DNA from: an uncultured Acidobacteriota bacterium
GTDB taxonomy: Bacteria > Acidobacteriota > Vicinamibacteria > Fen-336
Length of the DNA: 42,853 bases
Reading direction: 5' to 3'
Assembly: GCA_902826455.1 (NCBI GenBank)
Contig: CADEEV010000038.1
Location: 1-42,853, forward strand
The notes below the pieces were generated by a model. It made no database searches. It saw only the letters and a list, made by a program, of their open reading frames with translations, and was not told the DNA's origin. Each line of letters begins with the position of its first letter. Within the stretch, counting starts at the first letter, position 1. The position numbers were made by a program, and so were the translations under genes. Below are positions 1-42,853 of the stretch, in pieces.

Positions 1-151
1 CCGGAGCGCCGACCGAGAAGAGCAGGAGCGCTCGCAGGCCGACGAACGCCGAGGCGTCGGCCGAACGGAACACGAGCATCGCGACGAGCGACGGGACGAA
101 GACGGCGAGAGCCGCCAGCGGAAGGAACAGACAGCCGGCCTTGCTCTTCAC
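1..151 (-). CDS. Membrane or exported protein, N-terminal fragment
   Basis: The frame opens at a GTG at 151 and runs off the left edge of the window, so only about 50 residues are visible. After a Lys-Ser-Lys start there is a long hydrophobic run (LFLPLAALAVFVPSLVAMLV), then an Arg and a second hydrophobic run. This looks like a signal anchor or the first helices of an integral membrane protein. It lies 24 bases after the preceding minus-strand gene, with an AGGA about 10 bases upstream of the GTG, so it is probably the last visible member of that operon. Function cannot be told from this fragment, and the start is inferred. Confidence 0.45.
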   Translation of the reverse strand, partial: MKSKAGCLFLPLAALAVFVPSLVAMLVFRSADASAFVGLRALLLFSVGAP

Positions 152-175
152 GCGCCGCCGAGTCCTGGCCGCCGG

Positions 176-610
176 CTAGTCGAGAGCGAGGTTCTGCGTC
201 GGCACGTCCCAGTGGCCGAGCAGGATCTCGAAGCGGCGTTGTTCTTCCTTCTTGAACGTCGCCTGATCCGGGTAGAGCTGCTTCGCGAGGGTCGACGAGT
301 CGAAGTCGTCGTCGGTCGTCTGGATGTCCTTCCACGTGATCGTCACGCGGTAGTCCCACCGGCCGTCCTCGGTCCCGTGATCCATGGGCTTCGCGGCCGC
401 GATCGAGACGATGCGCCCCAGCTCCCGCTCCTTCTTGAGGATCGGGAGGTGGTTCTTCTTGAAGAGCCGCCAGAATTCGTCCTGATGGCCCCAGGCGACC
501 TTGTAGTAGTACTCGACGACGAACGGCTTGGGCTTCGCGGCGGGCTCGGCGGCCGAGGCGGGACCGGCGGCCAGCAGGAACGCGGCGAGGAGCAGAGTCG
601 GCACGCGCAT
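176..610 (-). CDS. Small exported protein, unknown function
   Basis: This 144-residue protein has a clear Sec signal peptide (MRVPTLLLAAFLLAAGPASA, with cleavage expected near A20/A21). The mature part is about 120 residues, rich in aromatic and charged residues (VVEYYYKVAWGHQDEFWRLF). The pattern would suit a small alpha/beta fold of the dimeric alpha-beta barrel kind, but I recognise no catalytic motif. It is probably periplasmic. It follows the lipoprotein gene at 621-1097 by 10 bases, and the bases before its ATG include AGGAGGATCC, a strong ribosome-binding site. The two are therefore likely cotranscribed. The family is not identified. Confidence 0.75.
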   Translation of the reverse strand: MRVPTLLLAAFLLAAGPASAAEPAAKPKPFVVEYYYKVAWGHQDEFWRLFKKNHLPILKKERELGRIVSIAAAKPMDHGTEDGRWDYRVTITWKDIQTTDDDFDSSTLAKQLYPDQATFKKEEQRRFEILLGHWDVPTQNLALD

Positions 611-620
611 GGGGATCCTC

Positions 621-1097
621 CTAGCGGGAGCAGCCGGGAATGGGGTTGTGCAGGACCCGGAACGCGGCCTGGTCGCTGCCGTGGGTCAGGTTGAAGCGGC
701 AGGTCGTGGCGTCGCCGTTCTCGAGGGTGTAGCCCGCTTCGACCACCGGCTGGTCGCCGCGCGACCAGTCGAAGTTCCACACGTCGAGGGCGACGGCGGG
801 GTGCTTGTCGCTGGACTTCGTCTTGGCCTCGGGGGCCGTGAGAAACGGCGCGCCCGGCCGCAGCCTGAGCTGGTCCATGACGAACTCCGTGGGCGCCTGG
901 CCCTTCTCGCTCACGACGAACACCCCCGCGTCGGGATGGAGCGAGGCGAGGTGCGACAGCACCGCGAGGGCCGCCTGCTCGCGAGCGCTCGGCTGGGCCC
1001 GGGGATGCGGGGTCGAGGGCAGCGGCACGCACGCGGCGAGCGTCGCGGTGGCCAGCAGGGCGAGAGCGCGGCGTAGAGGAGTCAAGGCGCGCATCAT
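621..1097 (-). CDS. Putative lipoprotein, unknown function
   Basis: The protein has 158 residues. The N-terminus is basic, then hydrophobic, and ends in a lipobox (LAAC, Cys at about residue 22), so the mature protein should be lipid-anchored in the envelope. A Pro-rich linker follows, then a compact domain of about 120 residues with a WNFDW segment and two late cysteines (TTCRFN and IPGCSR) that could form a disulfide. Two ATG codons in tandem open the frame. It sits 4 bases after the stop of the 1102-1617 gene and 10 bases before the 176-610 gene, so all are likely one operon. No known family is recognised. Confidence 0.7.
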   Translation of the reverse strand: MMRALTPLRRALALLATATLAACVPLPSTPHPRAQPSAREQAALAVLSHLASLHPDAGVFVVSEKGQAPTEFVMDQLRLRPGAPFLTAPEAKTKSSDKHPAVALDVWNFDWSRGDQPVVEAGYTLENGDATTCRFNLTHGSDQAAFRVLHNPIPGCSR

Positions 1098-1101
1098 ACG
1101 G

Positions 1102-1617
1102 CTAGAGAGGGACGATCACTCGGGGCGCCGGTCCGCCGTGCTCCGCGACGTGGCGGGCGAGGGTGCGCTCGACCGAGGCCCGCTGATCGGCGGCGAAGTC
1201 CGTGGTGTCGATCGTGACCCGCGAGCCGTTCTTCGCGTCCACGACGATCGCCCCGGCGAGCAGGTCGATGCGGGCGACCTCGGGCCACGCGATCGTGGTG
1301 GTGCCGAACAGGCCGCGGAAGCTGAGGGCCGGCGTCGCGATCTCGAGCTTCCAGACGAGCAGGTGGATCGCGATCAGCAGCGGACCCAGGGCCAGCACCG
1401 TGGCCACGCGCCGAAGCGTCGGGCGCGGGATGGCCCAGGCCAGGGCCAGGGCCCCGAGGCAGCAGATGGCGGCTCCGGTGCCCCGCGGCCACGGGTAGTC
1501 GATGCGCAGGGCCGCGTTCAGGAGCGTGATGCGCGGCGGGCCCGTCGAGAGCCAGGCGCCGGCGCAGAGCACGACGAAGCCGAGGACGGCCGCCGGAAGC
1601 CGCGAGGAGCGATTCAC
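1102..1617 (-). CDS. Membrane protein with PH-like C-terminal domain
   Basis: About 171 residues. The N-terminal half holds roughly three hydrophobic segments. The C-terminal half has the alternating pattern SFRGLFGTTTIAWPEVARID followed by IVVDAKNGSRVTI, which resembles bacterial PH-like domains found after membrane helices. I chose the GTG at 1617 because a TAGAAT hexamer lies 7 bases upstream. An in-frame ATG at 1624-1626 overlaps that hexamer and would give three more residues. The gene diverges from the cysteine dioxygenase gene across about 60 bases. The domain assignment is by pattern only and is moderate. Confidence 0.6.
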   Translation of the reverse strand: MNRSSRLPAAVLGFVVLCAGAWLSTGPPRITLLNAALRIDYPWPRGTGAAICCLGALALAWAIPRPTLRRVATVLALGPLLIAIHLLVWKLEIATPALSFRGLFGTTTIAWPEVARIDLLAGAIVVDAKNGSRVTIDTTDFAADQRASVERTLARHVAEHGGPAPRVIVPL

Positions 1618-1624
1618 GCCCGGC

Positions 1625-1630
1625 ATTCTA
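1625..1630 (-). promoter_or_regulatory. -10 hexamer TAGAAT before the 1102-1617 gene
   Basis: TAGAAT on the minus strand ends 7 bases before the GTG at 1617. With normal -10-to-start spacing the transcript would begin at or next to the GTG, so the gene may be leaderless. No convincing -35 is visible. Confidence 0.45.
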
Positions 1631-1642
1631 GGCGAAGCGCCA

Positions 1643-1672
1643 TTGACTTGAACGCGGCCGAAAGCACAAACT
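1643..1672 (+). promoter_or_regulatory. Candidate promoter for cysteine dioxygenase gene
   Basis: TTGACT at 1643-1648 matches five of six bases of the sigma-70 -35 consensus. CAAACT at 1667-1672, 18 bases further, is a weak -10. Only 6 bases separate it from the GTG at 1679, and no Shine-Dalgarno is visible, again fitting a leaderless or near-leaderless transcript. Confidence 0.35.
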
Positions 1673-1678
1673 GAAGTC

Positions 1679-2311
1679 GTGGCCCGCAAGACCGTTTCCA
1701 TCGGCAGCTTCGTCGACACCCTGAAGGGTTTCGAGAGCGCTCCCATCACCCGGGACCGCGTCCTCGGGTACTGCCTGGAGACCGCGGTCGACCGCGCCTC
1801 GCTCAAGCCCTACACCCACTTCCGCAACGACATGTACACGCGCAACCTGATCTACCGCGACGACCAGTTCGAGGTGATGGCGCTGTGCTGGTCGCCCGGC
1901 CAGCGCACCCCGATCCACACCCACAACGGCCAGCTCGGCTGGATGAGCGTCGAGCAGGGGAACCTGGCGGTCATCAACTACAAGTGGCTGGGCTGCAACG
2001 CGAGCGGGAACCAGAACGTCTCGGGCATGGATTGCCTGGCGGGCGCCACCGAGCTCGACCTCGACCGGCGCGAGGTCCAGGAGTGCTACGCCGACGGCCC
2101 CGTGAACGTGGTGGACAAGGAGCAGACGATCCACCAGGTGGTCCTGCAGGGCAAGGAGCCGGGCGTGTCGATCCACGTGTACAGCCGGCCCATCGACTCC
2201 TGCGTCGGCTTCGACCTCGAGAAGCGCACCTGCTTCCGCCGCCAGCTCAAGTTCTACAGCCGCTACGGCGACGTGGTCGTGGACGAGGGCGACCTGGTCC
2301 CGGCGCCCTGA
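1679..2311 (+). CDS. Cysteine dioxygenase type I (cupin)
   Basis: This 210-residue cupin should oxidise L-cysteine to cysteine sulfinate with O2 and Fe(II) in the cytoplasm, the entry to taurine/sulfinate catabolism. The iron-binding facial triad is visible as H80 and H82 in [11 protein letters not shown] and H152 in TIHQVV. The conserved active-site Tyr is Y168 in IHVYSRPID. The position that carries the Cys of the Cys-Tyr crosslink in animal enzymes is Gly (G87), as is usual in bacterial members. The start is the GTG at 1679. Its stop overlaps the putative CTG start of the CoA-transferase gene, so the two are likely translated together. Confidence 0.88.
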
Positions 2312-3495
2312 ACCCACTCGACGGCGTCCGGGTCGTGGACCTGTCCCGGATCCTCGCGGGGCCCTACTGCACCCAGGCCCTGGCCGACGCCGGCGCCGAC
2401 GTGATCAAGATCGAGGAGCCCGGCAAGGGCGACGACACGCGGCGCTGGGGCCCGCCCTTCGTGAAGGGCGAGAGCACCTACTTCCTGTCGGTGAACCGCG
2501 GCAAGCGCAGCCTCACGCTGAACCTGAAGCACGAGCGCGGCCGCGAGATCCTCTGGCGCCTGGTCGAGGACGCCGACGTGCTCGTCGAGAACTTCCGGCC
2601 GGGCACCCTCGAGGGCCTGGGCTTCCGCGAAGAGGAGCTGCGGCGCCGGAACCCGCGCCTCGTCTACGCGTCGATCTCGGGCTACGGGCCCGACGGCCCG
2701 TTGGGCGGCCGGCCCGGCTACGACGCCGTGATCCAGGGCGAGGGCGGCCTGATGAGCGTCACCGGCACCGACGACAGCGGCCCGCTCAAGGCCGGCGCCT
2801 CGCTCGTCGACGTGCTCTCGGGCATGAACGCGTTCCAGGGCATCCTGCTGGCCCTCGTGCGCCGCGAGCGCACCGGAGAGGGCGGGCGCGTCGACGTGTC
2901 GCTGCTCGAGAGCCTGATCGCGCCCCTGGCGTACCACAACACCGCCTGGCTCCTGGCCGGCGTCACGCCCGCGCGCCTCGGGAACCGTCACCCGAACCTG
3001 GTCCCCTACGAGACCTTCGAGGCCGCCGACGGGTACGTCATCGTGGGCGTCGGGAACGACGGCCTGTGGCGCACGTTCTGCGGCTGCCTGGGCCGTCCCG
3101 AGCTCGCGGGCGACCCCCGCTTCGCGACCAACCCCGACCGCGTCCGCAACAGCGCCGCGCTGCGCGAGTTCCTGGCGCCCCTGCTGCGGGGTCGGCCGGC
3201 GGCAGACTGGCTGGCGGCGTTCGAGGCCGCAGGCGTGCCCTGTGGTCGCGTCCGCAGCATCCCGGAGGCCCTCGAGAGCCCGCAGATCGCGGCTCGCGGC
3301 CTGCTCCTCGACGTCGTGCACCCGGCCCTGGGCCCCGGCCGCTACGTGGGGAGCCCCATCCACCTCGACGCCGCCGATCGCGGCGATCTCAGGCCGCCCC
3401 CGCTGCTGGGAGAGCACACCGAGGAGGTGCTGGCCGAGCGCCTCGGCCTCGGGGCGACGGAGATCACTGCGCTGCGCGCGTCGGGCGTGATCTAA
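2308..3495 (+). CDS. CaiB/BaiF class III CoA-transferase
   Basis: About 395 residues, the normal length for class III CoA-transferases, which move CoA between acyl-CoA donors and carboxylic acids. The family start block [16 protein letters not shown] begins at residue 4, and [16 protein letters not shown] and the [15 protein letters not shown] block follow. D139 in that block is the expected aspartyl nucleophile. No ATG, GTG or TTG lies in frame just ahead of the conserved start block. The best candidate is CTG at 2308, which overlaps the upstream stop as CTGA, mirroring the ATGA/GTGA couplings elsewhere. The substrate is unknown; coupling to cysteine dioxygenase hints at a sulfinate or related acid. 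Confidence 0.85.
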
Positions 3496-3513
3496 GATAG
3501 CCGCAACACCGGA

Positions 3514-6500
3514 ATGTCGCGCATCCTCGTCGTCGACGACGATCCGCTCGCCATCGAGATCCTGCTCGAGCTGCTGGCCCGCCACGGCCACGAGGTGGCG
3601 ACCGCGGGCTCGGGCGAGGAGGCCCTCGACAGCCTGGGGGCGCAGCCGTGCGACCTCGTCCTGCTCGACGTGAGGCTGCCGGGCCTCACGGGCTACGAAA
3701 CCTGCGAGCGCATCCGCGAGCTCCACGGGCCGGCCCTGCCGGTGCTGATGCTGACCGCCTACAACGACCCCACGTCGGCACGCCGCAGCTACGACGCCGG
3801 CGCCGACGACTTCATCACGAAGCCGGTGGACCACACGGGGCTCGTCCTCAAGGTGCGGGCGTTCCTGCGCACCCGCTCGCTCCACGACGAGCTCGTGCGC
3901 AGCCGCGAGGAGGCCCGCATCCGGGCCCGCGACCTCGCGTTCCTCCACGAGATCGGCCGAGACTGGTCCCTGATCGCCGAGCCCGAGGCCTTCTTCCGGA
4001 TGGTCACCGAGCGTCTCGCGAGCCTGATCGGCGCGCCGATCTGCCTGTTCGCGCTGTACGACCCGGCGCTGCGCACCCTCGAGGCCGCGGTGCCCGCCTT
4101 CGGCCTCTCCGACGCGGTCACCCGGAAGCTGCGGCATGCGAACTACCACAGCCTGTGGAGCTTCGAGACCGGCCGCCCGTACGTGAGCAACCACGCCCGC
4201 AGCGATCATCGGCTGATCCCCGAGCTCGTCGAGGCCTCCGGCGCCGAATCGATCGTGCTGGTGCCCATGCTCTCCGAGGGGTCGCCCCTCGGCATCCTGA
4301 TCGCGGCCAACAAGCCCGGCGGGTTCACCGACAGCGACGTCCAGCTCCTGACGGTCTTCGCGGGGCCCGCGGCGACGTTCCTGCGCAGCCGCGAGATCTA
4401 CGAGGCGCAGGTCCGCCACGCGTCGCGGCTCGAGGGCCTGCCGCCCCTGATGGGCGCCATGGCCGGCACCACGGCGCGCGGCGCGCTGCTCGACCTCACG
4501 ACGTCGATGATCGAGAAGCGCCTCGGCTACGCGAGCGTCGGCTACTACGCCCCGGCCGAGGACGACGGCTACCGCATCGAGCTGCGGGCGGGCTCGGCGG
4601 GCGAAGGCCCGGCCGTGGACCAGGAGCGCCTGCGCTGGGCCATGCGCGGCGGTGTCGCCCTGCAGTCGCCGCGCGCGGCGGACTCCGCCGATCTCGCCGT
4701 GCCGGTGGGCGCGGGGGAGCAGTCCCAGGGCGTGCTCAACGTCCGCAAGGACGGCGCTCCGTTCGCGGAGGAGGAGATCGCGCTCCTGACGGCGCTGGCC
4801 GGCCAGCTGGCCCTCGCGCTCCAACGCGCCGCGAGCGTCGCCGAGACCGAGCGCCTGGCGCGCCAGATGGCGACGCTCTACGACCTCGGCCTCGAGACGG
4901 CGGCGCTCAAGGACCTGCAGCGCCTGTTCGGGAAGGCCACCGAGGAGGCCGGCCGCCTGATCCGCGCGGACCACGCCTCGGTGTTGCGTTTCTCCGAGGC
5001 GGAAGGCGCGCTGCGGCTGTTCGCCGCGTGGACCCGCGATCCCGCCATCGAGCCCTACGCCGAGCCGGTGTTCAGGCTCGGCGAGGGCATCGCCGGCCGC
5101 GTCGCCCGCGACTGGGTGCCGGCCATGGTCAACGACGTCGGCCACTCGGGCGACTTCGTGCCCAAGGGCAATCCTCTCTCGCGCATCCTCTGCGTCCCGC
5201 TCACGTACTTCGATCGCGAGAAGGGCGGCCTCGCCCTGTTCGGGGTGCTGAACGCGACGCGGCGGCCGGGCGCCCCGCGCTTCACCCACGACGACCTCGA
5301 CTACGTGAACCGCTTCGCCGGCCAGCTCTCGATCGCCGTCGCCAACTCCATGGCGTTCGCCGCCGAGCGGGAGCGCAGCGACCAGCTCGCCCTCGTCAAC
5401 AACGTGATCCGCGAGATCGCGGGCAACCTGTCCCGCGAGCGCATCCTGGAGACGGCCGTGCGCCGCATCCACGAGGCCTTCCAGTTCTCGGTGGTCATGA
5501 TCGGCATCCCCGACTTCGAGGGCGGCATCGAGCACACGGTGGCGGCCGCGGGCCCCGAGCCGTCGCGCCTGACGAAGGAGAGCTACCCGCTCCACACCGG
5601 CATCACGGGCCGCGCCATCCGCGAGAAGCGCACCGTGATCGTGGGCGACGTGGCCCAGGATCCCGACTACGTCGCGGTGCTCGCCTCGACCCGCAGCGAG
5701 GTGGCGATCCCGATCCGCACCGGCGACGACGTCCGCGCGGTGCTGAACGTCGAGAGCGAGAAGGCCAACGGCTTCAGCCGCAGCCAGGTCATGACCCTCG
5801 AGACGCTGGCCGACGGGATCGGCATCATCCTGCGCAACGCCGAGCTCTACCAGGCGGTCGAGCAGACGAACGCGAAGCTCGTGGAGCTCGACCGCCTGAA
5901 GAGCGAGGTCGTGAACGTCGTGGCCCACGACTTCCGGGCACCCCTCGCCGGCGTGCTCGGCCACGCCGAGGTCCTCGAGTGGCGCGCGGACGCGCCGGTC
6001 GAGGAGCGCATCGAGTCGGCCCGCGCCATCGTGCGCGCCGCCACCCACATGGCGAGCCTGGTCGAGAAGACGCTCAAGACCACGCGCCTCGAGACGGGCC
6101 ACTTCCCGTTCGAGTTCGGGCTCGTGGACCTCGGCAAGGTCCTGCGCGAGTCGCTGCGGAGGCTGACCGACGACCCGATGCATCCGATCCGCGTCGAGCT
6201 GCCCGACGACCCGCTTCCGGCCTGGGGCGACCGCGACCGACTGGCGGAGGTCGTCGAGAACCTGGTCGGCAACGCGATCAAGTACTCGCCCGGCGGCGGC
6301 CCGATCCGGCTCCGCGTGACGACCGAGGGCGAGACCGTCACGGTCGCCGTCCAGGACGAGGGCCTCGGGATCGCCCCCGGGGACCTGGCGCGGCTGTTCC
6401 GGCCGTTCTCGCGCGTGCGCACCATGCGCACCGCCGGCATCGAGGGCTCGGGGCTCGGCCTCTACATCTGCGAGCGCATCGTGAAGGCCCACGGCGGCCG

Positions 6501-6942
6501 GCTGTGGGCCGAGAGCGCCCTCGAGCACGGCTCCACGTTCTCGTTCACGCTGCCGCTGTTCGGCGCCGCGGCCCAGATGCGGCCGTCGGTGGTGCTGGTG
6601 GCGGCGAGCGACGAGGGCACGCGGCGCGACGTGCGGCGCGTCGCCGAGGAGCTCGGCTACTCGATCCAGGAGGTCGCCGACGGCGTCGAGGCGGTCGAGG
6701 CGGCGGTGCGCCTGCATCCCGTCGCCGTCGTGCTCGACCGCATCCTGCCCCGGCTGCGCGCCGAGGAGGTGGCGGAGCGCCTCCACGAGAACCCCGCCAC
6801 GGCCGCGATCCCGCTCTTCGTCCTGGCGGCGGCCGAGTCCCTGGGCCAGCGCGCCTCGCTGTTCCAGGCCTGCATTCCCAAGCCCCTCGATCGGGCGGCG
6901 CTGGCCGTCGCCCTCGCGACGCCCCTGGGCGTCGCTCGCTGA
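3514..6942 (+). CDS. REC-multi-GAF-histidine kinase-REC hybrid sensor
   Basis: A 1142-residue cytoplasmic signalling protein with no membrane segment. Residues 1-122 form a receiver (acidic D8-D10, phospho-acceptor D52, T81, K103). About four GAF-like modules follow (roughly 140-295, 310-440, 450-615, 625-780), then a HisKA dimerisation helix pair with H805 in VVAHDFRAP. The ATPase domain has N-box N916/N920, DEGLGIAP and GSGLGLYI. Residues 1023-1140 form a second receiver that keeps D1075 and K1123 but has lost the N-terminal acidic pair (VAASDE) and the switch Thr/Ser (LAAAES). It starts 18 bases after the CoA-transferase gene; a TAAGAT at 3493-3498 could be its own -10. The signal sensed by the GAFs is unknown. 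Confidence 0.9.
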   Translation: MSRILVVDDDPLAIEILLELLARHGHEVATAGSGEEALDSLGAQPCDLVLLDVRLPGLTGYETCERIRELHGPALPVLMLTAYNDPTSARRSYDAGADDFITKPVDHTGLVLKVRAFLRTRSLHDELVRSREEARIRARDLAFLHEIGRDWSLIAEPEAFFRMVTERLASLIGAPICLFALYDPALRTLEAAVPAFGLSDAVTRKLRHANYHSLWSFETGRPYVSNHARSDHRLIPELVEASGAESIVLVPMLSEGSPLGILIAANKPGGFTDSDVQLLTVFAGPAATFLRSREIYEAQVRHASRLEGLPPLMGAMAGTTARGALLDLTTSMIEKRLGYASVGYYAPAEDDGYRIELRAGSAGEGPAVDQERLRWAMRGGVALQSPRAADSADLAVPVGAGEQSQGVLNVRKDGAPFAEEEIALLTALAGQLALALQRAASVAETERLARQMATLYDLGLETAALKDLQRLFGKATEEAGRLIRADHASVLRFSEAEGALRLFAAWTRDPAIEPYAEPVFRLGEGIAGRVARDWVPAMVNDVGHSGDFVPKGNPLSRILCVPLTYFDREKGGLALFGVLNATRRPGAPRFTHDDLDYVNRFAGQLSIAVANSMAFAAERERSDQLALVNNVIREIAGNLSRERILETAVRRIHEAFQFSVVMIGIPDFEGGIEHTVAAAGPEPSRLTKESYPLHTGITGRAIREKRTVIVGDVAQDPDYVAVLASTRSEVAIPIRTGDDVRAVLNVESEKANGFSRSQVMTLETLADGIGIILRNAELYQAVEQTNAKLVELDRLKSEVVNVVAHDFRAPLAGVLGHAEVLEWRADAPVEERIESARAIVRAATHMASLVEKTLKTTRLETGHFPFEFGLVDLGKVLRESLRRLTDDPMHPIRVELPDDPLPAWGDRDRLAEVVENLVGNAIKYSPGGGPIRLRVTTEGETVTVAVQDEGLGIAPGDLARLFRPFSRVRTMRTAGIEGSGLGLYICERIVKAHGGRLWAESALEHGSTFSFTLPLFGAAAQMRPSVVLVAASDEGTRRDVRRVAEELGYSIQEVADGVEAVEAAVRLHPVAVVLDRILPRLRAEEVAERLHENPATAAIPLFVLAAAESLGQRASLFQACIPKPLDRAALAVALATPLGVAR

Positions 6943-6946
6943 CGCG

Positions 6947-8317
6947 CTACCGGCTGAAGACCCGGTAGCCCCAGGCCGGCAGCTCGAGACGCGTCGCGGC
7001 GTCAAGGACGACGGGCTGGCCGCTCGCGAAGTCCACGTACCGGCCGTGGTAGAGCGTGTCGCGGAACGCGACCGAGCGCGCCGCGCCGGAGAAGTTGAGC
7101 GCCGCGAACACCGCGTTCGCCTCGTTGCGCCGGACGAAGCTCAGCACCGCCTCGGGCGCGTCGTTGGGCACCGCGATCATCGTGGCGCCCCAGTGGGCGT
7201 TCCAGAGCGCCGTGTTGGCCTTCTTGAGCGCGAAGAGCTTCTTGTAGAGGGCTCCCTCGGGATGCTCGCGCCAGGCGATCGGGTCCTTCTCGAAGAACTT
7301 GAGGCGCCGCGGGTTGCCGGCTTCCTGGCCGTTGTAGAGGAGCGGGATGCCTTCGCCCACCACCGAGAGCACGATGGCCGCGTCGAGGGCCGGGCCGAAC
7401 TGCTCGAACTCGGTGCCCTCCCAGGCGTTCTTGTCGTGGTTGCTGACGAACGTCATGCGCAGGCTGTCGGGCGGGAACGAGCTCTCGTTCCAGGAGTAGT
7501 AGACGAACAGGCCGCTCAGGTCCTTCTTGCGGCCCTGGGCGATCGCGGCCACCGCCTCGTTCCAGCTCCACGCGTAGGTGGCGTCGAAGGCCTCCGCGTG
7601 CAGGTCGCGCGACTCCCACTCGGCCAGCATGAAGACCGGCTTCACCTGGTCGAGCTCGCGGCGCACGTTGTTCCAGAAATCCACGGGCACGAAGCCGGCC
7701 ACGTCGCAGCGGAAGCCGTCGAGGTCGGCCTCGACGATCCAGTGCTTCATGGCCGCGGTCATGTAGCGCCGCAGGCCTTCCTGCTTGTAGTCGAGGTTGA
7801 CGATGTCGGACCAGTCCCACCACGGCGTCGGGCGGAAGTTCCCCTTCCAGTCCTTCTCGTACCACTCGGGATGCTCGGTCACGAGGTTCGAGTCCCAGGC
7901 CGTGTGGTTCGCGACCCAGTCGAGGATCACGTGCATGCCGAGGGCATGAGCCGCGGCGACGAAGCGCTTCACGTCCGCCATCGTCCCGAACTCGGGGTTG
8001 ACGCCGTAGTAGTCCCTGATCGAATACGGGCTGCCCAGGGTGCCCTTGCGGTTCTTCTCGCCGATCGGTTGCAGCGGCATCAGCCAGAGGATGTCCGCCC
8101 CCAGCTCCTTGAGACGCGGGAGCTGCGCTTCGGCCGCTTTCAGGGTTCCCTCGGGCGTGAACTGCCGCGTGTTGACCTGGTAGAGAGTCGCGTTCTTCGT
8201 CCACTCGGGATGCCGGATCTTCACGTAGGGCGTCGGCTGGTAGGGATTCACTCGGGGGCTCTCGCTCGAGGCGCTCGTGACGACGAGCAGGCTGAGGACG
8301 GCGGCGATGCGATTCAT
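6947..8317 (-). CDS. Exported GH13 alpha-amylase-family enzyme
   Basis: This 456-residue protein has a signal peptide (residues 1-18 or so) followed by a GH13 (beta/alpha)8 barrel. Conserved regions are I HVILDWVANHT (126-139 or so), II DGFRCDVAG with nucleophile D205, III MLAEWE with acid/base E233, and IV FVSNHDKN with transition-state stabiliser D295. A small C-terminal beta domain ends in WGYRVFSR. It should cleave or transfer alpha-glucans outside the cytoplasm; exact specificity (amylase, maltogenic, trehalose-related) cannot be read from these motifs. The ATG at 8317 overlaps the dioxygenase stop as ATGA. It converges with the sensor kinase gene with only 4 bases between stops. Confidence 0.88.
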   Translation of the reverse strand: MNRIAAVLSLLVVTSASSESPRVNPYQPTPYVKIRHPEWTKNATLYQVNTRQFTPEGTLKAAEAQLPRLKELGADILWLMPLQPIGEKNRKGTLGSPYSIRDYYGVNPEFGTMADVKRFVAAAHALGMHVILDWVANHTAWDSNLVTEHPEWYEKDWKGNFRPTPWWDWSDIVNLDYKQEGLRRYMTAAMKHWIVEADLDGFRCDVAGFVPVDFWNNVRRELDQVKPVFMLAEWESRDLHAEAFDATYAWSWNEAVAAIAQGRKKDLSGLFVYYSWNESSFPPDSLRMTFVSNHDKNAWEGTEFEQFGPALDAAIVLSVVGEGIPLLYNGQEAGNPRRLKFFEKDPIAWREHPEGALYKKLFALKKANTALWNAHWGATMIAVPNDAPEAVLSFVRRNEANAVFAALNFSGAARSVAFRDTLYHGRYVDFASGQPVVLDAATRLELPAWGYRVFSR

Positions 8318-8922
8318 GGCGTGTACCCTGGGACCGCCTGGCCGAGAACGATGTCGCGCGTCACGAGCCACGCGCCCGTGGCGTCCTTGCGCGGCGTGAC
8401 GAGGCCGCTGCCGCCGCGGCCGTTCGCCTGCAGGCGGCGTTGCTCCGCGGTGAGCCGCGGGTCGTCGGTGAACAGCATCTCCTCGAGGTAGTAGGTCCCG
8501 CGCCCCGGTTCGATGACGTGCATGTGGACGTGCTGCGGCACGTTCGTGTCTGGATATCCCGCAGGGCGGATCGTGTCGAAGCGGTAGCGGCCCCGTGCGT
8601 CACTCTTCGCCCACCCGCGCAGCCGGCCGTGACGCGCTCCCGACGCCGTCTTCGCAGTGTCGTCGCGTGGGTAGATGCCGCGGGCGTCCGTCTGATAGGC
8701 GTACACGACCACGCCGGGCACGGCGGCTCCCTTCGCGTTCCGCACCGTGCCCTCGATACGCAGGGCCTCGCCGGGTTCACCCGCAGGCGCGATCCGCGCG
8801 ATCGCGGGAGGGTTGGCTGGAAGGCCGTCGAAGACGGCCTCACAACCTTCACAGGGAAGGCCGACGACGGGAGTGCTCCCAGTCGCCGCCAGGAGCACGA
8901 GACTTGCGAGCCACAGGTTCAT
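8314..8922 (-). CDS. Secreted intradiol ring-cleavage dioxygenase-like protein
   Basis: 202 residues with an N-terminal signal peptide. The rest matches the beta-sandwich of protocatechuate 3,4-dioxygenase-type enzymes: EGTVRNAKGAAVPGVVVYAYQTD, then GIYPRDD, then GRYRFDTIRPAGYPD, then VPQHVHMHV. The Fe(III) ligands of the family are two Tyr and two His. Candidates are Y in GIYP, Y in GYPD or RYRF, and the two His of QHVH. Canonical enzymes are cytoplasmic and act on catechols; an exported single-chain form may act on lignin-type aromatics or have another role, which is inference. It is coupled by ATGA overlaps to the MOSC gene upstream and the GH13 gene downstream. Confidence 0.82.
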   Translation of the reverse strand: MNLWLASLVLLAATGSTPVVGLPCEGCEAVFDGLPANPPAIARIAPAGEPGEALRIEGTVRNAKGAAVPGVVVYAYQTDARGIYPRDDTAKTASGARHGRLRGWAKSDARGRYRFDTIRPAGYPDTNVPQHVHMHVIEPGRGTYYLEEMLFTDDPRLTAEQRRLQANGRGGSGLVTPRKDATGAWLVTRDIVLGQAVPGYTP

Positions 8923-9533
8923 GACGCGGCGTCCTTCCCAGCTCTCTCGGCCCCCGCCACGAGCGTACTCCGGCTCCGCTTCAGGCGCGCCTCGACGAGC
9001 TCTGCGATCGTCGGTGCGTTCGGATCGCTCGACACTCGCTCGATCGCGTCACCGGCGCCGACGTCTCCGCCCTTCTCGATCGCGAGGTAGAAGCCGAAGC
9101 GCCCGCTGCCTTCGAAGGCCTTCACCAGGTCCTCGCGCCCGAAGCGCATCCCGAGCTTGTAGCAGGGCAGGCACGGCAGCGTTACCCGCAGCTCCACGCT
9201 GCCGATACGCAATCGATCGCCGACGCGCGCGTCGCTCGCGAGCAGATCTTCGGTGCTGAGGTTCTCGCCGAAGGCGCCCCACGTGAGGGACAGCGAGGGC
9301 TCCCGCTCGCGCCAGTACGCATAGTGCTCGGAGGGATACGCGTAGATCGCCTTGCGGGAGCCGCCGTGCATGCGACCGTCGGCGTGACGATCGCCTTCCA
9401 GGCGGTCGCCCTCCGTGCGGACACGCCCTTCGATCGAGGCTTTCCAGATCCCGGTCCGCACCTTCCGTCCCTGCCACTCGACCGTCCGCGTCCGGCCGAC
9501 GTTCACCGAGACGACCCGCGCCGCGCCGTTCAT
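8919..9533 (-). CDS. MOSC domain protein (YiiM-like)
   Basis: 204 residues forming a stand-alone MOSC domain, the fold shared with the C-terminus of molybdenum-cofactor sulfurase and with YiiM/YuaD-type proteins that reduce N-hydroxylated compounds. Visible hallmarks are VRTGIWK, the GDRHADGRMHGG loop, the GAFGENLS motif and the LPCLPCYKLGMRFG segment with the conserved Cys that binds the cofactor or sulfur. It should be cytoplasmic. Its start overlaps the methyltransferase stop and its stop overlaps the dioxygenase start, so it is translated within the same coupled run. The substrate is not evident from the sequence. Confidence 0.88.
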   Translation of the reverse strand: MNGAARVVSVNVGRTRTVEWQGRKVRTGIWKASIEGRVRTEGDRLEGDRHADGRMHGGSRKAIYAYPSEHYAYWREREPSLSLTWGAFGENLSTEDLLASDARVGDRLRIGSVELRVTLPCLPCYKLGMRFGREDLVKAFEGSGRFGFYLAIEKGGDVGAGDAIERVSSDPNAPTIAELVEARLKRSRSTLVAGAERAGKDAAS

Positions 9534-10261
9534 CGCGCTCGTGCGCCCACGAACAGCTCGTAGGTGCCCGGCTCGAGGTCCGAGTGGTCGAAGAGCACGA
9601 CGCCCGCCTCGAAGCCGACGTCGCGGAGGATCCGAAGCCAGTCGCCCCGGGCGAACAGGCCCTCCTCGGACGCGTCGTGCTCGACGCTCACGGAGCCGTC
9701 GCGCTCGCGCAGCAGGTAGGAATAGTGGGTCGTGCAGCGCGTGTCGGAGGGGTCCGGGTCGAAGCTCCACTCGAGATAGCGCAGGCCGCGACCGGCGCCG
9801 TCGTGGCCGCCGCAGTCCGTGGATGGCCGGAAGGTCTCCCGGACGTGATCGGGGGCGAACAGGGCCGCGCCTCCGGGCTTGCAATGGACGAACGCCGTCT
9901 CGATGGCCGCTCGCAGGTCGGCCTCGCTCGTCATGTAGGAGATGGCGTCGTGGATGAAGACGGCGTCGAACATCCGGCCGAGCCGGACGCTGCGCATGTC
10001 GCCCTCGCGATGCTCGCACTCCGGGTTCAAGCCGCGGCTCACGGAGAGCATGCCGGCCGAGCGATCGACGAGCGTCATCGCGAAGCGCTTCTTGAGGAAC
10101 GACGCGTTGTTGCCGCCGCCGCTGCCGAGCTCGAGGAGCGTCGTCGGCGCCACGGCGCACGCCGCGAGGAGCGTCTGCTGGTAAAAGGCCGCTTCCTCTT
10201 CGTAGTCGGCGGGAGAGGACAGGAGGGGCCACCACTCCGCGAGCGCGCCGTAGAGCTTCAT
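9530..10261 (-). CDS. Class I SAM-dependent methyltransferase
   Basis: 243 residues. Motif I LLELGSGGGNNASFL is the glycine-rich SAM loop; TLVDRSAGML supplies the acidic ribose-binding residue; DMRSV and DAVFIHDAISYM are motifs II-III, and KPGGAALF is motif IV. The N-terminal WWPLLSSPADYEEEAAFYQ segment resembles small-molecule methyltransferases that begin with a Tyr/Trp-rich cap. The C-terminus has a beta hairpin with DWLRILRDVGFEAGVV. It acts in the cytoplasm; the methyl acceptor is unknown. ATGA overlaps join it to genes on both sides. Confidence 0.85.
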   Translation of the reverse strand: MKLYGALAEWWPLLSSPADYEEEAAFYQQTLLAACAVAPTTLLELGSGGGNNASFLKKRFAMTLVDRSAGMLSVSRGLNPECEHREGDMRSVRLGRMFDAVFIHDAISYMTSEADLRAAIETAFVHCKPGGAALFAPDHVRETFRPSTDCGGHDGAGRGLRYLEWSFDPDPSDTRCTTHYSYLLRERDGSVSVEHDASEEGLFARGDWLRILRDVGFEAGVVLFDHSDLEPGTYELFVGARAR

Positions 10262-10998
10262 GCCCCCGTCCCGGCTGACATCCGTTCCCGGAAGTACTTG
10301 AAGACCAGGCGGGTCGTCGGCTCCTGGCCGGGCGCCGTCAGGCGCAGGAGCTCCGCCTCGGTGATGAGCCCGAGCGAGCGGCGGTGCTCGCCGGCGTCGT
10401 GGGCGTAGCGTCGGCAGTGCTCGAGGACGTCCTCCAGGGATCGCGCCGGCACCGTCGCGAGCGTGGGTTCCGCCCGAAGCCGCTCCTCGAGCCGCTGGCG
10501 GTGCCGTGCCAGGACCGCCTCCGGTTTCGAGTCGCCCGGAAGCGATTCCCGCGCGGTGGTGGGCGGGGGTGTGAGCTTGTCGGACTCGGCTGTGTTCGTG
10601 AGGAGCTGGCGACCGTCGACGAACGTGGTCCCGAGGTCGAGCACCGCGGCCTGCGGGATCCGGTAGAAGCACGCGGCGATCGAGCCGGTCTCGTCGGCGT
10701 AGACGTCCATCGGAGAGCGGTTCTGCGGGTAGACCTCGCCGACCGTGACGTTCTCGAGGCAGCCCAGGTGGCGGAAGCCCAGCGGGCCGAGCGCCTCCCG
10801 CATCTGCCGATGGGCGGTGAGGTCGAAGCCCGGGAAGTCCGCCTCCGACGCCACGCGCAAGCGCTGCTCGCCGCCGTACAGCGCCGCCAGCTCGCCATGG
10901 ATCTTGGCGGCCGCCGCCCGGCACTGGGCGTGCCAGCGGTGGCGCTGCCAGGCGATGGTCGCTGCGATGGCGAGCAGGCACAGCAAGGCCAGCAGCAT
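10258..10998 (-). CDS. Membrane-anchored protein of unknown function
   Basis: About 246 residues. A single N-terminal hydrophobic helix (LLALLCLLAIAATIAW) is followed by a basic stretch, then a mostly soluble domain of about 220 residues. No family is recognised. In the middle are IAACFYRIPQAAVLDLGTTF and DGRQLLTNT, a pattern that may form a beta sheet, and the C-terminus is helical and rich in Arg/Leu. The start is ambiguous: GTG at 11001 would give a GTGA overlap with the NTF2-like gene, while ATG at 10998 gives a TGATG one-base overlap. The gene belongs to the coupled minus-strand run. Confidence 0.7.
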   Translation of the reverse strand: MLLALLCLLAIAATIAWQRHRWHAQCRAAAAKIHGELAALYGGEQRLRVASEADFPGFDLTAHRQMREALGPLGFRHLGCLENVTVGEVYPQNRSPMDVYADETGSIAACFYRIPQAAVLDLGTTFVDGRQLLTNTAESDKLTPPPTTARESLPGDSKPEAVLARHRQRLEERLRAEPTLATVPARSLEDVLEHCRRYAHDAGEHRRSLGLITEAELLRLTAPGQEPTTRLVFKYFRERMSAGTGA

Positions 10999-11396
10999 CA
11001 CCAGGCCTCGAAGCAGTCGTAGTTGTGCTGGCGCACGATGAGGCCGCCCCGGAACCGGAGGAAGATCGCGAACCGCGCGCGCAGGACCTGACCCGCCTTG
11101 AACGGCCCGGCGTCCGCACCGATGGTGCCCGTCCAGGCGAGCTCGAGGGCGACGTGGTCCCCGTGGGCGACCGCCGTCTCGATCGCGTACGTCTCGGCGC
11201 GCATCAGCGCGAGACCGCGCTCGCGGCCGCGCTTGAGCTCGGCGAGGTCGCGGCGGGCGCCGTTGGGAAGGAGGCGGTTGGGGAACTCCTCCTGCACCAC
11301 GTCGGGCGCGTAGAAGGCGGCGATCGTCCCGGGACCGGCTCCCGACGCGAGGGCCGCCACGTATCGTCGCGCCGCGTCGAGGTTCGCCTCGGACAT
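10998..11396 (-). CDS. NTF2/SnoaL-like protein
   Basis: 132 residues with the cone-shaped NTF2 fold pattern: a helical start (LDAARRYVAALASG), AAFYAPDVVQEEFP, then long beta strands ETAVAHGDHVALELAWTGTI and ARFAIFLRFRGGLIVRQHNY ending in DCFEAW. Such proteins are ketosteroid-isomerase-like enzymes, cyclases or simple ligand-binding proteins, and the sequence alone does not say which. There is no signal peptide, so it should be cytoplasmic. It starts 3 bases after the tRNA-binding gene and overlaps the next gene. Confidence 0.75.
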   Translation of the reverse strand: MSEANLDAARRYVAALASGAGPGTIAAFYAPDVVQEEFPNRLLPNGARRDLAELKRGRERGLALMRAETYAIETAVAHGDHVALELAWTGTIGADAGPFKAGQVLRARFAIFLRFRGGLIVRQHNYDCFEAW

Positions 11397-11399
11397 CGC

Positions 11400-11756
11400 C
11401 TAGCCCGCCCGCACTCCGTTCGGGACCGGCGCCTCGGGAACGGCGAGCACCGGCGTGATGCCGTCGGCGAAGCCGATGTCGAACAGCATCCCGTGGGACG
11501 TCTCGCCCGCCATCTTCTTGGGCTCCAGGTTCACGACGAACAGCGCCTGGCGGCCCTCGAGCACTTTCGGGTCCGGGCGCTCGAGCTTCATGCCTGAGAG
11601 GATCGTTCGCGTATGGTCGCCGAAGTCGACGCGCAGCCGCAGCAGCTTCTTCGACGTCTCGACGTCCTCGACGGCCACGATCGTGCCGACGCGCACGTCG
11701 AGCTTCTCCACGTCGGCGACGGTCACCGACGACTTCACGGGCGCGGGAGCGGCCAC
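11400..11756 (-). CDS. Stand-alone tRNA-binding OB-fold protein
   Basis: 118 residues of a single tRNA-binding domain, as at the C-terminus of MetRS and in Arc1p/EMAPII and CsaA. Diagnostic segments are KLDVRVGTIVAVEDVE, KLLRLRVDFG, RTILSGMK and the VVNLEPKKMAGETSHGMLF core. The retained SHGM element is closer to MetRS-type domains than to CsaA. It likely binds the outside corner of tRNA or acts as a chaperone-like protein. I chose the GTG at 11756 because GGAGG lies 5 bases upstream; the GTG two codons earlier at 11762 overlaps that site. It follows the carbonic anhydrase gene in the same run. Confidence 0.83.
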   Translation of the reverse strand: MAAPAPVKSSVTVADVEKLDVRVGTIVAVEDVETSKKLLRLRVDFGDHTRTILSGMKLERPDPKVLEGRQALFVVNLEPKKMAGETSHGMLFDIGFADGITPVLAVPEAPVPNGVRAG

Positions 11757-11775
11757 GATCACCTCCAGGTGTTGT

Positions 11776-12411
11776 TCAGCGTCTCCACTGCGGCCAGGGC
11801 CGCGCCTCGAAGAAGTCCACGAGGCCGGTCTCGAGGTCGTACTCGGCGCCCACGATGAGCAGGCCCTTGGTCTCCACGAGCTCCTCGATGATCGCGGAGC
11901 CGTGGCTCAGGTGGTCGACCGACGCCTGGATGTTCGCGCGCACCGCCTGGCGCACGAGCGCCGGCGGGTCGTGGCGCAGCTCGGTCGCGAGGAGCGCCTC
12001 CACGTGGGGTCGCACGCGGCTCACGATGGAGTAGAGCAGCGCCGACTGGCGGTCCGACGGCTGCTGCAGCTCCTCGAGGGTGCCGAGGATCGCGCCGCAC
12101 TGGGTGTGTCCGAGCACGACGACGAGCGGCGTGCCGTAGCGTGCGGCGGCGAACTCGACGCTGCCGACCTGGGACGAGGCCACGATGTTGCCGGCCACGC
12201 GGATCACGAACAGGTCGCCAAGGCCCTGGTCGAAGACCATCTCCGCCGGCACGCGCGAGTCGGAGCAGCCGAGGATGATCGCGAAGGGCGCCTGGCCGGC
12301 GGCGAGCTCGATGCGGCGCTCCGGGGTCGCGACGGAGCCGTCGCGAGCGTCCTCGACGAAACGGCGGTTGCCCTCTCGCAGTCGGTCGAGGGCCTCTGGG
12401 GCCGAGATCAT
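11776..12411 (-). CDS. Beta-class carbonic anhydrase
   Basis: 211 residues. The enzyme interconverts CO2 and bicarbonate. The zinc site is visible: C49, D51 and R53 in ILGCSDSRVP, and H102 and C105 in VLGHTQCGA. RVAGNI (about 71-76) and SVEFAA (84-89) are also typical. No signal peptide is seen, so it is probably cytoplasmic. GGAG lies about 5 bases before the ATG. It is the first gene of the coupled run that ends with the GH13 enzyme. The 61 bases upstream separate it from the sugar ABC operon on the same strand and may carry its promoter (a TTTACT-type hexamer is present), so independent transcription or read-through are both possible. Confidence 0.92.
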   Translation of the reverse strand: MISAPEALDRLREGNRRFVEDARDGSVATPERRIELAAGQAPFAIILGCSDSRVPAEMVFDQGLGDLFVIRVAGNIVASSQVGSVEFAAARYGTPLVVVLGHTQCGAILGTLEELQQPSDRQSALLYSIVSRVRPHVEALLATELRHDPPALVRQAVRANIQASVDHLSHGSAIIEELVETKGLLIVGAEYDLETGLVDFFEARPWPQWRR

Positions 12412-12472
12412 GAAAACTCCATCATCACGAAGTAAATCACGGGGCCGCGGCCTCGGCCAGACCCTGGAGCCC

Positions 12473-13393
12473 TCAGGCGGCCTGCAGCCGCCAGCGATCG
12501 AGGGACGCCGCGGCGAGGAGGACGAGGCCCTTGGCGATCAGCTGGTCGTAGGGCTCCACGTGGAAGAGGTTCAGCCCGTTGTTGAGGATGCCGATGAAGA
12601 ACGCTCCGGCCAGCGTGCCCCAGATCGAGCCGCGGCCGCCGAACAGGCTGGTGCCGCCCACGACGACGGCCGTGACCGCGTCCAGTTCGTAGAACTCGCC
12701 GGCCTTGGGGTAGCCCGCGTTGAGCCGCGACGCGACCAGCACGCCGGCGAGGCCGGCGCACGTGCCGCACAGCGCGTAGACCCGCAGCAGCACGCCGTCG
12801 ACGCGGATGCCGGCGAGCCACGCGGCCTCGCGGTTGCCGCCGGTCGCGTAGACGTGACGCCCGAAGGGCGTGCGCATCAGCAACAGCCACGTGAGCGCGA
12901 ACACCGCGACCATCACCACCGTCGGCCCGAGGCCCTGGCTGAGGGCCGCGAAGCCCGGCGGCAGGCCGGAGATCGTGCGAGCGTCGGTGTACTTGTAGGC
13001 GGCGCCGCGCACGATCAGCATCATCGCGAGCGACGTGACGAACGGCGGAATGCCCACGCGCGTCACGACCAGGCCGTTGACGCCGCCGACCACCGCGCCC
13101 ACCAGCAGGCCCGCCCCGATGCCCGCGGCCAGGCCGCCCCCGCGGTTCAGGACGTCGGCGCACAGCACGCCCGAGAGCCCCACCACGGATCCGACCGACA
13201 GGTCGATGCCGCCCGTGAGGATCGCGAAGCTCATGCCCGCCGCCAGGATCGCCGTGAAGGCGTTCTGCCGCAGGACGTTCGACAGGTTGCCGGTGGAGAA
13301 GAAGGCGTCGGTCGAGACCCCGAGGATCACGCACTCGAGGACCAGCGCGACGAAGATGCCGTAGGTCGACAGCCAGCGCTGCAGCTTCTTCAT
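12473..13393 (-). CDS. Ribose-type sugar ABC transporter permease
   Basis: 306 residues with about 8-10 hydrophobic helices, the RbsC/XylH type permease. Diagnostic segments are NAFTAILAAGMSFAILTGGIDLSVGSVVGL, VNGLVVTRVGIPPFVTSLAMM, the GRHVYATGGNREAAWLAGI loop that contacts the ATPase, and VVVGGTSLFGGRGSIWGTLAGA. It forms the inner-membrane channel for the importer encoded by the two upstream genes. Its ATG overlaps the ATPase stop (ATGA). Downstream, 61 bases containing a GGCC-rich inverted segment precede carbonic anhydrase. The family imports ribose, xylose, autoinducer-2 and similar sugars; the actual substrate is not fixed by sequence. Confidence 0.92.
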   Translation of the reverse strand: MKKLQRWLSTYGIFVALVLECVILGVSTDAFFSTGNLSNVLRQNAFTAILAAGMSFAILTGGIDLSVGSVVGLSGVLCADVLNRGGGLAAGIGAGLLVGAVVGGVNGLVVTRVGIPPFVTSLAMMLIVRGAAYKYTDARTISGLPPGFAALSQGLGPTVVMVAVFALTWLLLMRTPFGRHVYATGGNREAAWLAGIRVDGVLLRVYALCGTCAGLAGVLVASRLNAGYPKAGEFYELDAVTAVVVGGTSLFGGRGSIWGTLAGAFFIGILNNGLNLFHVEPYDQLIAKGLVLLAAASLDRWRLQAA

Positions 13394-14874
13394 GCCGCCG
13401 ACCTGCCGCCCGTCGCGAGCTCCATGACCGAATCGGCGGTGGCCTGCGCCCGGCTCAGCTCCCCGCGCATGCGCCCCTCGTGCATCACGACGATGCGATC
13501 GGACATGGCGAGCACCTCCGGCAGCTCCGACGAGATCATCAGGATCGCCAGGCCCGCGGCCGTGAGCCGGTTCATGAGGGCGTAGATCTCGGACTTCGCC
13601 CCCACGTCGATACCCCGCGTGGGCTCGTCGAGGATCAGCAGGCGCCTTGGCCGCAGCAGGTAGCGCGCGAGCAGGAGCTTCTGCTGATTCCCGCCCGACA
13701 GCGTGCCGGCGCTCTGGTCCAGGCCCGCGGACCGCAGATCGAAGTCCTTGGCCGCCTGTGCCGCCGCGGCCCGCTGCCGCGCCACCTGGAGCAGGCCCAT
13801 GCGGGTGAAGCCGTGGAGGTACGTGATCGCGATGTTCTCGCCGGCGCCGAGCACGGGGAACAAGCCGCGCCCCTTGCGGTCCTCCGTCACGTAGCCGAGG
13901 CCGGCGTCGATCGCCGCGGCGGGGGAGTGGAAGCGCACGGCCTTGCCGTCGAGGGTGATGGCGCCGGTCGACGGCAGCGCGCCGAAGATCGAGAGCGCCA
14001 CCGACGTGCGCCCGGCGCCCACGAGCCCGGCGAGGCCCACGATCTCGCCCTGGCGGACGGTGAACGAGACGTCCGTGAACCAGCCCCGGCTCGCGAGACC
14101 GCGCACTTCGAGCACCGTGGTGCCGGGCGTGCCGGTGCGCGGCGGAAACTCCTCGGCCAGGTCGCGTCCCACCATCCACCGGATGAGCTGCGGCCGGTCG
14201 AGACCTGCGACGGGGCTCACGGTCACGAGCTTGCCGTCCCGCAGCACCGTCACGCGGTCGGCCAGCGCGAAGATCTCCTCGAGCCGGTGCGACACGTACA
14301 CGATGCCGAGGCCGCGCTCGCGCAGGCCTCGCAGCACCTTGAACAGGGCCTCGACCTCGGGGCCCGACAGCGTGCCCGAGGGCTCGTCGAGGATGAGCAG
14401 CTTCGAGTCGCCTTGCAGGGCCCGGGCGATCTCCACCATCTGCTGCTGCGCGACGCTGAGGGTTCGCACCGGCGCGTCGGCCCGCACCTGGGCGCCGAGG
14501 GCGTCGAGCTGCGCCTGCGCGACGCGGGTCATCTCGGCGCGGCGCAGGAACGGCCCGGCGTTCTCGCGGCCGAGGAAGATGTTCTCGGTCGCCGAGAGCT
14601 CCGGCACGAGCGTGAGCTCCTGGTAGACGATGCTGACGCCGGCCCGGCGCGCGGCGAGCGGGTCGCCCACGGGCAGCGGCGCGCCCTCGAGCAGGAGCGA
14701 TCCCGAGTCGGGCGACTGCGCTCCCGCGAGGATCTTGATCAGGGTCGACTTGCCAGCGCCGTTCTCGCCGATGAGCGCGTGGATCTCGCCGCGGCGCAGC
14801 TCGAAGTCGACGCCGTCCAGCGCGCGGACGCCGGGGAACGCCTTGCTCAGCCCCTTGACCGCGAGCAGGGTCAC
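13390..14874 (-). CDS. Sugar ABC transporter ATPase, two cassettes
   Basis: 494 residues, the usual length for RbsA/MglA-type duplicated ATPases. Cassette 1 has Walker A GENGAGKST (about 37-45), signature LSVAQQQMVEIARAL and Walker B LLILDEPSGTL. Cassette 2 has the degenerate Walker A GLVGAGRTS expected for this family, a full signature LSGGNQQKLLLARYL and Walker B LLILDEPTRGIDVGAKSEIY. It sits on the cytoplasmic face of the permease and powers uptake. The start is the GTG at 14874, overlapping the binding-protein stop as GTGA; the stop overlaps the permease ATG. Confidence 0.93.
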   Translation of the reverse strand: MTLLAVKGLSKAFPGVRALDGVDFELRRGEIHALIGENGAGKSTLIKILAGAQSPDSGSLLLEGAPLPVGDPLAARRAGVSIVYQELTLVPELSATENIFLGRENAGPFLRRAEMTRVAQAQLDALGAQVRADAPVRTLSVAQQQMVEIARALQGDSKLLILDEPSGTLSGPEVEALFKVLRGLRERGLGIVYVSHRLEEIFALADRVTVLRDGKLVTVSPVAGLDRPQLIRWMVGRDLAEEFPPRTGTPGTTVLEVRGLASRGWFTDVSFTVRQGEIVGLAGLVGAGRTSVALSIFGALPSTGAITLDGKAVRFHSPAAAIDAGLGYVTEDRKGRGLFPVLGAGENIAITYLHGFTRMGLLQVARQRAAAAQAAKDFDLRSAGLDQSAGTLSGGNQQKLLLARYLLRPRRLLILDEPTRGIDVGAKSEIYALMNRLTAAGLAILMISSELPEVLAMSDRIVVMHEGRMRGELSRAQATADSVMELATGGRSAA

Positions 14875-15812
14875 TTCGCGGTGAGCGTCGCCTGGTCCAC
14901 GAGCCCGACCTCGACCGAGACCACGGGCGGCACCTTCTCGCCGGCCAGGTGGCGCGCGATCATCTCGATCACCGTGTGCCCGATCTTCGACGGGTACTGG
15001 ATCACGTCGGCCTTGAGGGGACCGCCGGTCTTGATCGCGGCCTGGGCGTCGGGCGTCGCGTCGAAGCCGACGATCACGATGTCCTTGCGGCCGGCGGCGT
15101 CGATCACCGAGAGGGCGCCGAGCGCCGAGTCGTCGTTGATGCCGAAGACACCCTTGAGATCGCGGTGCGCCTGGAGCATGTCTTCCATCGCGGCCATCGC
15201 CTTCGCGCGCTGCCCGTCGCTCGACGGCCGCGCGACGATCGTGATGCCCGGGGACTTCTTGAGCTCTTCCTCGAAGCCCTTGATGCGGTCCTGAACCGAC
15301 GCGACCATCGGGTGGTCGATGATCAGGATCTTGCCTTTGCCGCCGAGCAGCTTCGCGATCTCCGCGGCCGCGAGGCGTCCGCCCTGGACGTTGTCGCTTG
15401 CCACGTGGGACACGATCTTGCCGGTGTGGGCCGCGATGTCGGCGGTGAAGACCGGAATGCCCGCGGCCTCGGCGCCGGCCAGGTTCGCGCCGATCGCGTC
15501 GGAGTCGCAGGGCGCCGCGAGGATGGCCGCGACCTTCTGCGCCACGAAGTCCTCGATCTGCGACGCCTGCTTGGCCGGGTCCATCTCGCACGACGTGACG
15601 ACGAGCTCGAGGCCGCGCTTGTCGGCCTCGTCCTTCATGCCCTTCTCGAGCTCTTTGTAGAAGTCGTGGGTCTGGGTGAGAAGAGTGACGCCGACGACCG
15701 GCTTCTTCTTGGCGGGCGTCGCGCCCTGGCCTTGCTCGGCTTGCTTGCCGCCGCAACCGACGGCCATCAGCCCCACGAGTGCCGCCGTCCAGAGTGCTTG
15801 CCGTTGCGCCAC
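14871..15812 (-). CDS. Sugar-binding lipoprotein of ribose-type ABC importer
   Basis: About 313 residues. A short signal peptide ends in a lipobox (LMAVGCGG, Cys at about residue 20), so the protein is tethered in the periplasm. The mature part is a type-I periplasmic binding protein: VVGVTLLTQTHDFYKELEKGM, PCDSDAIGANLAGAEAAGIPVFTAD, KGKILIIDH, VFGINDDSALGAL and IVIVGFDATPDA match the RbsB family. I chose GTG at 15812 because AGGAGG lies 6 bases upstream; an in-frame ATG at 15827 sits before that site and would put it inside the gene. It is the first gene of the three-gene importer operon. Confidence 0.9.
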   Translation of the reverse strand: MAQRQALWTAALVGLMAVGCGGKQAEQGQGATPAKKKPVVGVTLLTQTHDFYKELEKGMKDEADKRGLELVVTSCEMDPAKQASQIEDFVAQKVAAILAAPCDSDAIGANLAGAEAAGIPVFTADIAAHTGKIVSHVASDNVQGGRLAAAEIAKLLGGKGKILIIDHPMVASVQDRIKGFEEELKKSPGITIVARPSSDGQRAKAMAAMEDMLQAHRDLKGVFGINDDSALGALSVIDAAGRKDIVIVGFDATPDAQAAIKTGGPLKADVIQYPSKIGHTVIEMIARHLAGEKVPPVVSVEVGLVDQATLTAK

Positions 15813-15872
15813 GGTCCACCTCCTCATGACGTCGCCGATCGGTTGCGGCCGAGTATAGCCGCCGCGGGCCTC
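15813..15872 (-). promoter_or_regulatory. Promoter and leader of the sugar ABC operon
   Basis: On the minus strand TATACT (15857-15852) matches five of six bases of the -10 consensus. A weak TCGACT lies about 19 bases further upstream. The deduced leader is about 35 bases and carries AGGAGG just before the GTG at 15812. No obvious operator palindrome is seen. Confidence 0.5.
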
Positions 15873-15922
15873 CGTCAGTCGATCACGGGATATCCGTGTT
15901 TCCGAAGAGTGGCGAGGACGGA

Positions 15923-16342
15923 TCAATGGAAGATTCGTGAGAAGACGGCCAAGGCTCCGATGATGATCAGACCGACCGCGATCACCGCCAAGACGGCAGC
16001 CAGCAGCTGGCCGATCGCACCCAGGGCTCCTGCCCGCGGAGGCAGAGGCGGTACGTCGTCGACCAGCTCGCACATCTCGAACGGCGACTTCGAGCCCGGG
16101 GCGAGCAGGTAGGCCACGTCGGCGGGTATGTGGGGAATGTCGTGGCTGTCGCCGAGCGCCTGAGGGTGCAGGCCCGCCTTCAGGAGCTCGACACCGAGCC
16201 GCAGGTAGCCCTGTTGGTTGCCAATGGTCGTGTTCCCGTCCGCGTCTCCGGGAATCCTCAGGCTGGCGCCCTGCTTCGGTATCGAGCGGTCGAGCGCGTC
16301 GACGAGGTCGCGCAGGTCCGGGTTTTCAGTCTCGTTCGCCAT
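15923..16342 (-). CDS. Tail-anchored protein of unknown function
   Basis: 139 residues. The first 95 or so are soluble, acidic and helical (LRDLVDALDRSIPKQG, then LRLGVELLKAGLHP, then DIAYL-like PADVAYLLAPGSKSPFEMCELV). A Pro-rich linker follows, then one strongly hydrophobic helix near the C-terminus (LLAAVLAVIAVGLIIIGALA) ending in FSRIFH. This suggests a tail-anchored inner-membrane protein with its N-domain in the cytoplasm. I do not recognise the family. The ATG is 8 bases after the hydrolase gene upstream, with AGGAC in between, so the two are probably one operon. Confidence 0.65.
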   Translation of the reverse strand: MANETENPDLRDLVDALDRSIPKQGASLRIPGDADGNTTIGNQQGYLRLGVELLKAGLHPQALGDSHDIPHIPADVAYLLAPGSKSPFEMCELVDDVPPLPPRAGALGAIGQLLAAVLAVIAVGLIIIGALAVFSRIFH

Positions 16343-16350
16343 CGGTCCTG

Positions 16351-17268
16351 CTAGTAGACGTCGAGATCACGGCCGACGGCGAACCGGCCCGGATAGTGAG
16401 CGCGCATCTCCTCGTTGAGCTCGTCGGCGGACAGGCTGTTGTAGTGGTAGAGGACGAGCAGCTTCGGCCCAGCCTTCGTTGCCAGTTCGGAGAGCTGCGT
16501 GGTCGTCGTGTGGAACTTGGATGCGAACCGCTGGAACCCTTCCGGGCGTGCGGCCAATGCGGCCGGGGTGATCGCCTCGTGGATCAACACGTCGCAGCCG
16601 TGGCAGGCATCGATGGTCGCTTGCGTGGGGTTCGTGTCGCCGGACACGACGATGCTGCGGTCGGCCGTGTCGAATCGATACCCGTAGCTCTCCATGGCGT
16701 GCTTCGTGGCGAACGCCGTCACGGTCACGTTCGCGTCCTTGTAGATGGGGCCCGCCGCGATCTCGTGGGCGTGGACCTCGTGGCCCTGCGGGAACGCGCG
16801 CTGGTTGCCGTCGGCGTTCGTCCGCGTCTCGATGTCCACGCGGTACGCCTCGAGGATGTGCTCGGTCATCGCCTTGAGGCCCTTCGGTCCGTAGACCTCG
16901 AGCGGTACGCGCCGGCCGATCGTCCACGGCGTGAAGATCAGGTCGGGGTAGCCGACGGTGTGATCCGAGTGCAGGTGGGTGACGAAGGCGACCCGCAACG
17001 CCGTCGGCTCGAGGCCATTGATGCCCTTGTCGAGGAACGCGGCGTTCGCTCGGCGGACGACTCCCGGGCCGAAGTCCACCAGGTACGCGACGTCGTTCAC
17101 CACGATCGCCGTCGCCGGTCCCGAGCGGTCGGGAATCGGTCCCGGGGTTCCCGTTCCGAGAAGGACGACCCTGGTCCGCGAAGGGGCTGCCGCGGCCGAC
17201 TCCCGACCGGAGGCCGGGAGAACCAGGGAAGACGCCAGGGCGATCGCCGCTATCCAATGAACACGCAT
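16351..17268 (-). CDS. Exported metallo-beta-lactamase-fold hydrolase
   Basis: 305 residues. A signal peptide (MRVHWIAAIALASSLVLPAS) is followed by an MBL-fold domain of the RNase Z/arylsulfatase-like branch: VVLLGTGTPGP, VAYLVDFGPGVVRR, then the metal motif THLHSDHTVGYPDL (HxHxDH). SIVVSGDTNPTQATIDA supplies the bridging Asp and LLVLYHYNSLS the late His. Export argues against tRNA processing and for hydrolysis of an ester or similar in the periplasm. The substrate is unknown. A TATCAT hexamer 17 bases before the ATG (17291-17286) may be its -10. It diverges from the carbamate-kinase-like gene. Confidence 0.87.
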   Translation of the reverse strand: MRVHWIAAIALASSLVLPASGRESAAAAPSRTRVVLLGTGTPGPIPDRSGPATAIVVNDVAYLVDFGPGVVRRANAAFLDKGINGLEPTALRVAFVTHLHSDHTVGYPDLIFTPWTIGRRVPLEVYGPKGLKAMTEHILEAYRVDIETRTNADGNQRAFPQGHEVHAHEIAAGPIYKDANVTVTAFATKHAMESYGYRFDTADRSIVVSGDTNPTQATIDACHGCDVLIHEAITPAALAARPEGFQRFASKFHTTTTQLSELATKAGPKLLVLYHYNSLSADELNEEMRAHYPGRFAVGRDLDVY

Positions 17269-17285
17269 GGGGCCCGCGTGCTCCG

Positions 17286-17327
17286 ATGATACGCCCGCCT
17301 CTCGGCGCGCACCGGTTCTGGTATCCT
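17286..17327. promoter_or_regulatory. Divergent promoter region
   Basis: The 69-base divergent gap (17269-17337) contains TATCAT on the minus strand (17291-17286) facing the hydrolase gene and TATCCT on the plus strand (17322-17327), only 10 bases from the ATG at 17338. Neither has a strong -35. The plus-strand spacing predicts a very short or absent leader. Confidence 0.4.
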
Positions 17328-17337
17328 CCACTTCCCG

Positions 17338-18006
17338 ATGCCCATCGCCGTCGCAGCCCTCAGCGGGGACCTCGGCCGGGCGCCCGTCGCCCTCGCCCGG
17401 CTCGTCGCCCTGGGTTGGGACCTGGTCATCAGCCACGCGGCTGGCGCGCCCGACGCGGGCTATCGACTGCAGCAGGAGCTCGGCAACGCCTTGCGCCAGG
17501 CGCGGCTCCAGCGTTCCGTCGCCTCGGTCCTCGTGCAGTTGGTGGTGGACTCCGAGGATCCCCAGCACGCGCCCCACGAGATCGTCGAGATCCGCTCGAT
17601 CCGGCTGCTCGTCGAGTCCGGGATCGTGGCGATCGCCGGCGGCGCCGTGCCCGTCGTCCGTGAAGGCGGGGGACGCCTGCGCAGTGTCGAGGTCCCGATC
17701 GACAAGGACCGCGCGAGCTCGCTCCTGGGGCGGCTGCTCGGGGCCGACCTGCTGATCCTGTTCACGAACGTGCCCGAGATCGTGTTCGACTCCGGCCGGC
17801 CCGACGAGCGGCCGCTGCGGCGGCTCACCGTGGGCGAGGCGCGCACGCTGCTCGCGACGTCGACGTTCGTGAAGGGCGGCATGGCGCCGAAGCTCGAGGC
17901 CGGCGCGGCGTTCACCGCGGCCACCGGGAGGCCTGCGATCCTCACGACGCCCGAGCGGATCCTGGACGCGCTCGTCGGCACGTCCGGCACGGTGATCCGG
18001 CCGTGA
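17338..18006 (+). CDS. Carbamate kinase-like protein, shortened and degenerate
   Basis: 222 residues, against about 310 for carbamate kinase. The C-terminal half clearly belongs to the amino-acid-kinase fold: VEIRSIRLLVESGIVAIAGG, VEVPIDKDRASSLLGRLLGADLLILFTNV, and GGMAPKLEAG in place of GSMGPKVEA. The catalytic-type Lys of PIDKD is kept. The N-terminal GGNAL motif is replaced by LSGDLG, the HGNGPQVG motif by SHAAGAPDAG, and the middle lid containing the KPIGPFY segment is missing. It may therefore be a non-classical kinase or a regulatory protein. It is the first gene of a four-gene operon joined by 4-base overlaps to the MinD-like gene. Confidence 0.8.
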   Translation: MPIAVAALSGDLGRAPVALARLVALGWDLVISHAAGAPDAGYRLQQELGNALRQARLQRSVASVLVQLVVDSEDPQHAPHEIVEIRSIRLLVESGIVAIAGGAVPVVREGGGRLRSVEVPIDKDRASSLLGRLLGADLLILFTNVPEIVFDSGRPDERPLRRLTVGEARTLLATSTFVKGGMAPKLEAGAAFTAATGRPAILTTPERILDALVGTSGTVIRP

Positions 18007-18542
18007 AGTGGGCGGCGCTCGGTCTCGTGGTCGCGGCGTCGGTCGCGCAGGCCGCCGAGACGCTGCCGCCCGTCGACCTGCCGGCCGAGCACGCGCACCC
18101 CTCGGGCCGCTTCACGTTCCGCACGCCCGCGGGCTGGAAGGTCGAGCCCCTCGAGAGCAACCCGGCGGCGTTCCAGGTGCGGGGCGACGGCGTCCTGGTG
18201 CGCTTCCTGTACCAGGATGGCGACGCCGGATACGACAGCCTCCACGTGACCTGCATGCTCGAGCGGCTGGCCGCGGCCATGGAGATGGTGCCGCAGGTGC
18301 GCTACGAGTACGACTTCCTGAGCTGGGAGATCGAGGACTTCCGCTTCCTCGACTCCGCGTTCGTCGTGAAGTACGACGAGCCCGTGGACGGGTCCAAGGA
18401 GTGGCGCCAGCGCAACCTCACGGTGGTGGGGAAGGGGCACTCGCTGTGCGCGATCAGCTACGCGCCCACGAAGCTGTTCAAGAAGTCCCAGGCGGTCCGC
18501 GCGACGCTGGACGGCGTCCTCAAGAGCGTCGTCTTCAAATGA
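18003..18542 (+). CDS. Small exported protein, unknown function
   Basis: 179 residues. The GTG start overlaps the stop of the kinase-like gene. A short signal peptide (MKWAALGLVVAASVAQA) leads to a mature domain of about 160 residues opening with HPSGRFTFRTPAGWKVEP, the kind of pattern seen in small PsbP/DUF-type domains that begin with an F-x-x-P-x-GW strand. Two Cys (C80-region HVTCML and C149-region SLCAIS) could form a disulfide. No catalytic residues are recognised. It is sandwiched in an operon with the kinase-like, MinD-like and J/HTH genes, so it may be their envelope partner, which is inference. Confidence 0.75.
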   Translation: MKWAALGLVVAASVAQAAETLPPVDLPAEHAHPSGRFTFRTPAGWKVEPLESNPAAFQVRGDGVLVRFLYQDGDAGYDSLHVTCMLERLAAAMEMVPQVRYEYDFLSWEIEDFRFLDSAFVVKYDEPVDGSKEWRQRNLTVVGKGHSLCAISYAPTKLFKKSQAVRATLDGVLKSVVFK

Positions 18543-19483
18543 CGACGCCCGCCCCGGTTCCCGCGCGGCCGCGCCGCCAGATCTGGTCGATCGGCGGGGG
18601 CAAGGGCGGCATCGGCAAGTCGCTGCTCACCGCGTCCCTCGGCTACCAGCTCGCCAAGATGGGCAAGCGCGTGATCCTGGTCGACTCCGACCTGGGCGGC
18701 GCCAACCTCCACACGTGCCTCGGCCTCGCGGCCCCCGAGCGGACCCTCGGCGACTTCATCCGGCGCCGCGCCGAGCGCATCGAGGACGTGCTGGTCGAGA
18801 CGGGGATCCCGCTCCTGCGGCTCATCAGCGGGGCTTCCGACTTCCTGGCGGCGGCGAACATCAAGTACCCGCAGAAGGTCCGGGTCCTGAACCGGATCCG
18901 CGCCCTGGAAGTGGACGTGGTGCTGCTCGACCTGGGGGCCGGAACGTCGTACAACATCATCGATTTCTTCCTGGTCTCCGACGTGGGGTTGCTGACCGTG
19001 GTGCCTGAGCCGACCTCGATCGAGAACGCCTACCGCTTCATCAAGAGCGCGCTGTACCGGCGTTTCCGCAACGCCGTGCAGAACGACGAGGTGCGCCAGC
19101 TCATCGAGGCGGCCCTCGACCAGAAGAACCCCCACGGCATCCGCACGCCCCTCGACCTTCTCGCGACCGTCGAGCGCGAGCACCCGGGCGAGGCGCAGAT
19201 CCTCAAGAACGAGATGGCGGCGTTCCGGCCGCAGTTCGTCGTCAACCAGGTGCGGGAGCCGGCGGACGCCGGCATCGGCCACCAGCTCGTGGCCGCCTGT
19301 GCCCGCCACCTCGGCGTGCGCACCACCTACGCCGGCTTCGTCCACTACGACGAGGCCGTCTGGCGCTCGGTGCGCCAGCGCCGCCTGTTCATGGTCGACG
19401 CGCCGCGCTCGCGCGCCGCCGAGGACATCACGCGCCTCGTGCGGGGCCTGGTGCAGGGCGAGACCCTGACCCTTCCCTGGTGA
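18539..19483 (+). CDS. MinD/ParA-family ATPase (FlhG-like)
   Basis: 314 residues. The deviant Walker A motif GGKGGIGKS carries the signature Lys (K22) and the P-loop Lys (K27). VILVDSDLGGANLHTCLGL is the A' region and VVLLDLGAGTSYNI (D131) is switch II. VVPEPTSIENAYRFIKSALYRRF is typical of the MinD/FlhG side of the family. These proteins dimerise on ATP and place cell-surface or chromosomal machinery. An amphipathic membrane-targeting helix at the C-terminus is not obvious. ATGA and GTGA overlaps join it to both neighbours. No flagellar or cell-division gene is nearby, so its cargo is unknown. Confidence 0.9.
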   Translation: MTTPAPVPARPRRQIWSIGGGKGGIGKSLLTASLGYQLAKMGKRVILVDSDLGGANLHTCLGLAAPERTLGDFIRRRAERIEDVLVETGIPLLRLISGASDFLAAANIKYPQKVRVLNRIRALEVDVVLLDLGAGTSYNIIDFFLVSDVGLLTVVPEPTSIENAYRFIKSALYRRFRNAVQNDEVRQLIEAALDQKNPHGIRTPLDLLATVEREHPGEAQILKNEMAAFRPQFVVNQVREPADAGIGHQLVAACARHLGVRTTYAGFVHYDEAVWRSVRQRRLFMVDAPRSRAAEDITRLVRGLVQGETLTLPW

Positions 19484-20067
19484 CGATGGGCTACGGCACG
19501 CACTACGACGTCCTCGGCCTGACGCCCGCCGCCACCGCGGAGCAGGTGGAGCAGGCCTATCAGTTCTTCTCGGGCATGTACGGCGAGGAGTCGGTCGCGA
19601 CCTACTCGCTGCTCGAGCCCGGCGAGCTGCGCGAGGTGCGGACCCGCGTCCAGCAGGCGTACGACGTGCTCTGCGACGCCGTGAAGCGCCAGGAGTACGA
19701 CGCCGCCCTCGCCGCGCCGCCCGCGGCGCCCGTGGCCGAAGAGCCGGCACCGACGCGGCCCGCCGCGGCGACTCCGGCGCGACCCGTGCCGGCCGTGCCC
19801 GCGGGCCCGCCGCGCCTGCTGCCCGAGCCCGTCACCGGCGCCAGCCTGCGCAAGGCGCGCGAGGAGCTCGGCATCCCGCTGCAGCACATCGCCGGGGCCA
19901 CGAAGATCGGCGTGCGCTTCCTGGAGTACATCGAGGCCGATCGGCACCGCGACCTGCCGGCGCTCGTGTACCTGCGGGGGTTCGTCCAGGAGTACGCGCG
20001 CTTCCTGGGTCTCGAGCCGCGGCGCACGGCCGAGTCCTACCTGCGGCGCATCGCGCCCGATCAGTAG
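19480..20067 (+). CDS. J-domain-like and RodZ-type HTH protein
   Basis: 195 residues. Residues about 7-70 resemble a J-domain ([20 protein letters not shown], then [20 protein letters not shown]) but lack the HPD tripeptide needed to stimulate Hsp70. A Pro/Ala-rich linker (about 72-115) leads to a RodZ/HTH_25-like helix-turn-helix ([30 protein letters not shown] then [18 protein letters not shown]). Unlike RodZ there is no membrane helix. It likely links the MinD-like ATPase to a DNA site or a protein partner. The GTG start overlaps the ATPase stop; an ATG two codons later is also possible. Its stop overlaps the convergent deoC stop by 7 bases. Confidence 0.82.
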
Positions 20068-20933
20068 CCGGTGGGGCCCCCGGCCGCGGGCTTCTGGCCG
20101 CGGCTCTCCTGGACGATCTTGACCCCGACGCTCGCGCCGATGCGGTCGGCGCCGGCCTCGATCATGGCCTGGGCCGACTTCAGGTCCTTGACGCCGCCGG
20201 CGGCCTTGACGCCCATCTCCGGGCCCACCACGCGCCGCATCAGGGCCACGTCGGCCGCGGTGGCGCCGCCCGACGCGAAGCCGGTCGACGTCTTCACGAA
20301 GTCGGCGCCGGCGGCCTTCACGATCACGCAGGCCTTCACCTTCTCGTCGTCGGTGAGCAGCGCCGTCTCGATGATCACCTTCGAGAGCACGCCCCGCTCG
20401 CAGCACGCGTCCGCGACGCCGGCCACGTCGCGCTCCACGAGCCGGTAGTCGCCCGACTTGAGGGCCCCGACGTTCATCACCATGTCGACCTCGCGGGCGC
20501 CGTCCTCGATCACGCGGATCGTCTCGAAGGCCTTGACGGACCCGGGCGTCGCGCCGAGCGGGAAGCCGGCCACGGTGCAGACGCGCGTCTCGGAGCCGCG
20601 CAGCAGGTCGGCGCAGAGCCGCACCCACGTCGGGTTCACGCAGACCGTGGCGAAGCCGTGCTCGCGGGCCTCGCCGCACAGCGTCTCGATCTGGCTGCGG
20701 GTGGCGTCCGGCTTGAGCAGCGTGTGGTCGATCATGCGGGCGATCTCGCGGGGATAGGCGGTCTTGCCGGCCTGCAGCCCGAAGCGCTCGGCGCCGTGGC
20801 CGACGAGGCGGCCGAAGCGGTCGGGGCAGCAGCCGCCCGTGGCGCCGTGGCAGGCGCAGGGCGCCTCCTCGGGGGCGCGCAGCTGCTGGAGCACCGCGCG
20901 GACGACGGCTTCGACGAGGGCGTTGTCGCTCAC
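20061..20933 (-). CDS. deoC: Deoxyribose-phosphate aldolase with N-terminal extension
   Basis: 290 residues. The aldolase domain begins at about residue 65 ([14 protein letters not shown]) and splits 2-deoxyribose 5-phosphate into glyceraldehyde 3-phosphate and acetaldehyde. The Schiff-base Lys is K214 in [10 protein letters not shown]150 ([14 protein letters not shown]) and K243 (MGVKAAGGV) complete the site. The first 18 residues ([17 protein letters not shown]) look like the amphipathic encapsulation helix of microcompartment enzymes. A Cys-rich linker (C26, C28, C35, C36) follows. The GTG at 20933 overlaps the rpiB stop (GTGA), which supports this long form. With the RpiB variant it resembles the enzyme pair of sugar-phosphate-utilizing microcompartments. 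Confidence 0.92.
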
Positions 20934-21547
20934 TTGCTGTAGTGCTCCTCGATCGCCACGATCTTGCGCACGCGGCGCGCGTGGCGCTCCTCCGTGCACT
21001 CGGCGGCGAGGAACGCCGCCACGATCTCCGCCGCCTTCGCCGCGTCCACGAACTTCGAGCCCAGGGTCAGCACGTTGGCGTCGTTGTGCTCGCGGGCGTT
21101 GCGGGCCGCGGCCTCGTCGACGCACAGCGCGGCGCGCACGCCCGGCACCTTGTTCGCGGCCATGCACGAGCCGATGCCGGCGCCGTCCACCAGGATCCCG
21201 AAGCGGACGCTGCCGTCCTTCACGGCCTGGGCCACGGCCAGGGCGATGTCGGGATAGTCGACGGCCTCGGTCGAGAACGTGCCGACGTCGCGGATCGCGC
21301 GGCCCATGCGGGTGAGGTCCTTCTTGAGGGCTTCCTTCAGCGGGAAGCCGCCGTGGTCGGCGCCGATCGCCACGAGCTTCGAGGCCTGGCCGGCGGCCGA
21401 CTCCACGAGGCGCACGCCGCGCTGCGCCGCCAGCTCGCGCGCCCACGGCGTCACGATCGCGCCCGCGGCGATCTCGAGCTCGCCGCCCTGGGGGACGGCC
21501 GTCACGTCCTCGCCCGTGACGATCGATCTGCGCTTGGTCTCCGACAC
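20930..21547 (-). CDS. rpiB: RpiB/LacAB-type sugar-phosphate isomerase, variant with N-domain
   Basis: 205 residues, about 50 more than usual RpiB. The C-terminal 150 residues are RpiB/LacAB-like: [38 protein letters not shown] and REHNDANVL. At the catalytic-Cys position the sequence is [14 protein letters not shown], with Asp (D121) instead of Cys, and the only nearby Cys is C128. The N-terminal part SIVTGEDV...[20 protein letters not shown] matches the short N-domain carried by several microcompartment enzymes. I start at GTG 21547; an upstream ATG at 21580 would overlap the divergent symporter start. RpiB members interconvert ribose/ribulose 5-phosphates or other aldose/ketose phosphates; the variant site leaves the substrate open. 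Confidence 0.85.
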
Positions 21548-21560
21548 GCTTCGAGGCGCG

Positions 21561-21570
21561 ATGGTAGCAT
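21561..21570. promoter_or_regulatory. Overlapping divergent -10 elements
   Basis: The decamer ATGGTAGCAT reads TAGCAT on the plus strand (21565-21570), 8 bases before the symporter ATG at 21579. It reads TACCAT on the minus strand (21566-21561), 13 bases before the rpiB GTG at 21547. Both fit TANNNT and share the central TA. With only 31 bases between the two starts, the two genes must share this small region. No -35 can be assigned with confidence. Confidence 0.45.
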
Positions 21571-21578
21571 GGCGCCTC

Positions 21579-22913
21579 ATGCTCGAAGCGCTGGGCCAAG
21601 CCATCCTCGTCACGAGCGATTTCGTCTGGGGATGGTGGACCATGGCGCTGCTCCTGGGCGCCGGCCTGTTCCTCACGCTGCGCTACCGGTTCGTGCAGAT
21701 CACCCGTCTCCGCGAGGCCGCCGCCACGATGTTCAGCGGCAAGACCACGAGCGGCGACGGCGCGCTCTCGCCGCTCCAGGCGTTCATGACCGCCCTCGGC
21801 GCGTCGATCGGCACCGGCAACATCGCTGGCGTCGCGACCGCGATCGTCTCGGGCGGACCGGGCGCGCTGTTCTGGATCTGGGCCTACGGCTTCTTCGCGA
21901 CCACCGTGAAGCTGACCGAGGCCGTGCTCGGCATCCACTTCCGGCGGGTCGAGAACGGCACGGTCGTGGCGGGTCCGAGCCTCTACCTGCGCGACGGCCT
22001 CAAGAGCCCGCGGCTCGCGTGGGTGTACGGCCTCGTGGCCGGCGTCGCGGCCCTCACCACGACGCCCTTCACGCAGCCCAACTCGATCGCGGTGGTCATG
22101 GAGAGCGAGCTCCACATCCGGCCGCTCTACACCGGCCTCGTCCTCGCCGTTCTCGCCGCCCTCGTGATCCTCGGCGGCATCAAGTCGATCGGCCGGGCCG
22201 CCGAGAAGCTGACGCCGCTCAAGGTGGCGCTCTACCTGATCGGGGGCGTGTTCGTCATCCTCTGGCACGTCGAGAAGCTGCCGGGGGTCCTGGCTCTCGT
22301 CTTCCAGGAGGCCTTCTCGTTCCGCGCCGGCGCCGGCAGCGTCGCGGGCCTCGGCATCATGGTCGCGATGCGCTACGGCCTCGCCCGGGGGATCTACGCG
22401 AACGAGGCCGGCTACGGCACCGCGGCCGTGGCCTACGGGACGGCCCAGAGCGACAAGCCGCTGCAGCAGGGCCTGAACGCGGTGATGGAGGTGTTCATCG
22501 TCTCCTTCGTCACGTCCTCGATCAGCGCCCTCACGATCCTGGTGAGCGGCGTGTGGAACGACGGCCTCACGAGCACCGCGGTGGTGGCCCAGGCCTTCTC
22601 CTCGGCGATCCCCGCGGTGGGCGGCTTCATCGTCGCCTTCTGCGTGTTCCTGTTCGGCTACACGACGCTCATCGGCTGGGCGTACTACGGCGAGCAGTTC
22701 CTCGAGGACCTGTTCGGGCCGCGCATCGTGCTGCCGTACCGCTGGATCTACTGCATCCTCATCGTTTTCGGCGCGACCTCGAAGGTGAACGTGGTGTGGG
22801 CCTGGGGCGACCTCATGAACGGCCTGCAGATCTTCCCGAACCTGGTCGGCGTGCTGGGCCTGTCGGGACTCGTGGCCGGCATGCTGCGCGAGCGCAAGGG
22901 CAAGCCCGTATGA
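21579..22913 (+). CDS. Sodium/alanine symporter family (AGCS) transporter
   Basis: 444 residues with about ten hydrophobic helices. The family signature [41 protein letters not shown] (residues about 62-102) is present, as are [35 protein letters not shown] and [19 protein letters not shown] proteins bring alanine, glycine or similar small amino acids into the cell with Na+. The start is ATG 21579, after a TAGCAT; an ATG at 21561 in the same frame overlaps that hexamer. Its stop overlaps the lysA start (ATGA), so transporter and decarboxylase are cotranscribed. Confidence 0.92.
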
Positions 22914-24154
22914 GCGGGTTCGAGCGCCGCCAGGGGACGCTGCACGGGGACGGCGTCTCGCTCGTCGAGCTGGGCGACCGCCACGGCACGCCCCTCTACG
23001 TCTACAGCGGTTCGGCGCTGCTCGGCGCCTACGACGCCTACGCCGCGGCGTTCGCGCCCGTGCCCCACCGGATCTGCTACGCGCTCAAGGCCAACAGCTC
23101 GGGGGGCCTGCTGCGCCTCCTGGCCGGGCGCGGCGCCGGCGCCGACATCGTGTCGGGCGGCGAGCTGCAGGCGGCCCTGCGCGCCGGCTTCCCGCCCGAG
23201 CGCATCGTGTTCTCGGGGGTCGGCAAGACCGACGCCGAGATCCGCCTCGGACTCGAGGCCGGCATCGGCGAGTTCAACGCCGAGAGCGAGGACGAGATCC
23301 GCCGGCTGTCGTCGATCGCGGCCGGGCTCGGGCTCACGGCGCGCGTCACGCTGCGCGTGAACCCCGACATCGACCCGCGCTCGCATCCCTACATCTCCAC
23401 CGGCCTGCGCGAGAACAAGTTCGGCGTCGCGATCGACGCGGCGCCCGCGATCCTCGACCGCGTGCGGGCGCTGCCCGGGGTCGAGGTCTCGGGCGTGCAG
23501 TGCCACATCGGCTCCCAGGTCACGGACCTGGGCGCGCTCGAGCAGGCGGCCGGGGCCCTCGTCGCGCTGACACGGTCCCTGCTCGGCCGCGGCTTCCCGC
23601 TCCACACGATCGACATCGGCGGCGGCCTGGGCGTCGACTACGACGGCACCGGCGCCGCGACGCCCGCGGACCTGGCGGCGCGCGTGCTGCCGGCCGTCGC
23701 GGGCCTCCCGCTGCGCCTGCTGCTCGAGCCGGGGCGCTCGATCGTGGCGCGGGCCGGCGTGCTCCTCGCCCGCGTCATCGGGATCAAGGACAACGGCGCG
23801 CGCCGCTTCGTGATCGTGGACGCCGGCATGAACGACCTGCTGCGCCCGTCGCTCTACGAGGCCTTCCACCGGATCGAGCCGGTCGTGGATCGGGGCGGGG
23901 CTGCGGGCGTCGTCGACGTCGTCGGGCCGGTGTGCGAGAGCGGCGACTTCCTGGCCCGCGAGCGAGCCCTCCCGCCGGTGGCCGTGGGCGAGCTCGTCGC
24001 CGTGCGCGACGCAGGCGCCTACGGCTTCTCGATGGCGTCCAACTACAACATGCGGCCGCGGGCGGCCGAGGTGCTGGTCGAGAACGGCCAGGCCCGCGTG
24101 ATCCGCCGCCGCGAGACGTTCGAGGACCTCGTGCGCACGGAGGTGGCCGAATGA
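22910..24154 (+). CDS. lysA: Diaminopimelate decarboxylase
   Basis: 414 residues, a full-length fold-III PLP decarboxylase that turns meso-diaminopimelate into L-lysine. The PLP Lys is K60 in [12 protein letters not shown]. Next are [34 protein letters not shown] and the phosphate-binding [13 protein letters not shown] and [18 protein letters not shown] supply the residues contributed across the dimer. It overlaps the symporter by ATGA and the metzincin gene by ATGA. No other lysine-pathway gene is in the window, so it may serve salvage of cell-wall DAP as well as biosynthesis; that part is inference. Confidence 0.95.
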
Positions 24155-25161
24155 CACGACCCTCCCGGCTCCTGGTGCTCGCTTCGGTTCTGGCGGCCGC
24201 GTGCGGCGGTGGAGGCGGCGGATCGCCGACGTCACCCAGCCAGGCCCCGCCCACGGGCCTTCCGGCCGGCGCGACGCTGACCTTCGTCTCGGGCGAGACG
24301 GGCGCCCCGGTGTCAGGCGCGGCAGTGACGATCGGCGCGGCCTCGTACCAGACCGACGGCGCGGGGACGCTGCGCCTGGCCGCGGCCACGGCCTTCCGCA
24401 GCGTCGTCGAGGCGCGCCACCCGGCCTACCTCGACAGGGAGACGTACCTGCGCACGGCGGACGAGGTGCGCTTCACGCTGTGGCCGCGCCAGGGGAGCCA
24501 CGGCCTCGACGAAGCCTTCACGTCGCGGCTCGTCTACACGAGCACCGACGTGGGCGACGGCGAACCGGGCGGCGACGATCCGCTCTACCGGCTCGCGCCG
24601 GGCCAGCCGATGGCGCTACGGCCCACGACGGAGATCCGCGGCGACGCGGCGCTGTTCGGGCTCCTGGAGGACGGCGCCGGGATCGTCAACGACGTCGTCG
24701 GCCAGAACCTGTTCTACGTGGACGCCGCCGGCACCGCCAGCGGGCCGGGGTTCACGGTCGAGCTCAAGCCCGAGGATCCCTACTGCGACGCCGACACCTA
24801 CGCCTTCGTCGACTACAGCGGCCGGGGCCTCGTGATCAGCGGCGGCCGGGTCATCTACTGCGAGGCGCTCTGGTACTTCCACCAGCGTCCGGCCAGCCGC
24901 GACCTGCGCGACTACTTCCTCGCGACTCTCGTCCACGAGCTCGGCCACGCCTACGGCCTCAACCACAGCACCTCGAACCGCGACCTCATGTACAGCGGCG
25001 GGCACTGGGAGAAGTACGCGCGCGATCACGGCTTCTACAGCGGCCGGGAGGAGCTCGCGATGCGGCTCATGTGGCAGCGCCGCGCCGGGACGAAGTTCCC
25101 CGACGACGATCGCTCGGGCATCGGGACGCTCTCGGGGTTCCGCCGGATCGTCCGGAACTGA
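24151..25161 (+). CDS. Metzincin-like zinc protease lipoprotein
   Basis: 336 residues. A lipobox (LAAACGG, Cys19) makes it an envelope lipoprotein, followed by a Gly/Ser/Pro-rich linker. Residues about 40-110 look like a carboxypeptidase-regulatory or Ig-like beta domain (FVSGETGAPVSGAAVTIG). The C-terminal part carries the long zinc motif HELGHAYGLNH (H262, E263, H266, H272) and a following LMYSGG whose M280 fits the metzincin Met-turn. Cysteine pairs (C212 and C237) may stabilise it. The catalytic residues are all present, so an active peptidase is likely; the target is unknown. It is translationally coupled to lysA and converges with the next gene at 6 bases. Confidence 0.86.
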   Translation: MTRPSRLLVLASVLAAACGGGGGGSPTSPSQAPPTGLPAGATLTFVSGETGAPVSGAAVTIGAASYQTDGAGTLRLAAATAFRSVVEARHPAYLDRETYLRTADEVRFTLWPRQGSHGLDEAFTSRLVYTSTDVGDGEPGGDDPLYRLAPGQPMALRPTTEIRGDAALFGLLEDGAGIVNDVVGQNLFYVDAAGTASGPGFTVELKPEDPYCDADTYAFVDYSGRGLVISGGRVIYCEALWYFHQRPASRDLRDYFLATLVHELGHAYGLNHSTSNRDLMYSGGHWEKYARDHGFYSGREELAMRLMWQRRAGTKFPDDDRSGIGTLSGFRRIVRN

Positions 25162-25167
25162 AGCCGG

Positions 25168-26631
25168 CTACGGCTCGATCTCGCGCACCACGCGCTCGAG
25201 GCGCATCAGGCCGGTCGGCCCCAGGGCCAGGCCGTGGATCTCGCGGCGGTGGGCGGTGAACAGCGCCACGTGGTACAGCGGCACGAAGGGCATGTCGCGC
25301 TGGAAGAGCGCCTGGGCCTCGCGATAGGCCGCCGCGCGCCCCTCGAGATCGGTGGCCCGCTGGGCCCGCTTGAGCAGCGCGTCCATCGCGGGGCTCGCGT
25401 AGCGGCTCCGATTCGTCGTGCCGATCGCCGGGCCTCCCAGGAGCGCCGACAGGAAGTCGTTGGGATCGGCGGTGTCGGCCTGCCAGCCGAGCAGCATGAG
25501 CTCGTAGTCGCCCTGGCTGCCCCGCGCCACGTAGTCGGGCCAGCTCGCGGCGAGCGTCGTGCGGCAACGGATCCCCACGGCCGCGAGATCCTCCGCGATG
25601 CGCTGGGCCAGCCGCACCGGGTCGGGCATGTACGGTGGGCGGGGCGAGTTGACCGTGAGCAGCGTGGTGTCGAAGCCGCCGGGGAAGCCGGCCTCGGCCA
25701 GCAGCCGCCGGGCCGTGGGTCGGTCGAGGAACAGCTCGCGCGTGCGATCGCTGTAGCCCCAGAGCCGCGGCGGCAGCGGGTTGCGGGCGGGCTCGGCGTG
25801 GCCCCGCAGCAACTCGCGCACCAGCGCGTCGCGGTCGAGGGCCCGGGCCGCCGCCTGCCGCACCGCGGGGCGGTTCCACGGCTCGCGCTCGTTGTTGATC
25901 GAGACGAACGCGATGTTGAGACCCGTCTGGGAGTCGAGCTGCACGCTCTCGTCGGCCTGGAGCGCCGCGATGTAGTCCTGGCCGATCGCCGCGCTCAGGT
26001 CGGCCTGGCCGTCGCGCAACGCGGTCACGAGCGCGGCCTCGCTCGCGAAGCGCTTGAACGCCACGCGTGCGCTGGCCGGAGCGCCGCCCCAGTGATGGGG
26101 GTTCGCGACCAGCCTCACGCTGCCCGGCACGGCGGCCTCGACGCGGAACGGGCCGGTCCCGACCGGCAGGCTCGCGCCGGAAGCCAGGGCTCGCGGGCTC
26201 TGCATCGCGAAGAACGGCTGCGACAGGGTCGCGAGGAGGGCGGCGCTCGGTTGCTCGAGGTCGATGGCCACGACGTGGTTCCCGAGGCGCTCGGCGCGGC
26301 CGGGGAACGCGCGCTCCTTGCGCAGGTTCTCGATGTTCGCGACCACCGCGTCGGCGTCGAAGGGCGCGCCGTCGTGGAAGCGGACCCCGCGGCGGAGCGT
26401 GAAGGTCCAGCGATGGTTGTCCGAGGTCGCCCAGGTCAGCGCCAGGCTCGCGTCGGCGTGGCCGACGCCGGGGCGGAAGCGGACCAGGGTGTCGCAGGCG
26501 TTGACGACGACGGCCTCGCCCACGAGATCCGTGGCGCGGTGGGGCACGAGCGACACGGGATCGGCCAGGACGCCCACGACGATCGTGTCGGCCGGCGGCG
26601 CCAGGAGCGCGAGCGCCAGCAGCAGGCTCAC
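25168..26631 (-). CDS. Peptide/nickel-type ABC solute-binding protein
   Basis: 487 residues of the SBP_bac_5 (DppA/OppA) family. A short hydrophobic leader (SLLLALALLAPPADT) precedes IVVGVLADPVSLVPH. Family landmarks follow: TFTLRRGVRFHDGAPFDADAVV, LPVGTGPFRVE, NIAFVSINNEREPWNRPAVRQAAARALDRD and DYELMLLGWQADTADPNDFL. No lipobox Cys is seen. It should bind peptides or similar ligands in the periplasm, but no permease or ATPase gene of this system lies nearby, so it is an orphan binding protein. The GTG at 26631 overlaps the DUF819 stop (GTGA). Confidence 0.88.
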   Translation of the reverse strand: MSLLLALALLAPPADTIVVGVLADPVSLVPHRATDLVGEAVVVNACDTLVRFRPGVGHADASLALTWATSDNHRWTFTLRRGVRFHDGAPFDADAVVANIENLRKERAFPGRAERLGNHVVAIDLEQPSAALLATLSQPFFAMQSPRALASGASLPVGTGPFRVEAAVPGSVRLVANPHHWGGAPASARVAFKRFASEAALVTALRDGQADLSAAIGQDYIAALQADESVQLDSQTGLNIAFVSINNEREPWNRPAVRQAAARALDRDALVRELLRGHAEPARNPLPPRLWGYSDRTRELFLDRPTARRLLAEAGFPGGFDTTLLTVNSPRPPYMPDPVRLAQRIAEDLAAVGIRCRTTLAASWPDYVARGSQGDYELMLLGWQADTADPNDFLSALLGGPAIGTTNRSRYASPAMDALLKRAQRATDLEGRAAAYREAQALFQRDMPFVPLYHVALFTAHRREIHGLALGPTGLMRLERVVREIEP

Positions 26632-27773
26632 CGGGCGAACCCCGAGAGGAGCTGGGCCACGAGCAGCCCGAGGTAGGTGCCGAGCACGTTGCCCACGACG
26701 GCCAGCAGCAGGCCGATCGTCGCCGTGCCGCGCTGGTAGATGTCGGCCACGATCGGGGCCGAGGAGTAGCCACCGAGGCACGCCTGGCTCGAGGCCCCGA
26801 AGAAGAAGAGCGGCGCCTTGAGGAGCTTCACCGCCGCGAACAGGAAGAGCGCATGGATCGCGATCGCGATGATGCCCAGCGCGATGAAGGCCGGGTTCGC
26901 GAGGACCTTGCGCAGGTCGCCCTGGGCGCCGACCGACGTGAGCAGCAGGTAGAAGCCGGCGTAGCCGACGGTGGAAGCGCCGGCCTCCTCGAGGCGCGCG
27001 AGGGGCGTGAGAGACAGCAGCAGCGACGCGCTCGTGACGAGGATGATCGCCCACGAGAACGGCTTCAGGACCTCGCCGACCGGGGGGAGCACCTGGCCCA
27101 GCTTCAGGCACACCGCCGTCAGCACGATCGCGAGGCCGAGCATCAGGGTCAGGTCCGGCACCGTGATGACCCGGGCCCGCTGGGCCACGCGGTCCGCCAG
27201 CCGGGCGCTCACCGCGTCGACGACCGAGCGATCGGCGCCCGTCCAGGCGTCGACGGGACGCTGCCGCGACGCGAGCCAGATGAGGAACGCCATCCAGGAG
27301 TAGCCCACGACGGTGTCCACGATGATGATGACGCCGGGATCGAACTGCAGCGTCGTGGAGACGGCGAGCAGGTTGGCGCTGCCGCCGGTCCAGGTGGCGG
27401 CCAGGGCCCCGACGGCCTTCCAGGCGTCGGGCGGCAGCCAGGGACGCAGCGCCAGGTAGCCGACCGAGGCGCCGACCGCGATGCCCAGGCAGCCCGCGGT
27501 CATCGTGAGGAGGGCCATCCGCCCGAGCCTGGCGATCGACGCCAGGTCCGAGGACAAGAGCAGCAGCACGAGGCAGCCCGGCAGCAGGTAGCGCGTCATC
27601 GCGGGGTAGAGCGGGCTGTCGGCCGGCAGGATCCCGGCGGTCGTGGAGAGCATCGGCAGCACGTACGTCCAGACCAGCGGCGGCAGCTTGTCGAAGAGCG
27701 GCGCCAGGGGCTTCCACGAGGCGACCTGGAACACGAAGGCCGCCACGGCCGCCAGGTACGCGAGCTGCGCCAT
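26628..27773 (-). CDS. DUF819 family membrane transporter
   Basis: About 381 residues with ten or so transmembrane helices. DUF819 features include LALRPWLPPDAWKAVGALAATWTGGSANLLAV (residues about 100-140), VIIIVDTVVGYSWMAFLIWLA and SSQACLGGYSSAPIVADIY near the C-terminus. Members are thought to be transporters of uncharacterised substrate. The neighbouring peptide-binding protein and dipeptide epimerase suggest a peptide or amino-acid cargo, which is inference. Start choice: ATG 27773 has AGGAG 3 bases upstream. A GTG at 27788, 6 bases after a CAAGAT hexamer, would be a leaderless alternative adding five residues. Confidence 0.85.
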   Translation of the reverse strand: MAQLAYLAAVAAFVFQVASWKPLAPLFDKLPPLVWTYVLPMLSTTAGILPADSPLYPAMTRYLLPGCLVLLLLSSDLASIARLGRMALLTMTAGCLGIAVGASVGYLALRPWLPPDAWKAVGALAATWTGGSANLLAVSTTLQFDPGVIIIVDTVVGYSWMAFLIWLASRQRPVDAWTGADRSVVDAVSARLADRVAQRARVITVPDLTLMLGLAIVLTAVCLKLGQVLPPVGEVLKPFSWAIILVTSASLLLSLTPLARLEEAGASTVGYAGFYLLLTSVGAQGDLRKVLANPAFIALGIIAIAIHALFLFAAVKLLKAPLFFFGASSQACLGGYSSAPIVADIYQRGTATIGLLLAVVGNVLGTYLGLLVAQLLSGFAR

Positions 27774-27794
27774 GGGCTCCTGGATCACGCGCCG

Positions 27795-27838
27795 ATCTTG
27801 GGCTGGGCCGCGAACCTGGTCAATCAGCCCCGTATAAT
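27795..27838. promoter_or_regulatory. Divergent promoters for DUF819 and dipeptide epimerase
   Basis: On the plus strand a perfect TATAAT (27833-27838) ends 9 bases before the epimerase ATG, with no recognisable -35. On the minus strand TTGACC (27823-27818), a 17-base spacer and CAAGAT (27800-27795) form a sigma-70-like promoter, 6 bases from a GTG and 21 from the ATG of the DUF819 gene. The two promoters interleave within about 45 bases. Confidence 0.55.
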
Positions 27839-27847
27839 CGCGCCCGC

Positions 27848-28855
27848 ATGAAGGTCAGCCACGTCCCGATGGACCTGCGCCTCAAGCACACGTTCCGGAT
27901 CGCCCGGGGCGCCTCCGACGAGCGGCGCAACCTGCGCGTCGAGATCGAGGACGCGGGCCGCCTCGGCCTTGGGGAGGCGGCGCCGATCCTGCGCTACGGC
28001 GAGGACCGGGAGTCGGCGGCGAAGGCGGTGGACGCCATGGCGCCGCGCCTGCGCGACCCGCGGCGCTTCGCGACCGCCGCGGCCGACGCCGCGGTGGCGG
28101 GCCAGCACTCGGCCCAGGCGGCCGTCGACATGGCGCTTCACGACCTGGCGGCCCAGCGCATGGGCGTCCCGCTCTACGAGATGCTCGGGCTCGATCCCTC
28201 GCGGACCCCCGTCACGTCCTTCACGATCGGCCTCGACACGCCCGAGGTCGTGGTCCAGAAGGTGAAGGAAGCGTCGGCGTACGCCGTGCTCAAGGTGAAG
28301 ATGGGGTCCGACGACGATCGCGCGGTGCTCGAGGCCGTGCGCGACACGACCGACCAGCCGCTCCGCGTCGACGCGAACGAAGGCTGGACCCTGGAGGGCG
28401 CCGAGTCGCGCCTCGCGTGGCTGGCGAAGCTCGGCGTCGAGTTCGTGGAGCAGCCGATGCCCGCCGACCGCCTCGAGGACATCCGGGCGCTTCGCAAGCA
28501 CAGCCCGCTGCCCTTCTACGCGGACGAGAGCGTGCACAACGCGGCCGACATCCCCCGCCTGGCCGGAGCCTTCGACGGCATCAACATCAAGCTGATGAAG
28601 TGCGGCGGCCTGGGCGAGGCGCTCCGCATGATCGCGGTTGCGCGCGCCCACGGCATGAAGGTGATGCTGGGCTGCATGATCGAGTCGTCGATCGCGATCA
28701 CCGCGGCGGCCCACCTCTCGCCGCTGGTGGACGCCGCCGACCTCGACGGCAGCGTGCTGATCGCCGAGGACCCCTACGACGGGGCCACGATCGTGGACGG
28801 CAAGCTGGTGCTGCCGGATCGTCCCGGCCTCGGCGTCGTGGCGCGCGGCCGCTAG
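27848..28855 (+). CDS. Dipeptide epimerase (enolase superfamily)
   Basis: 335 residues. The N-terminal capping domain is followed by the barrel with the muconate-lactonizing/AEE-type catalytic set: K149/K151 in VLKVKMG, metal ligands D175 (DANEGW), E201 (VEQPM) and D226 (YADES), the opposing Lys K248/K251 in NIKLMKCGG, and CMIESS. DLDG near residue 298-301 is the motif that grips the dipeptide amino group in Ala-Glu epimerases. It should interconvert L-Ala-D-Glu and L-Ala-L-Glu or related dipeptides released from murein. It is cytoplasmic and starts directly after a TATAAT with no ribosome-binding site. Confidence 0.9.
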   Translation: MKVSHVPMDLRLKHTFRIARGASDERRNLRVEIEDAGRLGLGEAAPILRYGEDRESAAKAVDAMAPRLRDPRRFATAAADAAVAGQHSAQAAVDMALHDLAAQRMGVPLYEMLGLDPSRTPVTSFTIGLDTPEVVVQKVKEASAYAVLKVKMGSDDDRAVLEAVRDTTDQPLRVDANEGWTLEGAESRLAWLAKLGVEFVEQPMPADRLEDIRALRKHSPLPFYADESVHNAADIPRLAGAFDGINIKLMKCGGLGEALRMIAVARAHGMKVMLGCMIESSIAITAAAHLSPLVDAADLDGSVLIAEDPYDGATIVDGKLVLPDRPGLGVVARGR

Positions 28856-28867
28856 TCGCGCGCTTCG

Positions 28868-29140
28868 CTAGCCCTTGCCGACGAGGAACAGCACGCCCAT
28901 CACGAGGAATCCGACGCCGGCGATGCGATGGATCCAGATCTCGGGCACGAAGCGCGTCAGCTCGCCGCCGACGAGCACGGCGATCGCGCTCGTCGCGACC
29001 AGCGCCAGCGCCGAGCCGAGGAACACGGCGAGCTTCGATGTGCCCGAGGTGGCGAGGCTCATGGTCGCAAGCTGGGTCTTGTCGCCGAGCTCCGCCAGGA
29101 AGACGAGGCCGAACGTCGAGAACAGCAGCTTCAGATCCAT
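28868..29140 (-). CDS. Half-size GDT1/UPF0016 cation transporter
   Basis: 90 residues with three hydrophobic helices. The signature AELGDKTQLATM (residues about 16-27) is the E-x-G-D-K-T motif of the GDT1/TMEM165 family, which exports Mn2+ or exchanges Ca2+. Most members have two such repeats in about 200 residues. This protein has only one, so it must dimerise or pair with another single-repeat protein, and no partner gene is adjacent. GAGGTG lies a few bases before the ATG. It converges with the epimerase gene over 12 bases and diverges from the haloperoxidase-like gene. Confidence 0.87.
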   Translation of the reverse strand: MDLKLLFSTFGLVFLAELGDKTQLATMSLATSGTSKLAVFLGSALALVATSAIAVLVGGELTRFVPEIWIHRIAGVGFLVMGVLFLVGKG

Positions 29141-29341
29141 TGACACCTCGTCGCTCAGCGCGTGCGGCGATTGTCTCGCGATCGGCGCCAATCGTCTCCC
29201 TGTGTGCCTCGTCACAGGATCGAGGCGGAGACGGGCCTAAGGTCGCTGCACCAGAGGCCCGCCTCGTGGCGAATCGATCGGGGTAGGGAGGTACGTCTGC
29301 CTGCTCCGTCTGTCGCGTCCGTACAGTAGGGAGTTCCCTCC
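29141..29341. other. Divergent intergenic region, 201 bases
   Basis: This gap separates the GDT1-type gene from the haloperoxidase-like gene. TACAGT at 29322-29327 may be the -10 for the latter, and AGGGAG lies about 8 bases before its ATG. I looked for a Mn-sensing yybP-ykoY leader before the transporter and do not see one. No coding frame here looks convincing. Confidence 0.4.
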
Positions 29342-30874
29342 ATGCACGTCTCTCGCTTCAGGGCAGTGCCCTTCCTGGCGCTGCTCGCCGTCGCTTTTCC
29401 ATCCCCTGCACACACGCAGGACATACCCCAGGACGTCGACCAGTACCTGGGTCCGAACCACACGCTGGCGCCGCAGCTCGAAGGCCAGACGCAGCACCAT
29501 CCGACGCCCCACGGGCCCACTGCCGCCGATCGCTTCCGGCTCTGGAACACGATCGCGGTCGATGCCAGCGGCCGTGACCACACGCCCGTGCAGCCCGGCG
29601 AAGACCGGGTGTTCGGCGAGCAGTTGGGGCCCGGACGCTCCGCCCGAGCCATGGCGATCGTGCACATCGCGATCTTCGACGCCGTCAATTCCATCAAGGG
29701 CGGCTACGAGAGCTACACGGGCATTCCTCGTGCGCGCTCGGGGGCCTCGGTGGACGCGGCCATCGCCCAGGCGGCCCACGACACACTGATCGCGGTGTTC
29801 CCGTCGCAGACGCCGCTCTTCGACGACCTGCTCGCCGAGGATCTCGCCCGCATCCACGTCAGCGCGCGCTCGCTCGAGCGCGGGCTCGACACCGGCCGGC
29901 GTGCCGCCGCCGAGATCCTGGCGCTGCGCGACGGTGACGGCTCCAATCATCCCGAGCCGCGCATGGGCACCGACTACATCCCTGATCCCGATCCCGGCAT
30001 CTGGCGTCAGGATCCGATCAGCCAGTCTCCGGTCGCGCTCGGCGCCCACTGGGGCGAGGTCAAGAGCTTCGTGATGCAGACGACGAACCAGTTCCGGGTT
30101 CCCCCGCCGCCGGCGATGACAAGCCCCGCGTACGCGCTCGCCTACGACGAGGTCCAACGCCTCGGCGGCGACGGCATCACGACGCCGACCGAGCGCACGG
30201 AAGACCAGACCCAGGCCGGCATCTTCTGGGCCTACGACGGCACGCCCAGCCTGTGCGCGCCGCCGCGCCTCTACAACCAGCTCGCGACCACGGTCTCGAA
30301 GAACATCACCAACGTGAGCCAGCTGGCGCGGCTGTATGCCCTCGTCAACGTGTCGATGGCCGATGCCGGCACCGCGATCTGGGAGTCGAAGTTCTTCTAC
30401 AAGTTCTGGCGCCCGGTCACGGGCATCCGGGAGTCCGACGTCGGCACGGGCCCGTCCGGCCTGGGCGACGGCAACGACGCGACGGTGGGGGACGCGACGT
30501 TCTCACCCCTCGGGGCGCCCGCCAGCAACCTGCAGGGTCCGAACTTCACGCCGCCGTTCCCGTCGTACCCGTCGGGCCACGCGGGCTTCGGCGGAGCGCT
30601 CTTCCAGACGCTGCGCAACTTCTTCGGCCGCGACCGGGTCCGCTTCACGTTCACGTCGGACGAGTTCAACGGCATGACGATCGGCAACGACGGCGAGGTG
30701 CGGCCGCTGCTGCCGCGCACGTTCCGCTCGTTCTCCGAGGCCGAGGAAGAGAACGGCCAGAGCCGCATCTACCTCGGCATCCACTGGTCGTTCGACAAGA
30801 CCGAGGGCATCAAGCAGGGCCGCAGGATCGCGGACTACGTGTACCGCCACGCCTTCCGGCCGACGCACCGCTGA
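29342..30874 (+). CDS. Exported vanadium haloperoxidase-like PAP2 enzyme
   Basis: 510 residues with a signal peptide (cleavage near A23/H24). The C-terminal half has the vanadate/phosphate-binding set of the chloroperoxidase/PAP2 superfamily: K354 and R357 in KFWRPVTGIR, S411-G412-H413 in PSYPSGHAGFG, and R475 and H481 in SRIYLGIHWSFD. The long helical N-terminal region (RAMAIVHIAIFDAVNSI) is typical of the bacterial VCPO group rather than small PAP2 phosphatases. With vanadate it would oxidise halides with H2O2; without, it could act as an acid phosphatase. The sequence cannot separate these. It stands alone on the plus strand, between minus-strand genes. Confidence 0.9.
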   Translation: MHVSRFRAVPFLALLAVAFPSPAHTQDIPQDVDQYLGPNHTLAPQLEGQTQHHPTPHGPTAADRFRLWNTIAVDASGRDHTPVQPGEDRVFGEQLGPGRSARAMAIVHIAIFDAVNSIKGGYESYTGIPRARSGASVDAAIAQAAHDTLIAVFPSQTPLFDDLLAEDLARIHVSARSLERGLDTGRRAAAEILALRDGDGSNHPEPRMGTDYIPDPDPGIWRQDPISQSPVALGAHWGEVKSFVMQTTNQFRVPPPPAMTSPAYALAYDEVQRLGGDGITTPTERTEDQTQAGIFWAYDGTPSLCAPPRLYNQLATTVSKNITNVSQLARLYALVNVSMADAGTAIWESKFFYKFWRPVTGIRESDVGTGPSGLGDGNDATVGDATFSPLGAPASNLQGPNFTPPFPSYPSGHAGFGGALFQTLRNFFGRDRVRFTFTSDEFNGMTIGNDGEVRPLLPRTFRSFSEAEEENGQSRIYLGIHWSFDKTEGIKQGRRIADYVYRHAFRPTHR

Positions 30875-30887
30875 TCGATCGCCGTAC

Positions 30888-30928
30888 CCTTCCGGCGGGG
30901 CCGGCCATGCCCTGGCTTCGCCGGAAGG
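30888..30928. terminator. Inverted repeat between convergent genes
   Basis: Perfect 10-base arms CCTTCCGGCG (30888-30897) and CGCCGGAAGG (30919-30928) flank a 21-base GC-rich loop. They sit in the 74-base gap between the convergent stops at 30874 and 30949. There is no T-run on either strand, so it is not a standard intrinsic terminator. Its place suggests a bidirectional transcription-end or RNA 3'-stabilising hairpin. Confidence 0.5.
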
Positions 30929-30948
30929 TCCTCCTCAGCGCCTGGCCC

Positions 30949-31452
30949 TCACCACGACCTCGCCATGAAGCGGCCGCCCTTGCCCGCGAGGACGTGGAGT
31001 GCCTGCGCCACGTTGCGGGCGCGGGCCTCGGGGGACTTGAGCCAGGAGAAGTAGCGGAGGATCTCCTTCTTCCGGCTCGGGATCAGCGCATCCCAGCCCT
31101 TCTTCGCGGCCGCGTTCTTCGCGAGGGGAGCCCGGAACCACGCCGGCATCGGGTGCATGGGGCCGTTGCGGTAGGCGGTGTCGAAGGCGAGCTCGACCTC
31201 CACCCTGTCGCCGACCTTCGTCTTCGACGCCCGCCGCACGTCGCCGTGCAGGTAGAGATAGAAGGCGCCGGTGCCCATCGGCATCAGGTTGATGCGCCAC
31301 GGCGTCCGGCTCGGCTCGCCGTCGATGCGCACGAGCACGGGCATCGGCTTGCGCCATCCGGTCTTGAGCGCACGCGCTCGGGCGGCGCTCACGTGGATGT
31401 AGGGGTTGCCCTGGAAGATCTTCATGACGGCGGAGAAGCGCAGCCCCGGCAT
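30949..31452 (-). CDS. DUF1905/YdeI-OmdA family protein
   Basis: 167 residues. The N-terminal half is a DUF1905 barrel (LRFSAVMKIFQGNPYIHVSA, then PVLVRIDGEPSRTPWRINLMPMGTGAFYLYLHG and KVGDRVEVELAFD). The C-terminal half is the YdeI/OmdA helical segment (FRAPLAKNAAAKKGWDALIPSRKKEILRYFSWLKSPEARARN). Relatives are linked loosely to bacteriocin or antimicrobial-peptide tolerance, but the biochemical role is unknown. I chose ATG 31452, which overlaps the upstream stop as TGATG and keeps the family's first strand; an ATG at 31425 would remove it. Confidence 0.83.
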   Translation of the reverse strand: MPGLRFSAVMKIFQGNPYIHVSAARARALKTGWRKPMPVLVRIDGEPSRTPWRINLMPMGTGAFYLYLHGDVRRASKTKVGDRVEVELAFDTAYRNGPMHPMPAWFRAPLAKNAAAKKGWDALIPSRKKEILRYFSWLKSPEARARNVAQALHVLAGKGGRFMARSW

Positions 31453-31883
31453 CACGGCGCCGCGGTGAACCACGCGCGCAGCACGGCGAGGTCCTCGGGA
31501 GAGAGCCGGGCCTCGGGATGGAGCCGGACGTACTTGGGGAGCGGCATCTTGCCCTTGTCGATCTCCTTCCAGGTCTCGTGCCTCGCGTTGGCCTCGTCCT
31601 TGTCGTTCATGAGCTCCCAGCTCGAGAAGTTGACGTCCCCCCGGGCCTCGTTCACGTCGTGGGCCACGAGCCACGAGACCGGCGCGACGTAGGCGTACCA
31701 CGGCCAGCGCGTCTCGTTCGAGTGGCAGTCGTAGCACGAGCGCCGCAGGATGGCCTCGACGGGAGCGGGCGCCTCGAGATCGGCCTCGATCGCCGGGTTC
31801 GTGCGCTCGACCGGCACCGCCTGGATCCCGAGAAGCAGGATCGCGAGCGCTCCGAGGATCCAGGGGGTGCCTTTGCGGACCAC
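31452..31883 (-). CDS. Membrane-anchored haem-binding (cytochrome c-like) protein
   Basis: 143 residues. An N-terminal hydrophobic anchor (PWILGALAILLLGIQAVPV) is followed by one CxxCH haem site in ILRRSCYDCHSNETRWPWYA, the signature of the Haem_bd domain family. Later segments FSSWELMNDK and GKMPLPKYVRLHPEARLSPEDLAVLRAWF are also typical and supply a possible distal Met in KMPLP. It should carry covalent haem c in the periplasm, perhaps for electron transfer. The GTG start abuts the stop of the VOC gene with no gap, and its stop overlaps the YdeI-like gene. Confidence 0.88.
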   Translation of the reverse strand: MVRKGTPWILGALAILLLGIQAVPVERTNPAIEADLEAPAPVEAILRRSCYDCHSNETRWPWYAYVAPVSWLVAHDVNEARGDVNFSSWELMNDKDEANARHETWKEIDKGKMPLPKYVRLHPEARLSPEDLAVLRAWFTAAP

Positions 31884-32354
31884 TCAGCCCTTGTAGGCCT
31901 TCTCGAGCGCCTTCTGATCGAGCTTGACCATCGTCAGCACGGCCTTCATGACGCGATCGCGCTTCGCCTCGTGCTTGCTCATGATCATCTTCTGCAGGAC
32001 CGCCGGGACCACCTGCCACGAGACGCCGTAGCGGTCGGTGAGCCAGCCGCACTGGTCGGCCTTGCCGCCCTTCAGGAGCTTCTTCCAGTAGTAGTCGACG
32101 TCCTTCTGGTCCTTGCAGTTCACGACGAACGAGACCGCCGGCGAGAGCGTGTAGTGCGGACCGCCGTTGAGGAGCATGAATTCCTGCCCGGCGATCTCGA
32201 AGGTGGCCGTGAGGATCGAGCCCTTCTTGCCGGGCCCGCTCGCGCCGTAGTGGCTGACGGACCGGACCTTCCCCTTCTTGAAGATGGACGTGTAGAACTT
32301 GAGGGCTTCTTCGACCTTGCCGTCGAACCAGAGGCAGGGGGTGATCTTTTGCAT
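31884..32354 (-). CDS. VOC/PhnB-like protein
   Basis: 156 residues of the PhnB/3-demethylubiquinone-methyltransferase-like branch of the vicinal oxygen chelate superfamily: ITPCLWFDGKVEEALKFYTSIFK, then TATFEIAGQEFMLLNGGPHYTLSPAVSFVVNC, then CGWLTDRYGVSWQVVP. These proteins are usually metal-free or of unknown activity; methyltransferase names for the group are not reliable. GGAGG lies 6 bases before the ATG at 32354, so it is translated independently although only 23 bases follow the GH32 gene upstream. Confidence 0.85.
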   Translation of the reverse strand: MQKITPCLWFDGKVEEALKFYTSIFKKGKVRSVSHYGASGPGKKGSILTATFEIAGQEFMLLNGGPHYTLSPAVSFVVNCKDQKDVDYYWKKLLKGGKADQCGWLTDRYGVSWQVVPAVLQKMIMSKHEAKRDRVMKAVLTMVKLDQKALEKAYKG

Positions 32355-32377
32355 TGAATCCTCCCTAAAGCTCCACC

Positions 32378-33922
32378 TTACTTCGACTCGGGCCAGATGG
32401 AGCTCAAGGGCCACGCCTCGAGCGAGACGAGGCGCGCGGCGCCGCCGACGGCGTAGAGCGCGACGCCGTCGCTGTCGGCGGCGGGGAAGACCTGGTCCGT
32501 CAAGGCGATCGTGCCGTCCTGGGCGAAGACCTCGACGGAGGACCAATCGACGAAGACGTGGAGCCGGACACGGCCGTTCTCGATGGCGATCGGCGCCGCG
32601 TGGCGGCCCGTGAAGTCGGGCTGGAAGGCGACCTGGCCGGAGCGGGTGCGATCGACGAAGAGCCGACCGGAGCGGGCGTCGATCCCGACGACGGTCTCCT
32701 CGTCCCGGCCAACGCGCAGCTTGAGACCGGCCTCGGAGGCGCCGCCCAGCTCGAGCTCGGCGACGATCTCGAGGGCCTTGCCCCGGAGGGCGATCGGCGA
32801 CGAGCCCGCGGAAATCGCCCGGGCCGCGATGCGCTGCGGCGCGCCCCGGAGCCCGCGGAGCTCCGCCACGGGCTCCTGCGCCAGGCGGATGCCGTCCCGG
32901 GTCGTGCGCAGGGCGAGCGCGCGCGGCACGCTCTGGGCGCTGCGCCAGGGCGCCGTCGGGATCTGGTTGCCGTAGAGCCAGTTGTTCATCCAGCCGAGCC
33001 ACAGCCGGCGGCCGTCCGACTCCGGCACGTCCGACCACGACACGGCCGCGTAGAAGTCCTTCCCGTAGTCGGCCCACAGCGCCGCATCCAGTCCGGTCTT
33101 GCCGGCCGCCGCCGCCGTGCCCGGATCGGGAACGAAGCGCGTGCCGTCGAAGCGGCCCACGAAGTACTGCACCCCCGAGCCGCCGGCGATCGCGCCGGGG
33201 TTCAGGTTGAGGATCAGCACCCAGCGCGTGTCGCCGGCCTTGCCGTCGACGGGAAGCTCGAACAGATCGGGACACTCCCAGACGCCGCCCACCGCGCCGG
33301 CCGGTCCGAACTCGCTCAGCGCCGTCCACTGCTTCAGGTCGGGCGACGCGTAGAAGCGCAGCTTGTGCTCCGCGGCCAGCGACACGACCATCACCCACTT
33401 CCGCTGCGGCGCGTACCAGAACACCTTCGGATCGCGGAACTCGGTGGAGCCGATGTCGATCACGGGATTCCCCGCGTAGCGGGTCCAGGTGCGGCCGCGA
33501 TCGTTGCTGTAGGCGAGGTTCTGGGCCTGGTTCTTCGTGGCCTCGCGGTAGCCGGTGTAGACCGCCACCAGGGGCGTGCGGCCGCCGGCGCCGAAACCGC
33601 TGGTGTTCTTCCAGTCCACGACCGCGCTGCCCGAGAACGCCATCACGCCGTCCACCTCGGGGATCGCCACCGGCAGGTGCTGCCAGCGCACGAGGTCCGT
33701 GCTGACCGCGTGGCCCCAGCTCATGTGGCCCCACGTGTCGCCGAAGGGGTTGTACTGGTAGAAGAGGTGATACTCGCCGTCGTAGTAGACGAGGCCGTTG
33801 GGGTCGTTCGTCCAGTTCACGGCCGGCGAGAAATGGAACTGGGGCCGGAACGGCTCGCGGTAGGTGGGGGCGGCGCCGGTGGCGGCGGCGAGGGCGAGCG
33901 TCAGCGCGAGCGCCGCGCTCAC
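32378..33922 (-). CDS. Exported GH32 beta-fructosidase
   Basis: 514 residues with a signal peptide (about 18 residues). The five-bladed propeller carries the three GH32 catalytic motifs: WTNDPNG with nucleophile D40, FRDPKVFW with stabiliser D164, and WECPDLF with acid/base E216. A C-terminal beta-sandwich starts near residue 370 (LRTTRDGIRL) and contains LHVFVDWSSVEVFAQDG, typical of levanase/inulinase-type enzymes. It should release fructose from sucrose, inulin or levan outside the cytoplasm. No fructose transporter or kinase is next to it. The GTG at 33922 overlaps the SnoaL-like stop. Confidence 0.93.
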   Translation of the reverse strand: MSAALALTLALAAATGAAPTYREPFRPQFHFSPAVNWTNDPNGLVYYDGEYHLFYQYNPFGDTWGHMSWGHAVSTDLVRWQHLPVAIPEVDGVMAFSGSAVVDWKNTSGFGAGGRTPLVAVYTGYREATKNQAQNLAYSNDRGRTWTRYAGNPVIDIGSTEFRDPKVFWYAPQRKWVMVVSLAAEHKLRFYASPDLKQWTALSEFGPAGAVGGVWECPDLFELPVDGKAGDTRWVLILNLNPGAIAGGSGVQYFVGRFDGTRFVPDPGTAAAAGKTGLDAALWADYGKDFYAAVSWSDVPESDGRRLWLGWMNNWLYGNQIPTAPWRSAQSVPRALALRTTRDGIRLAQEPVAELRGLRGAPQRIAARAISAGSSPIALRGKALEIVAELELGGASEAGLKLRVGRDEETVVGIDARSGRLFVDRTRSGQVAFQPDFTGRHAAPIAIENGRVRLHVFVDWSSVEVFAQDGTIALTDQVFPAADSDGVALYAVGGAARLVSLEAWPLSSIWPESK

Positions 33923-34323
33923 GAGGCCTTCAGCTGCTCCAGCAGCCCTCCCAGGTTCCACGAGTCCCAGCCCTCGACGATGCGGCCGTTCTCGAAGCGC
34001 AGCCACGTCATGCCGCGGAAGGTCACCTTCCGATTCGTGGCCGGCACGCCCAGGTGACCGCCCAGGTGCGTCGCCTCGACGCTCCAGCGCACCACGACGC
34101 TGTCGCCCTCGGCGACCGCCGCGATGACGGTGATCCGCAGGTCGGGAAACGCCCCGAGCAGCCCGGCGCGCGCCTCACGGAAGCCGTCGGGGCCGCGGGT
34201 CACGACGCCTTCCATGTGGCCCACGCCGTCGGGGGCGATCATCTCGTCGATCGTGGCCTCGCGCCGGTCGTTCCAGACCTCGCGCATCCAGCGCAGGGCC
34301 CGGTCGCGGTTGGATTCGGGCAT
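33919..34323 (-). CDS. SnoaL-like polyketide cyclase/ester cyclase family
   Basis: 134 residues with the SnoaL pattern: RWMREVWNDRREATIDEMIAPDGVGHMEG, FREARAGLLGAFPDLRITV, VVVRWSVEATHLGGHLGVPATNRKVTFRGMTWLRFENGRIVEGWDSWN. Members include aldol cyclases, but most are uncharacterised small-molecule binders. AGGAGG sits 5 bases before the ATG at 34323. Its stop overlaps the GH32 start, so the two are cotranslated, an unexplained pairing. Confidence 0.85.
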   Translation of the reverse strand: MPESNRDRALRWMREVWNDRREATIDEMIAPDGVGHMEGVVTRGPDGFREARAGLLGAFPDLRITVIAAVAEGDSVVVRWSVEATHLGGHLGVPATNRKVTFRGMTWLRFENGRIVEGWDSWNLGGLLEQLKAS

Positions 34324-34349
34324 CGGGTCCTCCTGGGGGAGCGTGTGAG

Positions 34350-34361
34350 GGACTCTACCCC
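34350..34361 (-). promoter_or_regulatory. Candidate promoter, TAGAGT within a repeated 12-mer
   Basis: On the minus strand the 12-mer GGGGTAGAGTCC contains a TANNNT -10 (34357-34352). It lies about 28 bases before the SnoaL-like ATG, in the 47-base gap after the RidA gene. The identical 12-mer occurs at 38361-38372 before another exported NTF2-like gene. Confidence 0.4.
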
Positions 34362-34370
34362 GGAAGACGG

Positions 34371-34757
34371 CTACTTCGCCGCCATCGCCTCGACCTCGAG
34401 CTTCCACCGGGGATCGAGGAGCCGGCAGCAGACGACCGTCAGCGCGACCTTGTGGGCGCCAAGGTACTTCATGCGGAGCTGGACGTTCGCCTCGTCGTGC
34501 TCCGGGTCGGCGAGATAGAAGCGCATCGACACGAGGTCGCCGTAGTCCATCCCGGCCGAGCGCAGGATCGTGCCGAGGTGCCGCCAGATGAGCTCGCCCT
34601 GGTCCTCGAAGGACTCGGGCAGCGTCGTGCCGTCGGCCTCGTAGCCGTTGAGGCCGCTCACGATCAAGAGCCGCGAGTCCCCTCGGACCTCGACGGCGTG
34701 GGCGTAGCAGCGATAGGGGGGAAAGACGCCGGGCGGGTTGTGCTGGATCACGCTCAC
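34371..34757 (-). CDS. RidA/YjgF-family protein
   Basis: 128 residues of the Rid superfamily, trimeric enzymes that hydrolyse reactive enamines/imines. Visible are LLIVSGLNGYEADG, FEDQGELIWRHLGTILRSAGMDYGDLVSMRFYLAD and LTVVCCRLLDPRWKLEVEAMA. The usual catalytic Arg near the end (R-x-P region) appears here as LLDPRWKLEVE, with Arg following Pro, so it may belong to a Rid subgroup other than RidA proper and its activity is unsure. The GTG start overlaps the DHFR-like stop as GTGA. Confidence 0.85.
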   Translation of the reverse strand: MSVIQHNPPGVFPPYRCYAHAVEVRGDSRLLIVSGLNGYEADGTTLPESFEDQGELIWRHLGTILRSAGMDYGDLVSMRFYLADPEHDEANVQLRMKYLGAHKVALTVVCCRLLDPRWKLEVEAMAAK

Positions 34758-35293
34758 GCGGGTCGAGCTCCGGGGACGGCGTACTCCGTCTGCACGAGAC
34801 CGCTGGGATACGTCCGGGTCGCGACGTGCTCCAGCCGGACGTCCTGGGCCAAGGCGCCGAACAGCGGCAGCCCGTCGCCGATCAGCACCGGCACGCGCGT
34901 GACGATGAGGCGCTGGATCAGGCCCGCGCGCAGGAAGCCCTGGATCGTCACGCCGCCGTCGACGTAGACGTGACGGGCGCCGCTCGCCTCGAGGCGCGCA
35001 GCGATCGACTCGGGCGTGCCGTCCAGGTGCTCGACCTTCCCGCCGCGTGCCCTCGCAGCCGAGAGGTCGAGCGGTCCGCTGCTGAGCACGACGACGCGCT
35101 TGTCGCCGTAGACCCAGCCTTCGAAGCCCATCACGATCTCGAACGTCTTCCGGCCGATGAGCAGCGTGTCGACCGACGCCATGAAGTCGGTGTAACCGTG
35201 TTCCTCCGGCTCCTCGGGAAGGAAGTCGAGGGCGCCGTCGCGCCGCGCGAGGAAACCGTCGACGCTGATGCCGCAGAAGACGCTGAGCTTCAT
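34754..35293 (-). CDS. Dihydrofolate reductase-fold (RibD C-terminal-like) protein
   Basis: 179 residues. The fold is the NADPH-binding reductase domain shared by DHFR and RibD: LSVFCGISVDGFLARRDGALDFLP, DTLLIGRKTFEIVMGFEGW, RVVVLSSGPLD, ARHVYVDGGVTIQGFLRAGLIQRLIVTRVPVLIGDGLPLFG. Such stand-alone proteins (YyaP/YwjB type) are common accessory genes with unknown substrates. It starts 2 bases after the cupin-VOC gene and overlaps the RidA-like gene. Confidence 0.88.
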   Translation of the reverse strand: MKLSVFCGISVDGFLARRDGALDFLPEEPEEHGYTDFMASVDTLLIGRKTFEIVMGFEGWVYGDKRVVVLSSGPLDLSAARARGGKVEHLDGTPESIAARLEASGARHVYVDGGVTIQGFLRAGLIQRLIVTRVPVLIGDGLPLFGALAQDVRLEHVATRTYPSGLVQTEYAVPGARPA

Positions 35294-35295
35294 GC

Positions 35296-36171
35296 TCAGC
35301 GTGCCGGCGGCAGCCGGCTGCGCGAATACAGTCCCAGCGGGTGGCCCGAAGGGTCGAGGATCACGCCGATGGCCCCGGTGTCGTTCGGCAGGTCGAAGGG
35401 GAAGCCCTCGACCACCGTGCCCCCGAGCTCCTTCACCTTGCCCAGCATGGCCGGCAGGTCGGAGACCTGGACGTAGACCACACCGTTGAAGGGGCTGACG
35501 GCGCCGTCGGCCCGGCGGATCGTGCCGATCGACTCGCCACGCGAGACGATCTCGGCCGCGAGATCCGTCCCGATCACGGCCTTGTAGGTCCAGCCGAACA
35601 GCGCCGCGTAGAAGTCGCGGGCCCTCGGCACGTCCTTCACGGCGATGTCGAACCACGCGGCGCGTCCCGCGCCCACCTCGGCGGGCATCGAGCCCGCGGC
35701 CGGCGCCTTCAGGCCGGGGATCTTCGCGACGACGTAGACCAGCTCGGGTCCCTCGATCGCGCTCACCCAGTGCACGACCCCCGCGGGCACCACACCCACG
35801 TCGCCGGCGCGCACCGCCCGTGCCTTCCCACCGGTGACGCCCGTGCCGCGGATCTCGCCCGGGCCGATCTCCCTGGCTCCGACGAGGGAACCTCCCGTGG
35901 TGATCGTCGCGTTTCCTTCGAGGACCACGAAGAGGTCCGAGGAGTCGGTGTGGATCTCGGACAGGCCGACGCGCGTCCGGCGGATGCCGATGACCGGATG
36001 GTCCGCCTGGATCGCGAGCGGCGCCGCGAAGAGCCCGGGGACCATCGTGTCCTCGGGGGCCTTGCGGATCGCCTCACGGATCTCCGGCGCCGCCAGGAAG
36101 TCGGCGGGCAGGGTCGGCGACGCCTGGCCGAGGGTGAGGAACGCGAGCGACGCGGCGATCAGCAAGGTCAT
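35296..36171 (-). CDS. Exported cupin-VOC fusion protein
   Basis: 291 residues. A signal peptide (MTLLIAASLAFLTLGQA) is followed by a cupin at about 50-150 (EIHTDSSDLFVVLEGNATITTGG with H74, then GDVGVVPAGVVHWV with H134). A VOC domain occupies about 170-286 (AAWFDIAVKDVPRARDFYAALFGW, then VVYVQVSDLPAMLGKVKELGG and GVILDPSGHPLGLY). The linker is short. Combining these two metal-capable beta folds in one exported chain is unusual; ligand and activity are unknown. GGGGAG lies just before the ATG at 36171, and the gene is 8 bases after DUF4019. Confidence 0.82.
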   Translation of the reverse strand: MTLLIAASLAFLTLGQASPTLPADFLAAPEIREAIRKAPEDTMVPGLFAAPLAIQADHPVIGIRRTRVGLSEIHTDSSDLFVVLEGNATITTGGSLVGAREIGPGEIRGTGVTGGKARAVRAGDVGVVPAGVVHWVSAIEGPELVYVVAKIPGLKAPAAGSMPAEVGAGRAAWFDIAVKDVPRARDFYAALFGWTYKAVIGTDLAAEIVSRGESIGTIRRADGAVSPFNGVVYVQVSDLPAMLGKVKELGGTVVEGFPFDLPNDTGAIGVILDPSGHPLGLYSRSRLPPAR

Positions 36172-36179
36172 GTCTCCCC

Positions 36180-36596
36180 TCAGCGCACGAAGTAGCCCGA
36201 CACGCGCCAGACGCCGTCGGCATCGCGAGTCGGCGTTATGGTCTCGACCGCGGCCGCCTTCTTCTCGAAGACGGAGTCGTACTGGAGGATCACGTACTGG
36301 CCGTCGGGCGCCCCCGGCAGCTTCTCGAGGTACTGCCGCGACTTCAGCTTGCGCGAGACGAGCTTGCCGAGAGGCGGCCGCGCGGCGCCCAGGGCCTGCG
36401 CCCATTGGGCCTTCGTCAAGGCCGTCTTGAACATCGACGCGGCCTGATCCCAGGACGCCTCCGAGTTGCCGGCGTCGGTCAGCTTGAGCCACGACTCCGC
36501 GGCGGTCTGCGCCAGATCCTCGGGAGCCTCGGCGGCGTGTGCGATCGCCCCGCAGCACACGAAACCAACGGCCAGGACGGCGCTCAGCAGTCTCAT
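36180..36596 (-). CDS. Exported DUF4019 protein
   Basis: 138 residues with a signal peptide (cleavage near A21/A22). The mature protein matches DUF4019: AAESWLKLTDAGNSEASWDQAASMFKTALTKAQWAQALGAARPPLGKLVSRKL, then PDGQYVILQYDSVFEKKAAAVETI and DGVWRVSGYFVR. The family is a small NTF2-like or cystatin-like periplasmic domain of unknown role. It lies between the DLH-like gene (10 bases upstream) and the cupin-VOC gene, all on the minus strand, so they probably form one transcript. Confidence 0.85.
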   Translation of the reverse strand: MRLLSAVLAVGFVCCGAIAHAAEAPEDLAQTAAESWLKLTDAGNSEASWDQAASMFKTALTKAQWAQALGAARPPLGKLVSRKLKSRQYLEKLPGAPDGQYVILQYDSVFEKKAAAVETITPTRDADGVWRVSGYFVR

Positions 36597-36606
36597 CGTC
36601 CGTTCC

Positions 36607-37290
36607 TCACTGTAGGAGCCGCGCCTTCAGGAAGGCCGTGGCTCGCGCCCACGAGTCGCGATCGGCGGCTTCATCGTAACCGCCCCACGAGTTGTTCGGG
36701 TCGGCGAAGCCGTGCTGGGCCTCCGGGTAGATGCGCACCTCGGTGGCGCTGCCGCGGGCCGCGGCTTCGAACCGGCGCGCCTCGTCCACGGAGGGTCCCA
36801 TGTCCTGGCCCCCGAAGAAGGCGAGGGCGGTCGAGCCCGCCGCCGGTGTCGCCGGTGGAACCCCGTACCAACTCACGGCGCCGGCGACGCCCTTCTCGCC
36901 CGCGAACGCGAGGGCGTCGCGCCCGCCCATGCGGGCGCCGACCACGGCGAGGCGCCGCCCGCGGACGTCGTCCCGGGCGATCAGCCAGTCGCGGGCCGCC
37001 CGCAGGCCCGCAAGCGTCCGCGCGCTCGGCGGGCCCGTCATGACCGCGTGCATCGCGTCGCGATCCGCCGGCCGCTCGCCCCGGTCCGGCGTCACGCGTA
37101 GGACCAGGTAGCCGTCGGCGGCCAGGCGATCCGCGGCCGTGGGCTCCCACGGACCGGCCTTCCACCAGCCCTCGATGAGCAGGACCGTCGGAAACGGACC
37201 CGCGCCGGTGGGGCGGTGGAGCTCGGCCGACGGCAGACCCTCGATCTTCACGGGAGTGGACAGGAGCAGCGCCAGCAGGAGGAGGTTCAT
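36607..37290 (-). CDS. Exported dienelactone hydrolase-like protein lacking its nucleophile
   Basis: 227 residues with a short hydrophobic leader. It is an alpha/beta-hydrolase of the dienelactone-hydrolase group: VLLIEGWW, RLAADGYLVLRV, LRAARDWLI, then the nucleophile elbow, VSWYGVPP, and late D163 (FFGGQD) and H193 (AQHGFADP). At the elbow, where Cys or Ser is required, the sequence is VVGARMGG, with Arg120. The codon CGC differs by one base from the Cys codon TGC. Asp and His are kept, as is E40 beside the active site. It may be inactive, or the base may be an assembly error. Confidence 0.82.
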   Translation of the reverse strand: MNLLLLALLLSTPVKIEGLPSAELHRPTGAGPFPTVLLIEGWWKAGPWEPTAADRLAADGYLVLRVTPDRGERPADRDAMHAVMTGPPSARTLAGLRAARDWLIARDDVRGRRLAVVGARMGGRDALAFAGEKGVAGAVSWYGVPPATPAAGSTALAFFGGQDMGPSVDEARRFEAAARGSATEVRIYPEAQHGFADPNNSWGGYDEAADRDSWARATAFLKARLLQ

Positions 37291-37360
37291 GCCGTGATGT
37301 ACGGCCGACGCGCACCGACGTTCCGCGCCCGGCTGAGGTCACGGCATTGGATGCGGCGCG

Positions 37361-37891
37361 TCACGCGGGCGCCCGCCATGCGAACAGCCGCAGCGCCGCC
37401 TCGCCCGCGGCTCCGGCCGTCGTGCCCGTGTGCGCCATCCCGAGGCGGGCGAGCACCCGCGCCGAGGCCTCGTTCTCGGGATGGGTGATCGCCAGGATGT
37501 GCGTCAGGCCGAGGCGTGTCCGGGCGTCCTGGAGCACGGCCGCGCCCGCCTCTGCCGCGTAACCCGACCCGCGATGCTCGGGCAGGAACGCGAAGCCCAG
37601 GTCGGGCGCGTCGAGGGTCGCTCTCTTCAGGAGGCCACAGATCCCGAGGGCGGCGCCGTCCGTCTTCCTCTCGACCACGAAGAGGCCGAAGCCATGCTCG
37701 CGGAACGGCGGCAGGAGCCGTTGCTCCACGTAGCCGACCGCGTCCTGTTCGGTGCGCACGCCGCGGTCGCCGATGTAGCGCAGCCAGTCGGCGTCGTTCA
37801 ACAGGCGCGCGAAGAAGGCGGCGTCGGCGGTCGCGGGCTCGCGCAGGACGAGGCGCTCGGTGGCCAGGCTGACCGTCGTCACCGCCGTCAT
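37361..37891 (-). CDS. GNAT family N-acetyltransferase (RimJ/RimL-like)
   Basis: 176 residues. The pattern is of the RimJ/RimL-type GNATs: LATERLVLREPATADAAFFARLLND, ALGICGLLKRATLDAPDLGFAFLPEHRGSGYAAEAGAAVL, with acetyl-CoA pyrophosphate loop RGSGYA, and LTHILAITHPENEASARVLARLGM. The acceptor could be a ribosomal protein N-terminus or a small amine. It is cytoplasmic. ATG 37891 overlaps the stop of the exported NTF2-like gene upstream. The 70 bases between its stop and the DLH-like start show no clear promoter. Confidence 0.9.
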   Translation of the reverse strand: MTAVTTVSLATERLVLREPATADAAFFARLLNDADWLRYIGDRGVRTEQDAVGYVEQRLLPPFREHGFGLFVVERKTDGAALGICGLLKRATLDAPDLGFAFLPEHRGSGYAAEAGAAVLQDARTRLGLTHILAITHPENEASARVLARLGMAHTGTTAGAAGEAALRLFAWRAPA

Positions 37892-38334
37892 CGAGCCGGG
37901 CAACCGGTCGTCCGCGACGAGAACGTCAGGTTCATCACCTTCCACGCGCCGCCGTCGCGCACGAGATCGAAGTGGTCGACGCCGCAGTTCGTCACCTGGC
38001 CCTTGACCCGCACGACGAACGTGGCCCACACCATCGCGATGTCGCCGTCGACATCGATCCGAGGCTCGGAGAGGCGCTCCTCGAAGGGACTGTCGGGCCT
38101 GATGCGCTCCGCGAACTGCGTCCAGCTCTGCTGCCGCAGGCCGGTGCCGCTCTGGCGCGCACCCGTCGCCGTCACGCGTCCGTCGGGGAAGACCTGCCGC
38201 AGCATCGCCGCCGCGTCGCCGGCCTCGAAGGACGCGAGCAGGGCGTGGATGGGCGCGAGAACGGCCGCGTCGGACGCGGTCTCGGCGCCGGCTACGGGCG
38301 CCAGAAGCAGAGCCGCCAGGAGATGTCGTTTCAT
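37888..38334 (-). CDS. Exported NTF2-like protein
   Basis: 148 residues with a signal peptide (cleavage after VAGA, residue 17). The mature part is NTF2/SnoaL-like: APIHALLASFEAGDAAAMLRQVFPDG, IDVDGDIAMVWATFVVRVKGQ and HFDLVRDGGAWKVMNLTFSSR. Two cysteines (TNCGVD and TGCPAR) could bond. The family often has simple ligand-binding or unknown roles. A TAGAGT hexamer at 38368-38363 sits about 28 bases upstream of the ATG and may start this transcript; the coupled GNAT gene follows. Confidence 0.83.
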   Translation of the reverse strand: MKRHLLAALLLAPVAGAETASDAAVLAPIHALLASFEAGDAAAMLRQVFPDGRVTATGARQSGTGLRQQSWTQFAERIRPDSPFEERLSEPRIDVDGDIAMVWATFVVRVKGQVTNCGVDHFDLVRDGGAWKVMNLTFSSRTTGCPAR

Positions 38335-38360
38335 TCGTTGCCTTCCTTCGTCATCGTCAC

Positions 38361-38372
38361 GGACTCTACCCC
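38361..38372 (-). promoter_or_regulatory. Candidate promoter, second copy of the 12-mer
   Basis: GGGGTAGAGTCC on the minus strand, identical to 34361-34350, in the gap before the exported NTF2-like gene. TAGAGT (38368-38363) would serve as -10. The site lies at the very end of the preceding P-loop gene, covering its stop region. Confidence 0.4.
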
Positions 38373-38929
38373 AACGCCACGCGCTCCAAGGCTCCGATCC
38401 GAGCCTGGGGTGAAGCGGGCAAGACGATCACGCGAGGCGTGGGGCCGGAGCCGATGACGTCGCGCGCGTCGTCGAGCAGGATGCGCTGGAGCTTGTCGTC
38501 CACGCGACGACGGAAGCGCGCGTCCTCACCAGGCCGAGCCGCCACCTCGGACGAGCGCGGCACGTAGGCGACGACGTCGAGCTGCCGCATCGCGGAACGT
38601 ACGTCCGCCGTATGGCCTCGAATGAAGTCCCTGACTTCTTCGGCACCCCAGGCGCCGCGACTCGCGGCGGCATACGCCAGGTAGTCCGCCGGACTGCGCT
38701 CGAAGATCACGTTCAACCTACTCGATGCGGCCCGGACGGTGGCGACGGTGTAGCTCAGCAGGCGGCGCAGCGACTCGGCAGTCGGAGCCCCGGAGTCGGT
38801 GAGCTCGACATCGTCACCGAGGGTCTCGAAGGCCTCCGGCTCGTGGGTGTAGTCGGGGAAGCGCTCGAGGAACTGCGCGATCAGCGTGCTCTTGCCGGTG
38901 CCGTGGGTTCCCGAGACGGCGAGGCGCAT
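38366..38929 (-). CDS. P-loop nucleotide kinase-like ATPase
   Basis: 187 residues. The Walker A motif is SGTHGTGKSTL (residues about 6-16). LNVIFERSPADYLAYAAA resembles the DRxPxDYLAY element of NadR/deoxynucleoside-kinase-like P-loop proteins (AAA_28 group), and QLDVVAYVPRSSE is a following strand. A basic lid is suggested by RFRRRVDDKLQRIL. Members are small-molecule kinases or stand-alone NTPases of unknown substrate. It starts directly after the stop of the small membrane protein gene, so the two are likely cotranslated. Confidence 0.82.
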   Translation of the reverse strand: MRLAVSGTHGTGKSTLIAQFLERFPDYTHEPEAFETLGDDVELTDSGAPTAESLRRLLSYTVATVRAASSRLNVIFERSPADYLAYAAASRGAWGAEEVRDFIRGHTADVRSAMRQLDVVAYVPRSSEVAARPGEDARFRRRVDDKLQRILLDDARDVIGSGPTPRVIVLPASPQARIGALERVALG

Positions 38930-39145
38930 TCAGGCCGCGGAACGGCCTCCACGCCACCGCACCGCGTACGGCAGCACGAAGAGGTACAGGCCGGTGAAGA
39001 GGAGCAGCGCGAGCGGAAGCAGCGGCGAGTAGGTGATCCACGCGGGCGGAGTGCCCCACTTGGCCATCGCGACGAAGTTCGCGATCACGGCCAGCGTGAA
39101 GGCGATCGAGACCCAGCGATGGAACTGCCTGATCCAGTAGCTCAC
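38930..39145 (-). CDS. Small two-helix membrane protein
   Basis: 71 residues. An amphipathic N-terminus (SYWIRQFHRWVS) is followed by two hydrophobic helices (IAFTLAVIANFVAMA and LLPLALLLFTGLYLFVLPY) and a basic tail (RWRGGRS), giving a hairpin with both ends inside by the positive-inside rule. No family is assigned. The GTG at 39145 is favoured because AGGAGG lies about 7 bases upstream and it overlaps the VOC stop as GTGA; the longer frame from 39184 would lie inside the VOC gene. Confidence 0.75.
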   Translation of the reverse strand: MSYWIRQFHRWVSIAFTLAVIANFVAMAKWGTPPAWITYSPLLPLALLLFTGLYLFVLPYAVRWRGGRSAA

Positions 39146-39564
39146 GAGCGACCTCCTGACTTGCGTGCCCCGACGACCTTCCAACCGTTGCCCGACGGAT
39201 CCCGGAAACCGGCGTCGACCGTGCCGAAGCGGTCGACCGGCTCCTGCGTCAGCTCGACGCCGCGCGCCCGCATGGCCTCGCAGGCGGCCCGGCAGTCGTC
39301 TACGACCAGCACCAGCGGCGGCATCGCGCCCTTGGCCACGAGCGCCCGCAACGCCTGCGCCGTCGCGGCGTCGTGCACCGGCGGCCCCGGCGTGAACAGG
39401 CCGAGCTGGAACGACGGCTGGTCCGGATGCTGCACCGTGAGCCAGCGGTAGTCCCCGTTCTTCACGTCCGTGTGTACGCGAAACCCGACCTTCTCCACGT
39501 AGAACGCGAGCGCCTCGTCCTGGTCCCTCACGTACAGCCCGACCACTTCCACACCCTGGCTCAT
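39142..39564 (-). CDS. VOC family (glyoxalase-like) protein
   Basis: 140 residues, a single VOC module pair: VEVVGLYVRDQDEALAFYVEKVGFRVHTDV, WLTVQHPDQPSFQLGLF, then PPLVLVVDDCRAACEAMRARGVELTQEP and AGFRDPSGNGWKVVG. Metal ligands are not certain. Such proteins act as isomerases, dioxygenases or antibiotic-binding proteins. It directly follows an AraC-type regulator with an ATGA overlap, a common arrangement for a regulator and its partner VOC gene; that link is inferred. Confidence 0.88.
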   Translation of the reverse strand: MSQGVEVVGLYVRDQDEALAFYVEKVGFRVHTDVKNGDYRWLTVQHPDQPSFQLGLFTPGPPVHDAATAQALRALVAKGAMPPLVLVVDDCRAACEAMRARGVELTQEPVDRFGTVDAGFRDPSGNGWKVVGARKSGGRS

Positions 39565-40067
39565 AGGCTCGTCTTCCTCCGGCCCCTTTTATAGCCGGGC
39601 GTGGTTCGGCGCCGCTTCTCCGAAACTGCGATCGTGAGGTCGGGGCGATGGGCGGCGCTCAGGAAGCAGGGGGGCACGCGGTCGAGGGCACTGGCGGCAT
39701 CCCGCGCGCGCTGCCGGATCGCGGTCGGGCTCTCGCCGGTGACGTCACGGAACGTGCGGCCGAACGTGCCCAGGCTCTCCCAGCCCGTGTCGAAGGCGAT
39801 TTCGAGGATGGGGAGGTCGGTGTCCCGCAGGAGCGCCGTCGCGCGCTCGATGCGCCGCGTGAGCAGGTAGCGGTGGGGTGGCACCCCGAAGGCCTGTTTG
39901 AACGATCGCGCGAAGTGGGCCTCGGAGACGCCGCTGACCCTTGCGAGCCTCTTCACGGGCCAGGCCTCGTTCGACGCGGCGTCCATCCGGTCCTTCGCTC
40001 GCAGGAGGCGCCGCAGGAGCTCGGGGTCCTGGCTCGCGGCCGCCGTCTCAGGACTGCGGGGCGACAT
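39561..40067 (-). CDS. AraC-family transcriptional regulator
   Basis: 168 residues, little more than the DNA-binding region. Two HTH units are visible: first VKRLARVSGVSEAHFARSFKQAFGVPPHRYLLTRRI (about 38-73), second ALLRDTDLPILEIAFDTGWESLGTFGRTFRDVTGESPTAIR (about 78-118). No ligand-binding domain precedes them, and a basic, unstructured tail of about 50 residues follows. It probably regulates its own coupled VOC gene. Its start overlaps the end of the HEPN-like gene by 20 bases. Confidence 0.9.
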   Translation of the reverse strand: MSPRSPETAAASQDPELLRRLLRAKDRMDAASNEAWPVKRLARVSGVSEAHFARSFKQAFGVPPHRYLLTRRIERATALLRDTDLPILEIAFDTGWESLGTFGRTFRDVTGESPTAIRQRARDAASALDRVPPCFLSAAHRPDLTIAVSEKRRRTTPGYKRGRRKTSL

Positions 40068-40629
40068 CGTACCCGGTCGGACGGTACCGAGCCCGGAGGT
40101 CGGCCGGGGGTAGGCAACGCGCGCCCGTGGACTGGAGCAGGGATTCGAGCTGCTCCAGCAAGGACCACACGCGCTCGACGTCGGCGGGGTAGTCGAGGGT
40201 CCAGGTGCCGGAGCCGTCGCCCGTTTCCGCAGAGGCCGGATACCGCCCCGCGTACCGCACGTGGCTCAGGCGCTGCAGGAGCCGCTCGGTCTCGGCCGAG
40301 GGCTCGACGCCGGCCTCTCTCGCGTACTCGAGGAGCCGATGATGTCCGAACTGGGGCTTGAGCCGCCCGTCCGCCACGAGAGACTCGCCCTTCGCGACCA
40401 GCACCGCCTTCAGGAGGTTCTCGACCGCGGTCGCGTACAACACCATCATCGGGACCGTGTTGCCGGTGTGCAGCCAACCCATGTCCGATGCCTGGCCGGA
40501 CTGCCGAGGCCGGTCGTACCAGTCGACCAGGTAGTTCGCCGCGAGGACGAACTCGCGGGCCGCCTGCTGCCAGCGATACGCCTGGCCGGCGTCGCCATCG
40601 AACTGCGCGCCTCTCTTGGCCTCAGGCAC
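40048..40629 (-). CDS. HEPN-like helical protein
   Basis: 193 residues, largely helical. YRWQQAAREFVLAANYLVDWYDRP, then VPMMVLYATAVENLLKAVLVAKGES, then FGHHRLLEYAREAGVEPSAETERLLQRLSHVRYAGRYP match the layout of uncharacterised HEPN-type proteins, including the late R-L-S-H and GRYP elements. A bacterial HEPN protein can be a toxin RNase or a nucleotidyl-transfer partner, but no MNT partner gene is adjacent and the catalytic R-x4-6-H motif is not clear, so function is open. The start is GTG 40629. Confidence 0.65.
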   Translation of the reverse strand: MPEAKRGAQFDGDAGQAYRWQQAAREFVLAANYLVDWYDRPRQSGQASDMGWLHTGNTVPMMVLYATAVENLLKAVLVAKGESLVADGRLKPQFGHHRLLEYAREAGVEPSAETERLLQRLSHVRYAGRYPASAETGDGSGTWTLDYPADVERVWSLLEQLESLLQSTGARCLPPADLRARYRPTGYDVAPQS

Positions 40630-40701
40630 CGTGTCTATTCCCCCGTCGCCTGCGGGAGACCGCGGTCTCGCATGGATCGGCCGCCGCGAAGTCGGGCGCC
40701 A

Positions 40702-40929
40702 TCACTGCCACCAGCGGCCTCGAACGAACCCCTCGATGAACGCATTGCCGAAGGCCACCGACAGGGTGCCGAAGATCAGCGCACAGGACGCCGTAGCCTT
40801 CAGGGCCTGGCGATCCGGAACATCAATCCAAAGGATGTCGAGGCTCCACGCGAAGAGGACACCGAGGCCCGCGCCGATCGCGAAGCGCAGCACCTTGTCG
40901 GCCGTCGTGTCCTGGCTGAGGGGCGCCAT
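40702..40929 (-). CDS. Small membrane protein, two helices
   Basis: 75 residues with two hydrophobic stretches (VLRFAIGAGLGVLFAWSLDILW and LKATASCALIFGTLSVAFGNAFI) joined by a charged loop, ending RGRWWQ. The ribosome-binding site GGAGGAGA is immediately before the ATG at 40929, and TAGAAT at 40958-40953 offers a -10. No family is recognised. The quality of these signals makes it a real gene despite its size. Confidence 0.75.
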   Translation of the reverse strand: MAPLSQDTTADKVLRFAIGAGLGVLFAWSLDILWIDVPDRQALKATASCALIFGTLSVAFGNAFIEGFVRGRWWQ

Positions 40930-40952
40930 TCTCCTCCGGTGAAAGCGTGCCC

Positions 40953-40958
40953 ATTCTA
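40953..40958 (-). promoter_or_regulatory. -10 hexamer TAGAAT overlapping the upstream stop
   Basis: TAGAAT on the minus strand includes the TAG stop codon of the 40956-41468 gene and lies 23 bases before the ATG at 40929. The deduced short leader carries GGAGGAG. No clear -35 is seen. Confidence 0.4.
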
Positions 40959-41468
40959 GCCGCTGGACTGCCCCGCGTTGTCGGCGCGCATCAGCTCGCC
41001 GCTCCACCGATGACACAGCCAGACGGGCACGAAGCCGACGATGCCGAAGGCCGAATCGACGGCCTGCCACCAGAGCGGAATCCCGCGCAGCGCGCCGAAC
41101 AGCAGCGCCCACGCCGGCACCAGCGCGCAGGCGATCATCCCGAACTCGAAGAGCCAGCGATTGCGAACGGGGTCGCGCAGCGCGCCCACGAACACGAGGG
41201 CGATCATGAAGTGGCCGAAGGCGAGCCAGTCGGTGCCGTAGAACATGAAGGGCGCGTCGACCGACGTCGCGCGGATCCCGTCGCGCAGGGTGCGCAGCCA
41301 CGAGCCCGCGAACTGCGGCAGGAAACCGCCCGCGCGCATGTCGTCGCCGAGTAGCCGGGCGCCGACCTCGATCTGCGTCGCGATCGGCAGTGCTGTCGCG
41401 CCGCTCAGAACCAGCCCGACGATGAAGAACAGCGTCCAGCCCCGGATTCGCGATCGCAGGCGTTCCAT
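40956..41468 (-). CDS. Integral membrane protein, unknown function
   Basis: 170 residues with about four hydrophobic helices: LFFIVGLVLSGATALPIATQIE near the N-terminus, WLAFGHFMIALVFVGAL, FGMIACALVPAWALLFGAL and SAFGIVGFVPVWLC. A loop of about 60 residues follows the first helix (GGFLPQFAGSWLRTLRDGIRA...FMFYGTDW) and should face the periplasm. No known family or catalytic motif is recognised. It precedes the 75-residue membrane protein by 26 bases, so the two may be made together. Confidence 0.72.
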   Translation of the reverse strand: MERLRSRIRGWTLFFIVGLVLSGATALPIATQIEVGARLLGDDMRAGGFLPQFAGSWLRTLRDGIRATSVDAPFMFYGTDWLAFGHFMIALVFVGALRDPVRNRWLFEFGMIACALVPAWALLFGALRGIPLWWQAVDSAFGIVGFVPVWLCHRWSGELMRADNAGQSSG

Positions 41469-41526
41469 GCCTGGAATTCTCGGACAGGGTGGGCGAGGGC
41501 CGGTAGCGTTCGTCAGGTGGGTCGGC

Positions 41527-42144
41527 CTAGCGTCCGCGAGCGGCTTGGCGAAGGGTCCTGAAAATCCATCGGTGGTGGCTCGCGGAATAGAGGTGAGGGT
41601 TCGTGGCACCCTCGAGCTCGATCTTGAAGCCGGATCGAAGGAGGTGCGCCGCCTCGATGCCGACGAGGCGCTCCAGCGGCAACGCTCGTTCGAGGGAAGG
41701 CAGAACACGGCGCTCCTCTGCTGCCAGAGGGATTCGCACTCGCGGCACCTTGGCCTCGATGGCCGCCAGCCAGCGACTATCGATGCCGCCGTAGTGGAGC
41801 CGCGATCGGAACGGAGCGATGCGCTTCAGCTCGGCAAATCGGACGAGCGCCGGCGTATCCAGGTCTCCGACAAACACGATGGAGGCGCCTGCAGGCAGCA
41901 TTCGCCCGGCGACCGCAACGACGCGTGGATCGGCGATGCATCGGGAGTGGAAGAAGCCGACGCTGCTCGGGACGGCGCGTTCCTGCAACCACCAGTGGAA
42001 CGCGGAGGCCTTGTCGGAGGCCACCACCAACGACGCGTTCGCGGGCATCCACACATGACAGAGCGGCCATTCGGAGGGTTCGAGCCAGAGCGTCTCGCCT
42101 TCCGGCCCCCGAGGCCGCGCCGGCGTTCCGAAGTGGCGGAGCAC
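41527..42144 (-). CDS. Unknown protein, possibly Toprim-like; N-terminus uncertain
   Basis: At least 205 residues from the GTG at 42144. The centre, IVFVGDLDTPALVRFAELK followed by LHYGGIDSRWLAAIEAK, resembles the D-x-D part of Toprim domains such as the one in JetD/DUF2220 proteins, but the upstream Glu is not obvious. The frame stays open upstream with coding-like codon use (reading LPEDWALKPISPAWQAVLRHFG) to about 42190, with no good start codon there. This suggests the true gene begins further up or is frameshifted relative to the DUF4279-like frame at 42171-42626. Function is unknown. Confidence 0.55.
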   Translation of the reverse strand: MLRHFGTPARPRGPEGETLWLEPSEWPLCHVWMPANASLVVASDKASAFHWWLQERAVPSSVGFFHSRCIADPRVVAVAGRMLPAGASIVFVGDLDTPALVRFAELKRIAPFRSRLHYGGIDSRWLAAIEAKVPRVRIPLAAEERRVLPSLERALPLERLVGIEAAHLLRSGFKIELEGATNPHLYSASHHRWIFRTLRQAARGR

Positions 42145-42170
42145 CGCCTGCCAGGCCGGCGAGATCGGCT

Positions 42171-42626
42171 TCAGCGCCCAGTCCTCGGGGAGACGAATCG
42201 AGGCTGTTGTTCGGGGGCGTAGACCTTGACGGCGATCGTCGCTCCCAGATCCGCCACTGCTCTCAAAGCTCTAGGGGATACGAAAAGCTCGAACGCGTGG
42301 GGTTCGTGGGCAGCCTCAATCCCGATGTTGAACTCGCGTCGTCGGGCTCCCTCCCAGAGACGGCGGGCCTTTGAAGGAAGCCGGCGTACCACAGCGACCA
42401 ACGCAAGGATTGCACGGCTCGCGTCGTTGTCGGGGAAGCGGACGATCCCGAAGTGAGCTGCATGACGTGCGCCCTCGGGGCCGACGTAGTGAACGTTCGT
42501 CGATCGGCTCATGGCTTCGGCGAGGGGCTCCAGGCGTGATCGCGACCAGACGTCAAGTGCGACAGCGATGTAGCGCGTCTTGCTCTCGTGGACCGCCCAT
42601 CCCCTCGACTTGAGAGGACGCTTCAT
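42171..42626 (-). CDS. DUF4279-like protein
   Basis: 151 residues. The core RREFNIGIEAAHEPHAFELFVSPRALRAVADLGATIAVKVY matches the end of DUF4279 domains, whose typical first strand is ALDVWSRSRLEPLAEAM-like here (residues about 23-39). The family occurs near contractile or polymorphic-toxin genes and elsewhere, with no known biochemical role. The last 10 or so codons lose G/C at third positions, and a neighbouring frame takes over (see findings), so the C-terminus may be wrong. The ATG at 42626 overlaps the end of the upstream VOC gene by 74 bases; a later start is possible. Confidence 0.6.
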   Translation of the reverse strand: MKRPLKSRGWAVHESKTRYIAVALDVWSRSRLEPLAEAMSRSTNVHYVGPEGARHAAHFGIVRFPDNDASRAILALVAVVRRLPSKARRLWEGARRREFNIGIEAAHEPHAFELFVSPRALRAVADLGATIAVKVYAPEQQPRFVSPRTGR

Positions 42627-42853
42627 GGGGACTGCAGATGGCCACGAACGTTCCTTCGGGGCTGCGCACGTACGAGGCCGTCTGTCCCCACGGCATCAGG
42701 CGCGGCGCGGCCACGGGTTCGGCGCCCGCATCCACGGCCCGCGCGTAGGCGCTCTCGACGTCCTCCGCGTAGAAAGCGATCTCGACGCCGGTGGGCCCCG
42801 CGCCCGCACGGCTGTAAGCCGGCATCAGCAGCGTCCCGACGTCGTGACTGGCC
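42553..42853 (-). CDS. VOC (glyoxalase) protein, C-terminal part
   Basis: The frame is open from the right edge of the window (reading ASHDVGTLLMPAYSRAGAG) to a TGA at 42553, so the N-terminus lies outside. GVEIAFYAEDVESAYARAVDAGAEPV and MPWGQTASYVRSPEGTFVAICSP are the second beta-alpha-beta module of a PhnB/glyoxalase-type VOC protein. After this module come about 24 extra residues that overlap the DUF4279 gene. It is one of four VOC domains in the 12-kb minus-strand run. Activity cannot be judged without the first half. Confidence 0.8.
   Translation of the reverse strand, partial: ASHDVGTLLMPAYSRAGAGPTGVEIAFYAEDVESAYARAVDAGAEPVAAPRLMPWGQTASYVRSPEGTFVAICSPHEASSQVEGMGGPREQDALHRCRT

Follow-up and report, generated by a model that had tools for sequence, protein, structure and literature searches.

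Predicted leaderless first genes and compact divergent promoters in a Vicinamibacteria genome

Four genes with a TANNNT hexamer next to the start codon

The window, i.e., the whole stretch of 42,853 nucleotides analyzed here, is contig 38 of a Vicinamibacteria genome of 5.26 Mb in 108 contigs. Its G+C content (~71%) is the same as that of the sampled contigs, and neither Rfam families nor tRNAs were found within it. Four of its genes start shortly downstream of a TANNNT hexamer. The features concerned, with hexamer positions as read from the sequence, are as follows.

1102..1617, minus strand: gene for a small membrane/PH-like protein, predicted leaderless, start GTG 1617 (weak Pfam match, orthologue starts)
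1625..1630, minus strand: putative -10 hexamer TAGAAT, 7 nt before GTG 1617
17322..17327, plus strand: putative -10 hexamer TATCCT, 10 nt before ATG 17338
17338..18006, plus strand: gene of the amino-acid-kinase family, whose transcript is predicted to be leaderless or to carry a ~3-nt leader (Pfam AA_kinase, 1e-15)
20930..21547, minus strand: rpiB-family (LacAB_rpiB) gene, oriented divergently to the symporter gene (Pfam, 2e-51)
21561..21566, minus strand: opposed -10-like hexamer TACCAT, 13 nt before GTG 21547
21565..21570, plus strand: putative -10 hexamer TAGCAT of the symporter gene, 8 nt before ATG 21579
21579..22913, plus strand: sodium:alanine symporter family gene, predicted leaderless (Pfam Na_Ala_symp, 1e-103)
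27833..27838, plus strand: putative -10 hexamer TATAAT of the epimerase gene, 9 nt before ATG 27848
27848..28855, plus strand: enolase-superfamily gene (mandelate racemase/muconate lactonizing type), predicted leaderless (Pfam, orthologue starts)

The first-pass annotation had described four -10 hexamers in front of these genes and the four starts as lacking a Shine-Dalgarno (SD) sequence. Reading the coordinates confirmed all four hexamers, and a 5-mer SD was absent at all four starts. Additionally, each gene is divergent to its upstream neighbor and thus comes first in its transcription unit.

The enolase-superfamily gene (Pfam MR_MLE_C, 3e-42, plus MR_MLE_N) presumably encodes a dipeptide epimerase, as already assumed in the first-pass annotation. 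Its best named match, 74% identical, belongs to a metagenome-assembled Vicinamibacteria bacterium (G006). A TANNNT hexamer was found exactly 9 nt before the ATG in five of the six genomes with readable upstream sequence (TATAAT in our genome and G010, TATGAT in G006, TATCAT in G011 and G013), and these five genomes span three genera. The orthologue of the sixth genome (G003, locus L149) has no hexamer, and a seventh genome (G009), whose sequence ends too early, was left out of the six. No TTGACA-like -35 element was found at a spacing of 15 to 19 in the epimerase promoter, the best candidate reaching 2/6 matches.

For the symporter gene, 13 genomes were readable, and eight of them, one belonging to another family, have TANNNT 8 to 11 nt upstream of an in-frame ATG; the remaining five have no hexamer. 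The exact arrangement TAGCAT-8-ATG occurs in our genome and three relatives. One more locus (L235) is incomplete and stands outside the 13. Our own gene caller had placed this start at 21561, and the orthologues favor ATG 21579. Similarly, the start of the PH-like gene was called at 1626, and its orthologues favor GTG 1617. This gene gave a weak match to Pfam bPH_6, under the curated cutoff. The hexamer is located 5 to 7 nt before its start in 5 of 10 genomes, the orthologues L268, L272, L274 and L275 having TAGAAT or TACAAT at this distance from an ATG. It is absent from L267 and L271, in which the gene is operon-internal and overlaps the end of the upstream gene, and L269 has CAGAAT instead of TANNNT. 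Two further orthologues (L270 and L273) were not clean enough and were not counted as having the hexamer.

No close orthologue of the amino-acid kinase was found, the best match being 49% identical over residues 75 to 222. We take its N terminus (MPIAVAALSGDLG) to resemble the first strand of the family. The protein has just 222 residues, the Pfam match covers profile positions 111 to 231 only, and the nearest relatives are larger; because of this, the gene may be degenerate or divergent.

Frequency of the hexamer at first genes

The genome sample consisted of 1,233,280 bases (~23% of the genome; contigs C1 to C4 and the window), in which 1,051 genes were called with a self-trained coding model making no use of upstream signals. 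Genes with a divergent neighbor or a co-directional gap of more than 60 nt were considered first genes (n = 431), and those with a gap of at most 25 nt internal genes (n = 473); 142 of the 1,046 genes having a neighbor fell into neither class. SD sequences were scored as 5-mer matches. A 16S rRNA, sought for a check of the anti-SD, had no match in the assembly (G000), although its completeness is given as 100.

TANNNT was found to end 6 to 11 nt before 92 called first-gene starts, while 22.2 were expected from positions 20 to 59. Among in-frame ATG codons near first-gene starts, 92 of 453 had the hexamer at this distance, compared to 3 of 118 and 1 of 86 in the two out-of-frame controls (pooled 4/204, P = 4e-12). 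For GTG, the corresponding values were 28/465 in frame and 5/160 and 3/145 out of frame. TAnnnT ranked first among all 64 XYnnnZ patterns with a 4.1-fold enrichment, the second-best pattern reaching 1.8-fold. Spacers of 6 to 11 nt occurred 19, 16, 16, 25, 10 and 6 times over a background of ~3.7 per position, and spacers of 0 to 5 nt only 6 times in total, so that the counts drop abruptly at the distance that separates a -10 box from the start.

When alternative in-frame starts were allowed, 115 of the 431 first genes qualified. The out-of-frame controls gave 8 and 4, and shifted spacers (12 to 47) gave 32 to 52, with a mean of 39.7. Since shifted spacers still yield this many of the 431, chance may account for up to one third of the 115 matches. 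The true fraction is thus about 17 to 25% of first genes, the value varying with the control used. This is what "often" would mean in the earlier proposal that first genes are often leaderless, which the enrichment test on ~23% of the genome strongly supported: the hexamer is enriched at the proposed distance in a frame-specific, spacing-specific and SD-excluding manner, and this is conserved between genera.

A 5-mer SD was found in only 2 of the 115 hexamer genes versus 92 of the 316 other first genes. The SD therefore does not set internal genes apart, 106/473 of which have one. The assertion that internal operon genes carry strong SDs thus applies to a minority of them. Furthermore, 27 of the 473 internal genes have TANNNT 6 to 11 nt before the start, with 1.6 expected, so that the adjacent hexamer is not exclusive to first genes. 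This suggests that there may be promoters inside operons.

Nature and distribution of the hexamer

Alignment of the 115 sequences on the hexamer gave TA(G/T)A(A/C)T within GC-rich flanks. A TTGACA element (at least 5/6 matches) was present at a spacing of 15 to 19 in 9 of the 115, while control spacings gave 1, 1 and 0 and shuffled sequences 1.2, and TGn lay directly upstream of the hexamer in 23 sequences, compared to 5.1. Most of the 115 have neither element. Given this excess of TTGACA-like -35 elements at promoter spacing, the hexamer probably represents a sigma-70-type -10 box, an assignment made indirectly through the geometry of the -35 and TGn elements.

We propose that this box is placed so that the first transcribed nucleotide would be the A or G of the start codon itself or lie only a few nucleotides from it. 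Such an mRNA would have neither a leader nor an SD, and the ribosome would consequently have to bind the 5'-terminal AUG or GUG directly. The same 17 to 25% of transcript-starting genes would be leaderless, and the remaining ones would use an SD or neither signal. From the computed position, frame, spacing, conservation, SD exclusion and -35 geometry we infer the exact transcription start and the mode of translation, and we hold this explanation as a whole, with a -10 box at the start codon and a transcript starting at or near it, to be very probable.

If, on the contrary, any start codon had some TANNNT nearby and the four sites had simply been picked by the reader, the pattern would be due to chance. 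The window itself is suggestive, as 4 of the 14 first genes called in it have the hexamer near the start, which gives P = 3e-5 against the out-of-frame rate but only P = 0.03 against the shifted-spacer rate. The genome sample is decisive: the frame-specific enrichment and the first rank among 64 patterns led us to reject chance at this level, and the spacing is moreover conserved in relatives, so that we regard this explanation as practically negligible. It is also highly improbable that the annotated starts are wrong and that translation truly begins further downstream, after a normal leader with an SD. Our caller did misplace some starts (1626 for 1617 and 21561 for 21579), but an in-frame start with a nearby 5-mer SD was found in only 7 of the 115 genes (2 and 5 out of frame), and the orthologous N termini begin at the same place.

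AT-rich, SD-less leaders recognized by the ribosome exist in Bacteroidota. The hexamer genes, which lack an SD, could likewise carry a translation signal of this type, with transcription starting further upstream. However, TTGACA and TGn are in excess at the distances from the hexamer that a promoter would have, the motif is TA...T in GC-rich flanks rather than a generic AT-rich stretch, and it is missing where the PH-like gene is operon-internal, all of which makes a translation signal quite unlikely. A closer competitor is that the promoters are real but that many mRNAs have a leader of 2 to 5 nt, given spacers of 9 to 11 nt and a usual discriminator of 6 to 7 nt. Spacers of this length, that of the epimerase among them, could yield leaders of 1 to 4 nt. 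A spacer of 9 nt is the mode for ATG starts (21/88) and is fixed in five genomes at the epimerase. Nevertheless, spacers of 6 to 8 nt are also common (48/88 for ATG, 22/27 for GTG), and we lean only slightly against such short leaders.

Leaderless genes preceded by TANNNT are a known kind and are new here for the lineage only. To our knowledge, Vicinamibacteria were not among the three Acidobacteria surveyed for such genes in 2011. In Mycobacterium tuberculosis, the -10 box reportedly adjoins start codons that have no SD. As far as the accessible text of the following sources goes, Zheng 2011 (PMC3160421) described TANNNT ~12 bp upstream of the start, without an SD, in leaderless bacterial genes and listed leaderless genes in 3/3 Acidobacteria (Table 2; average 13.3%, range 9.7 to 19.4). 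Our genes resemble these in the TANNNT motif with uninformative middle bases, the lack of an SD and the high-GC genome, but they belong to Vicinamibacteria and their spacers reach 9 to 11 nt. In Deinococcus-Thermus, about one third of genes have the -10 motif, its promoter role was shown experimentally, and a -35 at 17 bp strengthens the promoter (Zhong 2025, PMC12340547); motif, position and the lack of a -35 in most cases are the same as here, in a different phylum. The leaderless transcriptome of M. tuberculosis, an actinobacterium, was mapped by RNA sequencing (PMC3898074), whereas the acidobacterial genes are predicted from sequence. Vicinamibacteria are listed at 41% in an SD table (PMC10783764).

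In the phylum, 247 genomes were compared. TAKAMTN{6,9}ATG occurred at 151 sites versus 8 for the reversed control in our genome, a ratio exceeded in just one other. Ratios of 3 or more were reached by 53 of the 247 genomes and ratios of 2 or more by 101, and two families with at least five genomes fell below 1 (pooled ratios of 0.85 and 0.64); the reversed control corrects base composition incompletely, so that a low ratio in AT-rich genomes is no proof of absence. The leaderless habit is patchy within the phylum, being strong in our genome and not visible in some families, and a single phylum could thus serve to follow the gain and loss of leaderless starts. In such genomes, starts are misplaced by gene finders that look for an SD, as they were at 1617 and 21579 by our caller based on coding signal alone, and -10 adjacency would be a better start rule for Vicinamibacteria.

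Divergent pairs with opposed hexamers

Divergent pairs with a -10 hexamer on both sides numbered 19 of 157 in the 1.23-Mb sample, with 16 expected. Pairing of leaderless genes beyond chance was thus unsupported overall and was seen only at short distances: among 21 pairs with called starts 1 to 36 nt apart, 10 had both boxes, 4 had one and 7 had none. In seven of the 19 pairs, the opposed hexamers have 2 or 4 bp in common, and the start codons are 20 to 29 bp apart. The 4-bp overlap (CAT-6..10-ANTATANT-6..10-ATG) was found at 60 sites versus 4 control sites in 60 genomes. Overlap is not the sole compact form, since abutting opposed boxes were also enriched (33 versus 4 control sites in the 60 genomes), though less than the 4-bp overlap. 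The 2-bp type gave 427 versus 164 control sites in the 60 genomes and 70 versus 15 in the family; it is defined by fewer fixed bases and exceeds its control less strongly, and chance may explain part of its matches.

The rpiB/symporter promoter belongs to the 2-bp type, as TACCAT on the minus strand and TAGCAT on the plus strand share TA (ATGGTAGCAT at 21561-21570). Three relatives have a perfect palindrome, ATGCTAGCAT, at this promoter. Transcripts are expected to be leaderless toward the symporter and to have a short leader toward rpiB, since the hexamer lies 13 nt before GTG 21547. The Pfam match of the rpiB-family protein begins at residue 59; the protein could thus have 58 extra residues at its N terminus, or the gene could start further downstream than called. 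Inverted arms (GAGGCGC ... GCGCCTC, 21553-21578) flank the promoter and could represent an operator or a hairpin; they are not obviously kept in the relatives L240 to L242.

In the ftsX/udk pair, named by Pfam, the start codons are 24 bp apart (L132:6135-6158; contig C3, 226135-226158). Our genome has one near-palindromic -10 between them, GATTATACTC, which is perfect in several relatives (GATTATAATC). Of the 15 closest loci (L276 to L290, from family and order genomes), 11 have the palindrome ATTATA(A/C)T at a distance of 6 to 9 nt from the udk ATG, and in five of the 11, our own included, it is also 8 to 10 nt from an opposite-strand start codon. In two of them (L278 and L279), no divergent ftsX adjoins the palindrome within the sequence examined. 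A candidate pair at pdxJ was rejected as a conserved one: our genome has it, but the relatives have no opposed box. A -10 at 8 to 9 nt was found in 2 of the 18 other pdxJ loci compared, and locus L206 is incomplete.

We are inclined to believe that Vicinamibacteria recurrently seat head-to-head leaderless pairs on one palindromic -10, with 20 to 29 bp of intergenic DNA, mutually exclusive promoters, and -35 or regulator sites inside the opposite gene; ftsX/udk would be the conserved example and rpiB/symporter a half-leaderless one. Such compact shared promoters are the most interesting consequence of our findings. According to the accessible text of Warman 2026 (PMC12825309), symmetric -10 promoters serve divergent transcripts in E. 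coli. The arrangement is similar here, as judged from sequence, with one pseudo-symmetric -10 in which opposed elements overlap. Unlike in E. coli, both transcripts are predicted to be leaderless, which is why the start codons are only 20 to 29 bp apart; the term "leaderless" occurs 0 times in that paper. In the titles and abstract openings of the literature searched, no leaderless bacterial pair on one -10 box was described. If our reading is true, few divergent regulatory regions could be smaller than a palindromic -10 box shared by a leaderless pair, and such boxes would offer a clean test bed for promoter exclusion.

At one udk locus (L285), the same TATAAT is separated from the udk ATG by a leader of ~44 nt containing AGGAG, which looks like a switch between a leaderless and an SD-led start.
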